Shown here: piece by piece, positions 1-64,000 of the stretch
Layout of the letters: every line of letters begins with the position of its first letter
How positions within the stretch are numbered: the first letter of the stretch is position 1
Assembly: GCA_030425385.1 (NCBI GenBank)
Contig: JAUIAH010000001.1
Span: 620,001 to 684,000 of the forward strand
Direction of reading: 5' to 3'
Length of the DNA stretch: 64,000 bases
DNA from: Verrucomicrobiia bacterium
GTDB taxonomy: Bacteria > Verrucomicrobiota > Verrucomicrobiia > Verrucomicrobiales > DEV007
Position numbers and translations under genes: made by a program
The notes under the pieces: model-generated
Database searches by the model: none
What the model was told of the DNA's origin: nothing
Seen by the model: only the letters and a program-made list of their open reading frames with translations

Positions 1-117
1 CGGGCGTCTTTCCCGAGCGCCTCGATTGGCTAGGCAGAGAGTGCCCTCGATTGCAGAACAATAGATCAACCTCAACTACCCTAACCCGATTCGGCAATAA
101 CGATTCTACGTCGCAGC

Positions 118-434
118 TCACTTCTCTTCAGACCAACGTTCGACTGCCCATGCAACTCCAACTACTGGGACGTAGCGAACAAGACAGAATACCTCCGCGT
201 CTCCATCTGGTGATTGGAGATGAACGTTGTAGCCAGTTGAGGTCATCGCTTTGCGAATCGACCCGAGATCAAGGAAACCGTTGCACGATTCGATCCGGGA
301 AATCTCAGAAAGTCGGTCTCGAAATCTCTGCGCAGGGCGGCTCTAGCACTAAAATAGAGAACGCATTTATCCATAAGAATCAGAGCTACGACTCCCGCAC
401 ATACCCAGGGTAGTATTTCAAGCACGCCAGTCAT
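118..434 (-). pseudogene. possible broken small membrane-anchored protein
   Basis: A minus-strand reading frame starting at 434 encodes one clear hydrophobic segment near its N-terminus (LPWVCAGVVALILMDKCVLYF region less its last residue) followed by a charged stretch, and stops at 243. A second frame overlapping its end continues to a stop at 118-120 and reads like a normal protein (segments such as SPDGDAEVFCLVRYVPVVG and AWAVERWSEEK). Joining them needs one frameshift near 310-320. I recognise no family. It may be one frameshifted gene, two unrelated short frames, or chance. It lies in the decayed-looking accessory patch at the left edge. Confidence 0.25.
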
Positions 435-580
435 CGAGTGTTGTAATGATTATAATCCTAACGTCCCGAGTCTGTTGCTACTCTGGCAAGGACATTTAAC
501 TTCATGGTTGATGTGATTATCGCAGTTTGCCACTTCTAGCACCAACTGGGAGGGTCGGCGGCCAGCATTCGATGGTTAGC

Positions 581-916
581 CTATTGTGTTTCCGCTTCAA
601 TCCCAAAGAGGTATCTGACTCCCGCATAGATTGACTCTAGCGTTGCCCCTGTGATCACTCCGATTGGCTTTTGGGACAACTCATGATTCTGAATTGCTTG
701 GACACCCTGAAGATTGACCCAACTTTTGCAGCGCAGGAACCTAAAGTGAGGCAGCTCGACTTCATACGCGCTCTCGCGATAAGAGCTCGTGATTGGCTCG
801 CAAACAGACAAAGCTCGTGGTGCGTCTGGGTCTTTCCGGGAGAGAACGACCATCAATCTAACTTTGCCAGATATCCCAAGATCCACCCGATAGACTTCGC
901 CGGGTTTAATCGTCAT
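581..916 (-). CDS. MazF/PemK-family toxin (endoribonuclease-type)
   Basis: This 111-residue protein has the layout of the MazF/PemK family, whose members usually cleave RNA and are held inactive by a cognate antitoxin. It opens with GEVYRVDLG, followed by GKVRLMVVLSR, PITSS, SAYEVELP, and the family-typical SWVNLQGVQAI and GVITG segments. The arginine and threonine that are catalytic in MazF relatives have plausible counterparts in GKVR and PITSS. The residue after the arginine is Leu where Pro is usual. The ATG lies inside the last codons of the upstream antitoxin frame (11-base overlap), a translational coupling typical of toxin-antitoxin pairs. The antitoxin is damaged, so either the toxin is weak or the damaged antitoxin still works. 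Confidence 0.75.
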   Translation of the reverse strand: MTIKPGEVYRVDLGISGKVRLMVVLSRKDPDAPRALSVCEPITSSYRESAYEVELPHFRFLRCKSWVNLQGVQAIQNHELSQKPIGVITGATLESIYAGVRYLFGIEAETQ

Positions 917-1142
917 AGACAGAATCTAATGCTGCCTGACGACTTTCAGTGGGCATCAGCAGATCATCTTGTCCGAAGGAAGCGCTACAGGAAACGGGAG
1001 AGCACCCCGAAGCCGAACTTGAGTGAGAAATAGACGGATTGCTTCTGTGGTGGTCAGGCCGAGCCCTCTCAAGCACGACTTCGGTCTCGGCTTTGAGATC
1101 GGGCTCAATCCGTGCGCGAACGTAAGTGTCTTTAGCAGGCAT
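906..1142 (-). pseudogene. RelB/DinJ-type antitoxin with two compensating frameshifts
   Basis: The N-terminal part (MPAKDTYVRARIEPDLKAET) and the C-terminal part (DDLLMPTESRQAALDSVYDD) are in one frame and match the ends of a RelB/DinJ-family antitoxin. The middle (GLGLTTTEAIRLFLTQVRL and LPFPVALPSD) lies in the neighbouring frame. The simplest explanation is one extra base in the GAGAGGGCTC stretch and one missing base shortly before the DDLLMP segment. The frame stays open across the gene (78 codons) with a scrambled central third, which removes the usual helix of the ribbon-helix-helix fold. The start at 1142 is the first ATG that gives the family N-terminus. It overlaps the toxin gene. 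A RelB/DinJ antitoxin with a MazF-type toxin is a mixed pairing. Confidence 0.65.
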
Positions 1143-1514
1143 ATAACAATGTAGTCCATTTGTGCTACGAAGCAAGATGGCTTTTCGAAGGCTAACGTCC
1201 AGATCACCGTCCCGCAAGCTCTGACGCTCTTCGAAAGCAGCCAAGGCCCTCGGCTTTCTTCTCAGTTCTCAGCAAATGAGCCCCATTCGGCCAGATCAAG
1301 TATCATGGGAACGCTCAAACGATCTCTAGACCATCATTCGAGCACGAGTGACTAAGTGCAAAGGGAAAGGACTTAGAAGGCTTATCGAAGTCTTACTGAC
1401 ATTGTGTCTAATTGGCTAACGTAGAGGACCTCTGAGTCCCGGCTGACGGGAGGCGTTGATCGCTGAATTCTTGTTCGAGTTAAAGTGGGTGATTTCAACA
1501 AACCAGAGCAGGGT

Positions 1515-1928
1515 TCAGAGCGTCCGAATGTTCTCCAAATCTCGTTCCGATGCGCTGCGAATCCTCAGACCGAATCCGTCATTGTAGGCTGTGTTGGCTC
1601 GCTCCATCAATCCTTCAATCATCGCCAGCCCTTCATCTCGTGGAGTCTGATACATCATCATCTGATCTCTCTCTTCCACCAATCCGACTTCCTGAAGGTA
1701 TCTGTCCGACGAGCCGCGCACCTCCGAAGCCAGAGGCTCCAGAGCGAGAAATAATTCGAGCAAGCATGCTCCTTCAATCTTGGCATCTGTGTCGCAATCG
1801 ATATCGACGTCAATGCCGGTTTCCTCTGCTAACTTCTCAAACGCACTGCGGAAATACCAATAGACGGGTTCGCTGATCGTAAGCGACGTGGAATCGGGAT
1901 CGCCGATCGTTGTTACTTCAAGCTTCAT
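1515..1928 (-). CDS. hypothetical protein, 137 aa
   Basis: I do not recognise this protein. It is acidic and soluble, with no signal peptide or membrane segment. It begins with a short beta-type stretch (MKLEVTTIGD), has a central acidic part (DVDIDCDTDAKIEG) and ends in a helical half. Composition is protein-like and the competing plus-strand frames are shorter, so it is probably genuine. It sits between the toxin-antitoxin pair and a pair of direct repeats. No neighbour suggests a function. Confidence 0.5.
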   Translation of the reverse strand: MKLEVTTIGDPDSTSLTISEPVYWYFRSAFEKLAEETGIDVDIDCDTDAKIEGACLLELFLALEPLASEVRGSSDRYLQEVGLVEERDQMMMYQTPRDEGLAMIEGLMERANTAYNDGFGLRIRSASERDLENIRTL

Positions 1929-1936
1929 CTAGAGAG

Positions 1937-2023
1937 TAAAGGGACAGAATTTTAAAGGCAATGGCCGTGACGAACAAGAGCGCCTGACTGAGCGCAAAGG
2001 GGACAGGATTTCGAAGGTAATGG
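1937..2023. repeat. pair of imperfect GGGACAG-type direct repeats
   Basis: Two similar stretches of about 27 bases lie at 1937-1963 (AAAGGGACAGAATTTTAAAG followed by GCAATGG) and 1995-2022 (AAAGGGGACAGGATTTCGAA followed by GGTAATGG), in the same orientation. A more diverged relative may lie at 1357-1380. A related inverted pair is at 57668-57732. Sequences of this kind are often found beside REP-associated (Y1/RAYT) transposases in other genomes. No such gene is visible here. Confidence 0.5.
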
Positions 2024-2082
2024 GTCTTACGCGAGTGCCGTGGGGTGAGAGGCCGATCTTTGCCACCATGCCACGTTCCTGA

Positions 2083-3408
2083 TCAGGGTGCGGCCAGCGC
2101 CTTGCGGGCGTCTTGGAAGCGTGTGAGGACGCGGTCTTTGCCTAACAAGCGCAGCATGGGTAGAAGGTCAGGGCCGCCGGCTTGACCGCTGGCGGCGACT
2201 CGGGCGGGAAACATGAGCTTGCCCTTCTTCACCTCCAAGGTCTCGGCGGCCGCATCAATCGCCGCGCTGATGGCGTCTTCTGTCCACGATTCACTCGCTT
2301 CGAAGGCTGATTGCAGGGCTGCCAAACGGGTGTCGCTCTCGGCGTCCTTGGCCAATTTGGCGAGGGCGCTTGAGTCATAGTCACAGTGCTCGCCTTGAAA
2401 GGAGGCGAGTTTGTGGGGCAACTCCGAGGCGAGCGAAACCTTGGTCTGCATCAATGGAAGGAGTTCGCGCAAAGTGGCTTCGGCGATATCCATCTGGGCC
2501 TGTTCCACGATCGGGGCCGCGTGTTGCCAGAAGGCGTCACCATCGAGCGCCATGAGCATCTGCGCGTTGAGCCAGGTGAGTTTCTTGAGGTCAAAGGATG
2601 CGTTGCTTTTGTTGATGCCTGGGAAATCAAAGCGTGCGATGATTTCGTCCAGGGGAAGGATCTCGCGATCGTCTTTGGGCGACCACCCTAACAGGGCGAG
2701 ATAATTCACCACAGCCTGTGGTAAGTAAGCCTTCTCCGCATACTCACTGACCGAAGCGCCCTGATCACGCTTGCTCATCTTGGAACCGTCTGCGTTGAGG
2801 ATCAGCGGGATGTGTGCGTAGACAGGTGGCGCCGCTCCGAGTGCTTCAAACAACTCGATGTGTTTGGGTGTGTTAGAAAGATGGTCTTCTCCTCGGATCA
2901 CGTGAGTGATGCCCATCTCAAGATCGTCCACGACGTTGACGAAGTGGAAGATGTAGGAGCCATCCGGACGTCGAATGGTCATGTCAGGTTCGTCGCGGTT
3001 GAACTCGACCCGCCCACAGATCTGATCGTCCACGATGACCGTTTCTCCCGGGGAACGGAAGCGCACCGCGCCGTTATCCTCCGTATAGACCAGGCCCTTC
3101 TGCTGGAGCGCTTCCAGGTGCTTGTCGTAGAGATGTTGGCGCTGGCTTTGGAAATAGGGCCCCACTTCGCCGCCGTCCACGCCTGGCCCTTCGTCCCAGT
3201 CCATGCCTAACCAGAGGAGCCCATTGAGAATGGCTTCGATCCCATCCGCGATGTTGCGATTCTGATCGGTGTCTTCAATACGGAGAACGAACGCGCCGCC
3301 GTGATGTCTAGCATACAACCAATTGAACAATGCGGTGCGGGCACCTCCCACGTGGAGGTAGCCGGTGGGGGAGGGGGCGAAGCGCGTGCGGACCGTCGGT
3401 GAACTCAT
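2083..3408 (-). CDS. gltX: glutamyl-tRNA synthetase
   Basis: A class I aminoacyl-tRNA synthetase that charges tRNA with glutamate in the cytoplasm. At 441 residues it is slightly shorter than the usual 460-500. The Rossmann signature is present: FAPSPTGYLHVGG near residues 10-22 (HIGH motif as HVGG) and KMSKR at 210-214. The stretch IRGEDHLSNTPKH and the FDFPGINKSNASFD region are typical of the family. The reading frame is open for 122 more codons upstream, but the family N-terminus (MSSPTVRTRFAPSPTG) starts at 3408, and the extension overlaps the divergent kinase-phosphatase gene. The 81 bases between the two starts should hold divergent promoters. Confidence 0.95.
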   Translation of the reverse strand: MSSPTVRTRFAPSPTGYLHVGGARTALFNWLYARHHGGAFVLRIEDTDQNRNIADGIEAILNGLLWLGMDWDEGPGVDGGEVGPYFQSQRQHLYDKHLEALQQKGLVYTEDNGAVRFRSPGETVIVDDQICGRVEFNRDEPDMTIRRPDGSYIFHFVNVVDDLEMGITHVIRGEDHLSNTPKHIELFEALGAAPPVYAHIPLILNADGSKMSKRDQGASVSEYAEKAYLPQAVVNYLALLGWSPKDDREILPLDEIIARFDFPGINKSNASFDLKKLTWLNAQMLMALDGDAFWQHAAPIVEQAQMDIAEATLRELLPLMQTKVSLASELPHKLASFQGEHCDYDSSALAKLAKDAESDTRLAALQSAFEASESWTEDAISAAIDAAAETLEVKKGKLMFPARVAASGQAGGPDLLPMLRLLGKDRVLTRFQDARKALAAP

Positions 3409-3489
3409 GACTCGCGATAGTGCCTCTTTCCTCCTCACCTGCAACCTCTCCTTGCCATCCACGGGGACGCCACGGATGGTCTCCGCAGG

Positions 3490-4689
3490 ATGAAGGATCT
3501 CAAAGACTCCCCCCGCGCCCACGTCCGGATCGGTTACGATGGACGCGTCTTTAAAACCTATCGTGGTCGCCTGAACGAGGAACGTTTTCATAATGAGCGC
3601 AAGATCTTGCGGTTCCTTGAGCGCCAGGGCTGTGACTTCGTGCCGCGCGTGTTGGATTCCGATGAAGATGAGCTCATGCTGGTGATGTCGAACTGCGGGC
3701 AGCCAGTGGAAACCATGTCTCCGGGCAAGATGGAGAAGCTCTACGAGCAGTTGGAATCCTATGGTGTGCGCCACACGGATCAGGCGCTGCGAAACGTGAC
3801 CTATGACGCGAGGCGCGGGCGCTTCTGCATCATCGATTTCGAGATCGCCTCAATCATCGACACGCCGACCCAGAAGGCGTGGTCTACCCTGCGTTGGGCG
3901 GGCAAGACGGATGTGGGGCGATTCCGTAAACGCAATGATGACCATTTCTTGGCCTTCACGATCACGGAAGAAGGGTTCCAGCGCCTGCCTGACACGGGAT
4001 CCGCTGAGATCGAGAATGGCGACGTGGTCTTTGTCGTCAGTGATGGGATGGGTGGCGCCAAGGCTGGTGATCTTGCTAGTGAAATGATCACGGGCCGCTT
4101 GCGCGAGCTTATCCCGAACACCTATCAGCAAGCCGCCAATCAACTTTATCCCGATCACTTGGGGGCCCTGAGCGAATGTCTGGCCGACGTTCATCGGGCG
4201 GTGAATCAGATTGCGGAGAAGAAGGCGCATTTGAAGGGCATGGGAGCCACCGTCACCGTGTGCTGGTTCACGCCAGAGAATGCCTACTTTGGCCACGTAG
4301 GTGACACGCGGCTCTATCATTACGGCAGAGAAGAGTTGACGCAAATGACGGAGGATCATACCCGCGCCTGGAAAGACTGGAAGGCGGGGAAGATGAATGA
4401 ACGCCAATGGCGTGCGCACCCGCGGCACCACATTCTGCAGCAGGCCATTGGCGCTGGGCTCCCGTCCGTAACGCCTCAGCTTGAAAGCTTCCAGCCCCGT
4501 CTCGGGGATTGGTATTTGCTGTGCTCCGATGGATTGATCGGAGGGCTTTGGGACAAACACATTCGTGCGGGTTTGGCAGAAGGGGCCGCCGGAGTAGATC
4601 CCGAGAAGGTGACAAACGATTTCCTGACAAAGTCACGGACGGAAGATGGCCGGGACAACATCTCTCTCGCCACGATCGCTGTCTCCTAG
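3490..4689 (+). CDS. fusion of kinase-like phosphotransferase and PP2C protein phosphatase
   Basis: The N-terminal 140 residues look like a compact kinase-fold phosphotransferase: K22 in VFKTY and E36 as candidate ATP-binding pair, a catalytic loop HTDQALRN at 95-102 (HxDxxxxN pattern) and IIDFE at 114-118 in place of DFG. The remainder is a PP2C-type metal-dependent phosphatase: RKRNDD (146-151), SDGMGG (184-189), GMGATVTV, FGHVGDTRLY, LCSDGL and the closing DGRDNIS, so all the usual metal-binding positions are there. No membrane segment is visible. The arrangement suggests one protein that adds and removes a phosphate on the same or a partner target; the substrate is unknown. It is divergent to gltX and 62 bases upstream of the EEP gene, probably in one transcript. 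Confidence 0.85.
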   Translation: MKDLKDSPRAHVRIGYDGRVFKTYRGRLNEERFHNERKILRFLERQGCDFVPRVLDSDEDELMLVMSNCGQPVETMSPGKMEKLYEQLESYGVRHTDQALRNVTYDARRGRFCIIDFEIASIIDTPTQKAWSTLRWAGKTDVGRFRKRNDDHFLAFTITEEGFQRLPDTGSAEIENGDVVFVVSDGMGGAKAGDLASEMITGRLRELIPNTYQQAANQLYPDHLGALSECLADVHRAVNQIAEKKAHLKGMGATVTVCWFTPENAYFGHVGDTRLYHYGREELTQMTEDHTRAWKDWKAGKMNERQWRAHPRHHILQQAIGAGLPSVTPQLESFQPRLGDWYLLCSDGLIGGLWDKHIRAGLAEGAAGVDPEKVTNDFLTKSRTEDGRDNISLATIAVS

Positions 4690-4751
4690 CGCAAACGGGC
4701 GTCCATTTGCTGGACAGGGGCCCATCGCCGGGCCATAGGAAGTTGACAGTC

Positions 4752-5504
4752 ATGCAATTGCGGGTCCTCACGTATAACATCCACCGAGCCATCGGATTGG
4801 ATCGCCTCTTCCGGCCGGAACGCATCGTGAAGGTGTTGGCGTATTACGATGCGGATATCTGTCTCTTGCAGGAAGTGGATGATGGGGCGCCGCGCTCGCG
4901 CGAATTGAATCTTGCGAATGAGTTAGCCACGGCTGCCGAGTACCCGCATGTGGTCGCCGGGTACAATGTTAGCCTCCGTAAGGGGCGCTATGGGAACGCC
5001 ACGCTCAGCCGATTCCCAATCATTCGGGAACGCAATATTGATCTGACGATTGGCAATCGGAAACGGCGTGGATGCCAACATTCGACCATTGAGATCAAGG
5101 GCACGCGGCATCGGTATTTGTTAGAAGTGTTCAATTTGCATCTTGGCCTCAGCGCGCGTGAACGGGAGAAACAAGCGGGCGTCTTGGTCCGCTCGGAGGA
5201 ATTTGCCTGTCTCGAGGAACGCACGCCGTGCCTGGTCGCTGGGGATTTCAACGATTGGCGAAGTCGACTGCGCCCGATCTTCACGGAAGCTTTGCTCTTT
5301 CAAAGCGCCTCTGAGCGCAAGTCGAGCCCCGTCTTTCATCGCGATATTCAGACCTATCCCTCGTTCTCGCCGCGGGGGGCCTTGGACAAGATCTTCTACC
5401 GGGGAGGCATCCACAAACGCGGATGCTTCCGTTGCCGGTTGGGAGTGTCGAAAGTGGCGAGCGATCACTCTCCCCTTATCGCCGATTTCGAAATCGGCGA
5501 GTGA
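4752..5504 (+). CDS. endonuclease/exonuclease/phosphatase (EEP) family hydrolase
   Basis: A 250-residue metal-dependent phosphodiesterase fold. The family motifs appear in order: TYNIHR near the N-terminus, CLLQEVD, GRYGNATLSR, NLHLGL, VAGDFNDW and the final SDHSPLIADF with its catalytic Asp-His. There is no signal peptide, so it is probably cytoplasmic. The substrate could be a nucleic acid, a phosphoinositide-like lipid or a small phosphodiester. The frame is open for 81 codons upstream inside the phosphatase gene, but the family start MQLRVLTYNIH fixes the ATG at 4752. It follows the kinase-PP2C gene closely and may share its transcript. Confidence 0.85.
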   Translation: MQLRVLTYNIHRAIGLDRLFRPERIVKVLAYYDADICLLQEVDDGAPRSRELNLANELATAAEYPHVVAGYNVSLRKGRYGNATLSRFPIIRERNIDLTIGNRKRRGCQHSTIEIKGTRHRYLLEVFNLHLGLSAREREKQAGVLVRSEEFACLEERTPCLVAGDFNDWRSRLRPIFTEALLFQSASERKSSPVFHRDIQTYPSFSPRGALDKIFYRGGIHKRGCFRCRLGVSKVASDHSPLIADFEIGE

Positions 5505-5628
5505 TTGCTTTGAACGAATTCCTCAGCCGAGGGGAAGCGTTCCGTTCGGTGTCTTCAACATGATTGATCTGAAGAAACGATCGTCCCTTCATGATGTCTT
5601 TAGTTTGGATTGATAGAGTGCCCCTGTC

Positions 5629-6702
5629 ATGAGTTCCTCAAATTCACTTAAGCCGTTTCATATCCCCATGTCTCGGGGGCGTTTTCTGAAATCCATTGCT
5701 GCCGCCTCTGCTGGATTCACGTTGCCCGGTTATCTTGCCGAAGCCTTGGCGATCACGCCCACCGTTACCGAGGGCCCCTACTATCCTCTTGCCGATGACA
5801 TCCCACTTGATAAAGACAATGATCTTGTTCAGTTGAATGACAATCTTACCTTGGCTGCGGGGGAAATTGAGACCATTTCTGGCACCATCTACGATGCAAA
5901 TGGTCAGCCAGTCAGGGGGGCGCTCGTCGAATTATGGCATGCGGATCGCGAAGGCGACTATTTGTACAGTACCGGTGTGGGGCGCAATGCGGACTGTGAC
6001 GCCAACTTCGCTGGATTTGGTCAATTCCTCACCGGGAAAAGTGGACAATTCAAGTTTCGAACGATCAAAGCGGGCCTCTACACTGGGCGGGCAAGGCATT
6101 TCCATTGGGGCATCACCCTCCCTGGCGAAGACGTGAGAACGACGACCCAAACCGGGTGGAATGAAACTGCCTATGATTTGAATGGGAATCGCTTCGCTAC
6201 TCAGAATAGTAACGACAATATCTTTAGCACGGTCTCGGATGCTACTCTCCGAGCAGCAATGCTGTTAGACTTCACGCCGGTGGAGGGAACGACGACGGGC
6301 GAGACGGCAGCGTCATGGGACTACTTTTCGGGAACCACGCCGAGCGAACCCACGTATCCTGGCGGTTCCTTACTCGTTGCACCGGCTGGAGTAGTCGCAG
6401 GACCCAACGGCACGGAACGGTTTCGTCTACAGATCCCGGCGTATCCAGATTATTGTTATGAGGTCTACGCCAATCCTACACTAGCAGATTTGGATTGGAA
6501 GGTCCTACCGTTTGCATTGGAGGCTTCCGAAGCTTTTGATCGTCACCAGCACATCGCAACCGAAGAAGGGCTTCTTGAGATCTACGTCGCAGCTCCCCCT
6601 GAACGTGGATTCTACAAGGTATCCTATCGCGAACCAGGAGCCAACACGGGAACACCAAGTGGTGGAGGAGGTGGCCCTGGGGGTCCTGGTGGGCCCCGGT
6701 AA
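5629..6702 (+). CDS. exported intradiol ring-cleavage dioxygenase-like protein
   Basis: Resembles the catalytic domain of protocatechuate 3,4-dioxygenase/catechol 1,2-dioxygenase, which use Fe(III) to open aromatic rings. TEGPYYP near residue 47, then the beta-sandwich segment GTIYDANGQPVRGALVELWH, and the iron-ligand region GLYTGRARHFHWGI, which supplies the expected Tyr, Arg and two His. The N-terminus (SRGRFLKSIAAASAGFTLPG) looks like an export signal of Tat-like layout but without a twin Arg. After the catalytic domain comes a separate module (CYEVYANPTLADLDWK ... RGFYKVSY) resembling the S-x-D-L-x-x-W module of the surface proteins at 43-57 kb, then a Gly/Pro tail. This differs from the cytoplasmic catabolic enzymes; the substrate is unknown and no other ring-cleavage gene is nearby. 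Confidence 0.8.
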   Translation: MSSSNSLKPFHIPMSRGRFLKSIAAASAGFTLPGYLAEALAITPTVTEGPYYPLADDIPLDKDNDLVQLNDNLTLAAGEIETISGTIYDANGQPVRGALVELWHADREGDYLYSTGVGRNADCDANFAGFGQFLTGKSGQFKFRTIKAGLYTGRARHFHWGITLPGEDVRTTTQTGWNETAYDLNGNRFATQNSNDNIFSTVSDATLRAAMLLDFTPVEGTTTGETAASWDYFSGTTPSEPTYPGGSLLVAPAGVVAGPNGTERFRLQIPAYPDYCYEVYANPTLADLDWKVLPFALEASEAFDRHQHIATEEGLLEIYVAAPPERGFYKVSYREPGANTGTPSGGGGGPGGPGGPR

Positions 6703-6711
6703 ACTCAAGTG

Positions 6712-7326
6712 TTAGCGACGACCGAAGAATAACGCTAGCAGTTTCGCGAGGAATCCGCCACCACCGCCTCCGCGTCGGCCGGACCCGGAGTTGAAGACCA
6801 TGCCGGCGACGTCATCGAGGATACTGCCATCGCCATCGCGGTCTAGGATGCTTGTGAGCAACCCGCCGCCACCGCCACCGCCACCACTGCCGGCGGAGCG
6901 CCCCGTCCCGCTATTGGCGCGTTTCTTCAGCGCCCCGAGGATGATGGGGGCGAGAATGGGGATCAATTTCATGCCCATGCCCTTGGAGAGTCCTAACTTC
7001 TCGTCTAACAGATTGGCTGCCTGCGGCCCAGCCGAACCGAGCAATCCACCCAGGGTCGGATCGGGATTGGCATCGCCCGCACGGCGCTGGATGTGACCGG
7101 AAAGATCGTTGAGGGCGCTCTCACGTCCATATTTCTGCACGATGTGGTTCACTCGGCCTTCACCTGCCTGCTGTGCTTGGCGCTTGAGGCCGCCAAGGAT
7201 GAGCGGGGCGACCTTTTCCAAGGCCTGAGAGGCCTGATCCTTCTGAATGCCAAGGTTTGAAGAGAGCTGATCGGAAATCTGAGGGCCGAGACTCTCTTGG
7301 AATTCTGCTAAGAAACTGTCATTCAT
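6712..7326 (-). CDS. DUF937 family protein
   Basis: A 204-residue protein of the DUF937 type: alternating helices with the recurring pattern APLILGGLKRQA and APIILGALKKRA, each followed by glycine-rich linkers (runs of eight and six Gly). The segment SILDRDGDGSILDDVAGM is the typical C-terminal signature. The family has no assigned function. It lies 65 bases downstream of the vWA gene on the same strand and so may be the last gene of the ExbB/ExbD operon. No signal peptide is seen. Confidence 0.8.
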   Translation of the reverse strand: MNDSFLAEFQESLGPQISDQLSSNLGIQKDQASQALEKVAPLILGGLKRQAQQAGEGRVNHIVQKYGRESALNDLSGHIQRRAGDANPDPTLGGLLGSAGPQAANLLDEKLGLSKGMGMKLIPILAPIILGALKKRANSGTGRSAGSGGGGGGGGLLTSILDRDGDGSILDDVAGMVFNSGSGRRGGGGGGFLAKLLALFFGRR

Positions 7327-7391
7327 GATTTCAGAATACTGAGCACTGAGGGACTTGAAAAGCGAGTCCTAAAGTAGCGCCGCGGTCTATT

Positions 7392-8519
7392 TCACTTTGT
7401 CGCGGCTTTCTGCTTGCGGAACTTCCCGTTGGTCTTTCGCGAGATGCCTCGGAGTAGCCGCTCTTCCTCGCGCTTGTCGTTGCCGGTGAGATAATAGATG
7501 GTGTGAATGCGAGGTAACTGGGGAAGATCTTTGGCAGCCTCCTCGATTTGTGTGAGGATTTCACTAGTCTCAATCACTTCGAAACTGCCACGGCCCAGGC
7601 TGCGCGTGGCGTTCCCATCAGTAAGCATGAAGGCGGTCTCTGGCCGTAACCGAAAGAGCGCTTCCAAGGCATAGTCGTGCCGGGTGCCCCCGGGCCGGCC
7701 CCCGCGTGGACCGGCCTTATTATAGTCGACCCTCGTTTGAATGTGTTCCTTTGCGAGGGCACGATTCGCCTTGGTGGCGGGAACGAGGCTTTCTTTCCAT
7801 AATCGCGCGCTCCCGGACCAGTGGATGACTCCAAAGAGCGTATTGACGCTCAGGCCATCGATCAGTTTGAAGGCTTCCTCACGGATGGCTTGGAAGGCTT
7901 GGTCCTTCCCTTTGCGCACTAATTTGCTCTGGCTGTAGTCGACATCGCCTGTCCTGCCAAACATCGATGCGGATACGTCGATCATGATGACCACGCTACG
8001 AGCGTTGTCTTTGATATTGAAGAAACTCATGCCGCTGCCGGTGCCGCCTCCTCCAGCAAGACCCTGACCAAGCGCGGAGCCAAGCCCTGCACTGCCAGAT
8101 AGACTTGCCAATTGATCTGAGATGAGCTCTGACGGGTCGAGCGGAATCATCTGATCCACTGGGATCGTCGGCAGATCGGGAAGGGCAAATTCGGTGGGGC
8201 GAATGCTGACTAACTTCTCATTGAAGACGGGCTTCGGAGTCATGGCCATGTGCTTGGCCATGTTCATCTTGTGCTCGCGTGTTTGCGCGGGGATGACGAC
8301 TTGTTTGCGTTCGACGACGAAAGTGGCTTCGGGTTCCTTGAAATAGGCGGCGATCTGAAAGAGACCGAAGAGTACGAGACCGACTCCATGCGCGATGACA
8401 CTGCCAAGAATGATGGTGAAGATCAGGCCGCGTTTCTTGCGATCCTGCGGGCTGACGGCTTTCGCAGCCTTCTTCTGCTTCCGCTTGGGCGAAAGGCGAT
8501 GGGGATCTACTTCGATCAT
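7392..8519 (-). CDS. TonB-like anchored von Willebrand factor A domain protein
   Basis: A 375-residue inner-membrane protein. After a basic cytoplasmic start there is one membrane segment at about 31-60 (GLIFTIILGSVIAHGVGLVL). It contains Ser-x3-His (S40, H44) in the context SVIAHG, matching the SVCIHG of E. coli TonB, where those residues couple TonB to ExbB/ExbD. A proline-rich periplasmic stretch and Gly-rich linker follow, then a vWA domain from about 175 with an intact metal site motif DVSAS (181-185) and LTDGNA. It overlaps exbD by 4 bases and closes the ExbB-ExbD-ExbD series, so it occupies the place of TonB/TolA. I infer that proton-motive force is passed to a vWA binding domain rather than to an outer-membrane receptor. 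Confidence 0.85.
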   Translation of the reverse strand: MIEVDPHRLSPKRKQKKAAKAVSPQDRKKRGLIFTIILGSVIAHGVGLVLFGLFQIAAYFKEPEATFVVERKQVVIPAQTREHKMNMAKHMAMTPKPVFNEKLVSIRPTEFALPDLPTIPVDQMIPLDPSELISDQLASLSGSAGLGSALGQGLAGGGGTGSGMSFFNIKDNARSVVIMIDVSASMFGRTGDVDYSQSKLVRKGKDQAFQAIREEAFKLIDGLSVNTLFGVIHWSGSARLWKESLVPATKANRALAKEHIQTRVDYNKAGPRGGRPGGTRHDYALEALFRLRPETAFMLTDGNATRSLGRGSFEVIETSEILTQIEEAAKDLPQLPRIHTIYYLTGNDKREEERLLRGISRKTNGKFRKQKAATK

Positions 8520-8974
8520 GGCACAGGGGCATCAGAAGGTTGATCGGCAACGGTCACTCCGGTGATGCCCGCTCGGGCACAGGCGCCTAGCACATCCACT
8601 AAGCGCTGGTGCTGCACGCTGTCATGAGGATCGACGGTGATGAGGGCTTTGGATTGGCTCAGATCGGCCGCCTGTTTGAATCGCGTGAGGGTGCGCACGA
8701 GCTCTGGAAGGTCGCTCGATACTGCAGAATCCATCCGCATTTCATTCAGATACACTTGGCCCGAAGGATCGATTTGCAGACGTTGCTCGTCTGGCAGATC
8801 GACGCTGGTTTCCTGTGAAACACTGCCGGGCAGGGTCATCTTGATGTCGCTTTCCGGTTTAGTTGGTTTCGCGGTCACCATGAAGAAGACGAGTAGGAGG
8901 AAGACCATATCAATCATGGGCCCCATTTGCATTTCCACCAAATCGGTGCGGCGTGGACGTCGACGCATGCTCAT
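8516..8974 (-). CDS. exbD: ExbD/TolR family protein (second copy)
   Basis: A 152-residue ExbD/TolR-type subunit of a proton-driven membrane motor. Single N-terminal membrane segment GPMIDMVFLLLVFFMVTAK with the conserved Asp of the PMID motif that conducts protons in the family, then a periplasmic domain of about 110 residues. It overlaps the upstream exbD by 4 bases and the downstream vWA gene by 4 bases, consistent with tight translational coupling. Two different ExbD paralogues in one operon suggest a heteromeric ExbD pair. Confidence 0.9.
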   Translation of the reverse strand: MSMRRRPRRTDLVEMQMGPMIDMVFLLLVFFMVTAKPTKPESDIKMTLPGSVSQETSVDLPDEQRLQIDPSGQVYLNEMRMDSAVSSDLPELVRTLTRFKQAADLSQSKALITVDPHDSVQHQRLVDVLGACARAGITGVTVADQPSDAPVP

Positions 8975-9384
8975 GAGTCAGATCGGAGGCTACCAATGAT
9001 GATATCGATGGCTCCGGCCTCGGAACACATGCGGAGGAGTTCTTTCACCTGCTTGGAGGGCGTCTCCTTGTCGGCGCGGATATACACGCGCAGGGGTGGG
9101 AAATCTTCGAATTGCTTCTTCAAATGCGCACGGACCTCCTCTCTCGTGGCCGCGTCATTCTTCAAATAATAAGTGCCGGTATCATCGATGTTGATGATAT
9201 CGCGATTGCTCAAATCACGAGGCGTCTTGGCGGTCGCGGTGACTGGAAGATCGATATCCAATTTCACTTCCTCCTTGGACATCTTAAAGGTCACCATGAA
9301 GAAGATGAGCAATAGAAAAGTCATGTCGATCATTGGTGTGATCTGAAAGGTCAATTGACCGTAATGACGCTTCTTCCGCTTCAT
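8971..9384 (-). CDS. exbD: ExbD/TolR family protein (first copy)
   Basis: A 137-residue ExbD/TolR-type subunit. Basic start (MKRKKRHYGQ), one membrane helix with TPMIDMTFLLLIFFMVTF and the conserved Asp, then a small periplasmic domain ending in a segment (MCSEAGAIDIIIGS) similar to that of the second copy (ACARAGITGVTVAD). It lies 8 bases after exbB. Together with exbB it should form the proton channel that energises the TonB-like vWA protein. Confidence 0.9.
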   Translation of the reverse strand: MKRKKRHYGQLTFQITPMIDMTFLLLIFFMVTFKMSKEEVKLDIDLPVTATAKTPRDLSNRDIINIDDTGTYYLKNDAATREEVRAHLKKQFEDFPPLRVYIRADKETPSKQVKELLRMCSEAGAIDIIIGSLRSDS

Positions 9385-9392
9385 GGGAACGA

Positions 9393-10139
9393 TCAGTCTT
9401 CGGATCCGCTGCCAGAGAGCTTCACTTCGCCGCTGAGGACATCAATCATGAAACTGGTGTGTTTCTGAATATGACTGATGATGGCTGTCAACTTATCGCG
9501 AAAGAAGAAGTAGAAGAACATGGAAGGAATGCCTACTAAGAGCCCGCCCGCTGTCGTGACCATTGCTTGGCGGATCCCTCCAGCCAGCTCTTCCGGCTGC
9601 GAGCGCTGCTGCTCCAGTTGTTGAAACGATTCAATCATGCCGACCACGGTGCCGAGCAAGCCAATCATGGGAGCAAGAGTGGCGAAGACATTGAGGTAAT
9701 TCACCCAGAGCATGTAGCGCGTCTCTTCCTGATCGAGGGCTTCGCCTGCCGCTTCCATCATCGATTCTTTATTGGCGCGGTCGCGCTCGAAATTCACTTT
9801 CAGTAAGGCAGACGATAACACCTCTGAGAAACTGCTCGGATTAGACTGACATAATTCGTAAGCATGGGTCACGTCACGTTTCTCCATATGGCGACTCATG
9901 GATTCTGTGAGCGCGGCGGGTGCCATCTTCTTGCGCGTGATCTGGGTGAAGCAATAGACGGCCACCGCAATGGTGCCCACGGAACAAAGCAATAAGACGT
10001 GCATCATCCATCCGCCGTCATTGTAGTAATCGAGCAAGGAGACGGTGCGTTCAGGGACAGCCTCGGGTTCGGGCGGGGCTTCCCCAGCGATGAGGGAAAC
10101 GCCTGTGAGTATGAGGAAGGCAAGGAGGAGTCGAATCAT
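9393..10139 (-). CDS. exbB: ExbB/TolQ/MotA family proton channel with N-terminal signal peptide
   Basis: A 248-residue MotA/TolQ/ExbB-type protein. It begins with a signal-like helix (MIRLLLAFLILTGVSLIAG) and a short acidic, proline-rich stretch before the first canonical helix (MHVLLLCSVGTIAVAVYCF). The conserved block NYLNVFATLAPMIGLLGTVVGMIESF and the following GIRQAMVTTAGGLLVGIPSMFFYFFF are the pore-forming segments. The extra signal and N-terminal extension are common in non-proteobacterial ExbB. The start at 10139 overlaps the stop of the upstream gene (ATGA). An open frame 44 codons longer exists but has no ExbB-like content. Confidence 0.9.
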   Translation of the reverse strand: MIRLLLAFLILTGVSLIAGEAPPEPEAVPERTVSLLDYYNDGGWMMHVLLLCSVGTIAVAVYCFTQITRKKMAPAALTESMSRHMEKRDVTHAYELCQSNPSSFSEVLSSALLKVNFERDRANKESMMEAAGEALDQEETRYMLWVNYLNVFATLAPMIGLLGTVVGMIESFQQLEQQRSQPEELAGGIRQAMVTTAGGLLVGIPSMFFYFFFRDKLTAIISHIQKHTSFMIDVLSGEVKLSGSGSED

Positions 10140-10993
10140 GAAGCGGGATCGGTTTGGGAGAGAAATGCTTGCGCTTGGGGGGTGAGAGCACTGGTTGGAT
10201 AAAGTGATAGAAGGTCTTGGGCAGTGTCGCGGGCTCGTTGGCGGTCGTTTGCATGCCGATGCACCTGGCATGCTTGCCAGAGACCTTCGGATGCGGCTTG
10301 ACGTTGCGAGCCATGGAAGAGGCTCCCAAAGAGGAAATGGTCAATGGCCGCGTGGTAGAGGGCATCGCGCTCGGGTCGGACGGTGTCCTCGTCCATCCAG
10401 CGAGGATGCGCCTCCACGAGTTCACGAAGAGAGGCGAAGGCGGCTTGGCCAAGGATGAGATGGGCTTCAACCATGACTTCCGGATCCGTCGTGGATTGCA
10501 AGAGCTTCTCAGCCTCGCCCTTGGCTTCCGTTTCTCGTCCAATGGAGGCGAGCGCTTTCAGGCGCCAGCGGATGGCTCGATCACGACGATCCGCATCCCA
10601 ATCTCCCTCGGCGATTTCGTTGGCCAGGCGGAGCGCTTCCGTGCCTTTGCCCGCAGCCATGAGTTCGGAAACGTAGGCAAGCCCATGATCCCCGGCGGGG
10701 CTGTTGGCTATTCCGAGGAACTTCTTGTGGGCGAGCCACTGCTCCCTGGCATGATTGTCAAGAGCTTTGTCAGGGCCTGCGAAATCGATGAAGGCGATGT
10801 CTTTTCTCGCCACGCGGCGCCGCGCTTCGCCTCTGCCGCGCGGTCCATCAATGATGACTTTGAAATGAACGTGCGTGTTGTCGATCTTCTCGATCTTCCC
10901 GGGAAGCGCGTCGCCGCTGTGCAAATGCAAGACTTCATCGGCCATGGTTGCCCCGATCAGCCAGCAAGTGATGATGGCGACGGCCGACTTCAT
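10136..10993 (-). CDS. secreted helical-repeat protein of the ExbB/ExbD operon
   Basis: A 285-residue exported protein with a signal peptide (MKSAVAIITCWLIGATMADE). The first domain (about 20-75) is a short beta-type module (LHLHSGDALPGKIEKIDN), and the rest is helical with TPR-like spacing (for example EALRLANEIAEGDWDADRRD and ALASIGRETEAKGEAEKLLQ). No enzyme motif is visible. It sits between the large TPR gene and exbB, overlapping both by 4 bases, which places it firmly in the same periplasmic complex or pathway. Function unknown. Confidence 0.8.
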   Translation of the reverse strand: MKSAVAIITCWLIGATMADEVLHLHSGDALPGKIEKIDNTHVHFKVIIDGPRGRGEARRRVARKDIAFIDFAGPDKALDNHAREQWLAHKKFLGIANSPAGDHGLAYVSELMAAGKGTEALRLANEIAEGDWDADRRDRAIRWRLKALASIGRETEAKGEAEKLLQSTTDPEVMVEAHLILGQAAFASLRELVEAHPRWMDEDTVRPERDALYHAAIDHFLFGSLFHGSQRQAASEGLWQACQVHRHANDRQRARDTAQDLLSLYPTSALTPQAQAFLSQTDPAS

Positions 10994-13776
10994 GATTGGA
11001 GGCGCTGTTGAGCCAGGGCGTATTCGGGATGCTCGCGCAGTTCTTCGCGGCTGACCATCTCGTGATACAACTCGCGGGCTTTCTCGCGCTCTCCCAGCTG
11101 TTCTAACAATTGACCGCGGGACCAGTAGGCGGTGGCCACCAGAGCGGTGTCTCTCCCGTAAACCAAGTAGACGCGTTCAAAGTAGACGAGAGCTTTCTTC
11201 TCGTCGTCGGCTTCCGCCAGCCACCTGCCGCATTGCATCAGCGCTTTGGCTTTGGCTTCGGCACTGATGGCTTTCTCGGCCAGAAGGGCTTCTAGCGTAG
11301 ATAAAGCCGCCTCACGATCACCGAGGGCTTCCTGACAGTGTGCTTTGTCTAACAAGATCTCTCCTAGGCGAACCGTCCCCGAGCCGCGTGACTCCACGTA
11401 TTCGAAATGCCCGAGCGCGGCCGTGTAATCTTCCTTACGCATGGCTTCTCGGGCTAGACCGATCTCGGCGCGATCCCGTTCTAGAGCGAGGGGGTGCCAC
11501 TTGACGAGGTCGCGAAAGACGTCGGAGGCGCGCGCAGGGGCGTCCATGCGCTCCAGGGCCACGGCGGCATCTACTAACAAGCGTGCGCTGTGCTGTTCCG
11601 GATTCAACTCCGGGACCATCTCGGTCATCATGACTGTAGCCTGGATGGGTTGGGTGCGTTGCAAGACTCGGGCGTGTGCCCATAGAGCGCGCACCGCAAG
11701 CGTGGCCTGCTCGTCTTTGAGAGCCTTGGCCCGGCGATCTGCCCAGGCGCTGGCCAAGTTTTCCCGATCGTCACCAGTGTAGAGTTTCTCCAATCCGATG
11801 ATGAGATCCAGAACCGTGGGTTTGCTAGAATCGTCTCCGTGGGCATCGATGGCTTCCCAGTAGGATTCACGGGCTCCGTCGAGGTTGCCCTCACGCTGTT
11901 GCAACCAGGCGAGCCAATGCAGGGCTTTCGGGAGCCTGGCGCTGTCGGTTTGATTGTCAATGAATCCTTCGAAGTGCTTCCGCATCTCGTCGAAGCGTTC
12001 GCTCATGCGTAGCGCTTTGCCGGTCTTGAAGGCGCCTTCCTCGTAGAACTTCACTGATTCCGTGGAGATCTGAGCGTAGGCAGCCATTCCTGGCTCCAAC
12101 TCTCCTAAAGCCAGGTGGCCATCGCCTAACAAAAGCCGTGCTTCATCGACGTAAGCGCTGCTGGCGTTGTCCCTGACAAACGTGCGAAGTGTGGCGATGG
12201 CGTTGTCATAGTCGGCCAAGGCATGCAGCGAGAAGCCCACACGGAAAGCAGCGTCTGCGTGGTAGTAGCCTTCTGGATAGGCCTTGAGATAGGCGCGCAT
12301 GATCTCCAAGCATTGCTGGTGATCGCTCGCGAAGGAATGGGCCATGCCTTCCCAGTATCGGGCGCTCTCTGCCAGTGAATTGGCTTTGGGATAGGCGATC
12401 GGAACCTCGCGAAAGATCGCGATGGCTTCCGGATAATGCTCCAGTTGGAGATGGCAGATGCCTCTCATGAATGCGGCGTTGGGCGTCATGGGGCTTTTGG
12501 CATATTGCGAGAGACAGGTCTCAAAGACGGCAAGAGCCTCTTCATACCGCCGCGCGCTTTGCCAGGCCTGCCCTTTCATGAACAACACGGTGGCTGCGCT
12601 TGGAGCTTCATCGCCGAAGCGCTGCAAATAGAGATCGGCCGCGGAGACGGCGCGTTCCCAGTGAGACTCCTGGAGCCAGCATTGAATGAGCGTGACGGAA
12701 GCGCTCTCGACAATGGGTGTGGTTTCCATTTCGCCTAACATCGACTCCATGATGAGTCCGGCTTCTCGGTAGCGTTGCAGCCCCAGATAGGCGCGTGCTA
12801 GGCGCATGCGCACCGCAGCATCGTAGTCTTCGACTTTAGAGAAGTGTTCCACTTCCCGTGTGATGCGGGTGAGGATGCCGTCTAACTGAAAGACTAAGGC
12901 ATCCGCTTGCCCACGTGCTTTCAAGGTGCGGATGCGTTTCTGCAGTTTCTCTGTCCGTGATTGTTGGAGTGATAGGAGGCGCTCGTGAGGCCAGACATAA
13001 TGGAGACACCGGATGGCTTCGTAGTGCCGTTCGGCGTCCAGCAAGCGCGATCCCAACTCAAGGATGAGTGATTGCAAGCCAATGATCTGGACGAACTGCT
13101 CAAAGCGTTCGGAAGCCCTCAGCGTCAATGCGAGGGCATCATCGAATTGCTCGGTTTGCAGGAGAGCATGCAGTTGCAAGGTCATCAGCCGCGCCGAGAC
13201 TTCATGCATTCCTTGAGAATCCGCTTCGTTCACGCGGGCATCAAAGAAGGCGATCGCCTCCGGATACTGTTCTTGCAGCGTGTATCCGGTTCCGAAAAGT
13301 ACGGCAGCTTCCCAGCGGCGCGGATCATGGGGTGGGGCTTCTTTAAAGTAGGTGCCGAACGTCACTTGCGCTTCGGCGTGGGCGCTTGCTTGAAGTTCGC
13401 AGACACCCTTCCAGAACAACAATTCGAGTTTGATAGAGCGATCGATCTCCGCAATGGTTAGCGCCTCACTGATGGACGCACGGGCGGCATCGAAGGCGCG
13501 GGTGCGGATCAGGCAAATGGCCACGAGCGGCTTGACCGAAGCGACAGCGGCGGCCGCTTCTTCAGAGTCGCCAAAGTCTGCGAGGAACTGTTCAAACTGC
13601 TCCAATGCCGCCGCGTAGTCGCGCTTGCTGTAAGCCGCCTGCCCAGCCTGCAAGCGCTCGAGGGCTGTCATGGGCCCGTCTTGCGCTCTGAGACTGCTGT
13701 GACCGAGCGCTAGCACTAGGCACGCGATTATTGTGACCAACGGTATGAGTCCAGTCTGTGCGCCATGAGCCACCAT
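10990..13776 (-). CDS. large periplasmic TPR-repeat protein
   Basis: A 928-residue exported protein made almost entirely of tetratricopeptide-type repeats. The signal peptide covers the first 31 residues or so (IPLVTIIACLVLALGHSSLRA). Repeats start near residue 45 (AAYSKRDYAAALEQFEQFLA) and continue to the end (ELYHEMVSREELREHPEYAL). Repeat units such as HYPEAIAIFREVPIAYPKA resemble the YbgF/CpoB and BamD class of periplasmic TPR proteins. It is the first gene of the overlapping minus-strand operon leading to ExbB, two ExbD and the vWA protein, so it probably provides a periplasmic scaffold for that motor. Confidence 0.85.
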   Translation of the reverse strand: MVAHGAQTGLIPLVTIIACLVLALGHSSLRAQDGPMTALERLQAGQAAYSKRDYAAALEQFEQFLADFGDSEEAAAAVASVKPLVAICLIRTRAFDAARASISEALTIAEIDRSIKLELLFWKGVCELQASAHAEAQVTFGTYFKEAPPHDPRRWEAAVLFGTGYTLQEQYPEAIAFFDARVNEADSQGMHEVSARLMTLQLHALLQTEQFDDALALTLRASERFEQFVQIIGLQSLILELGSRLLDAERHYEAIRCLHYVWPHERLLSLQQSRTEKLQKRIRTLKARGQADALVFQLDGILTRITREVEHFSKVEDYDAAVRMRLARAYLGLQRYREAGLIMESMLGEMETTPIVESASVTLIQCWLQESHWERAVSAADLYLQRFGDEAPSAATVLFMKGQAWQSARRYEEALAVFETCLSQYAKSPMTPNAAFMRGICHLQLEHYPEAIAIFREVPIAYPKANSLAESARYWEGMAHSFASDHQQCLEIMRAYLKAYPEGYYHADAAFRVGFSLHALADYDNAIATLRTFVRDNASSAYVDEARLLLGDGHLALGELEPGMAAYAQISTESVKFYEEGAFKTGKALRMSERFDEMRKHFEGFIDNQTDSARLPKALHWLAWLQQREGNLDGARESYWEAIDAHGDDSSKPTVLDLIIGLEKLYTGDDRENLASAWADRRAKALKDEQATLAVRALWAHARVLQRTQPIQATVMMTEMVPELNPEQHSARLLVDAAVALERMDAPARASDVFRDLVKWHPLALERDRAEIGLAREAMRKEDYTAALGHFEYVESRGSGTVRLGEILLDKAHCQEALGDREAALSTLEALLAEKAISAEAKAKALMQCGRWLAEADDEKKALVYFERVYLVYGRDTALVATAYWSRGQLLEQLGEREKARELYHEMVSREELREHPEYALAQQRLQS

Positions 13777-13833
13777 CGCTGATGGGACATAGCGGACGGA
13801 AATGATGAAAGCGAGCCGAACTTCTACAAAAGA

Positions 13834-14730
13834 TCAACGAGATGTCGGCTCAGCGAGCTCTCGGATGCGGCGAGCGGCAGTGGTCAGATTGGGGAATTGG
13901 TGCGCTTCCCGTAGCACCGTGTGCAACGCTTCCTCGGGGAGCGCCTCGACAATGGTTCGATGCAAATCAGCCTCCAGCTCGCACTCAAAGCGTGCCTCAA
14001 GCATCATGATGACGGCGCGTTCGATGCCACGCTCAATCCCTTGTTCGATACCCTGCTCAATCCCTTGTTCGATACCCTGCTCAATCCCTTCGGAATAGAG
14101 TTCCTTTCCCGCATGGGTGTCCTTCAGGTTGGGCAGGTCGAGGATCATGGCGATTTCGGATGCGGATTTGTCATGGAGGCGTTCGAGTAACCAGCTCACA
14201 AACACTTCGGCCAGGCCTTCGGACTGCTTGGGAGTGAGCTGCTCGTCGCGTTGCAGGATACGATAATGCGAAGCGGCCTCCATTTCAAGCTTGCCCACGT
14301 CCTTCTCAAGGAGAGGCTTGAACACCGCAACCAAGGGATCCACCCCGTGCACGGCTTCCCTTTCCTCAAGGACCTCCTCGAGGTAGACCGCTTGGATGAG
14401 GCGATGCCACGGCGGGGTTTGCGGATCCATGGTGTTCCTTGCGAAGATGATGATCCCGCGAACATCCGGAAATTGGTGGGCTTCTTGGAGGAGAGCCATC
14501 TCCACCACCATGCGCGTGTAGATGGTGTCCGACGGCTGGAATTGCACCTCTAACACGGTGATGGGCTCCGTGGAATCCTCTGAGAGGATGACGCCATCCG
14601 CAGTGCGCTCGAGCGCCTTCACGGCAATGGATTCCATCCTGTAAGGCCCCTTTGCTTCCCAAGACGCAAACTCCAAGGCCGCCTTGGGGTAGTGTTTGAA
14701 GACCTGATAGACGTGCTTGTCCGTTTGCAT
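13834..14730 (-). CDS. PD-(D/E)XK-type protein of the DUF2887/Rpn kind with GIEQ repeats
   Basis: About 298 residues, starting MQTDKHVYQVFKHYP, the usual opening of DUF2887-type cyanobacterial/PVC proteins related to Rpn nucleases. The likely nuclease core has an acidic residue in DGVILSEDS followed by VLEVQFQPSD (E-x-Q motif). The C-terminal half carries six tandem four-residue units (GIEQGIEQGIEQGIEQGIER plus GIER), encoded by a 12/24-base minisatellite. An ATG 14 codons upstream (14772) is also possible. Proteins of this group are often in many copies per genome and are linked to recombination or mobile DNA, but the role is unproven. Diverges from the Deg protease gene. Confidence 0.72.
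   Translation of the reverse strand: MQTDKHVYQVFKHYPKAALEFASWEAKGPYRMESIAVKALERTADGVILSEDSTEPITVLEVQFQPSDTIYTRMVVEMALLQEAHQFPDVRGIIIFARNTMDPQTPPWHRLIQAVYLEEVLEEREAVHGVDPLVAVFKPLLEKDVGKLEMEAASHYRILQRDEQLTPKQSEGLAEVFVSWLLERLHDKSASEIAMILDLPNLKDTHAGKELYSEGIEQGIEQGIEQGIEQGIERGIERAVIMMLEARFECELEADLHRTIVEALPEEALHTVLREAHQFPNLTTAARRIRELAEPTSR
14021..14092 (-). repeat. coding minisatellite, six 12-base units
   Basis: Six 12-base units in tandem, alternating between TCAATCCCTTGT and TCGATACCCTGC forms on the plus strand, so that the 24-base pair repeats exactly in the middle. It encodes the GIEQ/GIER units of the gene at 13834-14730. The unit length is a multiple of three, so copy-number change would lengthen or shorten a helix without breaking the frame. 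Confidence 0.9.
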
Positions 14731-14854
14731 CCTCGCGAGCCTCCCATCTCGATCCCGATTCGACGAGGCCAAACCCTTTCAAACCCAGCGGGGTTCTCTC
14801 GGGGGCTCGTCACTTGCCTTCAAGGGGCTCAGCCCTACAGTAGCCACAGCATTT

Positions 14855-16444
14855 ATGAAACACATTGATATGAAGCTCATTAAGGGAGGACTTGGCTTCC
14901 TTGTCGCCATGGCATGGCCTATGCAGGCGCAGGAAGATGGAGGGATCGAGGGCGAAGCTCCGGTGACGGAGACGGCTCCTCCACCCGCGCCCGCACCCGT
15001 GGGTCCGCCCAACACCTCTCGCGAGTTATACGAGAGCATCGTGGAGATCGAATGTGCCTCATTGGTGCCAGACTACCAGTTGCCGTGGAATGGTGGCCGG
15101 GAAACGGGTGGGAGCGGCACTGGATTTCTCATTGGTCCCAATCAATTCGTGACCAATGCGCACGTGGTGGCCAATAGCACCCGTTTGTTGATCAAGAAAT
15201 ACGGGAGTCCCGAGAAATACGCGGCTAAACTCTTACATATTGCCCACGATTGCGATCTCGCCCTTCTTGAGTGCACCGATCCAGAGCCTTTCGCCAATGC
15301 CAAGCCGCTCGATATCGGGGGCATTCCACGACTGGAGAGCACGGTGACCGTAATCGGTTATCCACTGGGCGGGAGGCGTCTTTCAACGACGCGAGGGGTG
15401 GTTTCGCGGATTGATTTCCAACCTTATAGCCACAGCGGCGCCGATCTTCATCTGGCGATTCAGATCGATGCCGCGATCAATCCCGGCAATAGTGGAGGCC
15501 CGGTCCTTCAAGATGGGAAAGTCGTGGGAGTGGCGTTTCAGGGTATATCAGGAGCCGTCGCTCAGAATGTCGGCTATATGATTCCAACACCAGTTCTCAA
15601 TCGTTTCCTGACAGATGTGCAGGATGGGAAATATGATCGCTATGTGGATTTGGCGATATCGGACTTTGATTTGATCAACCAAGCGCAGCGACTGGCACTT
15701 GGTTTGCGGCCGGATAGCCCAGTGGGCACTCTCGTGGCGTCCGTGACAAACGATGGTTCGTGCGATGGCGTGCTCGAAGAAGGAGATGTGCTCTTGGAGA
15801 TCAATGGGCATCCCATTGCGAGCAACGGGTATGTGGAGGTCGATGGTGAGTTTGTGGACATGAATGAAATCGTCGAACGCAAGTTCAAAGGTGATAAAGT
15901 AGAAATGAAGATCATTCGAAATCGTCAGCCCAAGACGGTTGAGATCGAACTCAAGCCCTTTGATGCCTACCTGATCCAAGCAAATACCTACGACCAGCGG
16001 CCACGCTATGTGACCTTTGCCGGGATGTCATTCCAGCCACTGGATCGCAATCTCATGGCTGCTCATAACATTGAGGGGCTGGCTGCCCGCTATCTCTACT
16101 CTCATTACGTTCAAGATGAGCTGTTCGAGGAAAGGCCAGAGATCATTGTGCTGACGAACATCTTGCCAGACGCCATCAATACCAACTTCGGAAGTTTTCG
16201 TCATGCGGTGGTTGATAAGGTGAACGGAAAAGCCATCAAGACCTTGCAAGACCTTTACGATGCCCTGCATCCGAAGGAACGCCCCGAGTTCTTCGTGATT
16301 GAGTTCGTTGGGCTCGGGCTGCCCCTCGTGGTAGAGTCTAGCCGCGTCCAGGAGGCAGATAAACGGATCCAGGACACTTACCAAATTGGATTGGAAAGCT
16401 ATCTCGGTGATCCAGAGGGCGATACACCGGTGATCTTCAATTAA
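14855..16444 (+). CDS. exported Deg/HtrA-like serine protease with PDZ domains
   Basis: A 529-residue trypsin-fold protease. The signal peptide (LIKGGLGFLVAMAWPMQAQ) is followed by a proline-rich linker and then the protease domain. The catalytic triad is complete: H103 in TNAHVV, D134 in HDCDLALL and S213 in NPGNSGGPV. A PDZ-like domain (GTLVASVTNDGS, GDVLLEINGHPIAS) follows from about 300, and a second region contains HAVVDKVNGKAIKTLQDLYD. This layout is like the plant/bacterial Deg9-type proteases rather than classic DegP. The start at 14855 gives the signal peptide; 14870 is an alternative. It is 26 bases upstream of a paralogue that has lost its catalytic residues, so the two probably act together in periplasmic protein quality control. 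Confidence 0.9.
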   Translation: MKHIDMKLIKGGLGFLVAMAWPMQAQEDGGIEGEAPVTETAPPPAPAPVGPPNTSRELYESIVEIECASLVPDYQLPWNGGRETGGSGTGFLIGPNQFVTNAHVVANSTRLLIKKYGSPEKYAAKLLHIAHDCDLALLECTDPEPFANAKPLDIGGIPRLESTVTVIGYPLGGRRLSTTRGVVSRIDFQPYSHSGADLHLAIQIDAAINPGNSGGPVLQDGKVVGVAFQGISGAVAQNVGYMIPTPVLNRFLTDVQDGKYDRYVDLAISDFDLINQAQRLALGLRPDSPVGTLVASVTNDGSCDGVLEEGDVLLEINGHPIASNGYVEVDGEFVDMNEIVERKFKGDKVEMKIIRNRQPKTVEIELKPFDAYLIQANTYDQRPRYVTFAGMSFQPLDRNLMAAHNIEGLAARYLYSHYVQDELFEERPEIIVLTNILPDAINTNFGSFRHAVVDKVNGKAIKTLQDLYDALHPKERPEFFVIEFVGLGLPLVVESSRVQEADKRIQDTYQIGLESYLGDPEGDTPVIFN

Positions 16445-16470
16445 GGGATTCACTCTATTTCTTATTCTAA

Positions 16471-17988
16471 ATGAAAGCACTTTTATATCCATTCTGCGCC
16501 ACGTTCGCACTGGTCATGTCAAGCTGGGGTGAAGCACCTGCCGTGGTGGCCGAGGTGCCCGGGAAACCATCAGCTCAGCCTTCGTCCGAGGATTCTCTGA
16601 TTCGCGTGAATGTGACCGCACAAGGTTACAATTACTACCAACCCTGGGAAAAGGGGCAGGACGTGACTCGGAGAGGGCTCGGTGTGGTCATCGAGGGCGG
16701 TAAGGTGTTAGTGACGGCTCAAATGGTGGCCGATGCAACCTATGTGGAGTTGGAGCAGCCTTCGTCTGGAGAGAAAGCCACGGGTGAAGTGATCGTCGCT
16801 GATTACGAAGCCAATCTAGCACTTCTCAAGTTGCAGGATGAAGGATCGGATTTCCTATCGAATCGCACACCGCTGACGATTGAAACGGGCACGGTCCTTG
16901 AGGATGAGCTCGATGTCTGGCAGATCAAAGATAATGGGCTCGCAGTCAAGACCAGTTGCACCTTGATCGAGGTGGAAGTGCGAAACTATTTCCTCGAGGC
17001 CACGCCATTTCTCACGTATCAGATTAAGGGATCGCTCCAGTATCATTCGGGTAGCTATGTCTTGCCGGTTTTGCATGGAGAGAAGCTTGCTGGGCTTTTG
17101 TTAGGATATGATTCGGACGAACAAACGTCGCGTGTCCTGCCTGCTCCCATCATCAATCGCTTTCTTGAGGACCTTGAAGATGGCGAATATGCCGGTTTTC
17201 CCACGCTTGGTTTAGCATTCTCGCGCGCCACTGACGATCAGTTGCGCACCTTTCTCAGGCTTGAGCGTGATAGTGGCGGTGTTTATGTGACGACCGTTCA
17301 GCCCAATAGTACGGCGGACGATGCAGGGATCAAAGTGGGTGACGTGTTGCTTGAGATTGGTGGCTACGCCATTGATGCCCGTGGCAACTACGACCATCCG
17401 AAGTATGGAAAGTTGAATCTGAGTCATATCGTGCGCGGAGCGAGCCGAGTCGGTGATGAGATTCCAATGGTGGTCTGGCGCGAAGGGCAGCGGGTGGAGC
17501 TTTCCGCCACCATGTCACGCAAATCCCCGAAGGATTATCTGATTGATCCTTATCTCTTTGACGAAGGCCCGCGATTCTTCATCGCGGGTGGCATGGTCTT
17601 TCAAGAATTGACGCGTCCCTATTTGAGTATCTTTGGGGACAAATGGCATCAACGGGCGCCGATGAAGCTCCTGTGGGCGCTGGCGCATCCCGAGGAATAT
17701 GAGAAAGAGGGACGCAAGAAGCTTGTCTTCATTAGCCGCGTGATCCGCACACCTGCCACTCTGGGCTATGAAGCAGTCTCGCATGTCATCGTCGATAAGG
17801 TGAACGGCAAGGCAATCAATAGCCTGAGTGATCTCGCGGCGGCGTTTGAAACGCCGGATGGGAGCATGCACCGCATTGAGATTGGTGAAGCTCCCCATGA
17901 GTTGATCTTAGACGTGAACCTCACGAGGGCCATGGACGAACGTCTCCGTGAAGCCTTCCGCATGCGCGATCTCAAACGGCTCGATTGA
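16471..17988 (+). CDS. catalytically dead Deg/HtrA-like paralogue
   Basis: A 505-residue exported protein with the same domain order as the protease just upstream. Signal peptide MKALLYPFCATFALVMSSWG. The protease-like domain keeps the fold segments, but the His position is Met (M85 in VTAQMVADA), the Asp position is Asn (N115 in EANLALLKL) and GNSGGPV is replaced by HSGSYVLPV (S195 is the only candidate Ser). Two PDZ-like regions remain: GGVYVTTVQPNSTADDAG with GDVLLEIGGYAID, and SHVIVDKVNGKAINSLSDLA. It is open and undamaged, so it is a maintained pseudoenzyme, probably binding substrates or regulating its neighbour. Confidence 0.87.
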   Translation: MKALLYPFCATFALVMSSWGEAPAVVAEVPGKPSAQPSSEDSLIRVNVTAQGYNYYQPWEKGQDVTRRGLGVVIEGGKVLVTAQMVADATYVELEQPSSGEKATGEVIVADYEANLALLKLQDEGSDFLSNRTPLTIETGTVLEDELDVWQIKDNGLAVKTSCTLIEVEVRNYFLEATPFLTYQIKGSLQYHSGSYVLPVLHGEKLAGLLLGYDSDEQTSRVLPAPIINRFLEDLEDGEYAGFPTLGLAFSRATDDQLRTFLRLERDSGGVYVTTVQPNSTADDAGIKVGDVLLEIGGYAIDARGNYDHPKYGKLNLSHIVRGASRVGDEIPMVVWREGQRVELSATMSRKSPKDYLIDPYLFDEGPRFFIAGGMVFQELTRPYLSIFGDKWHQRAPMKLLWALAHPEEYEKEGRKKLVFISRVIRTPATLGYEAVSHVIVDKVNGKAINSLSDLAAAFETPDGSMHRIEIGEAPHELILDVNLTRAMDERLREAFRMRDLKRLD

Positions 17989-17998
17989 CCTGAGAAAT

Positions 17999-18160
17999 GT
18001 GAGGGGACGTGTTCACGCCAACATCACGTTGATCAATCCGCGGGACGCCGACCTGGAACCGTGCGATGCTCCTTATTTAGTAGATACAGGTGCCGTTCAT
18101 TTGTGCCTGCCAATGGAAGGAGAAGGCGACTTTCGTCTTTCCGATGCCCAGGAAGGCGAC
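17999..18160 (+). pseudogene. remnant of a clan AA (retropepsin-like) aspartic protease
   Basis: From a possible GTG at 17999 the frame reads VRGRVHANITLINPRDADLE, then a short spacer and LVDTGAVHLCLP. This is the typical opening of small bacterial clan AA aspartic proteases, with the catalytic Asp-Thr-Gly. After LCLP the expected continuation is not seen and the frame runs into the start of cstA. I judge it a truncated remnant filling the 185-base gap between the dead Deg paralogue and cstA. It could instead be chance similarity over about 38 residues. Confidence 0.4.
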
Positions 18161-18173
18161 CTAGTCTCTGGCC

Positions 18174-20057
18174 ATGACAACCTTACTGATCGCACTCGGA
18201 TCATTGGTGCTCTACGTGATCGCCTACCACACCTATGGGCGGTGGTTGGCCCGCAAGATCTTCCGCTTGGATCCTGCGGCACCGATGCCCAGTGTGGCTC
18301 TGAATGATGATCAAGATTATGTGCCGACAAACAAGTCGGTCTTGTTTGGTCATCATTTCACGTCCATCGCGGGCACGGGACCCATCGTGGGTCCTGCCAT
18401 TGCCGTCATTTGGGGGTGGCTGCCTGCGCTTTTGTGGGTGCTCTTTGGTTCGATCCTCTTTGGCGCGGTGCATGACTTTGGGTCGCTCGTCGTGTCCATG
18501 CGCAATCGGGGGCAAACGGTGGGAGATATTGCCGGACGTGTGCTCACCCCTAGAGTGCGGATGCTCTTCCTCTTGATTCTCTTCATGGCGCTGACGATTG
18601 TGTTAGCAATCTTTGGCCTGGTGATCGCTGTGGTCTTTCGCAGTTATCCGGCGGCGATCTTCCCGTGTCTCGTGCAGATTCCCTTGGCGATCCTCATCGG
18701 GATGGTGCTGCATCGGAGAGGCGTGCCCTTGCTGATTCCATCGATCATTGCGCTCTTCTTGATGTATGTGAGTGTGGCCTATGGAAATGTGGGATGGTTA
18801 GGAGCCTTTAATGAAGCCTTGGCTGGCTGGGAGCTGACGCACTGGGTAATGGTCCTTCTCCTTTATAGCTATATCGCCTCGGTCCTGCCGGTCTGGGTGC
18901 TCCTGCAACCACGGGACTTCATCAATAGCCTTCAATTGCTATCGGCCCTGGCATTGGTGTTGATTGGTTTGTGTGTGGCAGCTTTCGCCGGGGGAGCGCC
19001 GGTGGATAGTGCCCGCCCGCCCTTGGCGTTGGCCGCGCCTGCTTACAATGCGTCGGCCCCAGGAGCACCCATGCTGTTTCCATTTCTCTTTATCACCATC
19101 GCTTGCGGGGCTGTGAGTGGGTTCCACTGCCTTGTGTCGTCGGGCACTTCTAGCAAACAACTCAAGTGTGAGACGGATGCCCAGTTCGTCGGATACGGAT
19201 CCATGCTGACCGAGGGGTTTCTGGCGGTGATTGTAATCTTGGCGTGTACCGCTGGCCTTGGGCTCGGCATTGCAGGAACCAATGGAGGCACCTTGCTGGG
19301 GCAAGAAGCCTGGATGGCGCGCTACGGTGATTGGAAAGCGTTAGGGCTTCCGCAGAAAGTGGGCGCTTTTGTCGATGGTTCGGCAAACTTTCTCAAAGCG
19401 TTGGGATTGGGCGGCGGCTTTGCGGTGGCATTGATGGGGGTCCTGGTAGCGTCCTTTGCCGCTACCACCTTGGACACGGCTTGTCGTTTGCAGCGCTATG
19501 TGATTCAGGAACTCGCAGGCACCTTTGTGAAAGGGCGACCGATCACCGCCCCGAAACCGGGCGTGGCCTTGACGGCAAATCCATTGACCTGGCTGACAAA
19601 TAAACACGGCGCCACGATCGTCGCCATTGTCTTGGCGGGCGCCATGGCATTCACCCCTGCTCCTGACAAAGGTCCAGGAACGGGAGGGCTCATTCTTTGG
19701 CCCCTCTTTGGTGCGACGAATCAGCTCCTGGGTGGGCTCGCGTTTCTGGTGATCACTTTCTGGATGTGGCGGCGTCAATTGCCCGTCTGGTTTGTGGTGA
19801 TCCCGACGGTGTTTATGTTGGTCTTGCCGTGCTGGGCGATGGTGCATCAGCTGTTTGTTCAAGCCATTGGCGCGGATCAGAGCTGGATTGAAATGGGGCG
19901 ATGGCACCTGGTCTTCATCGCGTTGGCCACGATCGCGCTGGAGATCTGGATGATCGTGGAGGCCCTTCTCGCCTGGCCGCGTGCGCGGGGCGTCTTGGAA
20001 ACACCCGTGGAACCCTTGCCAGCCGTGGTCGCCAATGAAGGGGGGCGCTCATGCTGA
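18174..20057 (+). CDS. cstA: CstA-family carbon-starvation/pyruvate (or peptide) transporter
   Basis: A 627-residue inner-membrane protein with about 15-17 hydrophobic helices. Signature segments of the CstA/BtsT family are present: ALNDDQDYVPTNKSVLFGHH, FTSIAGTGPIVGPAIAVIWG, FGAVHDFGSLVVSMRNRG, SGFHCLVSSGTSSKQL and LFGATNQLLGGLAFLVI. Members import peptides or pyruvate during carbon limitation. The family core is complete and the C-terminus ends in a short soluble tail. Its last codons overlap the start of the SH3 lipoprotein gene (ATGCTGA), so the two are co-translated. No binding site for a starvation regulator is recognisable upstream. Confidence 0.92.
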   Translation: MTTLLIALGSLVLYVIAYHTYGRWLARKIFRLDPAAPMPSVALNDDQDYVPTNKSVLFGHHFTSIAGTGPIVGPAIAVIWGWLPALLWVLFGSILFGAVHDFGSLVVSMRNRGQTVGDIAGRVLTPRVRMLFLLILFMALTIVLAIFGLVIAVVFRSYPAAIFPCLVQIPLAILIGMVLHRRGVPLLIPSIIALFLMYVSVAYGNVGWLGAFNEALAGWELTHWVMVLLLYSYIASVLPVWVLLQPRDFINSLQLLSALALVLIGLCVAAFAGGAPVDSARPPLALAAPAYNASAPGAPMLFPFLFITIACGAVSGFHCLVSSGTSSKQLKCETDAQFVGYGSMLTEGFLAVIVILACTAGLGLGIAGTNGGTLLGQEAWMARYGDWKALGLPQKVGAFVDGSANFLKALGLGGGFAVALMGVLVASFAATTLDTACRLQRYVIQELAGTFVKGRPITAPKPGVALTANPLTWLTNKHGATIVAIVLAGAMAFTPAPDKGPGTGGLILWPLFGATNQLLGGLAFLVITFWMWRRQLPVWFVVIPTVFMLVLPCWAMVHQLFVQAIGADQSWIEMGRWHLVFIALATIALEIWMIVEALLAWPRARGVLETPVEPLPAVVANEGGRSC

Positions 20058-20635
20058 AGCATGGCCGATGGCTCATGTGGGGAGTCCTATCGATGGCGGT
20101 GATCAGTTGTCAGCAGCAACCGAGTTCCCAGTCGCCGGTGGCGAAGGCTCCGACCGCTTCCAATATCAAAGAAAGCGCACCTGAGAAGCGGGAAGCGGTG
20201 GTGGCCGTGGCGACGGTGCGCCACGGATGCGCCTACTATGAAGAAGTCAGCGGCAAGATGGCTCTTAAGGGGTCGCTGCCGAAAGGAAAGCGGGTGTCCG
20301 TTCTGAAACGCTATCCCGACGGTTGGGCGAAGATTCAGTGGAGCAATCAGCAGGAGGGCTTTGTGTTGGCGGAAGATCTGACGACAGGCAAGACCTTCCG
20401 AGCGGACGCTTCGCGAGCCGCCGCTGCCGCGCGCGAGGCGTTTCCCGATCCTCGGCCAAAGCGCCTGCCTGGACGAGAGGAGATTCGCCGCGAGCGCCCC
20501 AGCCCACCACCTGCGGACTTCATTCCTCCACCGCTGCCCGATGCCGCGGGAGCAGCCAGCGATCTCGAAGAAGCTGCCGTCTTGTTTCCAGAGACTTCTG
20601 ACGAAGATGGCTCACTGAGAAGTGTGGAGGAGTGA
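20051..20635 (+). CDS. lipoprotein with SH3-like domain
   Basis: A 194-residue lipoprotein. The signal peptide ends in a lipobox-like SMAVISC, so Cys20 or so should be lipidated. After a Ser/Gln/Pro spacer there is a bacterial SH3-type domain at about 55-115 (TVRHGCAYYEEVSG, GSLPKGKRVSVLKRYPDGWA, KIQW, EGFVLAEDL), usually a cell-wall or ligand binding module. The C-terminal third is Pro/Arg-rich and low in complexity (RRERPSPPPADFIPPPLPD). It overlaps cstA by 7 bases, but no direct functional link is obvious. Confidence 0.8.
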   Translation: MLKHGRWLMWGVLSMAVISCQQQPSSQSPVAKAPTASNIKESAPEKREAVVAVATVRHGCAYYEEVSGKMALKGSLPKGKRVSVLKRYPDGWAKIQWSNQQEGFVLAEDLTTGKTFRADASRAAAAAREAFPDPRPKRLPGREEIRRERPSPPPADFIPPPLPDAAGAASDLEEAAVLFPETSDEDGSLRSVEE

Positions 20636-20783
20636 TCGATTGGAGGATCGAATCGTCGAGATAAGCGCCGGAAATGCTCTCTCGAGCCTCGTTGGCGAGA
20701 CCGCGTGGAGAGGTCTTCATTCCCCCTTGCCCTGTCGCCTATTCGTGCTTAAGCTCGCGCCCCTAAGCACTTGACTTCTAGAC

Positions 20784-20797
20784 AAGCTAATTAGCTT
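20784..20797. promoter_or_regulatory. 14-bp perfect palindrome upstream of nusA
   Basis: AAGCTAATTAGCTT is a perfect 14-base palindrome 63 bases before the nusA ATG. A possible -35 box TTGACT lies at 20771-20776, but no good -10 box at the normal spacing. The palindrome overlaps where the promoter should be, so it may be an operator. This is inference from position and symmetry. Confidence 0.4.
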
Positions 20798-20810
20798 GGA
20801 AATCGGAATA

Positions 20811-20833
20811 GAGTGGGGTTTCCCCGCTCTTTT
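20811..20833 (+). terminator. Rho-independent terminator-like hairpin in the nusA leader
   Basis: GAGTGGGG-TTT-CCCCGCTC forms an 8-pair stem (one G-T wobble) with a 3-base loop and is followed by TTTTC and a second T-run. It lies 176 bases after the SH3 lipoprotein stop and only about 27 bases before the nusA ATG, which leaves no room for a promoter between them. It therefore either ends the cstA transcript just ahead of an overlapping nusA promoter, or acts as an attenuator in the nusA leader. Confidence 0.65.
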
Positions 20834-20859
20834 CTAGTTTTTAGATTCAGCCACCAAAC

Positions 20860-22122
20860 ATGACTAGCGAACTCATAGCACTTTTCGAGTATTACGAGAA
20901 AGAGAAGGGTATCGACCGATCCACAATGGTCGAAGCTGTGGAGTCTGCCTTGCTATCGGCCTCGCGGAAGAGCGTGATTGGGAAGGCGCGTGATTTGCAG
21001 GTGAAGATTGATCCCAAGAAAGGGGACATCAAGGCGTTCGCCATGCTGATTGCTGCGGAGGAAGTGAACCAGCCGTATGATGAGATTGACATCAACTTGG
21101 CACGCAAGATCAATCCTGAGGCGCAGGTGGGTGATGAAGTCCGCGTGGAGGTGACCCCCAAGGACTTTGGCCGGATCGCCGCGCAAACGGCGAAGCAGGC
21201 GATCATGCAACGCCTCCGTCAGGCGGAGAAGGCAATGATCTATGACGAGTTCAAAGATCGGGCTGGTGAGATTGTGAGTGGTACGGTGCGGCGCTTTGAG
21301 AAGTCCGACGTGATCTTGGATCTTGGGAAATTTGAAGGCGTGATGCCCTCTCGCGAACGCGTGAATACGGAAGAGTACAACGTGGGAGATCGGATCCGCG
21401 CCTACGTCGTGGCCGTGGACAATGGGTCTCGAGGACCCGAAATTATCCTTTCCCGGAGCCATCCGAACTTCGTGCGGCGCTTGTTCGAAAGCGAAGTCAG
21501 CGAGATCGCCGACCATACGGTTGAAATCCGCTCCATCGCGCGCGAGGCGGGTTACCGGACGAAGATTGCTGTCCACAGTGATGATGATAAGGTGGATCCC
21601 GTTGGAGCCTGTGTCGGGCTGCGTGGTGCGCGAGTGAAGAACATTGTGCGCGAGCTGAACAACGAGAAGGTCGATATCATCCGTTGGAGCGATAACGTTC
21701 GCGAGTTTGTCACCGATGCCTTGAAGCCGGCGCAGATTCGTTCCATTCAGATCAACGAAGACGAGAAGAAGATTAGCATCACGGTGGATGAGGAGGAGCT
21801 CTCCAAAGCCATCGGACGACGTGGGCAGAACGTGCGCTTGACCAATAAACTGGTGGGCTGGGACGTTCAGGTGGACAAAGATGAGTCCGCGCACGAGGCC
21901 TTTGAGGCGCGCGTCACGGAAGCCGCATCCCATCTGGTTGGGAGCCTTGAGATTTCAGAGGAAATGGCCAATGTGCTTGTCACCAGCGGTTTGGTGAACC
22001 TAGAAATGATCGCCACGGAGGCCGATCCAGAAGTGATCGCCGATATCCTGGAGATCAGTGCTGAAGAAGCCGCCGAGATGCATCAGAAAGCGAAAGATAA
22101 GTACGAAGCCTCTACCGCTTAG
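20860..22122 (+). CDS. nusA: transcription termination/antitermination factor NusA
   Basis: A 420-residue NusA: N-terminal RNA-polymerase-binding domain (ELIALFEYYEKEKGI), S1 domain from about 135 (GEIVSGTVRRFEKSDVILDL), two KH domains (VGACVGLRGARVKNIVREL; GRRGQNVRLTNKLVGWDV) and a single short helix-hairpin-helix end (VTSGLVNLEMIATEADP). It lacks the two long acidic repeats of E. coli NusA. It binds RNA polymerase and nascent RNA and modulates pausing and termination. First gene of the conserved nusA-infB-rbfA operon. The rimP gene usually found just upstream is absent; an SH3 lipoprotein gene is there instead. No clear ribosome-binding site precedes the ATG. Confidence 0.97.
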   Translation: MTSELIALFEYYEKEKGIDRSTMVEAVESALLSASRKSVIGKARDLQVKIDPKKGDIKAFAMLIAAEEVNQPYDEIDINLARKINPEAQVGDEVRVEVTPKDFGRIAAQTAKQAIMQRLRQAEKAMIYDEFKDRAGEIVSGTVRRFEKSDVILDLGKFEGVMPSRERVNTEEYNVGDRIRAYVVAVDNGSRGPEIILSRSHPNFVRRLFESEVSEIADHTVEIRSIAREAGYRTKIAVHSDDDKVDPVGACVGLRGARVKNIVRELNNEKVDIIRWSDNVREFVTDALKPAQIRSIQINEDEKKISITVDEEELSKAIGRRGQNVRLTNKLVGWDVQVDKDESAHEAFEARVTEAASHLVGSLEISEEMANVLVTSGLVNLEMIATEADPEVIADILEISAEEAAEMHQKAKDKYEASTA

Positions 22123-22157
22123 AAGCATGAAGGCCTCCTCTAACAACGACCATTCGA

Positions 22158-24464
22158 ATGGCAGCAAAGAAGAAACGAACCAAACGCGACGAACAAGAGC
22201 CAGCGGCCTCCACGGAAGCCGACGTGGAGACGTCTGCCCCTGAAGAAGCGAAGAAGGTGGGAGAAGTCCTCGATCTCCTAGACCCACCCAAGAAGAAGCG
22301 AGTTCGTAAGAAGGCTGCCAAGAAGAAAGCGGCGAAGAAGGCCGCCAAAGATGCGGCTGGGAGTGAAGAAGACAATGAGGCCGAAGGGGAAACGGTCGCC
22401 GATCGTAAAGCGGCGGCTCTGAGTCTCTTCGAGGAAGCGGAGAAGAAAGCGACCGCTAAGAAGAAGGCGCGTCCCAAGAAGAAGGCCGCCAAGAAAGCGA
22501 CAAAGAGTATCCTGCCTCCGATCTCGGCTATCAAAGCGGAGAAAGAGAAGGCCATGGCACCCAAGTCGGCGAGTCCTGCCCCTGCCCCTACCGCAGCTGA
22601 AGAACCGAAGGATGCCGCGGAGGAACCTGTGGAAGTGGATGTCGACGCCGATGATGCCGAGGGCGAGGACGATGATAAGGTGATTAACATCAAGCCACCG
22701 ATCATCGTGAAGGAATTGGCGGAACGGATGGACATCAAGCCATTCAAGCTGATTGCCGAGTTGATGAAACTTGAGGTGTTTGTCAGTGCTAATAAGTCGA
22801 TTGAGCCTGACATTGCCGCTAAGATTTGCGAGGTCTACGGATTCACGTTTGAGAAAGAGAAGCGCGAGAAGGGCAAAGGCGTCCACAAGGTAGAAGAGGT
22901 CGTGGAAGAGCCAGAGGCGCCGACCGAGGAAGAACAGGAGCCGGAAGAACTCAAGCTGCGCGCCCCGATCATCACCTTCATGGGGCACGTGGATCACGGG
23001 AAGACTTCCTTGCTCGACTACATTCGCAAAGCACGGGTGGTTTCTGGAGAAGCCGGAGGCATCACCCAGCATATCGGTGCTTACAGCGTTCCCGTGGGTG
23101 AAAGCGATAGCCGCATCACCTTTCTCGATACGCCTGGTCACGCGGCGTTCACGGCAATGCGTGCGCGCGGCGCACACGTCACTGACATCGTCGTTCTCGT
23201 TGTGGCGGCGGATGATGGATTCATGCCCCAAACCATCGAGGCGATGAATCACGCAAAGGCGGCTGACGTGACCATCATGGTGGCGATCAATAAGTGTGAT
23301 CTCCCGGCGGCCGACCCTAACAAAGTCAAGATGCAGATGCAGGAGCACGGACTCCAGCCTGAGGATTGGGGTGGCGATACGGTCTGCGTCGAAGTTTCCG
23401 CACAGACGGGTCAGGGTATTCCTGAACTGCTTGAACTCATGGCTCTGCAGGCGGAAGTCTTGGAGCTGCGTTCCAATCCAGATGTCCCGGCGCGCGCCAT
23501 CATCATTGAGTCTAGCATGCAGCCCGGCAAGGGACCCACCGCGACCGTGGTGGTGGAAATGGGCACGCTGAAAGTCGGGACACCATTCATTTGTGGGCCA
23601 CACTACGGAAAGGTGAAGAGCTTGCTCGATGACCAGAAACAGCTGGTGAAATCAGCTGGACCCGCCATGCCGGTGGAGGTGTTAGGCTTCAATGGCTTGC
23701 CCAATGTGGGCGATGAACTCGTGCAGATGGACACCGAGCGTGCCGCGAAGAAGCTGAGCGACGAACGTCAGGGTGAGATCCGCCAGGAGAAATTGGCCTC
23801 ACGGAAGAAGTCAACCTTGGAAAATCTCCTCACCAATTTGGCCGATGGCGAGCGCAAAGTCTTTAAGGCGGTGCTCAAGACTGATGTTCAAGGGTCCACG
23901 GAAGCAATCATCAACGCCCTCAGTGATATTGAGAGTGATAAGATTGATTTGGATATCTTGCATTCAGGGGCCGGGGCCATTTCTGAATCGGATGTTCTGT
24001 TAGCGAGTGCTTCCGATGCGGTGGTGTTAGGGTTTAACGTCAAAGTAGAAGGCAATGCGGTGAAAGTGGCCAAACGCGAGGGCGTGCAGGTCAAGCTCTA
24101 CAGCATCATCTATGAGCTGCTCGATCAGGTGAAAGAGGCCATGCTGGGACTCCTGGATCCGGAACACCGCGAGAACACGCTCGGTCACGCCAAGGTGCTG
24201 GAGGTATTCAAGCTTTCGCAGGGCGTGGTTGCGGGTTGCGAGGTGACCGATGGACGCCTCGCACGTTCGGCAAGGGCGCGGGTTCTGCGCGACGGTCAAC
24301 CCGTTTACGATGGCGGCTTTGCCACCCTGAGACGTTTTAAGGACGATGTGAAAGAGGTTCGCAAAGGACTGGAATGTGGCGTTCGTCTCGGTGATTTCAC
24401 AGAATACGAGAAGGACGACATCATCGAGTGCTACGACCTCGAGAAGATCGAACAAACTCTCTAA
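22158..24464 (+). CDS. infB: translation initiation factor IF-2
   Basis: A 768-residue GTPase that places initiator tRNA on the ribosome. The first 200 residues are very Lys/Ala-rich ([18 protein letters not shown]) with acidic patches, then a short IF2N region ([20 protein letters not shown]). The GTPase domain has GHVDHGKTS at about 275-283, DTPGH and NKCD, followed by the domain II and III/IV segments ([37 protein letters not shown]). Complete. It is 35 bases after nusA. The lysine-rich repeat tract is the main variation from model IF-2 proteins. Confidence 0.97.
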
Positions 24465-24536
24465 CGTAGATCGAATTCTGAGCGCCTCCGGTGACGTGTC
24501 GACACGTCTCTTGCCCGTCTGCCACCAATTGTCATC

Positions 24537-24908
24537 ATGAGCCAACGCCTCAAACGAGTCAATGAACTGCTGAAGCGGGAGATTAGTCTTCTCTTTCAGA
24601 AGGACTTTGTCTTTGAAGGGGTCCTCGTGACGGTCAATGCTGTCGAGATCGCACCCGATCTCAAACAAGCCCTCGTGTATGTGGGCATCCTGGGGCCCGA
24701 GCGTGAGCGAGATGCCGCCTTGCGCCAGATCACCTCGCGTCGCGGCTTCATTCAGAATCGTGTGGCCAAGCGCGTTGTCTTACGCGAAACGCCACAGCTT
24801 CAGTTTCGCTGTGACGACTCTGTCGAACGCGGTTCCAACGTGTTGTCCGTGATGGATGAAATCGATATCCCCGACGAATTGCCACCTGAAACAGGTGAGT
24901 TCAAATAA
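24537..24908 (+). CDS. rbfA: ribosome-binding factor A
   Basis: A 123-residue RbfA with the family's KH-type fold: SQRLKRVNELLKREISLLF, VTVNAVEIAPDLKQALVYVG, RGFIQNRVAKRVVLRETPQL. It assists late maturation of the 30S subunit and 16S rRNA 5' end. The C-terminus is a short acidic tail. Position after infB and before nrnA/truB is the common bacterial order. Confidence 0.93.
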   Translation: MSQRLKRVNELLKREISLLFQKDFVFEGVLVTVNAVEIAPDLKQALVYVGILGPERERDAALRQITSRRGFIQNRVAKRVVLRETPQLQFRCDDSVERGSNVLSVMDEIDIPDELPPETGEFK

Positions 24909-24920
24909 GGCTGCAAGTTC

Positions 24921-25916
24921 ATGCCCGTCCGTCCCGAGAATGATTCCTTTGAGAGGATTCGTGAGCAGATCGACGCTCATCAACACGTTGTCGTGCTCAG
25001 TCATGTCCGCCCGGACGGCGATGCCATTGGGTCTCAGTTAGGATTGGCGCACGGATTGCGTGCGTTGGGCAAAGACGTGACGCTTCTCAATGAAGATGGT
25101 GTTCCTAGCAGTTTGGCATTTCTGCCGGGGACGGATACCATTCACATTCCCAATGGCACCCCAGTTGCTGCCGAAGTCGTCATCGCCGTGGATACCGCCA
25201 CGCAACCGCGCTTAGGAGAAAGGGTCAACCAAGCGGTCGCTGACGTGCCCTTGTGGATCAATATCGATCACCATGTCTCCAACCCGCGCTACGGGCATCT
25301 CAATCACATTGATGCCAAGGCGCCTGCGACTGGTGAGATTCTTGCAGACCTGATGGAGACCACGGGCATTCCCATTAGCCCAGAAGCCGCTGAGAATCTC
25401 TATGCCGCCATTTCCACGGATACGGGTTCCTTTCAATTTCCCAGCACCACAGCTAAGACCTACCGGATTGGGGCCAGCCTGATTGACAAGGGGATCGCGC
25501 TTGGACGTCTCAATAGCCAGCTTTACGAGAACTATCCATATCGCCGCATCGAGCTTTTGCGTGAACTGCTGCAGACACTTGAACTCACTGCTGATGGACG
25601 CGTCGGCAGTTGGCGGCTGACACAGGAAACCGTAAAACGGTTAGGGTTGGAGCCCGATGACAGTGAAGGGCTCATCGACCATGTGCGTTCCATTCAAGGT
25701 GTCATCGTTGCCGTCTTCTTTGAAGAATTGCCCAACGGAAAGATTCGCGTCAGCTCCCGATCCAAAGACGAGCGCATTAATGTCGGCGATGTGTGCGCGC
25801 ACTTCGGCGGTGGTGGCCATCCACTTGCCGCTGGGGCTCGCATGTCCGGGCCTATCGAAGACGCTCAAGCCAAGTTTCTCAATCAAGTCTATGAATCGCT
25901 CGAAGGAATCCATTGA
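24921..25916 (+). CDS. nrnA: DHH/DHHA1 family phosphoesterase (NrnA-like nanoRNase/pAp phosphatase)
   Basis: A 331-residue DHH phosphoesterase. Motifs: SHVRPDGDAIGS near residue 30, AVDTATQPR, IDHHVSN (the DHH motif) and, in the DHHA1 domain, GGGGHPLAAGARM. NrnA-type enzymes degrade very short RNAs and 3'-phosphoadenosine 5'-phosphate. It follows rbfA by 12 bases and its last 26 bases overlap truB, as in many nusA operons. A role in c-di-nucleotide (pGpG/pApA) turnover is also possible. Confidence 0.92.
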   Translation: MPVRPENDSFERIREQIDAHQHVVVLSHVRPDGDAIGSQLGLAHGLRALGKDVTLLNEDGVPSSLAFLPGTDTIHIPNGTPVAAEVVIAVDTATQPRLGERVNQAVADVPLWINIDHHVSNPRYGHLNHIDAKAPATGEILADLMETTGIPISPEAAENLYAAISTDTGSFQFPSTTAKTYRIGASLIDKGIALGRLNSQLYENYPYRRIELLRELLQTLELTADGRVGSWRLTQETVKRLGLEPDDSEGLIDHVRSIQGVIVAVFFEELPNGKIRVSSRSKDERINVGDVCAHFGGGGHPLAAGARMSGPIEDAQAKFLNQVYESLEGIH

Positions 25917-26616
25917 TGGTGTGTTGTTAGTCGATAAAGAACCAGGCATGACGTCGCATGACGTCGTGGGCCTGGCTCGGAAACGGCTTGGTATCAAGAA
26001 GATTGGTCATTGTGGCACGCTCGATCCCATGGCCACCGGCCTCCTCATTCTCGTGGTGGGGCGCGCGACCAAGATTCAAGATCTCCTCATGAGCGAGGAC
26101 AAGGAATACGAAGGCACGATCACGCTTGGCGTCACCACGGACACGCAGGACAAAGAAGGTCAGGTGGTCGAGGAGAAGGAAGTACCCGAACTCACCGAAG
26201 AACAGATCAAAGTCCCTTTCGATGAAATGCGGGGAGATTTCTATCAAACGCCCCCCATGGTTTCTGCCATCAAGAAGGATGGGGTACCCCTCTACAAACT
26301 CGCCCGCCAAGGCAAGCAAGTGGAACGCGAGCCGCGTCTGGTCCACGTTTACACCTATCAAATTCTCAAGATTGCCCTGCCCGAGATCGATTTCCGCGTG
26401 CTGTGCAGCAAGGGGTTCTATGTGAGAACTTATGCGGATGAAATTGGTAAACAGTTAGGGTGTGGAGCGCATCTCTCGGCGCTTCGACGCACGCGATCTG
26501 GCAATTTCGATTTGGAGCGTTCCGTCAAAGTCAGTGACATGCGCGAGATGGCCGCCCTCGATCTGGCACAGAATCTCATCAGTCTCCCCGAGGTCTCGCG
26601 CCTGCGCGGTGCCTAA
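25891..26616 (+). CDS. truB: tRNA pseudouridine-55 synthase
   Basis: A 241-residue TruB. DGVLLVDKEPGMTSHDVV opens the protein, and the catalytic Asp lies in GHCGTLDPMATGLL. KEYEGTITLGVTTDT and VRTYADEIGKQLGCGAHL are also family segments. It converts U55 of tRNA to pseudouridine. The longer open frame begins 78 codons upstream in the nrnA gene, but the family start MNRSKESIDGVLLVDK puts the ATG at 25891, inside the end of nrnA. The usual C-terminal PUA-like extension is absent or very short. Confidence 0.95.
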   Translation: MNRSKESIDGVLLVDKEPGMTSHDVVGLARKRLGIKKIGHCGTLDPMATGLLILVVGRATKIQDLLMSEDKEYEGTITLGVTTDTQDKEGQVVEEKEVPELTEEQIKVPFDEMRGDFYQTPPMVSAIKKDGVPLYKLARQGKQVEREPRLVHVYTYQILKIALPEIDFRVLCSKGFYVRTYADEIGKQLGCGAHLSALRRTRSGNFDLERSVKVSDMREMAALDLAQNLISLPEVSRLRGA

Positions 26617-26647
26617 CCGTTCCAGATACAGTAGCCAGCTTCAGGGC

Positions 26648-28105
26648 ATGAGGACGCTAACGGCCATTGAATCCCTCGCGGATTTGCCTGGACCGCAGCA
26701 CCTCGCCATCGGGGTCTTCGATGGCGTCCATCGTGGGCATCAGGCCGTCTTACGGAGCGCAGTGGACGCGGCCCACGCGGTGCATGGAACGGCCATCGTT
26801 GTCACCTTCGATCCTCACCCTGCGGAAATCCTTGCGCCTGATAAAGCACCGAAGCGCCTAACCAGTTTGCGACAACAGACGGCGCTCTTTGATGCCCTTG
26901 GCTTCGACGCCCTTCTTGCGATTCCCTTCAGCAGGTCTATCGCTGGGCAATCCCCGGACGCTTTCATCGCACAGCTCCAAGCAAGCGGACGACTGGCCGG
27001 AATCCATGTGGGTGTCGATTGGGCTTTTGGGAAAGGACGTGCTGGGAACGTCACTCTTCTCGCGAAACTCGGTCAACAGCACGGCTTCCAACTGCGCGCC
27101 ATTGAGCCCGTCTTGCATGAGGAGCAACGCATAAGCAGTACCGCTATCCGTACGGCTCTTGCTGCCGGTGAATTGGAGGATGTCGCCTCCCTGTTAGGAC
27201 GCCCCTATCGCATCGCGGGCAACGTCGTCACTGGTGATCAGTTAGGAAGGCAGTTAGGATTTCCCACGGCAAACATTGCCTTAGAAGTGGAGGCCCTACC
27301 GCCTCATGGCGTCTACGTGGTGCATGCGGAGCTCTTGCCGCACCAGCCCTACGGCGTCGCCAATCTTGGAGTTCGTCCCTCTATCGGTGGCAGCCTCGCC
27401 TTGCGTTTTGAAGTGCATTTCCTCGATTGGCCAGAAGCGGATCTCTACGGGAAAGACCTCGAGGTTACCCTCCTGCACCACCTGCGAGGCGAGCAACGAT
27501 TCGACGGGCTCCCTGCTCTTCAGTCACAGATCGCTCGTGACCTCCAGGCTGCCCGCGAATGGATCGCTGAGAACACGATTCCCGAGACGGTGTTCGTCGC
27601 CGTGCAATCCTCTGCCCAGATCGCTCGCGTCGCAGCGCTCGCTCGAGAAATTTGGACGGACCATTATGTGTCTATCATCGGCCAGGATCAAGTCGACTAC
27701 ATGTTAGACAAAATCCAAAGTCCAGCAGCCATTTCCGAGCAGATTCACGCGGGCACGGACTACGTTCTTATCGAATGTGGTCAGGAGATCGTTGGATACC
27801 TTGCCACCATCGCCAATCCGCAGAAACGCAGTGTTCACCTCAGCAAGCTTTATGTGCGCCGCGCGTGTCAGGGGAAAGGCATTGGGAAAGCGATGTTAGA
27901 CCACATCGAACAACGAGCACGCCAGGCGGGCTGCGATACGCTATGGCTCACGGTGAATAAGGACAATGCGGCCTCCATTGCTTGGTATCAACGTCAGGGG
28001 TTTCGCCGGACCGCCGCGATCTGCCAAGAAATCGGCGAGGGATTCGTGATGGATGACTATCGGATGGAGAAGATGTTGAGCGGTCAAAGTCAACCCCGTC
28101 GCTGA
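26648..28105 (+). CDS. ribF: RibF riboflavin kinase/FAD synthetase fused to a GNAT acetyltransferase
   Basis: 485 residues in one frame. Residues 1-180 are the FAD synthetase domain (GVFDGVHRGHQ at 22-32, VTFDPHPAEI, ISSTAIRTAL), 185-310 the riboflavin kinase domain (GRQLGFPTANI, HGVYVV, LGVRPSIGG) and 320-480 a GNAT N-acetyltransferase (AREIWTDHYVSIIGQDQVDYM, then KLYVRRACQGKGIGKAML with the acetyl-CoA-binding Q-x-x-G-x-G). RibF makes FMN and FAD; it is normally about 310 residues and ends where the GNAT starts. The GNAT half resembles stand-alone enzymes that acetylate small substrates. No internal stop or reinitiation site separates the parts. Start at MRTLTAIESL; the frame is open further upstream inside truB. 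Last gene of the nusA operon. Confidence 0.93.
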   Translation: MRTLTAIESLADLPGPQHLAIGVFDGVHRGHQAVLRSAVDAAHAVHGTAIVVTFDPHPAEILAPDKAPKRLTSLRQQTALFDALGFDALLAIPFSRSIAGQSPDAFIAQLQASGRLAGIHVGVDWAFGKGRAGNVTLLAKLGQQHGFQLRAIEPVLHEEQRISSTAIRTALAAGELEDVASLLGRPYRIAGNVVTGDQLGRQLGFPTANIALEVEALPPHGVYVVHAELLPHQPYGVANLGVRPSIGGSLALRFEVHFLDWPEADLYGKDLEVTLLHHLRGEQRFDGLPALQSQIARDLQAAREWIAENTIPETVFVAVQSSAQIARVAALAREIWTDHYVSIIGQDQVDYMLDKIQSPAAISEQIHAGTDYVLIECGQEIVGYLATIANPQKRSVHLSKLYVRRACQGKGIGKAMLDHIEQRARQAGCDTLWLTVNKDNAASIAWYQRQGFRRTAAICQEIGEGFVMDDYRMEKMLSGQSQPRR

Positions 28106-28148
28106 GAGTGAGGGCCGCGGGATGAGACCCGCAGGGGCGGGGGGCTAA

Positions 28149-28892
28149 CTAATCCCGTTGCCTCAAAAGCTTCGGAAGTTTGAGGACGGCACCTTTCGCG
28201 AGCCCGTAGCGCTCCAAGTGACCGGTCAGTGATCCGCCATCTTGTCGGGCTTGATAGAGGAGGTGAGCGTGTTGGGACGTGCCATGGTGAGTGAGTTTGC
28301 CCGCGGCATCTTTGGCATACACGCCGACGACCGTTCCTTCGAGCGTCTCGGATTCTAGTTCGTAAGGCTTCTGCGAGGATGGGAGCGTCTCTTCCATCAT
28401 CCGTGCCCGCACGGGGCAGGCTCCATTGATGACATGCAGTTTCACGTGGGTGCATGGGCCGTTGATGACGAAGACGAAGGGTTCGGACGAATCAAGACCG
28501 CGTTCACTGGCTTGATTGGCGATGAACGTGTCGATGACATCTGGTGAAATCGGCTCATTGATAGGGATTTCCGTCCAAGACGCCACGGTTTGACCAACAA
28601 AGAGCGTGGCTTCCACGTCCGCCGCCGCTGCCTCGTTTGGGACACCGTTCGCATCTACTTTTGTGACGAAGGCTTTGGAATCGACGATGGTGATCTCCCC
28701 GGCGAGACCGGAGACCGCCCCAACGCCGAAGAAATGCGGTTGTTGAATGAGGTCTGCGACGGCGACTCGGGGACCATGCTTTTGATTGCCGATTGTCTCG
28801 TGCATGGATCCGTGTTCCACCAGTTGCGCGACAGCTGCCGTCATGAGGATGAAGAGTGGGAGGGCGAGAGCTTTCATAAGTGTGTCAGTCAC
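28149..28892 (-). CDS. secreted acetolactate-decarboxylase-like protein
   Basis: A 247-residue protein with a signal peptide (LMKALALPLFILMTAAVA). The body resembles alpha-acetolactate decarboxylase: HFFGVGAVSGLAGEITIVDS matches the family's 'GLGTFDGLDGEM' strand, and SQHAHLLYQARQDGGSLTGH carries the H-x-H plus downstream His that bind zinc in that family. Known enzymes make acetoin in the cytoplasm or as secreted proteins. Substrate specificity here is uncertain because overall similarity appears limited to these blocks. It converges on ribF across 43 bases that contain a weak GCGGG/CCCGC hairpin. An ATG at 28877 (MKALALPLF) is a likely alternative start. Confidence 0.6.
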   Translation of the reverse strand: MTDTLMKALALPLFILMTAAVAQLVEHGSMHETIGNQKHGPRVAVADLIQQPHFFGVGAVSGLAGEITIVDSKAFVTKVDANGVPNEAAAADVEATLFVGQTVASWTEIPINEPISPDVIDTFIANQASERGLDSSEPFVFVINGPCTHVKLHVINGACPVRARMMEETLPSSQKPYELESETLEGTVVGVYAKDAAGKLTHHGTSQHAHLLYQARQDGGSLTGHLERYGLAKGAVLKLPKLLRQRD

Positions 28893-29012
28893 CCTTCATC
28901 TGATTCCCATGCAGTAAAGAAGACGGCTAGAGGAAGCAGCCCTGGTCATGTGCGTGTGTCGAGGCAAACGCAATGGAGAAGAATCCTGATGGTCCATTTA
29001 TGATTTGTTAGA

Positions 29013-30452
29013 CTAGTTGGAAGGTGGTTGCGCGCGGAGCCAGCGGAGTGTGGGATAGTCCTCCAGTCGGTAAGGCTTGCCGAGTTCATGGATTCGCTGA
29101 TCGCAGCGTGCGCGCATGCTGGTGAGCATGTTGGCATAGGCTGGATCGTGGGCGAAGTTGGCGCGCTGTCCCGGGTCGGCTTCGAGGTCGTGGAGGAATT
29201 CATAAACGGGGCTTTGCTGGAAATAGCGTGCGTAGATGTAGCGGCGACCACGGATGCCTTCCCATTTGGGAATCGAGGCATTGTCCATCAGGTGCTCGTG
29301 AAAGGTATCCCTTCGCCAATGATCAGGCGTCTTGCCCTCGGCGAGCCCGTTGAGGCGCGCCCCAGCATAGTGGATCGGCGTCGGGACCCCTGCATACTCT
29401 AACATCGTGGCGGGAAGGTCGATGTTAAGCACGGGGAGATCCACGGTGGCCTCTTCTTGAGGGTGACGCGGATCGTGAATGATGAGGGGAACGAGAAGGG
29501 ATTCCTCGTAGTGAGACCATTTCCCTGCAAAGCCGCGTGAACCCTTGTAGTAGCCATTATCGCCCGTGAAGATGACCACCGTATTGCTCGCCAGGCCTAA
29601 CTGATCGAGCTTCTCTAACACCCTTCCTACCACGTGATCGAGACCGGAGATCATGCGATAGTAGGCCTTCACGTTGCGCTGGTATTTCTCCGGGGTGTCC
29701 CAGCGCCAGAACCAGCGATCCCGATTCATGGATTCTCGAAGAAAGCGCGGCTGACTGGTGAAAGCTTCCGGATCGGCGTGCCGCGGCTCTGGGATGGTGA
29801 CATCGTCATAGAGACCATCCATCGCTTTGGGCCAGGGGAAATGATCATTCTTGTCGCTGTCTTCAGCGTGAGCGGCATTGAAGCTGATGGATAGACAGAA
29901 TGGCTGTGTGTTGCCGGTTTCCTCAAGGAAAGTGATTGCGCGATCGCCAGTGATCTCTGTCAGGTGACGCTCGGTACCGTCGGCTTGCTTCTTGAAATAG
30001 GGATTGCGATTGAGAGGAACGAAAGAGTCAAACATTTCTGCTTGAGCGCCTTTCATCACATTGACGCCGAATTTGCCGACAAAGCCTGTCCGATAGCCAG
30101 CACGCCGTAGCACCGCCGGGTAGCTGTCCTCCGTGTGGCGAGCAGCGATAGGTGGCGTGCCGAAGGTGAACTTGTGCGTGCGTTCGTGTAGTCCTGTGAG
30201 GATCGAGGCGCGACTAGCCGCACAGATCGACGTCGTCACACTCGCATTCGTGAAGCGCGTGCCTTTGGCCGCGAGCTTGTCGAGGTGAGGCGTCTTGAGA
30301 ATGGGATGCCCAGCGCACCCTAGGAAGTCGGCCCGGTGATCATCGGAAAGAATGAAGAGGATATTTGGTCGGGTATCGTTTGCTCCTAACAGAGAGCTTA
30401 TTGTCGTCAGGAGAATAAGAGTGGCAAAGAAGACGGAAGGCGATCGGCGCAT
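29013..30452 (-). CDS. secreted sulfatase
   Basis: A 479-residue arylsulfatase-family protein with a signal peptide (SVFFATLILLTTISSLLGA). The metal site NILFILSDDHRADFLGC is at the mature N-terminus, and the maturation motif is C-A-A-S-R within SICAASRASILTG, so the Cys would be converted to formylglycine. The third position is Ala rather than Pro, a variant common among planctomycete and verrucomicrobial sulfatases. FTGDNGYYKG and the C-terminal substrate-binding subdomain are present. It should remove sulfate esters from polysaccharides such as algal or host glycans. The longer open frame upstream overlaps the end of ppk1 and adds no family sequence, so the start is at 30452. It lies 61 bases after ppk1. 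Confidence 0.93.
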   Translation of the reverse strand: MRRSPSVFFATLILLTTISSLLGANDTRPNILFILSDDHRADFLGCAGHPILKTPHLDKLAAKGTRFTNASVTTSICAASRASILTGLHERTHKFTFGTPPIAARHTEDSYPAVLRRAGYRTGFVGKFGVNVMKGAQAEMFDSFVPLNRNPYFKKQADGTERHLTEITGDRAITFLEETGNTQPFCLSISFNAAHAEDSDKNDHFPWPKAMDGLYDDVTIPEPRHADPEAFTSQPRFLRESMNRDRWFWRWDTPEKYQRNVKAYYRMISGLDHVVGRVLEKLDQLGLASNTVVIFTGDNGYYKGSRGFAGKWSHYEESLLVPLIIHDPRHPQEEATVDLPVLNIDLPATMLEYAGVPTPIHYAGARLNGLAEGKTPDHWRRDTFHEHLMDNASIPKWEGIRGRRYIYARYFQQSPVYEFLHDLEADPGQRANFAHDPAYANMLTSMRARCDQRIHELGKPYRLEDYPTLRWLRAQPPSN

Positions 30453-30513
30453 GGAGACAGTCTCCGTGAAGGCTGGCAGCTCTGCAAGCTCATCGACGCC
30501 CCCCCCGCTCCCC

Positions 30514-32643
30514 TCAAGAGGCGTCTCGGCCAGGAGGAACGTGCATTTCCAACACATCCGCCACTTGCCGTTGGGCATCGGCAGCGCGTGCCACCGCTTG
30601 TTTCGCGAAATGTGCCTGGAGCCGGAATCCCTCTTTCTGCCCGGAAATGGCGGGTCCATACGTGCCTTCACCGTCCAAGTGCCACGCTTGAACATTGTCC
30701 TTGAACTGGCAACGCAAGATGTCTAGCAACATCGCACGACAAGAAGAGTCTTCCACGGGCACCATCAGTTCAATGCGCTTGTCCAAGTTGCGAGTCATCC
30801 AGTCTGCGCTCGAGAGAAAGACCTGCTTCTCTCCGCCGTGATGAAAGGCAAAGAGTCGAGCGTGCTCCAGGTAGCGGTCGATAAGGCTATGCACCGTGAT
30901 ATTCTCACTCAACCCGCTGACTTGTGGACGCAGACAACAAATGCCGCGCACCATCAAGCGGATCTTCACGCCTTCATGGGAAGCATGATAGAGGGCATCA
31001 ATGATCTCTCTATCCTGCAAGCTATTCACCTTGGCGAGGATCTCCGCTTTCTCACCCTGAGCGGCTTGATCGCATTCAAAGCGGATGAGGTCTAACAAGC
31101 GCTTCTTCATGTGCATGGGTGCCGGGAAAAGCTTGCGGAGCCCAAGCAATTGTGAACGACCGGTGACGCCATTGAAGAAATCCGCCGCATCACGTCCGTA
31201 ATCCTGACGCGCGGTGAGATAACTCACATCCGTATAAAGTTTGGCAGTGGATTCGTTGTAGTTGCCCGTGCCGAAGTGTGCATACCGGCGCATCCGTCCC
31301 GCCTCGCGTCGTAGGACAAGCAGCGCCTTCGCGTGGCACTTGAGCCCTTTGAGCCCATAGACAATCTGAGCACCAGCGAGTTCCAATTCCTCAGCGCGTT
31401 CCAAGTTTCGTGCCTCGTCAAATCGCGCTTTCAGCTCTACCAAAACCACCACGTTCTTGCCGCGCTGGGCAGCGCGAATGAGCGCATTGATGATGCGGCT
31501 GCGCTCCGCCGTTCGGTAGAGAATCTGCTTGATGGCGACCACATCGGGATCCTCTGCCGCCTCCTCTACGAGGCGCACCACGGGCTCGAAACTGTCGTAA
31601 GGATGATGTAAGAGCAGGTCTTGATCATCAAGAAGGTCAAAGACGGATCGATCTTGCAGGGCCACGCAGGGCTGGGGCTCCCACGGGGGTTCTCGCAAGG
31701 CGTCGAAGCCATCGAGAAAAGCCACCGTCATCAGGCTGGAAAGGTCTAGCAGATTGGGCACCCGATACAGATCTGTCTTCGCAGTCTCTGTGAGGGTGAG
31801 CATGGTCTTGAGCAGCGCGCGCGGGGTGCCCTTGGGCACTTCCAGGCGAACGGTCTCACTGAACTTCCGAGCGGTGAGGACATCCTCCATGGCCTCAGTG
31901 AGATCGAATGCGTAGTCTTCCTGCACCGGGATGTCGCCGTTGCGAGTCAGGCGGAAGACGCCCGAGGCGTGCACGATTTCGTTAGGGAAAAGGTCGCTCC
32001 CGAACTCGCGGATGAGTTCCTCAATAAGGACAAATTGGAATCCCTCCGTCTTTGGCACGCGAATGAACCGTGGGACCCCCTTGGGGATGGGAACAACGAC
32101 AGGACGGCGCTCAGTCCCCGCTTCATGAGGACCTGGACCCACGTCTAGCAGGATGCAAATCGTCCGGCCCGGGATGCGGAATCCTGAGGGCTGCTCTGGA
32201 TCCACCGCCACGGGATTGAGCCACTCCGCGAGTTCATCGGTGAAATAGGTGTGGAGCAATTGACGAGCATCCTCAGGCACATCACTCATTTGCAAATGAC
32301 GGATGCCATGAGCTGCCAGAGCGGGCTCTAACAGCGTGCCCCAAATCGTGTATTGATCATCATAATGAGAAGCCACCTGGGACTTGATTTGCCGCAATTG
32401 CTGCTTGGGAGTGAATCCCGCCAAATCGCGTGCCCGAGAACCTGCCTTGATCAGCGCGTGTAATCCCCCCACGCGCACCATAAAGAATTCATCCAAATTG
32501 GAGGCACTGATCGCCAGAAACTTGACCCGATCCAGCAGGGGAAGCGATTCCCGCTCAGCTTCCCAAAGAACCCGTTCGTTGAAGCGCAGCCAACTGAGTT
32601 CGCGATTGAAATAGGTGGGTTCCATGGATGACAATACTGTCAC
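30514..32643 (-). CDS. ppk1: polyphosphate kinase 1
   Basis: A 709-residue PPK1, which makes polyphosphate from ATP. The N-terminal domain begins YFNRELSWLRFNERVLWEA and has SNLDEFFMVRVGGL. The catalytic core holds HHPYDSFEPVVRLVEEAA, IKQILYRTAERSRI, and LKCHAKALLVLR with the phosphorylated His, then HFGTGNYNESTAKLYTD. The second phospholipase-D-like half ends at about 690. Complete. Start either at 32643 or six codons later at MEPTYF. Divergent from an L,D-transpeptidase gene across about 113 bases. Confidence 0.95.
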   Translation of the reverse strand: MTVLSSMEPTYFNRELSWLRFNERVLWEAERESLPLLDRVKFLAISASNLDEFFMVRVGGLHALIKAGSRARDLAGFTPKQQLRQIKSQVASHYDDQYTIWGTLLEPALAAHGIRHLQMSDVPEDARQLLHTYFTDELAEWLNPVAVDPEQPSGFRIPGRTICILLDVGPGPHEAGTERRPVVVPIPKGVPRFIRVPKTEGFQFVLIEELIREFGSDLFPNEIVHASGVFRLTRNGDIPVQEDYAFDLTEAMEDVLTARKFSETVRLEVPKGTPRALLKTMLTLTETAKTDLYRVPNLLDLSSLMTVAFLDGFDALREPPWEPQPCVALQDRSVFDLLDDQDLLLHHPYDSFEPVVRLVEEAAEDPDVVAIKQILYRTAERSRIINALIRAAQRGKNVVVLVELKARFDEARNLERAEELELAGAQIVYGLKGLKCHAKALLVLRREAGRMRRYAHFGTGNYNESTAKLYTDVSYLTARQDYGRDAADFFNGVTGRSQLLGLRKLFPAPMHMKKRLLDLIRFECDQAAQGEKAEILAKVNSLQDREIIDALYHASHEGVKIRLMVRGICCLRPQVSGLSENITVHSLIDRYLEHARLFAFHHGGEKQVFLSSADWMTRNLDKRIELMVPVEDSSCRAMLLDILRCQFKDNVQAWHLDGEGTYGPAISGQKEGFRLQAHFAKQAVARAADAQRQVADVLEMHVPPGRDAS

Positions 32644-32756
32644 ACCCAGGTCGTGCGTAGGGCAAGGGGATTACGGTGACAATGAGTAGCAAATGAGCCA
32701 ATCTGCGATGCTGAATTCTTAGCATTTGGAGTTGCTTCAGTGAGGCCTATCGCGGA

Positions 32757-33347
32757 GTGTCACCCATGGAAGGTCCTTGTCTTCGTCTTCTCGCACTTGC
32801 TTTGTTAGGCATCCTCCTGGCCTCGTGCGCCAGCACGCCTCCAGTACCTGCGGCGCCTGTTGTCGATCCGCGAGTGCCTCTTTGGACGGTCGATGAGGCG
32901 CGCTATGCCGCCATGCCGGCGGGGGAGGGATCGATTGCTATTTCGTTAGGTGAACAAACCTTGCGCCTCTTGGACGGTTCTCAATATCCTGTCATTGTCA
33001 CGGATTGCTCCACGGGGAAGTTGGAAAAGCCAACCCCCCGTGGGCGTTTCCGTATCCTGGAGAAGATCGTCGACAAGCGCTCCAATAAATACGGATCCTA
33101 CGTCGATGCCCAATCGGGTGCCGTGGTGGCAGCGAGGAGTTGGGAAGTGGCGAAACCGCCGGGGACCCAATTCTTAGGAGCCGCGATGCCTTATTGGATG
33201 CGGCTCACGTGGACAGGAGTCGGTATCCACGTGGGGGGCTTCCAGCGGGGACAACCAAGCAGCATGGGGTGTATTCGGTTGCCTGCTGAGGTGCAGCCTC
33301 TCATTTATGCCAAGTCCATTGTGGGGATGCCTGTGATGATCGAATGA
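32757..33347 (+). CDS. L,D-transpeptidase (YkuD) lipoprotein
   Basis: A 196-residue lipoprotein with signal peptide and lipobox LLASC at about residue 24, then a YkuD domain. The active site is GIHVGG ... SSMGCIRLP, where the His and Cys are the catalytic pair (S-x-G-C-x-R). Such enzymes cross-link peptidoglycan 3-3 or attach outer-membrane proteins to it. The ATG at 32766 (MEGPCLRLL) is an equally good start. It precedes a membrane protein gene by 18 bases. Confidence 0.88.
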   Translation: MSPMEGPCLRLLALALLGILLASCASTPPVPAAPVVDPRVPLWTVDEARYAAMPAGEGSIAISLGEQTLRLLDGSQYPVIVTDCSTGKLEKPTPRGRFRILEKIVDKRSNKYGSYVDAQSGAVVAARSWEVAKPPGTQFLGAAMPYWMRLTWTGVGIHVGGFQRGQPSSMGCIRLPAEVQPLIYAKSIVGMPVMIE

Positions 33348-33365
33348 CCACTCAGCGAAGAGGTT

Positions 33366-35375
33366 GTGCTTGCTTCCGCGGTTGACCGCGTCATGCTCTG
33401 GTCGGTGAAGATGGGAGGTGCTCTCACTATCTTGAGCGTCTGGCTCGTCGGCGTGCTCTTTCTTACGGGGAATTCTCGGGGAATGGAGATGGACATTGCG
33501 TTCACCGCCGGGGCACCGCGTAGTGCCGGACCGATGCCTGTGACGGTGGATCTCCAGGGGGAGGAAGCCATCGAGAAGGGTATACTCGATATCCAATTGT
33601 TTGAGGAGTCTGCCAGGCTCCTGCATTATCGGACGGATCCGATGGTCGTCACGAAGGATCCGCGGACGCTTCGGCTGCTATTGCCACCGATCGTGCCCCC
33701 TGAAGGCGATCAAGTGGAGTTCCGCTTGCGTTTCGAAGGGGAGACCCGCCACTACGAGCGGCGCGATATCTATGTGTCGGTGCCCGCAAAGTATCAACGC
33801 TACGCAGTCCGCGCGTTCGTGATGGATGCAGCTGAAGATCCGCCTCCTGCGGTCGTGGATGTGTTGACGCAAGGGCGATTAGAAGTGCTCATGGATCTGG
33901 ATCGGTTCCGTCCGCGCCGGGTCTTTACCTGGCAAGCACGCCTAGATCCTGACAATCTTCCCGCTACACCTCTACGGCTCTGTGGCTATGATATGGTGGT
34001 GATCGCGGGGGCAGGTTTGGCGCGTGTGACAGAGTCACAATGGCAGGCCTTGGAGACCTGGGTGCGTGCTGGAGGGAGTTTGCTGGTCTTTGCGAATCCT
34101 AACATTCCGCTGCCAGCGAGTGGTCCGTTCCCAGACTTTCTCGATCGGATCGCCGAGCGCTCCAAGGCTGCCCCGGAGGGAGTCTTTCAGCCCGTTTCTC
34201 CGGATCTCACCGTTCGTGGCTGGATCGCTGACTTGGGGCGGGTTGCTCGTGTCGATGGCGTTGGACCGGCCACGGATGTGGAGAGCCCGGGGTGGCGGCG
34301 CCTCTTCTGTTTCCTTTGGAAGGTCCGTGACCTAGAGACCGTGGACCGAGCGGTCATCGCTCAGAGCCAGCGTGAGCCAAGCGCCGATGATCCGATGGTC
34401 ACGCGAGTGGTTCAATTGGGTTCGCACAATTCTCTACGGTCGGCCCTTCTCCACGATCTCATGCCGAAAGAGATCCGGTTGCTTTCGGTGAAGCAACTTG
34501 CCTATCTCATGGCGGGGTTTCTCCTCGTGATTGGACCGTTAGAATTCTGGTGGTGGCGGCGTTCGCGTTACCGATGGCTGACCTGGGTCTCCTTCCCGTT
34601 GATTGTCTTGGCCACCGCCGCCGTCTCCTTTGGCGCAGGGTCCAAACTCATGGGTGACGATGTTATCAATACCCTGACATTGATTGATATGGGGCATGAC
34701 GGGACGCCCGTGCGAAGCGTTGCGTTGCGCTTGCAGTTCGGTCGAGGCGACGAGGCGCGCCAACTTGACTACGATAACGCCTTGGTTAGTGGCGTGCCAA
34801 GCCATCTCTCTCAGCCTTGGATGGCCTTAGAGCAGATCCGTGAGAATTCACCCACCTACCGTGGTCGCTATCCAGAGCAGTTCTCCGTCACCCGTGCACT
34901 CACGCAGTGGAAGCCAGTCGTGGATCACCAACTGACGCTGGCTCCTCAGATCGCGCTTCCCGAGAACATCGCCTCCTTTGATTGGGCCCACTATCATCGT
35001 CTCATGGTTGCCGGTGTGAGATCGCGCAAAGAGATTCTGCAACAGGTGTTGGCGGAGACGGGTGCGGATGGGGTGCATTGTCACTGGGGTGCTGATGCCC
35101 ACGATCATAGCACCGCAGGAGCCATGGGCGGATTCCTTAAGCATAGCTTCAGCTGGTATCAGTCGCATCCAAGTCGCGCGATCGAAAGCCTTTCGGTGGG
35201 GTTTGCAATCGGACACCATACCCAAACTTGGCTGCCCTTTCCCCAGCCTGTTTCTCCATTGGGGGACTGGAGCTTGACGGACTGGCCACTCGTGGACCAT
35301 CAACAATGGCTACTTATTTGGAAAGAGGGCTCAGAACGTCGCATTGCTCGTTTCTCGCTACCGATCTTTAACTAA
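33366..35375 (+). CDS. large membrane protein of unknown function, partner of an ABC ATPase
   Basis: A 669-residue protein with an N-terminal membrane segment (ALTILSVWLVGVLFLTG), a long extracytoplasmic portion, and two adjacent membrane helices in the middle (QLAYLMAGFLLVIGPLEFWW and WVSFPLIVLATAAVSFGAGS). The first half contains a Rossmann-like piece (YDMVVIAGAGLARVTESQWQ, GGSLLVFANP) typical of DUF4350/GldG-like exported domains without catalytic residues. It is 10 bases upstream of an ABC-transporter ATPase. I infer that it belongs to an ABC-2-type export or gliding-like complex, but I do not recognise its family. Confidence 0.7.
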   Translation: MLASAVDRVMLWSVKMGGALTILSVWLVGVLFLTGNSRGMEMDIAFTAGAPRSAGPMPVTVDLQGEEAIEKGILDIQLFEESARLLHYRTDPMVVTKDPRTLRLLLPPIVPPEGDQVEFRLRFEGETRHYERRDIYVSVPAKYQRYAVRAFVMDAAEDPPPAVVDVLTQGRLEVLMDLDRFRPRRVFTWQARLDPDNLPATPLRLCGYDMVVIAGAGLARVTESQWQALETWVRAGGSLLVFANPNIPLPASGPFPDFLDRIAERSKAAPEGVFQPVSPDLTVRGWIADLGRVARVDGVGPATDVESPGWRRLFCFLWKVRDLETVDRAVIAQSQREPSADDPMVTRVVQLGSHNSLRSALLHDLMPKEIRLLSVKQLAYLMAGFLLVIGPLEFWWWRRSRYRWLTWVSFPLIVLATAAVSFGAGSKLMGDDVINTLTLIDMGHDGTPVRSVALRLQFGRGDEARQLDYDNALVSGVPSHLSQPWMALEQIRENSPTYRGRYPEQFSVTRALTQWKPVVDHQLTLAPQIALPENIASFDWAHYHRLMVAGVRSRKEILQQVLAETGADGVHCHWGADAHDHSTAGAMGGFLKHSFSWYQSHPSRAIESLSVGFAIGHHTQTWLPFPQPVSPLGDWSLTDWPLVDHQQWLLIWKEGSERRIARFSLPIFN

Positions 35376-35385
35376 CAAACCGCTC

Positions 35386-36324
35386 ATGGCTATCGTCGAC
35401 GTTCAGAATCTTCATGTTTGGTATGGGAAAACCCATGCCGTCCGTGACTTGTCCTTTCAGATTCCCAAGGGAGAAATCTTTGGCTTCATCGGTCCCAACG
35501 GCGCTGGTAAGACGAGTACTTTCAAAGTGTTAGCCACTCTCTTGAAACCCCATCCTTCCACGGGAGCGGTCACCATCGCCGATGTGGACGTTCAACGAGA
35601 GCCCCATCGTATCCGGCGTCTCATCGGCTATGCCCCCGATTTCTTCGGCGTCTATGATGACCTGACCGTGCGTGAGTATCTCCATTTCTTCGCGGCAGCC
35701 TATCGCTTAGACGCGAAAACGCGGGTTGCGACTGTGCGGGATGTGTTAGCGCTCACCGATCTTAGCGAGAAGATCGATGCGCCGGTGGATGGCCTCTCAC
35801 GCGGCATGAAACAACGCTTGGGCATCGCTCGCTTACTCTTGCATGATCCTCAATTGCTCATCCTTGATGAACCGGCAAGCGGGCTCGATCCGCGCGCCCG
35901 CATCGAGATGCGGGAACTCTTGAAAGAGTTACAGGCGATGGGAAAAACCATCCTTATCTCCAGTCATATTCTCCACGAACTCGCGCAATTGTGCACGCGC
36001 ATTGGGATCCTTGAGGCAGGCGAGTGGGTCGCGGAAGGGTCCTTGGAAGAGATCTTTCAAACGCTGGAACTTCAGCGCGTGGTGCACCTGCAAGTCGCCA
36101 ATGATGATGAGCGGTTGCTAGAGAAGATCCGCGCGCTTCCCGCCGTCGCGAAGGTGGTGGAAGATCCTGATCGCTGGTCCGTTCATGTGAACGAATCCCT
36201 CACCACCATGGAAGACCTGCACGACGCCATCTATCAACAAGGGGCCCGCATTCAAATGTTCCAACCCCAGGCCATGGACATGGAAACCGTCTTTATGAAA
36301 CTCACTGAAGGCAAGAACGCTTGA
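35386..36324 (+). CDS. ABC transporter ATP-binding protein (ABC-2 type)
   Basis: A 312-residue ATPase. Walker A GPNGAGKTST at about 36-45, signature LSRGMKQRLGIARLLL, Walker B LLILDEPASGLDPR and H-loop ISSHILHELAQ. The C-terminal 90 residues (LQRVVHLQVANDDERLLEKI) are the regulatory extension of ABC-2/GldA/CcmA-type exporters. No permease of the usual six-helix kind lies next to it; the only membrane partner is the gene just upstream. The next gene is on the opposite strand 5 bases away, so the operon ends here. Start by MAIVDVQNLHVWYG. Confidence 0.92.
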   Translation: MAIVDVQNLHVWYGKTHAVRDLSFQIPKGEIFGFIGPNGAGKTSTFKVLATLLKPHPSTGAVTIADVDVQREPHRIRRLIGYAPDFFGVYDDLTVREYLHFFAAAYRLDAKTRVATVRDVLALTDLSEKIDAPVDGLSRGMKQRLGIARLLLHDPQLLILDEPASGLDPRARIEMRELLKELQAMGKTILISSHILHELAQLCTRIGILEAGEWVAEGSLEEIFQTLELQRVVHLQVANDDERLLEKIRALPAVAKVVEDPDRWSVHVNESLTTMEDLHDAIYQQGARIQMFQPQAMDMETVFMKLTEGKNA

Positions 36325-36329
36325 GGCGA

Positions 36330-37067
36330 TCACGATTCGGGGGCGTCGGTGCGAAAGTGATAGCGTTTGTCTCGCACTGTGACGTCCGGTGGGCGTTTCG
36401 TCTTCTCGAAGAGATCGTAGCCCTCCTTGAGATTCTGCCAGAACGCCGCCCATTCTTTCTCCTTCGCGTTGAGCTTTGCCAAGCGCTCAGCCTTCATGCG
36501 AAAGGGAAAGCAGTGCACGCGAAAGAAACGTTGACCCTGGCGTAGGGCAGCTTCAGCTAGGGTGTAGATCTCCTCGATCTTGGCGTCCGTCATCGCATAG
36601 CACCCGATGGAGACCCAACTGCCGTGAATCATGAGATAGCTTCCCGTGCGATCATGCGCGCGGTCATAGGCATTTGGATAGCCCAAATTGAAAGACAAAT
36701 GATAGGAACTGCTAGGGTTCATCATGCTCGGTGGCACGAAATAGAATCCCTCTGGTGCCTGGCGATCGCCTTCTTTCAACTTGGGCCCCAATGTTCCCGA
36801 GTAGTTGGCGATGGGATAGGTCTTGAAGAGTTTGAATGGGCCGGCGGCGCTTTCCACCCAGAGCTCCAATTCGCGCGATTCCTTGAAGACCCGCATGTAG
36901 ACGGGCGCGCCGAATCGCAGCCCCTTCGCTTCAAGGGCCTTCTTCAAACCAGGCGTCACGCGGGTGACCACCTCACGCGAACGCGCCGATCGTGGCGGGT
37001 CTTTAGCCTGACAATGCCACACAAGCGCGGCGGCGAGAACTACGAATAAGACCAAGGCGACTTTCAT
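36330..37067 (-). CDS. exported L,D-transpeptidase (ErfK/YkuD-type)
   Basis: A 245-residue protein with a signal peptide/anchor (LVLFVVLAAALVWHCQA, which may include a lipidated Cys) and a YkuD-related domain: VYMRVFKESRELELWV, EGFYFVPPSMMNPSS, then SYLMIHGSWVSIGCYAMTD with the catalytic His and S-x-G-C. The C-terminus is a Lys-rich helix. This resembles the murein L,D-transpeptidase group of YafK. It overlaps the upstream related gene by 4 bases (ATGA). An upstream extension of the frame adds 96 codons without family features. Confidence 0.87.
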   Translation of the reverse strand: MKVALVLFVVLAAALVWHCQAKDPPRSARSREVVTRVTPGLKKALEAKGLRFGAPVYMRVFKESRELELWVESAAGPFKLFKTYPIANYSGTLGPKLKEGDRQAPEGFYFVPPSMMNPSSSYHLSFNLGYPNAYDRAHDRTGSYLMIHGSWVSIGCYAMTDAKIEEIYTLAEAALRQGQRFFRVHCFPFRMKAERLAKLNAKEKEWAAFWQNLKEGYDLFEKTKRPPDVTVRDKRYHFRTDAPES

Positions 37068-38329
37068 CGCTGGATCAAGGTCTGGACTTCTAGCGGAGTG
37101 ACGTGCTTCCGCTGAGCATCGAGCACGATGAGCACCAGCCAACCGGGTGTGCCACCAGCGCGCTTGAGCGCGTCTACGAGTCGAGCTTGTTCGCTGATCA
37201 GGCGCTGGCCATTTCCGGAGTCCCACGTTTCCAAGGCAGTGAGGCATCCGTGAGAGGGTGTGTTGGGATAGAAGGGGTGCTCGCGCCAATGGTGAGGATC
37301 TTTCGTGGTGCCGTGGGCAATGATCTCGAAACGCCCAGCCTGGCCGGCCCACCACGCTTCATAGATTGGCCAGTAGCCGTGCCAGGATTCGGGTAGCAAC
37401 GCGCGATAGCGCTCGGATGTCCAGGTCTTGTCATATTCCCCAGGCAATCCTAAGACGATTGTAGGGGTCGGCCCGATGGCCGCGATACGTGAGCGTCCAA
37501 AGGAGCGGACTTCGAAGATGCCTTGAGGTGAATTGCCATTGGTGATGGTGCCAGGAAGATCGTTGACGGCTCGGGCGAGCTGCGCGACCGAGAGGATCTT
37601 GTGGTGAGTGTCTCTAACAAAGGTGCCGTCCGGCTTGCGGACGACGGCTCGCCCCTGATACGCACGATCAAGCCGCTGGAAGGAATAGATGACCGGGCGA
37701 TGGTCAAAAGGTGCGTCTAACAGATCTCGTAGTGGCGGGCGTTCAGACAAGACGTCGCGGAGCGGTTGTTGTAGGGCCGCGTGGAGCGCTTCGAATCGCG
37801 GCTCCTGTGGCCATTCGGGAAAGCGGCGAGTGAGGATGGCCGAGAGGGCATGGCGGACGGCGTGGGCGTGATCCGCCTCTCGTAGGAGCCAGGACGCCGC
37901 CATGCAGAAGCGCCGGGGATCCGTTTCGCGATTGACCGCCGTCGTCATCTCGGCCGAGAACTGCGTGGGATACACGGCGTGAATGGTTTCGAATAGCAGG
38001 CGGCGAGTGTCATCGGGAAACTCATCTAGCTCTAACAAACGCTTGAGTGGAGCCACGCCATCAGGCTCTTGATAGGCCGTCCATTTCATCAGGTTGAGGA
38101 CGCGTCGCCACTGCTTGGCATGCGCCGTATCCGTGGGCAGCTGCAGCCCTTGGGTGATCTCGGCGATGGCCGCTTGGCGAGCAGCCGTGCGGTTCACGTC
38201 GCGCGTTCTTGGGAAGATGATAGGATTTGAGGCTTCTTGCAGAGGAGGGGAAATTACCTGCGCCAAGAGCGCGAGCAGCAGAAGGGCGAGGAGGACACCC
38301 GAGCCTGTCTTGAGAAGGTCGGCATTCAT
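37064..38329 (-). CDS. L,D-transpeptidase-like protein with helical N-terminal half
   Basis: A 421-residue exported protein with an N-terminal membrane segment (GVLLALLLLALLAQVI). Residues 40-200 are helical and HEAT-like; the C-terminal half has a short YkuD-like block with FEIIAHGTTKD and TPSHGCLTALETWD, the His and S-H-G-C of L,D-transpeptidases. Other parts of the YkuD fold are diverged, so the activity is uncertain. Co-translated with the L,D-transpeptidase downstream, forming a tandem pair. Confidence 0.75.
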   Translation of the reverse strand: MNADLLKTGSGVLLALLLLALLAQVISPPLQEASNPIIFPRTRDVNRTAARQAAIAEITQGLQLPTDTAHAKQWRRVLNLMKWTAYQEPDGVAPLKRLLELDEFPDDTRRLLFETIHAVYPTQFSAEMTTAVNRETDPRRFCMAASWLLREADHAHAVRHALSAILTRRFPEWPQEPRFEALHAALQQPLRDVLSERPPLRDLLDAPFDHRPVIYSFQRLDRAYQGRAVVRKPDGTFVRDTHHKILSVAQLARAVNDLPGTITNGNSPQGIFEVRSFGRSRIAAIGPTPTIVLGLPGEYDKTWTSERYRALLPESWHGYWPIYEAWWAGQAGRFEIIAHGTTKDPHHWREHPFYPNTPSHGCLTALETWDSGNGQRLISEQARLVDALKRAGGTPGWLVLIVLDAQRKHVTPLEVQTLIQR

Positions 38330-38352
38330 GTGTGAATGTGATGAGCGGAACG

Positions 38353-39393
38353 CTATTCTTGGATGCGATCAACCGCTCGCGACGCCGCGGCTCGTAGGTT
38401 CTCATCCAGGCTCGCGTCCAATGAAAGGCTACGGATCCGGTCTTCATTGCGATGAGAGGGATTCCAAAGTTCGACTAGCAGAATCTTGGCCGCCGTGCTG
38501 AGATCGGGGAAATCATCCGCATAGAGCGCACGTGCATCGGTCACTTCAAGGAGCCCCAGGAGCTTGGGCGCGATCGGTAAAAGGGCATCCTCACGGCTAG
38601 AGAGTGCTTGGCGACACAAGGGGAGGCGCTGGTCGGGATCGTGCTTGGCCCATTCATAAATGGCGGTGAAGCGGATCGAGGGCGTGGGGGCCTTGATCGC
38701 CAATCGGCGCAAGGCGGCGAGACCAGCCGTTTGATCCGTGTCACGGCCGGAAAGAGCTTTCACCGCCGCTTGGATGAGGGAACGCTGGCGCAGGGCTTCG
38801 TAGCGCGGTCCGAGTGATAGTCCTGACAATGCGTCAAGCGCTGCTTTGCCCCCGATCTGGCCCAGAGCGCGTATCGCGCTTTCACGAATGCCCGGCTCCT
38901 GAATGCCGCGCGCGATGGAGCCAATGGCAGCCACGGCTTTCTGATCTTGTCTGCGGCCGAGAGTGACCATGATTTGACCCTTCAAGGCGTTCTCCACGAT
39001 CGGAAGCGCGTCACGTAACGTAGGATTGATGTCAGGAGACATCTTCTCTTGCAAGGCGAGGCAGGCTTCGCCGGAGAGGCGCTGGTCGCGGATGACGGAA
39101 AGGAGGGTATTGATCCCGTCGCGCCCAGCCACGTAACGAAGCCCGCGGCAGGCGAGAATCTTGGCATCCATCGAGGAGTCCCGAGCGATGAGGAGATTGA
39201 TCAATGCCCGCTCGGCATCATCACGTTCCCGTTGCAATGGATTTCGAATCTTCTCATCCATCGCATCCCAGGCCGAGCGGTCGCGCCCGAACTCGTAGCG
39301 TTGGAGCCTGACAAAGTCGCTTTGAGAAACGGCGACAGATGGCCAGGCGAGCAATGCCATGGCAAAGAGGTGAGGCAAACGAGGTGGCTTCAT
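38353..39393 (-). CDS. exported HEAT-repeat protein
   Basis: A 346-residue protein with a signal peptide (LPHLFAMALLAWPSVAVSQS) followed by HEAT/armadillo-type helical repeats, for example ALINLLIARDSSMDAKILAC, GIRESAIRALGQIGGKAALD and DENLRAAASRAVDRI at the end. These form protein-binding solenoids. No catalytic motif. It lies 23 bases upstream of the L,D-transpeptidase pair on the same strand and 15 bases downstream of the Gfo/Idh/MocA gene, so it is likely in the same transcript. Confidence 0.8.
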   Translation of the reverse strand: MKPPRLPHLFAMALLAWPSVAVSQSDFVRLQRYEFGRDRSAWDAMDEKIRNPLQRERDDAERALINLLIARDSSMDAKILACRGLRYVAGRDGINTLLSVIRDQRLSGEACLALQEKMSPDINPTLRDALPIVENALKGQIMVTLGRRQDQKAVAAIGSIARGIQEPGIRESAIRALGQIGGKAALDALSGLSLGPRYEALRQRSLIQAAVKALSGRDTDQTAGLAALRRLAIKAPTPSIRFTAIYEWAKHDPDQRLPLCRQALSSREDALLPIAPKLLGLLEVTDARALYADDFPDLSTAAKILLVELWNPSHRNEDRIRSLSLDASLDENLRAAASRAVDRIQE

Positions 39394-39408
39394 GAGTTCA
39401 TCAGTCCA

Positions 39409-40698
39409 TCAGTCGGTGAGCATCCAAGGGTACCGGTAGGCGGGCTCTAACCATTCGGCGAGATTGGGATCTTCTTTGACCTGTTCTTTCTCCGGGATCC
39501 AGGACACCTCGCGTCCCCCTAACAAGGATAACATGCCGAGATGACCGATCGAGCTGGCCCGTTGCGCACTCTCACAGGTGCTGATGGGCGAGCGGCGTGT
39601 CCTGACAGCCGCGAAGAAATCCTCCCAGTGATCCCGACCATGCGCCGAGAACCGTGCCACTGCCCAGTCGTCCACCCCTTCTGTTTGCAGGAGGCTCGGA
39701 GAGCTGGCCCGCAATTGAGTGGGACTGACATAAAGCCATCCATCATCCCCGTGCCAACGAATGCCGGGTGCGAGTGAACTGCTCGCACGCAAGACCATGT
39801 CATTGGCGAAGGTCGCTTCCACCGTGTAGTTCGTCGGCACATTGTAGAGGGGATGGTCGGCGAAGGTGCCGCTCGCTTGGATCTGCCTGGGCCCGCCGCT
39901 CTCCAGACCGAGAGACCAGAGGGCGATGTCGCCATAAAGGCTGATCCATGAAAGGAGATGGCCGCCACCAAAGGAGCGATGCCAGCGCCAGTTCTGATGC
40001 ACTCGCCCCGGGTGGTAGGGCACCCATGCCGCAGGCCCTAGCCACATTTCGTAATCCAATCCCAACGCATCAAGGAAGAATCCGCGCTTGGAATCACCCG
40101 TGAGATCCAGATACCCCCCATACGTCCCAATTTCTACCGTCCGCGTCACGCCCAAGCGCCCGCTTGCCACCAGGCTGCAAGCGCGCTGGAAAAGCGGATG
40201 GGAACGCAAATGATTCCCCGTTTGCCAGACGCGGCCATTGCGGGCCACCGCATGGCAGAGCGCGCGGCCTTCCACCACCGAATGTGCAAGAGGCGTTTCA
40301 CCGTAGACATCAAGACCGGCCTCTAGGCAGGCGATCCCAATCAAGGCATGCCAGTGGTTTGGCACCGCGATGACCGCGACATCGACGCCTCCCGCAGCGA
40401 GCAATTCTCGGAAATCACCGTAGATCTTCGCCGCCTGATCGCCGTATTGCTGGTCCACACGTAGCTTCGCCGTCTGGCGATGCCGCTCATCCACATCGGC
40501 AATGGCCACGATCCGCACATCGGGGCGCTCCAGGAGCGTATTCAGGTGGGTCATCCCCCGCTCTCCAACGCCGATCAAAGCCACCTGCAGGCGGTCAAGG
40601 GCACTCACCGCGCGGACCGGCGGGATTCCCGCCCAGGCCAGCCCAGCATAGGTGGCCCCGCGTAAGAGTTGACGTCGTGTGAGAGAATCCGAGCGCAT
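39409..40698 (-). CDS. Tat-exported Gfo/Idh/MocA family oxidoreductase
   Basis: A 429-residue protein. The N-terminus SLTRRQLLRGATYAGLAWAG has the twin Arg of a Tat signal, which exports folded, cofactor-loaded proteins. The NAD(P)-binding Rossmann domain follows with VALIGVGERGMTHL and VRIVAIADVDERHR, then VAVIAVPNHWHALI and the C-terminal beta-sheet domain (GGGHLLSWISLYGDI). This group acts on sugars or sugar derivatives in the periplasm and is frequent in Verrucomicrobia and Planctomycetes. The usual E-K-P motif appears as GETPLAHS, so the catalytic Lys is replaced by Thr. The open frame extends 75 codons upstream, but the Tat signal fixes the start. Confidence 0.93.
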   Translation of the reverse strand: MRSDSLTRRQLLRGATYAGLAWAGIPPVRAVSALDRLQVALIGVGERGMTHLNTLLERPDVRIVAIADVDERHRQTAKLRVDQQYGDQAAKIYGDFRELLAAGGVDVAVIAVPNHWHALIGIACLEAGLDVYGETPLAHSVVEGRALCHAVARNGRVWQTGNHLRSHPLFQRACSLVASGRLGVTRTVEIGTYGGYLDLTGDSKRGFFLDALGLDYEMWLGPAAWVPYHPGRVHQNWRWHRSFGGGHLLSWISLYGDIALWSLGLESGGPRQIQASGTFADHPLYNVPTNYTVEATFANDMVLRASSSLAPGIRWHGDDGWLYVSPTQLRASSPSLLQTEGVDDWAVARFSAHGRDHWEDFFAAVRTRRSPISTCESAQRASSIGHLGMLSLLGGREVSWIPEKEQVKEDPNLAEWLEPAYRYPWMLTD

Positions 40699-41076
40699 GA
40701 TATCTGTGAGGCCTGAACCATGGGCGATGCTCGGAGGCATTTCAAGAGCGCCTCCTGCCTTGAACGCGAGAGGGCGACTCGACACCCTCAATTTGGAAAG
40801 GAAAGAGCCGCCTCCGGTGCGATGGGCACCTGCGAGACGGCTCAGGAGGGATGTGCTTGGATGTGCCCAAAGATAAAGCGTGGATCGCTTTGTTTGCCAA
40901 GAGAAATTTAAAGTTTCACGCACTTTTCTTTAGGGGAAACTCGGAGAGCCTCCAATTCGACACGAAAGTGAAGAGTTGTTCGCGGATTTGTTGGAGCAGT
41001 TCGAAATGGGCAGCCCTAGGAAGCCTGCGCGCGAGTTTGCATTGCTATCAAGACAAGAGCTGGCGATGCTCCTCTC
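40699..41076. other. 378-base intergenic region between divergent genes
   Basis: It separates the Gfo/Idh/MocA gene (minus) from an unknown exported protein gene (plus) and should contain promoters for both. A nested hairpin is at 40805-40843 and an A/T-rich stretch (AGAAATTTAAAGTTTCACGC) at about 40910. Plus-strand frames across it have no protein-like features. Confidence 0.5.
40805..40843. promoter_or_regulatory. nested inverted repeat in a 5' region
   Basis: Outer arms GAGCCG (40805-40810) and CGGCTC (40838-40843) enclose a hairpin GGTGC-GATGG-GCACC (40816-40830). It lies 107-145 bases before the Gfo/Idh/MocA start on the minus strand. It could be an RNA structure in that leader or a protein-binding site. 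I could not match it to a riboswitch class. Confidence 0.3.
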
Positions 41077-41958
41077 ATGAACCGTCGTCAACTTGCCGCT
41101 ATTGGATTGGGTTTGCTCGGGTATGCGTTGCCGTCAGGGGGCACCGAGGAGCACGTGCTGACCGTCTACCAGGCCCTGGCGACATCTCCAGAGATCGCGA
41201 TCCAACCCGTGAGCTACCTCACTCGATTCGGCGCCGAGGAGGAAACGACCCTTCAGGCCCTGAGCTGGCCCTCCGCGCTGACGAATCCAGAAGGCGATCA
41301 AGCCGTCCCAACCGATCTCAACTGGGCCAGCATTCTCGGGGTCACCTTTGTGCTGGAGTACCGGGACATGGGCTGGCGTTTGGACATGGATCTCACTCAG
41401 ATGAAGGCCATTCCCCCCTTCGCCAAGGAACGCCTCGCCATGGATTGGGGCAGGGCGGAGGTCTTGGAACGCCTTCTGAACGCTGCGGAACGCAATTTGC
41501 AGTCCGTAGGGCTGTTTGACTGCCCGGTAAATGTCATTGGGGAGAAAGCCCACCATGATTTGAAAGCGTTCAAGCCGCCCCTGGTGCTCAACCCGATCGC
41601 GGACGCCTGGGGCCCATGGACCTTCAAAGCCTTGCGAAGGACCTATCCCGACGGAGACTTGCACGCGCTCGCGGCAAAGAGCCTCCTCGACGAGGACGCC
41701 CTTCACACCATCTTCCTCATTCTCTGCGGCGAAACGCACACAGAAGAGGCGGAGAAAGAGAAAGCCCAGTTGGTGGGGCAACTCCTCGGTCGTCTGGGAG
41801 ATGCTCGCTTCGCCGCCGTGCTGAAGGAGGCCGAAACGCAGGTGCAGGAGGAAATTCTCGCCACCCTAAAAGGCGCGCCGGCGCCGGGGCGGGGGGAGGA
41901 CGGAGGCAGCCTGCGGGTTTGGTTTCCGAGAACGTTCGGGATTGAGATCAAACGGTGA
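41077..41958 (+). CDS. hypothetical exported protein
   Basis: A 293-residue protein of unknown family. The start NRRQLAAIGLGLLGYALPSG has twin Arg followed by a short hydrophobic stretch, suggesting a Tat or Sec signal. The remainder is a mixed alpha/beta sequence with VPTDLNWASILGVTFVLEYR and a helical C-terminal half (KEKAQLVGQLLGRLGDARFA). Its last 93 bases overlap, tail to tail, the O-antigen-ligase-like gene on the other strand. Confidence 0.65.
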   Translation: MNRRQLAAIGLGLLGYALPSGGTEEHVLTVYQALATSPEIAIQPVSYLTRFGAEEETTLQALSWPSALTNPEGDQAVPTDLNWASILGVTFVLEYRDMGWRLDMDLTQMKAIPPFAKERLAMDWGRAEVLERLLNAAERNLQSVGLFDCPVNVIGEKAHHDLKAFKPPLVLNPIADAWGPWTFKALRRTYPDGDLHALAAKSLLDEDALHTIFLILCGETHTEEAEKEKAQLVGQLLGRLGDARFAAVLKEAETQVQEEILATLKGAPAPGRGEDGGSLRVWFPRTFGIEIKR

Positions 41959-43275
41959 CTCCACCGGAGATGCCACCACAGGCGCACTCGGTAATCGCCG
42001 CGCCCGGTAGCACTGGGCCGTCACCCGACCCATGGCGGCACTCGGATCCCGAGGGGTCACTCGCTGACGCGTCCGAGCGCTCAATGATCCTGATCCCATG
42101 GCGGTCGCCCACACAAGGGTGCACATCACCCCGACCACAGGATACTCAAATGGCGCCGACCAGAAGCCCAGCCACGCCACACCAGCACATCCAGCCAACG
42201 ACCACCAAGCCAGAACAGGGCGTGGGAGAGTCGTGCCTCGGCGAAGGCTATTGAAGCCGTAAGCCACCAGCGTCATGCCCAACAGTACAGTGCCAAGATA
42301 CCCATAGTTCAGGAGAAAACGCTGGGGCTCCGCTGGCGAGCGAACTCCTGGCGCTGCTTGGCCAAACCATGGGTGGGCCTGCACCAGGTGCCAAAGCCCC
42401 GTAGGATTCTGTGAAGGAGAGGGAGAAGGCGCACCGCGCGAAGCCACATAGGCGCTGGCAAGGCTGAGCCCCGTGGCCACGGCTCCTATGAAGATCGCAT
42501 TCCCGTGCCGACGACCGAGCTGCTTCAAATGACGGCGAATCAGAAATCCCGTGCCCACCGCAAAGAATCCAGCCGCCGCCATGGCCGTGGTAGGCGTCGC
42601 CAGCAGCGGCAACGATAGGGGCACCAAAGCCAAGCCATAAAACGCGGCCAGCGAGGAGCCTTCCTCCAACGCTCCAATGATCATCCCGATGCCCAGTGCC
42701 AAAAGCAGGATCGCTATCGCCGCGAGATCCGCTTGCTGTCCCAAAACCTGAAGAACAAATCCCAGTGAGAACGCTCCCGTCTCGGGAGTCACCTGAGAAA
42801 AGACACGAGCCAAACACGCCACCACCACAAACCCAATGCCCAGCACCCAAGCATCCAGCAACACCCGGTGATAAGTCGCCCTATCCCGGATCGTGAGATG
42901 CAACGCAATCGCAAACGCCGCCAACCCACCCACCGAACTCAGCGCACTCAGGCCCGCCAGCCCCTCATGCGGCACCCGAAAGAGCACGCCCACCAGGAAG
43001 AAGGCTATCAGCGGAAACAGCGGCCACAGCCGTCTCCAATCAGGAGCGCGAGAGCCCGACCCAAAGTGCGCCACCGCAAGGAACCCGAACGCCAAGGCAG
43101 TCACCGCCAAAGGCGCGCTCCGCGATTCCAAAGCCTCCGCCACCATGGCAAGCAGCAGAACCCCCAAAGCCCCCAACACCGGCACCAGACGAGCCATCTC
43201 CCCAGACCCCGGCAACGACCGGTTCACCTGGCCACTCTGCCACGACTGCACCAGGCGCTGTTCGGAATCACTCAT
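41866..43275 (-). CDS. polytopic membrane protein, O-antigen ligase/polymerase-like
   Basis: A 469-residue protein with about ten hydrophobic segments (for example LVPVLGALGVLLLAMVAEAL, DAWVLGIGFVVVACLARVFS, LAAFYGLALVPLSLPLLATP) and a periplasmic-type loop near 300 containing GLWHLVQAHPWFGQAAPGV. That loop with its H-P-x-x-G resembles the Wzy/WaaL 'HPxxG' loop, so it may polymerise or ligate surface polysaccharides. The C-terminal 80 residues are basic and low-complexity and overlap the convergent gene. Similarity is limited, so the call is tentative. Confidence 0.68.
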   Translation of the reverse strand: MSDSEQRLVQSWQSGQVNRSLPGSGEMARLVPVLGALGVLLLAMVAEALESRSAPLAVTALAFGFLAVAHFGSGSRAPDWRRLWPLFPLIAFFLVGVLFRVPHEGLAGLSALSSVGGLAAFAIALHLTIRDRATYHRVLLDAWVLGIGFVVVACLARVFSQVTPETGAFSLGFVLQVLGQQADLAAIAILLLALGIGMIIGALEEGSSLAAFYGLALVPLSLPLLATPTTAMAAAGFFAVGTGFLIRRHLKQLGRRHGNAIFIGAVATGLSLASAYVASRGAPSPSPSQNPTGLWHLVQAHPWFGQAAPGVRSPAEPQRFLLNYGYLGTVLLGMTLVAYGFNSLRRGTTLPRPVLAWWSLAGCAGVAWLGFWSAPFEYPVVGVMCTLVWATAMGSGSLSARTRQRVTPRDPSAAMGRVTAQCYRARRLPSAPVVASPVESPFDLNPERSRKPNPQAASVLPPPRRRRAF

Positions 43276-43522
43276 GGGAACAAGGAAATATCCTCAAAGA
43301 AATGGTATTTATTAAAATTCCACATCCGTCAACAAAGAGTTTCCAAGCCCACTGATACCAAAGCCCCCAAAGCATCGCCCCCGGGCACCCAACTCTCCAG
43401 CTGCGCTCTGCCGCTCCCGACAAAGAATGCCAATCTCCCCAACTCCGAGCGGTATTTGAAGAATGTGCAGAAATAGTGAAACGCCGTGGCCCATCTTTTC
43501 GAAGAGGAGAGTGAAAGCCCCT

Positions 43523-46500
43523 ATGAAGCCCCACCATCAACAACCTTCTCCTCGACTGAAAGCCGCACGCACGATTGCGGTCACGCTACTGATTTCCCTG
43601 TTGCCCGTTGGATTGGTGCAGGCAGACACGGTTGGCGGCGCGGCCATCGTGGTGACCACGTTGACAGATGAGGACGATGGCCTCCTCGGGGGGAGCTCGG
43701 GAGTCTCCCTCCGCGAAGCGGTGAAATACGCTTCGCCCGGAGCAGACATCACCATCGCGGGCGGCATCGGGCGTTCGATGAACCTGACCTTAGGTGCGCT
43801 CAGAATCGAGCAAGACCTGACCATTGATGCCTCGAGTCTCTCCAAACCGCTTTGGATCGATGCCAATGGCGGGCCTCGAGTCTTCGATATCATCAGCGGG
43901 ACCTGTGTGGTCCTTCGCCACCTGATCATCAGCGGTGGGGATGCTGGAGCGACCAATGGCGGCGGCATCTACACCGATGGCGAGCTCACCTTGGAGGACT
44001 GCACGGTGCGCGATAACACCGCGAATTGCGCTGGCGGAATCACCAATGGGGGCAATCTCACGCTCATTCGGTCCACCTTGTTTGGAAACACCGCGACGGA
44101 TGTGGGCGGCGCGATCTGTAATGGTAACGTCCTCACGATTCGTCAATGCACGTTTAGTGGTAATCATAGTGTCAACCGCGCGGGCGCCATCGCCAACTGG
44201 GGGCCGCTCGACATTCAGCATGCAACGATTGCGAACAACACCGCGGTGAATTTCGAAGGCGGCATCGCAAAGTACGCAGGCACTCTAACCATGGGTTACA
44301 CCATCGTGGCAGGCAATCACGCTTCGTCTACTCCGAATCTCCTTGGGGCCATCGACACTCCCACAGGACCCAATGTGACCAGTGGGGATCCCTTGCTCGC
44401 ACCGCTGGACACCCACGGCGGCATCACCAGCACCATGCCCCCGCTGCGCTATTCTCCGGCCATCAATCCTGCGACGGACTCCGGCGTGACGACCGATCAA
44501 CGTGGCTTCGCCCGCAGCGGCACGCCTGACATTGGCGCTGCGGAATACGGCCCGGTTGTTCAAGTGATTAGTATCAATGATAGCGGCCCAGGAAGTTTGC
44601 GCCATACCGTGGCCATTGCGGCAGCGCAGGGTGGTGTGGTAGAGATTGCACCTCAGTTGGGTGGGCAAACCGTGACGCTAACAAGTGGGCCTATCGCATT
44701 CTCTGGTAAAGAGTCGCTCCTGGTGGACGCATCGGGCTTCTCTAACGGTTTCACGGTGAGCGGCGATGACCAATTTGGCGTCTTTACCATTGCTGAAGAT
44801 TCTAGCGCTATTCTTCATGGATTCACGATCACGGAAGGGCATGCGGCGAGCGGCGGCGGGATCTACAACGCGGGCCAACTCCACCTCATCGGGTCTACCG
44901 TCTGCGGCAATCGAGCCGCAGACGGCGCTTTCAGTGGAGGCTCAGGAGGCGGGATCATGAACTTGAATGACATGACAATCACCGCCTCGACCGTCAGTGA
45001 CAATCAGTCAGGAGAGGGCCCAGATAGTGAAGGCGGCCCATTGGGTGGCTCTGGGGCGGGGATCATGAGTCTTGGCAGGCTGGTCGTGGACCGCTCGACG
45101 ATCGTCAACAACGTCTGCGCACCCGGTGGTCTTGCAGGTGGCCTCTACAAATTCTTTGAAGGCAGCCTAACGGTGACCCATTCGACAATCACGGGAAACC
45201 AGTCTTCCGAGGGTGGGGGTGTCTTTAGCACCGGGGACTTCATTCTTCGCCACTCGATCCTAACCTTTAACCTAGCACCTTCTTTCTCTAACATTGCAGG
45301 ATTCTTCAACTCGGAAGGCACAAACAATGTGACGGATGACGATCCTATCTTGGCTCCGTTGGGGAACTATGGCGGCCCAACGGAGACGATGCCGCCTCTT
45401 TCGGGTTCGCCTAGCATTGATCAAGGCATCGGTTCTCAGGAGTCGATCGACCAGCGCGGCTTCAGTCGTGACGGTGTGCCAGATCTCGGTGCGGTGGAGT
45501 ATAAGCCCTTATCGATGTCGGGCGTTGTCTGGGAAGATTTGGATGCCGATGGTGTGCGCATGGCAAACGATGCCGTCATCGCCGGTGCCCAGATCTTGCT
45601 CTTCAATGCGGAAGGAACGTCGCTGATTGCTTCGGTCATGTCGGCGGCGGATGGTAGTTACTCTGTGAGTGAAGCGGATGGCCTCATTCCCGGAGAACAG
45701 ATCATGGCGCTGAATCTTCCGGCGCTCGACGCCGATGTTCTTTGGACGGCGACGTTGCGGGATGCCGGTTCTGACGAAAGCACCGATAGCGATCTCCTAC
45801 CCTGTGATCTCACGGCAGGGCGGTGCCTGCTTGAGACCATCCAGGTGCCTGCTGGATTTCTCCAATTTGACGCAGGCCTCGCTCGACAGGATCTGGATCG
45901 TGGTAGCATCACCGGCCAGCTCTGGCACGATGTGAATGACGACAGCTTCAGGATTGACGAGCCAGGCTTTGGCAACGGGGCGGTGGAGCTGCTTGCTGGC
46001 GACACCGGTGATCGGGTGGCGATGACATCCACCGACCCTGCGGGAAACTATCAATTTCTAAATCTACTGCCCGGAAACTATCAGGTTCGTTTCCTACTCC
46101 CTCCCGGAATGGACCACTTCACAGGCATCGCGGGTGACAGTGAGGTGTCTTTCTACGGCTATTCCTTGATTCATCCGGTCGCTCCTGGGGGGGCTGTTAG
46201 TGTGAGTGCGGGCGTGACGGATCAACCGCCCGTCCTTGCTCAGCAGCCCGCGAACGACACCGCCTTGCGCACCGCGCCGGAGACGGCTCAGGGCCTGCGA
46301 CTGCATCGAGACGCCGCCACAGGAGAAACGACCTTGCGCTGGACGATCTTACCACTGATGCGCAATTCCGATGGGAAGAACTTCTTCCCAAGGCAATGGG
46401 TCGAAACGAGCCGCGACCTTGTTCATTGGGAACACACTGGCATTGTCCTTTCTGCCACGACCAGTGGGCAGGCTCGCGAAGAGCGGGTTCCTGTTCAGCT

Positions 46501-46567
46501 CGATCCATCGCAGCCCACCTTTCTACGCATCCGCGTTGCCTCACCTACAGATCCTACATTCGACTAA
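43523..46567 (+). CDS. exported Pmp-like beta-helix protein with SdrD-B modules
   Basis: A 1014-residue surface protein. Signal peptide at about 10-38 (AARTIAVTLLISLLPVGLVQA minus its first residue). Two right-handed beta-helix blocks follow (about 45-350 and 355-670) built of repeats with GG[AI] and T-x-x-x-N patterns such as NTANCAGGITNGGNLTLIRS and NTATDVGGAICNGN, like chlamydial polymorphic membrane proteins. Each block ends in QRGF ... GTPDIGAAEY or similar. Two SdrD-B-type modules come next (GVVWEDLDADGVRMANDAVI; GQLWHDVNDDSFRIDEPGF). The C-terminus has SRDLVHW ... FLRIRV, a module shared with other exported proteins here. First gene of the Hcp-containing operon; 20 bases separate it from the next. 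Likely an adhesin or surface polymer-binding protein. Confidence 0.87.
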   Translation: MKPHHQQPSPRLKAARTIAVTLLISLLPVGLVQADTVGGAAIVVTTLTDEDDGLLGGSSGVSLREAVKYASPGADITIAGGIGRSMNLTLGALRIEQDLTIDASSLSKPLWIDANGGPRVFDIISGTCVVLRHLIISGGDAGATNGGGIYTDGELTLEDCTVRDNTANCAGGITNGGNLTLIRSTLFGNTATDVGGAICNGNVLTIRQCTFSGNHSVNRAGAIANWGPLDIQHATIANNTAVNFEGGIAKYAGTLTMGYTIVAGNHASSTPNLLGAIDTPTGPNVTSGDPLLAPLDTHGGITSTMPPLRYSPAINPATDSGVTTDQRGFARSGTPDIGAAEYGPVVQVISINDSGPGSLRHTVAIAAAQGGVVEIAPQLGGQTVTLTSGPIAFSGKESLLVDASGFSNGFTVSGDDQFGVFTIAEDSSAILHGFTITEGHAASGGGIYNAGQLHLIGSTVCGNRAADGAFSGGSGGGIMNLNDMTITASTVSDNQSGEGPDSEGGPLGGSGAGIMSLGRLVVDRSTIVNNVCAPGGLAGGLYKFFEGSLTVTHSTITGNQSSEGGGVFSTGDFILRHSILTFNLAPSFSNIAGFFNSEGTNNVTDDDPILAPLGNYGGPTETMPPLSGSPSIDQGIGSQESIDQRGFSRDGVPDLGAVEYKPLSMSGVVWEDLDADGVRMANDAVIAGAQILLFNAEGTSLIASVMSAADGSYSVSEADGLIPGEQIMALNLPALDADVLWTATLRDAGSDESTDSDLLPCDLTAGRCLLETIQVPAGFLQFDAGLARQDLDRGSITGQLWHDVNDDSFRIDEPGFGNGAVELLAGDTGDRVAMTSTDPAGNYQFLNLLPGNYQVRFLLPPGMDHFTGIAGDSEVSFYGYSLIHPVAPGGAVSVSAGVTDQPPVLAQQPANDTALRTAPETAQGLRLHRDAATGETTLRWTILPLMRNSDGKNFFPRQWVETSRDLVHWEHTGIVLSATTSGQAREERVPVQLDPSQPTFLRIRVASPTDPTFD

Positions 46568-46587
46568 TAAACTGACAGACCATCACC

Positions 46588-47136
46588 ATGAAAACCAACT
46601 ATCATTCAAGTCTCCTAACGCTTGTCATTGCCTTTGTTCTTTCCTGCTTTGCTCACCAGGCTTCTGGTGCCTTAGACATCTTCCTTAAGATTGAAGGACC
46701 TGAAATCGAGGGTGAATCCACGGATGCCACGCATACGAAAGAGATTGAGGTGTTGGCGTGGAGTTGGGGAGCTTCACAGTCAGGCTCGACGCATCTGGGA
46801 GGAGGCGGTGGCGGCGGCAAGGCAAACTTCCAAGATATCAGTATCACCAAGTGGCTCGATAAGTCTTCCGTGACATTACTAAAGGTGTTGACGGAGGGTG
46901 CTCACATTGACAAAGCGACCCTGACCGTCCGCAAGCCTGGTGGTGCGAATGTTCTCGTCATGGTGATGGAGAATATCATTGTTAGTAGTTTGTCTACTGG
47001 GGGCAGTGGCGGGGAAGATCGTCTGACGGAGAATGTGACCCTAAACTTCTCGAAGTTCACCATCACCTACTTCCCTGAGGATGATTCGACTGATCCTACG
47101 TTCAAATGGGACATCGCTGAGAACGAAACCTTCTAG
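46588..47136 (+). CDS. Hcp-like protein (type VI tube family) with Sec signal peptide
   Basis: A 182-residue member of the Hcp family, which forms hexameric rings stacked into the type VI secretion tube. The mature part has all the family blocks: ALDIFLKIEG, EVLAWSWGASQSGSTHLGGG, DISITKWLDKSSVTLLKVL, KATLTVRKPG and STGGSGGEDRLTENVTLNFS. Canonical Hcp begins directly at ALDIFLKI; here an extra 28 residues (LLTLVIAFVLSCFAHQASG) form a signal peptide, and no ATG or GTG sits next to the Hcp start, so the extension is real. A Sec-exported Hcp cannot be loaded in the cytoplasm into a type VI apparatus. It lies between the beta-helix protein (20 bases) and a second, larger Hcp gene (18 bases). Confidence 0.9.
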   Translation: MKTNYHSSLLTLVIAFVLSCFAHQASGALDIFLKIEGPEIEGESTDATHTKEIEVLAWSWGASQSGSTHLGGGGGGGKANFQDISITKWLDKSSVTLLKVLTEGAHIDKATLTVRKPGGANVLVMVMENIIVSSLSTGGSGGEDRLTENVTLNFSKFTITYFPEDDSTDPTFKWDIAENETF

Positions 47137-47154
47137 GATACCTAACCGAACACG

Positions 47155-50121
47155 ATGTCCACGATGATCTGCTGCATACGGCTCGCCTTGATCTGGGTGG
47201 TGGCACTGACCGCCACCACAGCCCAGGCAGAGACGCGCTTCTGGGTAAAGATCGAGGGGGAGGCCACTGCTGGCGAGGCCGACACGAAAGAGCGCGATGG
47301 ATGGATAGAGGGACTTGCCTGGAGTTGGGGCGGTAGTCAATCCGGCACCACCCATTTCGGTAGTGGTGGAGGAGCGGGTAAGGCTGCTATCCAAGACCTC
47401 TCCTTTGTCAAATACACGGATCGGACAACACCTGCCCTCATGCGTGGGCTCGTGACCGGGCAGGTCTTTCCCACCGTCTGGCTCGATGCGGAAGTCGGCG
47501 AGCATATCGTCGAGCGCTACGCGATGCGCAATGCTAGGGTGACTTCCCACAGTCTGGGAGGCTCAGGCGGTGAGGATCGTTTCACGGAGAATATCTCGTT
47601 CTCGTTTACCAAGATTGAGCGTGGCTACTTGCTGCGCGATCCAAGTGGAAGGAAACCTGTTTTCCAAGGGAGCACGAGTTACGATCTTCAAAAGAACAAG
47701 ACGGAAACCTCTGGCAAATTGCCCGTGCTTGAAGACAAAGACCGCGATGGCACTGACAATATTGCAGACGTCGATCAAGACAACAACGGCCGGGAAGATC
47801 AATTGGAGGGCATGCCCATTCCTCCCACGCCCAGCCTGGCCGGGATCACTGGGTTCGCTTGGCTTGATCTCGATGCCAATGGCGTGCGTGATGCTGTGGA
47901 GCCTCCTGCCATTCAGACACGAGCAGAACTTTATGCGGCGGGAAATGCCACGCCCATTCAGTCCCACACGGTGAGCGAACAGACGGGAAGTTACGCCTTC
48001 CTTGAACTGCCCCCTGGCGACTATCAAGTGCGCTTCATTCCCGATGTGGGCTTCCAGTTCGGCCCACAACAGGCGGATAGCAGTCCCGATCCAAGCACGG
48101 GATTCAGCATGGCCACGACGATCGCCGCAGGGAACAATGTCAGTCTTAATGCAGCCATCTTGTCCGATGGGGATGCCTACTCGGCCTTCACGTTCGATGG
48201 CTTTGATGACCCTGACGAAACGCTTATCCTGAGCGGCGAAAGTGCGTTCATCGACGATGCTGGGAGCAGCACACCGATTCTCCAGCTCACTCCCAACTTT
48301 CCACAACGCCGAGGCAGTGCCTTCACGGACGATACCGTGGTGGCTTCTTCCTTCTCCACGCATTTCCAGTTCCGCATGCGCGGCTTCTTTCTTCAAGGAG
48401 ACGGCTTCGCTTTCGTGGTCAATGATTACAATGGATCGGATCACGAAGACCCGCGCCTTCTTGGCAGTGGCGGTTCGCAACTCGGCTATGGTGGCATTCC
48501 TAACAGCTTCGCCGTGGAGTTCGATACCCTTGCAAACGGCTCGCCTGACCCGAACGGCATTCACGTAGGCATCCTGGAGAACGGCGTCACAGACAATGAT
48601 GCTGCGGCTACCATGACAACTACAAGCTTTGGCCGAATCAATGATGGTACGCTTTGGAATGCTTGGATCGATTACGACGGCACAGATCTTGAGGTCTACG
48701 TGAGCGCATCGCCTAGCAAACCCGCCACACCGCTCGTTTCCAAAGCCATCGACTACACCCAACATCTCACCACACGCAAGGCCCGTGTTGGCTTCACCGC
48801 CGCCACGTTCTCCGCCACACAGGCGCACGAAATTCTCTACTGGAGCTACCAGGGCGGGCAAGACAACGCGCTCCGCATCGATGGCACAACTTCGCAGGCC
48901 GAACTCGATGCCGTGGTGAAAGCGCCAGGGAACCTGGAGATCGAGAATGACACCCGTCCCATCATCGCGATGGCCAATTTGGAGACGGTCTGTGGCGATC
49001 TTATCATTCGCAACAACGGAAACCTCCAGACGATCAACCTCCCCAACCTTATCGAAGTTGTCGGCGATGTGATCATCGAAGGTAATCATTCTCTTGATCA
49101 AGTGGAGCTGCCCAAGCTCCGCAAGGTCACTGGCAATGTGCGTATCGCGACACAGGCTGCAGTCACGACAGATCTAGCAAACGTGCAGAGCGAGGACCTT
49201 GCTATCGTTGGTGTGGCGCTCCAGACGGTCACTGGAACGACCGGTTTTGGTGAGACCAAGGTCGAGATCGATGATGAAGCCGCCAACATGGCCCTGACCA
49301 TTCCCGAGGGTGCCTTCACCGTTCCGGAGGTCTTTGAGGTCCAGCAACTCGATCCCGCTGGTCTGCAGGAGTTCGAAGCAAGCGCCTTTGGCGCCGGCGG
49401 AACACCCCTGAACCTCGCCCCTGTCCTTGGCTTCGAGTACAGCTTTGCCGGCGGCGGGCTCACCTTAAACCGCGAAGTGGAAGTGCGCTTTGAGATCGAC
49501 TTGGGGGAACTGTCGCTGGAACAACGTGACGATCTCCTCACCGCCTTCGATAGTGGCATGCTCACCGTCTTCGGTTCGCGAGGCGAAGATGATCCGATCG
49601 AAGTCTTTGCGGTCTGCAACACGCTCGCCTTCGGCGTCTGGGAGAATTGCGCCCAAGGCCGCGCTCTCGATGCCAGTGGCAATGTGGTCTCAAGCGAACT
49701 CGCCAGTGTGCTAGAATTCACGGTCTTTGCCCGCCATTTCTCTACCTATGGCGTGACGATCATTGATGAGGTTGAGGTGCTCCAATCCACTCTCGATGCA
49801 GCCGCGCAGAAAGTTTGGGATAGCCTTACACTAGCGCCTACATTATCCGAAGATGGCTTCGATGCACTCATCGATCCCATAGAGACACGCACACTGACAT
49901 GGACCTCACAGGGCATCGCTACGACTGTTGATGCCCTCCAACTGCATCCCACCTACAGCGTGGAGTTCAGCACAGACCTCACGACCTGGACGCCAATCGA
50001 TGACGCGATCATTCCCCAGGCCTTCCAGACTGATGCCGAGGATGCGCGTTCCATCACCGTGCCGGTAGAAGACAGCGGTCGTGAACGGACGTTCTTCCGG
50101 GTCGTCATGGCAGCACCTTAG
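47155..50121 (+). CDS. exported multi-domain protein: Hcp domain, SdrD-B, lectin-like and receptor-L-like modules
   Basis: 988 residues. Signal peptide to about 25 (LALIWVVALTATTAQA). Residues 27-165 are an Hcp domain (FWVKIEGEATAG, LAWSWGGSQSGTTHFGSGGG, DLSFVKYTDRTTPALMRG, LGGSGGEDRFTENISFSF). Then an Asp-rich calcium-type linker (DKDRDGTDNIADVDQDNNG), an SdrD-B module (GFAWLDLDANGVRDAVEPP), an L-type-lectin-like domain at about 375-565 (HFQFRMRGFFLQGDGFAFVV, FAVEFDTLANGS), a receptor-L-like repeat (NLETVCGDLIIRNNGNLQTI, VVGDVIIEGNHSL), a beta-sandwich region and a C-terminal module with STDLTTW ... FFRVVM. Each part suggests ligand or carbohydrate binding on the surface, with the Hcp domain as ring-forming unit. 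Last gene of the operon. Confidence 0.9.
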   Translation: MSTMICCIRLALIWVVALTATTAQAETRFWVKIEGEATAGEADTKERDGWIEGLAWSWGGSQSGTTHFGSGGGAGKAAIQDLSFVKYTDRTTPALMRGLVTGQVFPTVWLDAEVGEHIVERYAMRNARVTSHSLGGSGGEDRFTENISFSFTKIERGYLLRDPSGRKPVFQGSTSYDLQKNKTETSGKLPVLEDKDRDGTDNIADVDQDNNGREDQLEGMPIPPTPSLAGITGFAWLDLDANGVRDAVEPPAIQTRAELYAAGNATPIQSHTVSEQTGSYAFLELPPGDYQVRFIPDVGFQFGPQQADSSPDPSTGFSMATTIAAGNNVSLNAAILSDGDAYSAFTFDGFDDPDETLILSGESAFIDDAGSSTPILQLTPNFPQRRGSAFTDDTVVASSFSTHFQFRMRGFFLQGDGFAFVVNDYNGSDHEDPRLLGSGGSQLGYGGIPNSFAVEFDTLANGSPDPNGIHVGILENGVTDNDAAATMTTTSFGRINDGTLWNAWIDYDGTDLEVYVSASPSKPATPLVSKAIDYTQHLTTRKARVGFTAATFSATQAHEILYWSYQGGQDNALRIDGTTSQAELDAVVKAPGNLEIENDTRPIIAMANLETVCGDLIIRNNGNLQTINLPNLIEVVGDVIIEGNHSLDQVELPKLRKVTGNVRIATQAAVTTDLANVQSEDLAIVGVALQTVTGTTGFGETKVEIDDEAANMALTIPEGAFTVPEVFEVQQLDPAGLQEFEASAFGAGGTPLNLAPVLGFEYSFAGGGLTLNREVEVRFEIDLGELSLEQRDDLLTAFDSGMLTVFGSRGEDDPIEVFAVCNTLAFGVWENCAQGRALDASGNVVSSELASVLEFTVFARHFSTYGVTIIDEVEVLQSTLDAAAQKVWDSLTLAPTLSEDGFDALIDPIETRTLTWTSQGIATTVDALQLHPTYSVEFSTDLTTWTPIDDAIIPQAFQTDAEDARSITVPVEDSGRERTFFRVVMAAP

Positions 50122-50170
50122 CCAGCTCGCATGCCTCCCCGCCAGTCCCCTAACACTGGAGCGAGCCGGC
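50121..50170. terminator. inverted repeat between convergent genes
   Basis: GCCAGCTCGC (50121-50130) can pair with GCGAGCCGGC (50161-50170) with one mismatch, and a small hairpin GTTGC-AAA-GCAAC follows at 50185-50197. They fill the 128-base gap between the convergent Hcp-fusion and RHS genes and may serve as a shared terminator, although no T-run follows. Confidence 0.35.
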
Positions 50171-50249
50171 ACATAGCTACTCGTGTTGCAAAGCAACAGC
50201 GTGCCAGAGAAATGACGGTGGGGAAGCTAGTAATGAAATAGTCCTAACA

Positions 50250-53200
50250 TCAACGTAGCATGCCCGGCACGCATGCAGCACCGCCCCCGCCACCGTTGCC
50301 TGAGGATAGCGCTTCGGCGATGCCCTTGAAACAGTCGTCAATCGTTTCCCCGAGTTCCAAGCCGTTCTCGATGGCCCGTTCGGCCACCTGCTTGACCACT
50401 TCACCGTATTCGGCTGCCACACTGTTGCCCGTAGGGTCCTTCTGGCTGATCGGATTGTTGGCTGCGTAGCGGTAGAGGTTGAGATCACCTCCCTCGAAGC
50501 CGATGGGATCTTCGGAGAGGAAGCGGCCAATGTTAGGGTCCATCCAGCGTGCGCGGTTGTAGTAGAAGCCGGTCGCTTCATCAAACAAACGCCCTGCGAA
50601 GCGCAAGTCGCCGGCGTCTCCCGCAGCGGTTTCGGTCAGTGCCACGGTTTGCCCAAAGGCGTCGTAGTCAATGGTAGCGATTTGGTTGCCAGAGATGTCG
50701 GTCACGGAACGCACAGATCCTAGGTGATCGGTGTGCAACCAGCGCAAGCCTTTGCCTTCGCGCCACTCCGCGATGAATTGGTCGGCGTTGTCTCCTGGCA
50801 CATAGTAGAAGATCCGTGAGGGCTCCGCGCCAGCACCGGTGAATTCGCAAAGGGGCATGTCGTCCCTACCATAGAGCGTCCATGCGGTGGTGCCGCCGTC
50901 CTCGGTTCGGCCGATCATGAGATCGCGGTAGTCGTAATGATAGACAACCGTCTTCGTGGCGGATGCTCCGATGCTGGGGCGAAGCACGACTTTGGTGAGC
51001 CGATTGCGGTGGTCCCAGGCGAGGTCCATGATTTCACCAGTGCCCTTGTCCCGTCGCTGGGTGAGGTTGCCTTCGAGATCGTATTCGTATTCATGAGTGG
51101 TGGTTTCGGACAGGCGATTGCCGGTGCTGGTGATGTCGCCGCTCAAGGCACGATTACCGTTGAGATCATAGGCATAGCTTTCGTTGGCACGGGTCGAATT
51201 GGTCACATTGGTGACTTGGCCGTGACTGTCATAGCCATAACTCGCAAGATTAGCCCCGTCATCAGCCGTGGCCAAACCTCGTCGAGCGTTGCGTGTCAAT
51301 GTGAGGGTGCCGCGAGAAACGTAGGGAGTTCCGGTCCCATCCTTGTGTGTGATGACCAGAGGAAGGCCATCAAGATCCACGTCAACAGTCGTCGTGCCCA
51401 CCAGGTTGTCATTGGTGATGGTGGTGAACTCATCATAGCGGGTGTAGACGCGCGATTGACTACTATAGTTGCGATGGATGTCGAATCGGGCATCTTGATC
51501 GCTTCCGGGTGCGTTGAGTTGCACGATCCCGACATTGCCCGAGTGGTCCCGAGTATAGCGATACAAGTCAGTGGCACCGAGGCGCACTCGTCTGACCTGA
51601 TCGAGGTCTTCGTAAACGTAGTGGATTGATCGTTGAGCCCCTTCTGGAAACGTCATGTGGAAGGTGGTGATCTCTGGGGTGGCCACACGAGAGAAACTGT
51701 ATTCCAGGTCGCCATCCGTGACGCTACTGAGTACTTGATTGCGACTGTATTCAAAGGTCATTTCGTGAATGACCGCGTCATCGCTGGGATCGTGCCAACG
51801 CTCGGTCGTCATCCGATTCTGGTCGTCGTAGACAAAGGTGCGCTTGCGACCATTCCGATCGATCGTGGAAAGGCGATTGCCTGAAAGATCGTAAGTGTGC
51901 GTTGTCATGTTTCCGTTAGGATCAGTTTCTGTCACCACTTTGTTTCCAGCGTTGTAGCTTGTCGTTGTGGTATTGCCGGTTGGGTCCGTTACGGAGGTGC
52001 GGTTGTCGTCGGCGTCATAGCCGTAAACCGCTGTCGCGGTGCCGATGGTTTCCTGCGTGAGGTTGCCGCGGCTATCGAAGGTGTGATCGGTGACCAGGCC
52101 AGCGGGATCAGTGATAGTCTTCACCTTGTCTGCCAAGTAGGTCACTTGGGTCTCGTTGCCAAAGGCGTCTTCACGCGTGGTCAGACGATGCTTGGCATCG
52201 TAGCTGAAGGTTGTCGTGCCGCCATCAGGCATGGCGAGCGAAGCGATGAGACCGCTGGAGTGGTAGGTGGCGGCAATGGTGGTGCCATCAAATAAAGTGA
52301 TAGCGTTCAGCTGTTCAAATGGATCATTGCTGTAGTCGTAGAACCATTCTCTCCCAGTGGCATCCATGTAGGTAGCCGTTTGGCCTGCATTGTTGTGAGT
52401 GAAATACCGTTTCACCGTGTTGCTGAATTTCCGCTCTATCAGTTTCCCAACTTCGCTGTAAGTCATTTCCTCCGTTCTCAGTGAGGGAAACGTGTGCAAG
52501 GTCACCTGGTTCGCCTCATTGTAGGTCATTTCTGTTGCGCGCCCACTTGGGGGCTGGATCTTGGTCTGGTTGCCTCGGGTGTCGTAAGTGTAAGTGGTGA
52601 CATGGCCCTTGGCATCGGTCACAGACGTCTCCAAATCGGGGTTCGTTGGGTCTTCATAGGCGCGCATGATGACGCCGCCATTGGGAAGCTCCTCCTGGAG
52701 GAGGTTGCCGCGCGCGTCGTAGCGCAGGGTGGTCACGTTTCCCCGATAGTCACTGACAGAGCCGCTGAATCCGTTCAGATCCCAGGTCTGTTCGCTTCGA
52801 TTGCCGTTCTCATCGATGATGGCGGCCAGACGGCCTTCGGCGTCGTACTCATAGCGCACCCCTTTACGCCCGAGGGGATCGGTGATCTCTTTGAGGTAGT
52901 GTGCGGGATCGTCGTAATAGCGGAAGGTGGTGGTTGTCGACGTTGGATCTGTCACACTGACAAGGTCCCCATTGGCGTCGTAGCCATACTGCCAGGAAGC
53001 GCCATCGGGCGAGTTGATGGTCGTGATGCGGCCAAGGGTGTCGCGCGTGAAGGTCACTTCGGCACCGGAACTGTGCCGGATGCCGGTTTCTGAGAAGAGC
53101 AGTTGGTTTCCAGCTTCATCGGTCACTCCTAGGAGACCTTCTGTTTCATGATAGGCATACTCGGTCCCATCCTTGGTCGTGAGGATGAATTCGTCAGGAT

Positions 53201-56200
53201 TGTAGGGAAAGCCGATGAAGAAGAGCGTGGCTTCGCCAAGCGAGTTTTGAGAGAGGAAGCCTTGGTCACGCTCCGGGACCTCCAGGGTTTCATAGACGCC
53301 GGGATCCGGTGTGAAGACCGCGCGAAAGGACGTGCCAAGATAGCTAAGCTGCGCAGCTTCCAGACCGAAGGTGAAGCCGATACGTTGTCCCGAGGGGCTA
53401 TTGAGATAGATGCGTGTTCCGACTTTGTAACCATTGGAAGAGAACGCGGCACCATTGTCGGGTTCGGTTTCGTTCAGCTGCGGGTTGGCGTAGCCGAGAC
53501 TCCAGCCATGGCCGAAGTCACCCACAACGTCTGTGTCAAAACTATCATAGGTGCGCTTGATCTCGATGGGTAGACCCGCAAGAGCCACGGTGAGATCGGT
53601 GAAATCCTGGCGCAAACGTCCAAGCTTCACGTTCCCCTCCACATTCACCAACACCGCATCGGTCCATCCGAGGCCGATGTCGTTCCACACCGTGACACGA
53701 ATGACATACGCGTTGTTCTTGAGTAGGGTCGCGTCCAGGCTGGCCAAGACAGTATCAGGATCGGGAAGGGCCGTGCTCTCCGCGAGGCGTGTGTAAGCGC
53801 TAGGATTAGCATCGAGCTGGTTGAGGTCAACCTCGCTGGCCAGAGCGTAATCGACATACCATTCGTGAATGTCGTGACTGGAGGTGATCGTTCCAACGAT
53901 GTCCGTGAGATAGGTGATGTTTTCTCCGAAGGTAGGCGAGGCAATGCTGATCGAGGGATAAAGAGCCTCCGTGGAAACGCGTAGGCCGAAGGCATGCCCG
54001 GCGTGCGCGGTCAATCCACTTTCATCTGTGGCGCTGACGCGAATGAAGTATACTCCATCTGCCAAGGTATCGCCAGGCAACGTGGCCAAGCTCGCATTCA
54101 CCACCACCTCATTCCCCTGACCAAGCAACACGTAATCTGGATCATCTGCACTCAGGTCGTAAGGATCGATCGCGTCCACGAGTGCATAATGCACCTCCCA
54201 GCTCACAAGATCTCCGTCGGTGATGGTGCCCACGACTGCCGTGTCACCATCGATCACGACTCCCGATCCTGGTGTCTCGATCTGGATCTGCGGCGCGTTA
54301 GCTGCACGTTCACTCAAGCTCGGCGCGTTGGGGCTAGAAGGGATGGTTCCGTCTGCATTTCTCACGGCCAATGTCAGGGTGCTCTCACCCGTCTGGCCAG
54401 CGGCATCCGTGGCGGTGGCCGTGAGAATTAATTGCCCAGGCCATGCCGCCGTGACCATGGCGTTGCCATCGGCGTCGAGACTGACATGGGCGCCATTGGC
54501 TGTGAGAGAAAGCGAGGCCACGCCAAAGTCATCGGTTCCGCTGACTTGGAGGGGCACCAAGTCACCAGCTTTGGGATCTGAGTGATCCGCTGAAGTCGAG
54601 ATGAAGGCCTTGGGTGGCAGATCACGGCCCATGCGCCCGAAGTCCACGTCTGTCACGGCTTCGCCTTCATCAACCGTCACCACGTGGTAGTCCGTTTCCT
54701 GTGGCACGTAGTTGATGGCCTCGAAACCGGTCAGATCAAGACCGGGAAGGGAGCCACCATTGTTCAGTGATTTCACACGAATGTAAGAGATGGGAAAGTC
54801 GATCCCGAACCGCTCTAAATCGAAGCCCACGGGGCCGCCTTCATCGGCCGCTGCGAGAAAGACCATCTCAGAGGACTTCTTCCCCACCGATACCTCGAAC
54901 CGTTCGCCTTTGAAATTGTTTGCGGAGGTCACCACCTGGAAGTCGTTTCCAGGCCCGTCGATGATCTGTTCGTCATCGAACCGTACGGTGACCGTCGAGT
55001 CTTTCGAGAGGGCTAGCACTTCAGTGGTGTTGTAGAGGCCTATGGGAGGAATGTCTCCCCGATTGCCAATCGGCTTCAGAAGGATGTTAGGGTCAACAGC
55101 CTCTGGCTCTTTGCCCAGGACCACGAACGGGGGCTCCCAGCTGGCGGTGGCATTGAACCCGTAGGGAAAGGGAAAGGCACCTTCACCCGAATGATCGAAA
55201 CTCTCGATCGCATCCGGTAAGCCATCCGGCGTCGCCGGTATTCCACCGGGAACGGTCTGGATCCAACCCAAGGGCAATTCTTGCATCACACGATAGGTCC
55301 CTGGGCTGACATCAGTGAACGTGTAGTGCCCATCGCTCCCGGCCGCGGTGAATGGCTCGTTCTCCCCACGCACTCCGTTGTCATCGAGATCGAGAAAGAT
55401 CACGGTTCCGAGGGCCGGGTCCTCTCCCCCCAGATTGCCGTCACCATCCTCATCGATGAGTGCCTGACCGGCGATGCTGCCAGCGGTGAAGTTGGGAACT
55501 AGAGGATCCGTGCCTTTGAATAGCACTTCTTCACCATCGCCAAAGCCATCGCCGTCTGTGTCAGGCAAGAGATGATTGGTGCCTAACAAAGCGCCTTCTT
55601 CAATATCACTGAGCCCGTCGCGATCACTATCCATGGGTGGATGCGCTAACACTCTGACAAATTGGCGGTCCTCGTTGAGATCAAACGGTAGAGTTGATTC
55701 GAAGAACTCACCGGTGCCATAGAAGGCTTCGCCAAGTGGCTGCCAGTCAACGAGATCCATGCTCCACTCAAACTGATACGCGGCGCCCGCACGGCTCTGC
55801 CATTCGAAGAAGGCCGCGCGATCCGGCGTCGACTCCGCACCAAAGTCCAGAAACGAAGCCCCATCGGTTGGGTCCGTGCCTGCGGCGTATTCCTGGCGCG
55901 TGGTCTGTCCATCGCCATCCAGATCGAGATCCCAATCCGCTGTGGTGAGCCCATAGTGGGACAGCCAGAACGGCGTCGCCGCGTTGCTAGCGCTAGCATC
56001 GATTGCCTCATCGGCTGGAAAGAGGAAGCGCATCATCCCACCGAGCCGGATTCGGTAGTCCTCCGGCGACGAGCCTGAAACATCGGCAAAGCCGCGGCGT
56101 AGATCCCTCTCGATCACCATACGGTCACTGTGCTTTGTCACCAGGCTTCGACGCGTGTCGTTGACCTGACCGAAGTCTTTCGTGCCGCTGTCGATATAGA

Positions 56201-57482
56201 GTCGTATCGAACGGTTCGTCTCCGTGGAAAGAGCGCTCTCCAGGTTAGGAAGCAACTCGGGCTGGATGGCTCCGATCTTGCCAAAGTAATGATGGTGATC
56301 CCAGCCCAAATAAAGTGCTAGATTGGCTCCCAGCTCGTAGCCGACAAAGGCGGTGTTCGATGCACCTCGCAACACACGATAGCGATTCTGTATTTCTGGC
56401 AGAAACTCCAGCTTGAGAAAGTCGGCAAACGTTTCCGCGGTGCCAGGCTGATTCAACACGGTATCGCCCAACGCAGCGCATTCGGTCAGAGCGCTTCTCG
56501 AAAGCAGATCGATGCCGACGATGATCACCTCATGTGTCTGGCCCGTTGCCATCAAATCTGAAAGGATCATTCCGTTAGGATCAAGCGCTGGCTCAGGAGC
56601 GTGCGCGAAGCCCAGGACATTTGGATCATCCTCGAACAAGGCCTGCCCGAAAGCCACGCAAACCAAGGGGTAGTAGCGATCGGTGTGCTCGTCGTAGCCA
56701 CGAGGCAAGAGCACGCGGAAAGGGCGTTCCTCTCCCAAGATCGCCGATGTCACTGTTGGCAAATCGTTCGGGTCATCATCACGACGAGGCGGAGAAACCG
56801 TGGCGTTAGGTTCGTAAAGAAAGAGTGCTTCGTTCTGAACATAGAGCGTTTCGCCCGTGCTCGTGTAGACGGGGTCATCCTCAGGCGCGCCGCCCAGCGC
56901 GGCTGGTTCGCGAGAGGTGTCCGCGCCATCGGTGAAGAAGAATGCAATGGCCTTGTTCGCCTCGCCGATACCAGTTGCTGTAAACCAGCCATCGGTTTCG
57001 GAAAGGGTGACCGATTGCACCGCTCCCTCATCTTGATGCCAGTGCAGGACCGGATTCGCCAGAACCCCTCGATAGGCAATGGTCTTCGTCGCCGGGTCCA
57101 AGACGACCGTTGATGTGCTCGCCGACATTTCCGCTCCCAAGGGGGTGCCATTGCTAGGGCTGGCTGATTCAAAGCCGAAGATCCCACGCGAATAGAACTG
57201 GTAGGTGTAGTCCCGGTTGACCGGAAGCGAGACGTCGATTTCCCAGACATCTTCTGCGATCGCCTCCATGGTCACGGCCTGGGTCACATCGTTGTTGCCA
57301 AGTTCGGGTAGGTTCCCGAGAACGAAAGCTTTCTTGTTCGCTCCGATCGCGCCTTGGTAACGGAACGTGACCACCTCGTGCGTCTGAGCCCATAGGGCCA
57401 ATGGAAGAAGCGAAACAAGGGCGAGAATGCCAGCGCGGGCGGTCATCGCGAGCTTTGGAAGGGTAGGGGATACGAATCTCAT
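50250..57482 (-). CDS. giant exported RHS/YD-repeat protein with N-terminal CBM and dead esterase-like domains
   Basis: 2410 residues. Signal peptide near 15-32 (AGILALVSLLPLALWAQ). Domains in order: CBM20/48-like E-set (VTFRYQGAIGANKKAFVLGN), an esterase-D-like alpha/beta-hydrolase domain at about 250-480 in which the nucleophile motif G-x-S-x-G reads GYELGA (E383), Asp-rich TSP3-like repeats (DSDRDGLSDIEEG; DTDGDGFGDGEE), an SdrD-B module (GSIAGQALIDEDGDGNLGGE), Ig-like domains, then from about 1320 an RHS shell: GLPIEIKRTYDSFD, many YD repeats and the core RFAGRLFDEATGFYYNRARW ... GRFLSEDPIGFEGGDLNLYR ... DPTGN. After the core only 57 residues remain, ending in five Gly and ACVPGMLR; no toxin family or immunity gene is recognisable. 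It converges on the Hcp operon. Confidence 0.93.
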   Translation of the reverse strand: MRFVSPTLPKLAMTARAGILALVSLLPLALWAQTHEVVTFRYQGAIGANKKAFVLGNLPELGNNDVTQAVTMEAIAEDVWEIDVSLPVNRDYTYQFYSRGIFGFESASPSNGTPLGAEMSASTSTVVLDPATKTIAYRGVLANPVLHWHQDEGAVQSVTLSETDGWFTATGIGEANKAIAFFFTDGADTSREPAALGGAPEDDPVYTSTGETLYVQNEALFLYEPNATVSPPRRDDDPNDLPTVTSAILGEERPFRVLLPRGYDEHTDRYYPLVCVAFGQALFEDDPNVLGFAHAPEPALDPNGMILSDLMATGQTHEVIIVGIDLLSRSALTECAALGDTVLNQPGTAETFADFLKLEFLPEIQNRYRVLRGASNTAFVGYELGANLALYLGWDHHHYFGKIGAIQPELLPNLESALSTETNRSIRLYIDSGTKDFGQVNDTRRSLVTKHSDRMVIERDLRRGFADVSGSSPEDYRIRLGGMMRFLFPADEAIDASASNAATPFWLSHYGLTTADWDLDLDGDGQTTRQEYAAGTDPTDGASFLDFGAESTPDRAAFFEWQSRAGAAYQFEWSMDLVDWQPLGEAFYGTGEFFESTLPFDLNEDRQFVRVLAHPPMDSDRDGLSDIEEGALLGTNHLLPDTDGDGFGDGEEVLFKGTDPLVPNFTAGSIAGQALIDEDGDGNLGGEDPALGTVIFLDLDDNGVRGENEPFTAAGSDGHYTFTDVSPGTYRVMQELPLGWIQTVPGGIPATPDGLPDAIESFDHSGEGAFPFPYGFNATASWEPPFVVLGKEPEAVDPNILLKPIGNRGDIPPIGLYNTTEVLALSKDSTVTVRFDDEQIIDGPGNDFQVVTSANNFKGERFEVSVGKKSSEMVFLAAADEGGPVGFDLERFGIDFPISYIRVKSLNNGGSLPGLDLTGFEAINYVPQETDYHVVTVDEGEAVTDVDFGRMGRDLPPKAFISTSADHSDPKAGDLVPLQVSGTDDFGVASLSLTANGAHVSLDADGNAMVTAAWPGQLILTATATDAAGQTGESTLTLAVRNADGTIPSSPNAPSLSERAANAPQIQIETPGSGVVIDGDTAVVGTITDGDLVSWEVHYALVDAIDPYDLSADDPDYVLLGQGNEVVVNASLATLPGDTLADGVYFIRVSATDESGLTAHAGHAFGLRVSTEALYPSISIASPTFGENITYLTDIVGTITSSHDIHEWYVDYALASEVDLNQLDANPSAYTRLAESTALPDPDTVLASLDATLLKNNAYVIRVTVWNDIGLGWTDAVLVNVEGNVKLGRLRQDFTDLTVALAGLPIEIKRTYDSFDTDVVGDFGHGWSLGYANPQLNETEPDNGAAFSSNGYKVGTRIYLNSPSGQRIGFTFGLEAAQLSYLGTSFRAVFTPDPGVYETLEVPERDQGFLSQNSLGEATLFFIGFPYNPDEFILTTKDGTEYAYHETEGLLGVTDEAGNQLLFSETGIRHSSGAEVTFTRDTLGRITTINSPDGASWQYGYDANGDLVSVTDPTSTTTTFRYYDDPAHYLKEITDPLGRKGVRYEYDAEGRLAAIIDENGNRSEQTWDLNGFSGSVSDYRGNVTTLRYDARGNLLQEELPNGGVIMRAYEDPTNPDLETSVTDAKGHVTTYTYDTRGNQTKIQPPSGRATEMTYNEANQVTLHTFPSLRTEEMTYSEVGKLIERKFSNTVKRYFTHNNAGQTATYMDATGREWFYDYSNDPFEQLNAITLFDGTTIAATYHSSGLIASLAMPDGGTTTFSYDAKHRLTTREDAFGNETQVTYLADKVKTITDPAGLVTDHTFDSRGNLTQETIGTATAVYGYDADDNRTSVTDPTGNTTTTSYNAGNKVVTETDPNGNMTTHTYDLSGNRLSTIDRNGRKRTFVYDDQNRMTTERWHDPSDDAVIHEMTFEYSRNQVLSSVTDGDLEYSFSRVATPEITTFHMTFPEGAQRSIHYVYEDLDQVRRVRLGATDLYRYTRDHSGNVGIVQLNAPGSDQDARFDIHRNYSSQSRVYTRYDEFTTITNDNLVGTTTVDVDLDGLPLVITHKDGTGTPYVSRGTLTLTRNARRGLATADDGANLASYGYDSHGQVTNVTNSTRANESYAYDLNGNRALSGDITSTGNRLSETTTHEYEYDLEGNLTQRRDKGTGEIMDLAWDHRNRLTKVVLRPSIGASATKTVVYHYDYRDLMIGRTEDGGTTAWTLYGRDDMPLCEFTGAGAEPSRIFYYVPGDNADQFIAEWREGKGLRWLHTDHLGSVRSVTDISGNQIATIDYDAFGQTVALTETAAGDAGDLRFAGRLFDEATGFYYNRARWMDPNIGRFLSEDPIGFEGGDLNLYRYAANNPISQKDPTGNSVAAEYGEVVKQVAERAIENGLELGETIDDCFKGIAEALSSGNGGGGGAACVPGMLR

Positions 57483-57887
57483 CCCCCTGGGAATCCCAAT
57501 CTAGACGACGATCTTACAGGAAACTTCCGCAGCCGCCCAAATTTGGGCGCCAAACCACCCGATTGTCTTGAGAATATCCGCACGAGTTCGTCACGTGGGA
57601 TGCGACATCCACAGCCGCAACCTTTGATTTCCTCACATCACGATAAGAATAGAAGCCAATTAGTTAAGGGACAGGGGCAATAATGGTAAAGCAGTTGTCG
57701 AAGCAACAGTAGCCGTTAATTCTGCCCCCGTCTTCTCTTTCGCAATTGTTCTAATCTAAACTAAGCAACTAACCAACAGTCACTGCTGAGTGTTGTGTCT
57801 GACTTGCGCTATCTGTTAGATTATGGCCGTTTGTTATTGTTGTGCGATTGCCGGCGCTCCCTGATTGTCCAGCCAATCGGTGTGTGC
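57483..57887. other. 405-base intergenic region
   Basis: It lies upstream of the RHS gene and downstream of the beta-propeller-like gene, both on the minus strand, so the RHS promoter should be in the part near 57500. It contains the inverted GGGGCAG-type repeat pair at 57668-57732. No protein-like frame is evident in the rest. Confidence 0.5.
57668..57732. repeat. inverted GGGGCAG-type repeat pair
   Basis: The left arm GGGACAGGGGCAATAATGG and the right arm, whose reverse complement is GACGGGGGCAGAATTAACGG, form an imperfect palindrome around a small GTTG/CAAC hairpin. It is related in sequence to the direct repeats at 1937-2023. The arrangement resembles REP/BIME-type elements mobilised by Y1 transposases, none of which is visible here. 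Confidence 0.45.
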
Positions 57888-59261
57888 TCAGCGACGAGGA
57901 TGCAGTGCTGGATCATCGAGATCGATGCGATAGAGTACCTGATTGTAATCGTACTTCGCGGTGGGCGTGGAGGTCTTGCTGAAGGTCTTGGTGTAGGTGC
58001 CTTCGAATAGGAGGATGTTGGGGGTTTCCGCAGTGAGGTGAGGGTGAAGGCGGGGATTGTAGAAGGTGTAGTGGTGGTGGCTGAGGACTTTCACGGCGTT
58101 GGCCCATGGCCCTATGGGCGTTGGCGCTTCTGCGTACCAGATCTCGCCGAGAGCAGAGGATTCTCCGAACTTTTGTGTGAAGATGGTCACCCAACAGTTG
58201 CGATGGCGACTCCAGGCGATGGATCCCCGGTGAGGTTCGATACGCTGGGATCCGTCTTGAGTGGGGACATGGGTTTGTGGCTCGAGGGATTTCCACTGAT
58301 CGGGATCGGCCCAGTGGTCGAAGTCGGCGCGGCATTTCAGATGTGGGAAGGGATCTCCAAAGAGTGCCCAGGGAATGCCTTCGTCGTCTTTCCAAAGGGT
58401 GACATGGCCTTCGGGCAAATGCAGCGGTTTGTGAGGATCGGAGGCGGTTGGTTCCCATACATCACGGAGATGGTCGAACTGCTGAGTGGTCTCGTTCCAC
58501 ACGGCGAGGCCAGCACGGTAGGCTTCCAAGGGTGGGCGGATCTTTACATACGTGCCGACGAGGCGTGGGGTGCCTTCGGCATGAGGAAGGCTAACCAAAC
58601 CACTGAGCCAGGTGGGACCATCCCCTTCCATTTGGCAAATCGATCGCACGTGTCCATGGTCATCCTGGAAATAATCAAGGGAGAGCTTGAGAGGTGGTTC
58701 GAATGATGTGAGGGCCTGTGGGTGAGTGGTGGCCCCTGTCATGTGGAAATGGCCCAGGGGATAGTGAGGCACGTTGGTGTCGCCCCAAGCCCAGAAGAGC
58801 TTGCCGTTGTGCAGCGCATTCTGAACACTATCACATCCCGTGATGCCTGATTCCGGCCAAGACCTTTCTTCGCCAAGTTGCTGACTTTCACTGAAGAGGC
58901 CTGCGCCCGTGAGTCGTCCAAGGCGTTTGGCGATTGCCGTGCGGGTGACCTGAATGGTTAGGCGGGCGCCGGGTTTGGGCGTGAGTCGTACCCCTCGGTT
59001 GCCAAAGCCGTCCGCAGCGACGGTGTAGCCGGGACTTTCCACTGCAAACCATGTTTCGCGTCCCATGAACTCGGGCAGATCGAAAGCGATCTTGCCAGCG
59101 TTGTCCGTGATGAAACGCGCGTTGCTGGTGGTCGTCAAGGTCACGAGGGGCACGGGCCACTCAGTGGTGCGGTCGATCACTCGGATCTCGCATCGTTCGC
59201 CGAGCGCAGAAGCCAGCAGGCTGCATGTACAGGTGATGAGGGAGAGGAATCGGTGGGCCAT
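57888..59261 (-). CDS. secreted protein with carboxypeptidase-regulatory-like and beta-propeller-like domains
   Basis: A 457-residue exported protein with a signal peptide (RFLSLITCTCSLLASALG). The first domain (about 22-110) is a beta-sandwich of the carboxypeptidase-regulatory type (VPLVTLTTTSNARFITDN, GRETWFAVESPGYTVAAD). The remainder resembles DUF4185/GH43-like five-bladed propellers: LFWAWGDTNVPHYPLG, GPTWLSGLVSLPHAEGTPR, and GEIWYAEAPTPIGPW. These often bind or cleave glycans, but I cannot identify catalytic residues. The frame is open 133 codons further upstream inside the divergent sensor-kinase gene; the signal peptide fixes the start. Confidence 0.65.
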   Translation of the reverse strand: MAHRFLSLITCTCSLLASALGERCEIRVIDRTTEWPVPLVTLTTTSNARFITDNAGKIAFDLPEFMGRETWFAVESPGYTVAADGFGNRGVRLTPKPGARLTIQVTRTAIAKRLGRLTGAGLFSESQQLGEERSWPESGITGCDSVQNALHNGKLFWAWGDTNVPHYPLGHFHMTGATTHPQALTSFEPPLKLSLDYFQDDHGHVRSICQMEGDGPTWLSGLVSLPHAEGTPRLVGTYVKIRPPLEAYRAGLAVWNETTQQFDHLRDVWEPTASDPHKPLHLPEGHVTLWKDDEGIPWALFGDPFPHLKCRADFDHWADPDQWKSLEPQTHVPTQDGSQRIEPHRGSIAWSRHRNCWVTIFTQKFGESSALGEIWYAEAPTPIGPWANAVKVLSHHHYTFYNPRLHPHLTAETPNILLFEGTYTKTFSKTSTPTAKYDYNQVLYRIDLDDPALHPRR

Positions 59262-59330
59262 GGCGGTGGGAAATGTCCTTGATAACACAAGGGCTCGCGT
59301 TTCGTCCACTCCAGGGCAGAATACGGAGCT

Positions 59331-60590
59331 ATGGAAGTCCTGATCTTTGCCCTGGGCGTCGCCGCAGGGGCGCTCCTTTGGTGGCTCACGAAGGGGCGTC
59401 GCACGGCGGAAGCCTTGCAGAAATGCGAAGCCGAATTGGTGGACCGGCAGGAGCGCCATCAGAGCCTCTTCGATCACGCGGTGGAGGGGATTGTGACGAT
59501 GGGCGAAGACCGCGTGATCCGTTCGATCAATCCTGCGGGTTTGAAGATGTTTGGCTATGAAAAGCATGAGCTCGTCGGGCAGAATGTCAGAGTGTTGATG
59601 CCATCGCCGGACCGGGAAGCGCACGATGGGTATGTGCATGAATACCTCAAGACGGGTCACAAGAAGATCATCGGGATTGGCCGGGAAGTCTTGGGGATGC
59701 GCAAAGATGGCTCGACATTTCCGCTAGAGTTGTCCGTGGCGGAATCCCACTTGGCCAGTGGGCGCTCGTTCACCGGCATCCTTCGGGACGTGACCGAGCG
59801 CAAACGCGCGGAGGAGTCGCTGAGGCAGGTGAATGATCATTTGGAAGAGCTGGTGAAGGAACGGACCCGGGCTCTGGAAGAGGCGCAAGAGACGCTGGTA
59901 AGGAAAGAGCGCTTGGCCACTCTGGGTCAGCTGGCTGGAAGCGTGGCTCACGAAGTGCGGAATCCGTTAGGAATCGTGCGCAATGCCGCGTATTATTTGG
60001 AGAATACGGCGACGGATTTGGATGACGATGCACGCGAAAGCCATGCGGAGATTCGCAGAGGGCTAGCGCGGGCCGATCGTATCATCACCGAGTTGTTAGA
60101 CTACGCGCGCGATCCAAAGACTCGCCATGCGGAGTTCTCGCTGGCAGAGGCCATTCGGCAAGGTCTGGACGGGCTCGCCGTTCCTAGGGAAGTGACCGTG
60201 CATGTGCCTTGTCCGGAACCGGATGAGCGCTGTCATGGTGATGTCGAGCAAGTGGGACAAATTCTGAATAACCTCCTGGTGAATGCCATTCAGGCCATGC
60301 CTGATGGGGGGATGGTTTCCATCGCCTGGGAGCCGACAGACGATGCCGTTACCGTGGTGGTGACGGATACGGGTGTGGGCATGACGGCGGAACAGCTGGA
60401 GAAGGTCTTCGAGCCACTCTTCACTACCAAGACGCGAGGGATTGGCCTGGGGCTGGCGCTGTCGCAACGCTACGCCGAATTGAATGGAGGACGCCTCACG
60501 GCGGAGAGCGTCCCCGGGAAAGGGGCCACTTTCCGATTCACGATTCCGCGGGCACCTACCACGGATTCCTTGCCAAGCACCGACGATTAG
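59331..60590 (+). CDS. FixL-like PAS sensor histidine kinase
   Basis: A 419-residue kinase: one N-terminal membrane helix (VLIFALGVAAGALLWWL), a PAS domain at about 40-155, coiled linker, HisKA with phospho-acceptor H207 (LAGSVAHEVRNPLG) and a HATPase domain (NLLVNAIQAMPDGG, DTGVGM, GIGLGLALS). The PAS domain matches oxygen-sensing FixL: MPSPDREAHDGY places a His (H98) at the haem-ligand position and KIIGIGR keeps the Arg (R118) that contacts bound oxygen; a second FixL Arg is Glu here (HEY). So it is probably a haem-based gas sensor. It starts 69 bases from the divergent gene at 59261 and 24 bases before a receiver-domain gene. Confidence 0.92.
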   Translation: MEVLIFALGVAAGALLWWLTKGRRTAEALQKCEAELVDRQERHQSLFDHAVEGIVTMGEDRVIRSINPAGLKMFGYEKHELVGQNVRVLMPSPDREAHDGYVHEYLKTGHKKIIGIGREVLGMRKDGSTFPLELSVAESHLASGRSFTGILRDVTERKRAEESLRQVNDHLEELVKERTRALEEAQETLVRKERLATLGQLAGSVAHEVRNPLGIVRNAAYYLENTATDLDDDARESHAEIRRGLARADRIITELLDYARDPKTRHAEFSLAEAIRQGLDGLAVPREVTVHVPCPEPDERCHGDVEQVGQILNNLLVNAIQAMPDGGMVSIAWEPTDDAVTVVVTDTGVGMTAEQLEKVFEPLFTTKTRGIGLGLALSQRYAELNGGRLTAESVPGKGATFRFTIPRAPTTDSLPSTDD

Positions 60591-60613
60591 GGCTAACTCC
60601 CTGCCCAACACCG

Positions 60614-60994
60614 ATGAAGATGATTTCCACCCACGGTCTCCAATGGCTCGTCGTCGATGACGAGCCCGATTTGGTGAGCAGTCTGCGGCGCATTCTCAAG
60701 GCCAAAGGCTTTCGCGTGGAGGGAGCGAATAGCGGCCTGGAAGCGGTCGAATGGGCACGGCGCCATGCGCCCGATGGCCTCATCATCGATCTTAAAATGC
60801 CCGGCATGAATGGCGTGGAAGCTGTGCGCGAGATTCGAGCCATGCTTCCCAAGGTTCACGTGATCTTCATGACAGGCTACTCGGAACTCACCGCCGAGGC
60901 CGAGGCCGAGAAACCTGTTTCCGTCTTGTCCAAGCCGGTCGATCCCGATCAGGTCTGCGCCCTCATCGAGCGGGTGCCTGGCTATCTTAACTAA
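60614..60994 (+). CDS. single-domain response regulator (CheY-like)
   Basis: A 126-residue receiver domain with acidic pocket DDE (15-17), phospho-acceptor D59 in LIIDLKMPG, Thr in FMTGYSE and Lys in LSKPVD. No output domain. It follows the FixL-like kinase by 23 bases and is 24 bases before a second receiver-containing kinase, so it probably passes phosphate between them. Confidence 0.92.
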   Translation: MKMISTHGLQWLVVDDEPDLVSSLRRILKAKGFRVEGANSGLEAVEWARRHAPDGLIIDLKMPGMNGVEAVREIRAMLPKVHVIFMTGYSELTAEAEAEKPVSVLSKPVDPDQVCALIERVPGYLN

Positions 60995-61018
60995 GGGACA
61001 AAGAGGCGACTCGAATCC

Positions 61019-62401
61019 GTGATGAAGACCACCGTCTTGGTCGTCGATGACGAGGCCGACGTCCGATCTAGTCTCCGCCGTATTCTCAAGCTCGACGGCT
61101 ACGAGGTTTCTGAAGCGGGTTCCGTGGGGGAAATGTTAGCTTTGGATAATCTCGAAGCCTATCACTGCATTATTCTGGATCGCAAATTGCCCGACGGCTC
61201 TGCGGACGAGGTCCTTCCCGCCTTGAAGGAGCGCACCCCGGACGCCGACATTCTCATCGTCACGGGCTACACCGATTTGCAGGGCACGCTTTCCGCACTT
61301 CGCCACGGGGCTGAGGATTACTTGATCAAACCGGTCGACCCGGATGACTTGCGCACCTCCATTCGACGCCTCACGCAATTGCGACGAATGCGCTCGGCTC
61401 TACAGGAAAGTGAAGCGCGGTATCGCGGGATGTTAGAGACCGTTCCCGTGGGCGTCCTCACCATGGATGCGGACGGTCGGGTGGAATCGGCCAACCCAGC
61501 CGTGGAGGCAATCACGGGCTACCGGCCAGAAGATCTCATCGGCGATGCGGCGAGTCGCCTCATCGCGCCCACTCACCAGGAACACTGGCAGGACCTTCTT
61601 GCCCAGGATAACTCGGGTGAGGCCCGCATCGGTCGGGAATTGATGGCCCGTCGGAAATCGGGTGATATCTATCCTGTCGCCGTCACTGTTGGGAAAGCGA
61701 TGCTCCCTAACGGAACGCTGAACACCGTTATTCTTGAAGACATCACTGGCCGGAAGCAACTGGAGCGCGACGTCTTGCGCGCGTCAGAGGATGAGAAGCA
61801 TCGCATCGCTCAAGACTTGCACGACGGACTCGCATCGCACCTCACGGGGGTGAGTTTGCTCTGTCAAATGCTCACGGAAGGTGACGAGGGGCCGCACACG
61901 GCGATGGCGAGGCAGATCAGTGACTTGATTGAGGAGGGGATCCACCAGGCGCGCACGGTGGCCCGCGGCCTTTACCCAGTGGAAGACCATGCCGAGGGCT
62001 TGATGGATGCGTTAGGGAAGTTTGCCGAGCGGATCCGGGCGGACCTCAAGCTGGATTGTCGCTTTGACTGTCCTGAACCGGTGCTCGTTGCGGACAATGG
62101 CGTCGCGACCCATCTCTATCGCATTGCTCAAGAAGCGACCAACAACGCCATTCGCCATGCGAATGCTAGTCAGATCGCCATTTCCTTGAAGCAAGATGGC
62201 GATCAGATTGTCCTACGCATCCGCGACAACGGTACCGGGATCCGCGATCAGCGCCCGAGTCAGGGGCAATCGAAGGGGATTGGTCTGCGGACCATGGCTT
62301 ACCGCGCGGGCCTCTTGCGCGGCACCTTGGAAATTGCGCCCGCAGCCCCGGAAGGCACCGTGGTGCGCTGTGCGGCTCCCCTGCCGGGTGAGGGGCGATG
62401 A
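61019..62401 (+). CDS. receiver-PAS-histidine kinase hybrid (NarX/HisKA_3 type)
   Basis: 460 residues. Receiver domain at 1-120 (DDE at 10-12, D54 in IILDRKLPDG, Lys in LIKPVDPD), then a PAS domain (RYRGMLETVPVGVLTMDADG, GYRPEDLIGDAA), then a HisKA_3 kinase with H268 in IAQDLHDGLASHLTG and a HATPase with EATNNAIRHA and DNGTGI. The receiver at the N-terminus suggests that an upstream kinase or the CheY-like protein controls this kinase. Soluble, no membrane segment. No DNA-binding regulator is encoded in the window, so the output is unknown. Confidence 0.92.
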   Translation: MMKTTVLVVDDEADVRSSLRRILKLDGYEVSEAGSVGEMLALDNLEAYHCIILDRKLPDGSADEVLPALKERTPDADILIVTGYTDLQGTLSALRHGAEDYLIKPVDPDDLRTSIRRLTQLRRMRSALQESEARYRGMLETVPVGVLTMDADGRVESANPAVEAITGYRPEDLIGDAASRLIAPTHQEHWQDLLAQDNSGEARIGRELMARRKSGDIYPVAVTVGKAMLPNGTLNTVILEDITGRKQLERDVLRASEDEKHRIAQDLHDGLASHLTGVSLLCQMLTEGDEGPHTAMARQISDLIEEGIHQARTVARGLYPVEDHAEGLMDALGKFAERIRADLKLDCRFDCPEPVLVADNGVATHLYRIAQEATNNAIRHANASQIAISLKQDGDQIVLRIRDNGTGIRDQRPSQGQSKGIGLRTMAYRAGLLRGTLEIAPAAPEGTVVRCAAPLPGEGR

Positions 62402-62590
62402 GTGAATCGTGGGCTTCGCAAGAATTGCACCCTGAGCGTCAAGACCTGCGTGGAGCTCAGGTGCGATCGTCGACAGAATAGCTTACTTACCATCCATTGA
62501 TCGATGAGAGCACAGTTGTTCTTGTCTCCTAGCACCCCGATGGTGGACAGTAAGGCTGCCCTTGGGGTGTCCAGTATCAGGGAACCACTT

Positions 62591-62974
62591 ATGAGTCATT
62601 CACCACACGAAAGAGAAGAAATCATCGCTACCATTGATCGCCTGGAGCAGGTTGCGCAATCCAGTCATGCGGAAACGAGTGAGCGTCAGGAATTGTTAGG
62701 GTTGCTGAGCACGCTTCGTCGAGAAGTGGATGATCATTTCGAGAAGGAAGGTCTCCCCGACACGTTCCACTCTATCCTGCAACAGGCCGAATCGGTCGCG
62801 TCCAAGCGGCTTGGCAACGAGGCCTCCGAGAAGGATGATATCGATCTCGACCTCTCCTGGAAAGAACTGCAAAGCTCTCTCGCACAGGGACTGGAAAGCT
62901 GGGAAGCCAAGCACCCCAAGCTCCACGCCACCTTCCTCAACCTATGCAGCCTCCTCTCGAAAGCAGGCATCTAG
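62591..62974 (+). CDS. DUF4404 family protein
   Basis: A 127-residue soluble helical protein (HEREEIIATIDRLEQVAQSS; WEAKHPKLHATFLNLCSLLS) matching the DUF4404 layout. Function unknown; members are found beside stress-response genes. The longer frame begins 29 codons upstream, but MSHSPHEREEI with an AGGGA stretch nine bases before it is the better start. Followed 29 bases later by a universal stress protein gene. Confidence 0.75.
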   Translation: MSHSPHEREEIIATIDRLEQVAQSSHAETSERQELLGLLSTLRREVDDHFEKEGLPDTFHSILQQAESVASKRLGNEASEKDDIDLDLSWKELQSSLAQGLESWEAKHPKLHATFLNLCSLLSKAGI

Positions 62975-63003
62975 CAACCTTTCGTTCAACTCGCATTGCC
63001 ATC

Positions 63004-63447
63004 ATGACTAACATTCTTGTAGGAATCGACTTCACCAAAGCGGACGACAAAGTCCTTGAGCACGCCAAAGCGCTGGCTAAAGCCTTCTCTTGTCGCCTCC
63101 AACTCCTCCACCTCTCCCTGCCGGAACCCGAGTTCATGGGCTATCCTGATTTCGTCTATCCAGGGTTGCCGGATACGCGAGAAGAAACTCTCAAGGAAGA
63201 GAAGGCACGGCTCACCGCCCTTGTCGACGATCTCCGCAAGGAGTCCATTGAAGCGGAGGCCTACATGAAAGAAGCTCCCACGAGCACGGGCATCTTGGAA
63301 TTCTCGGAAGAACACGACTCCAGTGTCATCGTGATTGGCACGCACAGTCGCAACATGCTTGAGCGGGCGTTGTTAGGCCAAACTGCGGACCGCATCATTC
63401 GGAAATCGCACGTTCCCGTCTTTGTGATCCCCACCAATACCCATTGA
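63004..63447 (+). CDS. universal stress protein (UspA family)
   Basis: A 147-residue UspA-type protein. MTNILVGIDFTKADDKVLEH opens the alpha/beta fold, and the ATP-binding end is present as SVIVIGTHSRNMLERALLGQTADRI, with G-x2-G-like and final VPVFVI strand. Such proteins respond to starvation and stress. The start follows from the family pattern; a frame 20 codons longer overlaps the DUF4404 gene. Confidence 0.93.
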   Translation: MTNILVGIDFTKADDKVLEHAKALAKAFSCRLQLLHLSLPEPEFMGYPDFVYPGLPDTREETLKEEKARLTALVDDLRKESIEAEAYMKEAPTSTGILEFSEEHDSSVIVIGTHSRNMLERALLGQTADRIIRKSHVPVFVIPTNTH

Positions 63448-63457
63448 TTCCCCTTCC

Positions 63458-64000
63458 ATGAGCAGTGCTATCAGAATCGGGAGCCTGCTCCTGGGATGGA
63501 CATGGATGGTCCAACTAGCCGGTGCTTGGGAGCCCCCTTCGCCGGATACCCTCTTGGCAGCCTACTTTGAAGACGAGGTAGCCGCATTGGAAGCTGCCTG
63601 TTTGGCTGAGATCGATTCCAAGGAGGCGTGGCTGGCGCAACGGGAACGCTACCGTGCGGAATTGTTAGAGATGTTGACGCTGGATCCGTTTCCAGAGAAG
63701 ACGCCGCTGAATGCCAGGGTGACAGGGCACGTGGACCATGAAGGGGATGGTGACGCGTTCACGGTGGAGAACGTCGTCTTTGAATCTCTGCCACAATGTT
63801 ATGTGACGGGGAATCTCTATCTTCCGGCGGACACGTCTGCACCTAGTCCAACCGTTCTCTACGTGTCTGGTCATGGGCCAGTGAAGGAGGATGGTGTGAG
63901 CTATGGCAATAAGGTGGCCTACCAGCGGCATGGCGCGTGGTTCGCTAGGCATGGCTACGTGTGTCTCGTGCTCGATACCGTCCAGCTAGGGGAAATCGAG
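63458..64000 (+). CDS. exported alpha/beta-hydrolase (acetyl-xylan-esterase-like), cut by the window end
   Basis: Starts MSSAIRIGSLLLGWTWMVQL, a signal peptide, and runs open for 181 codons to the end of the sequence. The visible part has a helical N-terminal region (AAYFEDEVAALEAACLAEID), LTLDPFPEKTPLNARVTG, then the first strands of an alpha/beta-hydrolase (NLYLPADTSAPSPTVLYVSG followed by HGPVKEDG) and ARHGYVCLVLDTVQLGE, matching the planctomycete/verrucomicrobial acetyl-xylan-esterase-like group. The catalytic residues lie outside the window. It follows the universal stress protein by 10 bases. Confidence 0.72.
   Translation, partial: MSSAIRIGSLLLGWTWMVQLAGAWEPPSPDTLLAAYFEDEVAALEAACLAEIDSKEAWLAQRERYRAELLEMLTLDPFPEKTPLNARVTGHVDHEGDGDAFTVENVVFESLPQCYVTGNLYLPADTSAPSPTVLYVSGHGPVKEDGVSYGNKVAYQRHGAWFARHGYVCLVLDTVQLGEIE

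What the first reader, a model, noticed from the sequence alone, without database searches (positions are those of the whole stretch)
47155..50121. Hcp domain fused to SdrD-B, lectin-like and receptor-L-like modules
A single 988-residue protein places an Hcp ring domain ahead of ligand-binding modules. Known Hcp fusions carry C-terminal toxin effectors; a lectin-like cargo with a signal peptide would make a hexameric, multivalent surface lectin instead.
Basis: partly seen in the sequence, partly recalled or inferred. Interest (0 to 1): 0.75.

Follow-up and report, generated by a model that had tools for sequence, protein, structure and literature searches.

The report
Exported Hcp pair displaying a lectin
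A bacterium that shows no sign of the type VI secretion machine makes two neighbouring, Sec-exported versions of that machine's tube protein (Hcp), one of them fused to a plant-type lectin and other binding modules, which suggests that some bacteria re-use the tube protein outside the machine, perhaps as a surface scaffold.

Summary
The 988-aa ORF has a signal peptide, an Hcp domain (Pfam 4e-20), an SdrD-B domain, a legume-lectin domain (6e-31) and a marginal receptor-L domain; Foldseek on a modest AlphaFold model supports the Hcp and lectin folds. Two other Verrucomicrobiota assemblies carry the same full architecture, so it is no assembly artefact. In samples of 142 genomes of the order and 388 of the phylum I found such pairs in 21 genomes, nearly all members with signal peptides, and none of the 21 has the sheath gene tssC; Hcps of tssC-bearing genomes lack signal peptides. 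One later genome of the same genus has both, at separate loci. The window's genome lacks TssC, TssF and TssK. A and B diverge in step, and in the window both keep the extended loop of tube-forming P. aeruginosa Hcp1. Best explanation: a T6SS-independent, Sec-exported Hcp scaffold in which A makes rings and B co-assembles and displays variable binding modules. Ring assembly, A-B contact, surface location and glycan binding are inferred, not shown.

The parts
43463..46567 (+). First gene of the apparent operon: 1034-aa exported protein (CSLREA/choice-of-anchor Q repeats, two SdrD-B domains, C-terminal region resembling that of B)
   Evidence: 20 nt before gene A. A large exported protein also stands first in L049 (2070 aa) and L091 (1450 aa)
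46588..47136 (+). Gene A: short exported Hcp, 182 aa, signal peptide plus Hcp domain (Pfam 6e-35; 2e-48 to P. aeruginosa Hcp1)
   Evidence: AlphaFold2 model, pLDDT 72, matches Hcp crystal structures
47155..50121 (+). Gene B: the 988-aa protein of the finding, 18 nt after gene A
47155..47232 (+). B residues 1-26, Sec signal peptide
   Evidence: sequence and hydrophobicity
47245..47622 (+). B residues 31-156, Hcp domain, extended loop SWGGSQSGTTHFGSGGGAGKAAIQDL kept
47716..47814 (+). B residues about 188-220, Asp/Asn-rich linker of TSP3 type (DKDRDGTDNIADVDQDNNG)
   Evidence: sequence reading; invariant in the orthologs; no Pfam match
47848..48135 (+). B residues 232-327, SdrD-B domain
   Evidence: MSCRAMM B-domain chains in the PDB
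48184..48861 (+). B residues 344-569, legume-type lectin domain with metal and sugar site residues D416, G440, E455, D457, N461, D465, H470
48928..49131 (+). B residues 592-659, receptor-L-like repeats (marginal match)
   Evidence: strands of the model at 593-672 with pLDDT 74-87
49252..49764 (+). B residues about 700-870, unassigned conserved region ending in HFSTYGV
   Evidence: no Pfam match
49849..50118 (+). B residues 899-988, C-terminal domain with 60 relatives in the genome

Best explanation
A and B are the two subunits of a T6SS-independent, Sec-exported Hcp assembly. Both are sent through the inner membrane by cleavable signal peptides. Outside the cytoplasm A forms Hcp-type rings or short stacks. 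B joins through its own Hcp domain, as a terminal ring or in mixed rings, and carries its C-terminal modules outward; in the window these are SdrD-B, a legume-type lectin, receptor-L-like repeats and a C-terminal domain shared with dozens of large exported proteins, which may place B at the surface. The result would be a multivalent lectin display on a ring scaffold, used for attachment to glycans. Shown: both genes, their order, the signal peptides by sequence, the domains, the absence of T6SS core genes, recurrence of the pair, parallel divergence of A and B. Inferred: ring formation, A-B contact, surface location, glycan binding.
For: Pair in 21 genomes sampled, none with tssC. Signal-peptide-like h-regions in 24 of 28 A and 27 of 28 B proteins; none at the N-terminus of the 16 Hcps of tssC-bearing genomes. 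Those 16 form one cluster with a single stray, support 98/92. In G509, same genus, an unsignalled Hcp lies about 1 kb from tssC while an exported pair sits on another contig. No TssC, TssF or TssK in the window's genome. A and B pairwise distances correlate over 27 loci, r 0.64, 0 of 2000 permutations as high; A and B resemblance to Hcp1 correlates at r 0.90, also between two pairs of one genome (window 54/40%, C9 pair 32/22%). Both window proteins keep the loop that contacts the next ring in other Hcps (PMC4650826 for the loop's role). The Hcp1-like A model matches solved Hcps. Lectin site residues kept. C-terminal domain: 60 copies in the genome, 17 of 20 sampled end within 7 residues of the stop.
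Against: No experiment and no multimer model. In many other pairs the extended loop is shortened or rewritten, so stacking cannot be general. Part of the A-B correlation is shared ancestry. The ortholog L091 has E for D416 and S for N461, so sugar binding is not strictly conserved. A and B do not form separate clades. How A and B would cross the outer membrane is unknown.
Confidence: 0.45

Rival explanations
1. The Hcp fold is used as a plain beta-barrel adhesion or binding domain. A and B are exported proteins that bind each other as a small complex, or act separately, without rings or tubes.
For: Ring-contact loops are lost or rewritten in many pairs, and B domains drift further from Hcp1 than A. 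PMC4650826 cites a K_D of 7.2 uM for intra-hexamer contacts, and PMC13323088 finds P. aeruginosa Hcp3 monomeric at 0.1 mg/ml, so a dilute exported Hcp could stay monomeric.
Against: In the window, L091 and L072 pairs both proteins keep the Hcp1 loop and the GGSGGEDR-TEN segment nearly letter for letter, which is not needed for a monomer.
Confidence: 0.3
2. Exported Hcps are soluble periplasmic chaperones or carriers for other exported proteins, in line with the chaperone role of Hcp for T6SS effectors; B tethers the carrier to the envelope.
For: Hcp rings hold effectors in the lumen (PMC13323088); a large exported protein is the first gene of the operon in three genomes.
Against: No conserved client gene: the neighbours differ between loci, except a methyltransferase in seven loci of one family. 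A lectin has no clear role in a chaperone.
Confidence: 0.12
3. B is an ordinary specialised (evolved) T6SS Hcp effector and the T6SS was missed because the genome is incomplete (95.5%).
For: C-terminally extended Hcps are known T6SS effectors (PMC8262886); one genome of the genus has a T6SS.
Against: Signal peptides would send the protein out of the cytoplasm, where T6SS rings assemble; three different core genes are missing and tssC is missing in all 21 pair genomes of the samples; PMC8262886 reports that large cargo blocks tube assembly; in G509 the pair is not at the T6SS locus.
Confidence: 0.04
4. Artefact: a chimeric assembly or a chance ORF.
For: The window's genome is held as 74 contigs.
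Against: Two more assemblies have the same domain order over the whole length, each after a gene A.
Confidence: 0.01

Closest known systems
T6SS tube protein Hcp/TssD (Pfam PF05638), in particular P. aeruginosa Hcp1 (1y12)
   Same: Same fold and family; window A is about 50% identical, with the extended loop kept
   Different: Sec signal peptides, encoded as an A-B pair, no sheath, baseplate or membrane-complex genes nearby, and none of TssC, TssF or TssK in the genome
Specialised or evolved Hcps (Hcp-ET) of Enterobacteriaceae (PMC8262886, citing Ma et al. 2017)
   Same: Hcp at the N-terminus and extra C-terminal domains
   Different: Those are toxin domains delivered by a T6SS; here exported binding modules up to about 820 residues with no toxin domain recognised
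Bacterial proteins with legume-type (L-type) lectin domains, such as the PEP-CTERM proteins of L094 and L095
   Same: Same lectin domain, 35-38% identical
   Different: In the two whose ORF was read it is a 279-aa protein of signal peptide, lectin and C-terminal PEP-CTERM anchor, with no Hcp domain
MSCRAMM adhesins with SdrD-B domains (S. aureus SdrD)
   Same: SdrD-B as a rod-like spacer domain before or after ligand-binding domains
   Different: No LPXTG sorting signal and no MSCRAMM A domain; Gram-negative-type envelope

Membership tests
Hcp/TssD protein family (PF05638) | Score over the curated Pfam cut-off | tested here: met
   A 120.8 and B 72.9 bits against 23.5
Hcp/TssD protein family (PF05638) | NCBIfam TIGR03344 (T6SS tube protein TssD) cut-off 58.9 bits | tested here: not met
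   A 36.0, B 11.9 bits
Hcp/TssD protein family (PF05638) | Hexameric ring, stacking to tubes | not testable with these tools
   Monomer models only; extended loop kept by sequence
T6SS component or effector | TssB/C sheath, baseplate and membrane complex in the same genome | tested here: not met
   TssC, TssF, TssK absent; TssB, TssM and VgrG not searched
T6SS component or effector | No Sec signal peptide; assembled in the cytoplasm | tested here: not met
   Signal peptides on A and B; no dedicated predictor was available
Specialised Hcp (Hcp-ET) | C-terminal extension over 60 residues (definition in PMC8262886) | tested here: met
   About 820 residues in B
Specialised Hcp (Hcp-ET) | C-terminal toxin domain and immunity gene | tested here: not met
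   No toxin family found in B; no candidate immunity gene between B and the convergent gene at 50250
Legume-type lectin (PF00139) | Score over the curated cut-off | tested here: met
   108.4 against 26.3 bits
Legume-type lectin (PF00139) | Metal and sugar site residues | tested here: met
   DG, GG, AVEFDT..N...DP...H kept in B and aligned to a solved lectin; two of them changed in L091
Legume-type lectin (PF00139) | Binds a glycan | not testable with these tools
   Needs a glycan array
Receptor L domain (PF01030) | Score over the curated cut-off | tested here: inconclusive
   15.0 bits in the whole protein, 21.9 in the fragment, cut-off 21.8

The most novel reading that the evidence does not exclude
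Verrucomicrobiota carry a recurrent, so far undescribed class of extracellular or periplasmic Hcp assemblies: Sec-exported, sheathless rings or tubes made of a core subunit A and a capping, module-bearing subunit B, that is, the T6SS tube protein turned into a surface appendage or scaffold, here ending in a multivalent legume-type lectin.
Probability: 0.3. Interest if true: 0.85.

Novelty: new variant of a known kind. Interest (0 to 1): 0.62.

Why it matters
Hcp is regarded as the tube of one injection machine. A recurrent, Sec-exported Hcp pair in genomes without that machine would show the fold at work on its own, outside the cytoplasm. It bears on whether such forms are ancestral to T6SS or derived from it, and it warns that annotating these genes as T6SS tube proteins credits bacteria with a T6SS that they lack. 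If B assembles on A, it gives a simple modular way to display lectins and other binders in multivalent form. Both claims are testable with two small soluble proteins.

Tried and rejected
T6SS effector reading: rejected on signal peptides, missing core genes and genomic distribution. Strict mutual exclusion of pair and T6SS: proposed after and then withdrawn, because G509 of the same genus has both at separate loci (a 680-contig assembly with 4% contamination). A third core gene: the methyltransferase after B in seven loci is confined to one family and is probably local synteny. A and B as two separate ancient lineages: not supported by the tree, most inner branches weak. ZU5-type identity of residues 700-870: no Pfam match. 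Gemmatirosa plasmid Hcp (H30) as a pair outside the phylum: an unsignalled T6SS Hcp beside what reads as a tssC gene; two Rhodobacteraceae plasmid Hcps likewise beside annotated tssC. Literature: five searches aimed at exported or T6SS-free Hcps or Hcp-lectins found nothing on point and one returned no paper; the library lacks most subscription journals, so this is weak evidence of novelty. Promoter and terminator scans gave no more sites than shuffled sequence.

Full report
Observation. The ORF at 47155-50121 is a single 988-aa frame. Pfam finds T6SS_HCP at 31-156 (3.8e-20), SdrD_B at 232-327 (4.4e-11), Lectin_legB at 344-569 (5.6e-31) and a sub-threshold Recep_L_domain, which passes its cut-off by a hair when the fragment is scanned alone. 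The closest solved structures by sequence are P. aeruginosa Hcp1 and legume lectins. An AlphaFold2 model from a shallow alignment is weak overall (pLDDT 59, pTM 0.33) but its Hcp and lectin parts each find their fold in the PDB. The N-terminus MSTMICCIRLALIWVVALTATTAQA reads as a Sec signal peptide.

Not a chimera. A profile of this protein and the G096 ortholog found two full-length relatives among GTDB representative genomes, both in Verrucomicrobiota assemblies: L091 (978 aa) and L092 (985 aa, the same contig as G096). Both have the same domain order and both are preceded by a short Hcp gene. In the three genomes the order is large exported protein, short Hcp, long Hcp, with gaps of 20/18, 27/43 and 8/54 nt. 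In 75 genomes of the family, only the window's genome and G096 hold the full-length protein.

The pair. The gene 18 nt upstream, 46588-47136, is a second exported Hcp (182 aa, 6e-35). The genome has a second, diverged pair on contig C9. In samples of 142 genomes of the order and 388 of the phylum (overlapping sets), Hcp hits come in two kinds: single or clustered Hcps of ordinary length, and tandem pairs of a short Hcp followed by one of 250-1000 aa. Pairs occur in 21 genomes (G000, G006, G028, G032, G062, G064, G092, G095, G096, G101, G118, G124, G135, G170, G230, G245, G264, G288, G334, G354, G358), in several of them twice; a pair without signal peptides (G025) is not counted. The sheath gene tssC (VipB) was found in none of these 21 genomes, and in 16 others of the two scans. 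The 16 Hcps taken from 13 of the tssC genomes have no N-terminal hydrophobic segment; 24 of 28 A and 27 of 28 B proteins do. The exceptions include one A gene broken by a stop codon, gene starts that my longest-ORF rule places wrongly, and the unsignalled G025 pair. My measure is a hydrophobicity score, not a trained predictor.

An exception that helps. G509, of the window's genus, has tssC and tssK. Its Hcp near tssC has no signal peptide (MAVDMFIKIEG...), while a signalled pair of 212 and 331 aa lies on another contig. The two kinds can therefore coexist, and the pair is not simply a decayed T6SS locus. The assembly has 680 contigs and 4% contamination. The window's own genome (95.5% complete) has no TssC, TssF or TssK.

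Ancestry. In a tree of 78 Hcp domains the T6SS-associated Hcps form one cluster with a single stray exported Hcp (98/92). A and B are each scattered, with most deep branches weak; the window, L091 and L049 B proteins group together (99/99). Whether the pair arose once is not settled.

A and B travel together. Over 27 loci, A-A and B-B distances correlate at r 0.64 (no permutation of 2000 as high), and A and B identities to P. aeruginosa Hcp1 correlate at 0.90. Shared descent explains part of this. But within one genome two pairs differ as units: window pair 54 and 40%, C9 pair 32 and 22%; G092 pairs 53/38 and 23/22. This fits contact between A and B, and does not prove it.

Ring interface. PMC4650826 shows that the extended loop of B. 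pseudomallei Hcp1 mediates stacking of hexamers, and PMC13323088 describes the intra-ring contacts of P. aeruginosa Hcp3. In the window A (SWGASQSGSTHLGGGGGGGKANFQDI) and B (SWGGSQSGTTHFGSGGGAGKAAIQDL) keep the loop of P. aeruginosa Hcp1 (SWGMSQSGSMHMGGGGGAGKVNVQDL) almost unchanged, as do L091 and L072. Elsewhere it is shortened or different, in B above all, and in G096 it is lost in both A and B. I could not model a multimer.

Cargo. B's modules differ between loci: lectin type in three genomes, Ig-like and cadherin domains in G092, TSP3 linkers in G064 and G101, and mostly a short C-terminal region in the rest. The lectin keeps the residues that bind metal and sugar in legume lectins, by alignment to a solved lectin (D416, E455, D457, N461, D465, H470 in the window); the roles given to them rest on general knowledge of the family. 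L091 has E and S for D416 and N461. No toxin family is recognised.

C-terminal domain. The last 90 residues of B belong to a domain with no Pfam or NCBIfam model, present 60 times in this genome, in ORFs of about 200 to 5800 aa. In 17 of 20 sampled cases the protein ends within 7 residues of it. It may be a sorting or surface domain; that is inference.

Mechanism proposed. Sec export of A and B; A rings; B joining through its Hcp domain and displaying lectin and spacers; placement by the C-terminal domain. The first step rests on sequence; the rest is inference. PMC8262886 reports that large effector chimeras bound to Hcp block T6SS tube assembly, so an 820-residue extension is more at home at the end of an assembly than within a tube, and unlikely in a T6SS.

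Verdict. I call it a new variant of a known kind: clear members of the Hcp family, in an exported, T6SS-free setting for which my searches of open literature found no description.

Noticed in passing
window 49849-50118; 60 places in G000: An undescribed C-terminal domain of about 90 residues (Y.VE.S.DL..W ... FYRV at the end), with no Pfam or NCBIfam match, at the very end of many large proteins of this genome: a candidate sorting or surface domain.
   Followed up: partly
window 49252-49764 (B residues 700-870): Conserved unassigned region ending in HFSTYGV, invariant in three orthologs; recalls the HFS self-cleavage motif of eukaryotic ZU5-type domains, untested.
   Followed up: partly
window 50250-57482, - strand: 2410-aa RHS/YD-repeat protein with esterase-like and CBM20 domains at its N-terminus and the C-terminal-type domain in its interior, convergent with the Hcp operon.
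   Followed up: no
L035, L037, L038, L042, L045, L046, L048, directly after gene B: A methyltransferase with DUF7059 and DUF7782 follows gene B in seven loci of one family.
   Followed up: partly
L039:6123-7583, L088:5913-7397, L044:5519-7122: Diverged exported Hcps preceded by a gene whose C-terminus resembles that of B: possibly the pair in reversed order.
   Followed up: partly
G211 (L079:4532-7088): Four different Hcps in a row near a T6SS sheath gene, one with an insert after strand 2.
   Followed up: no
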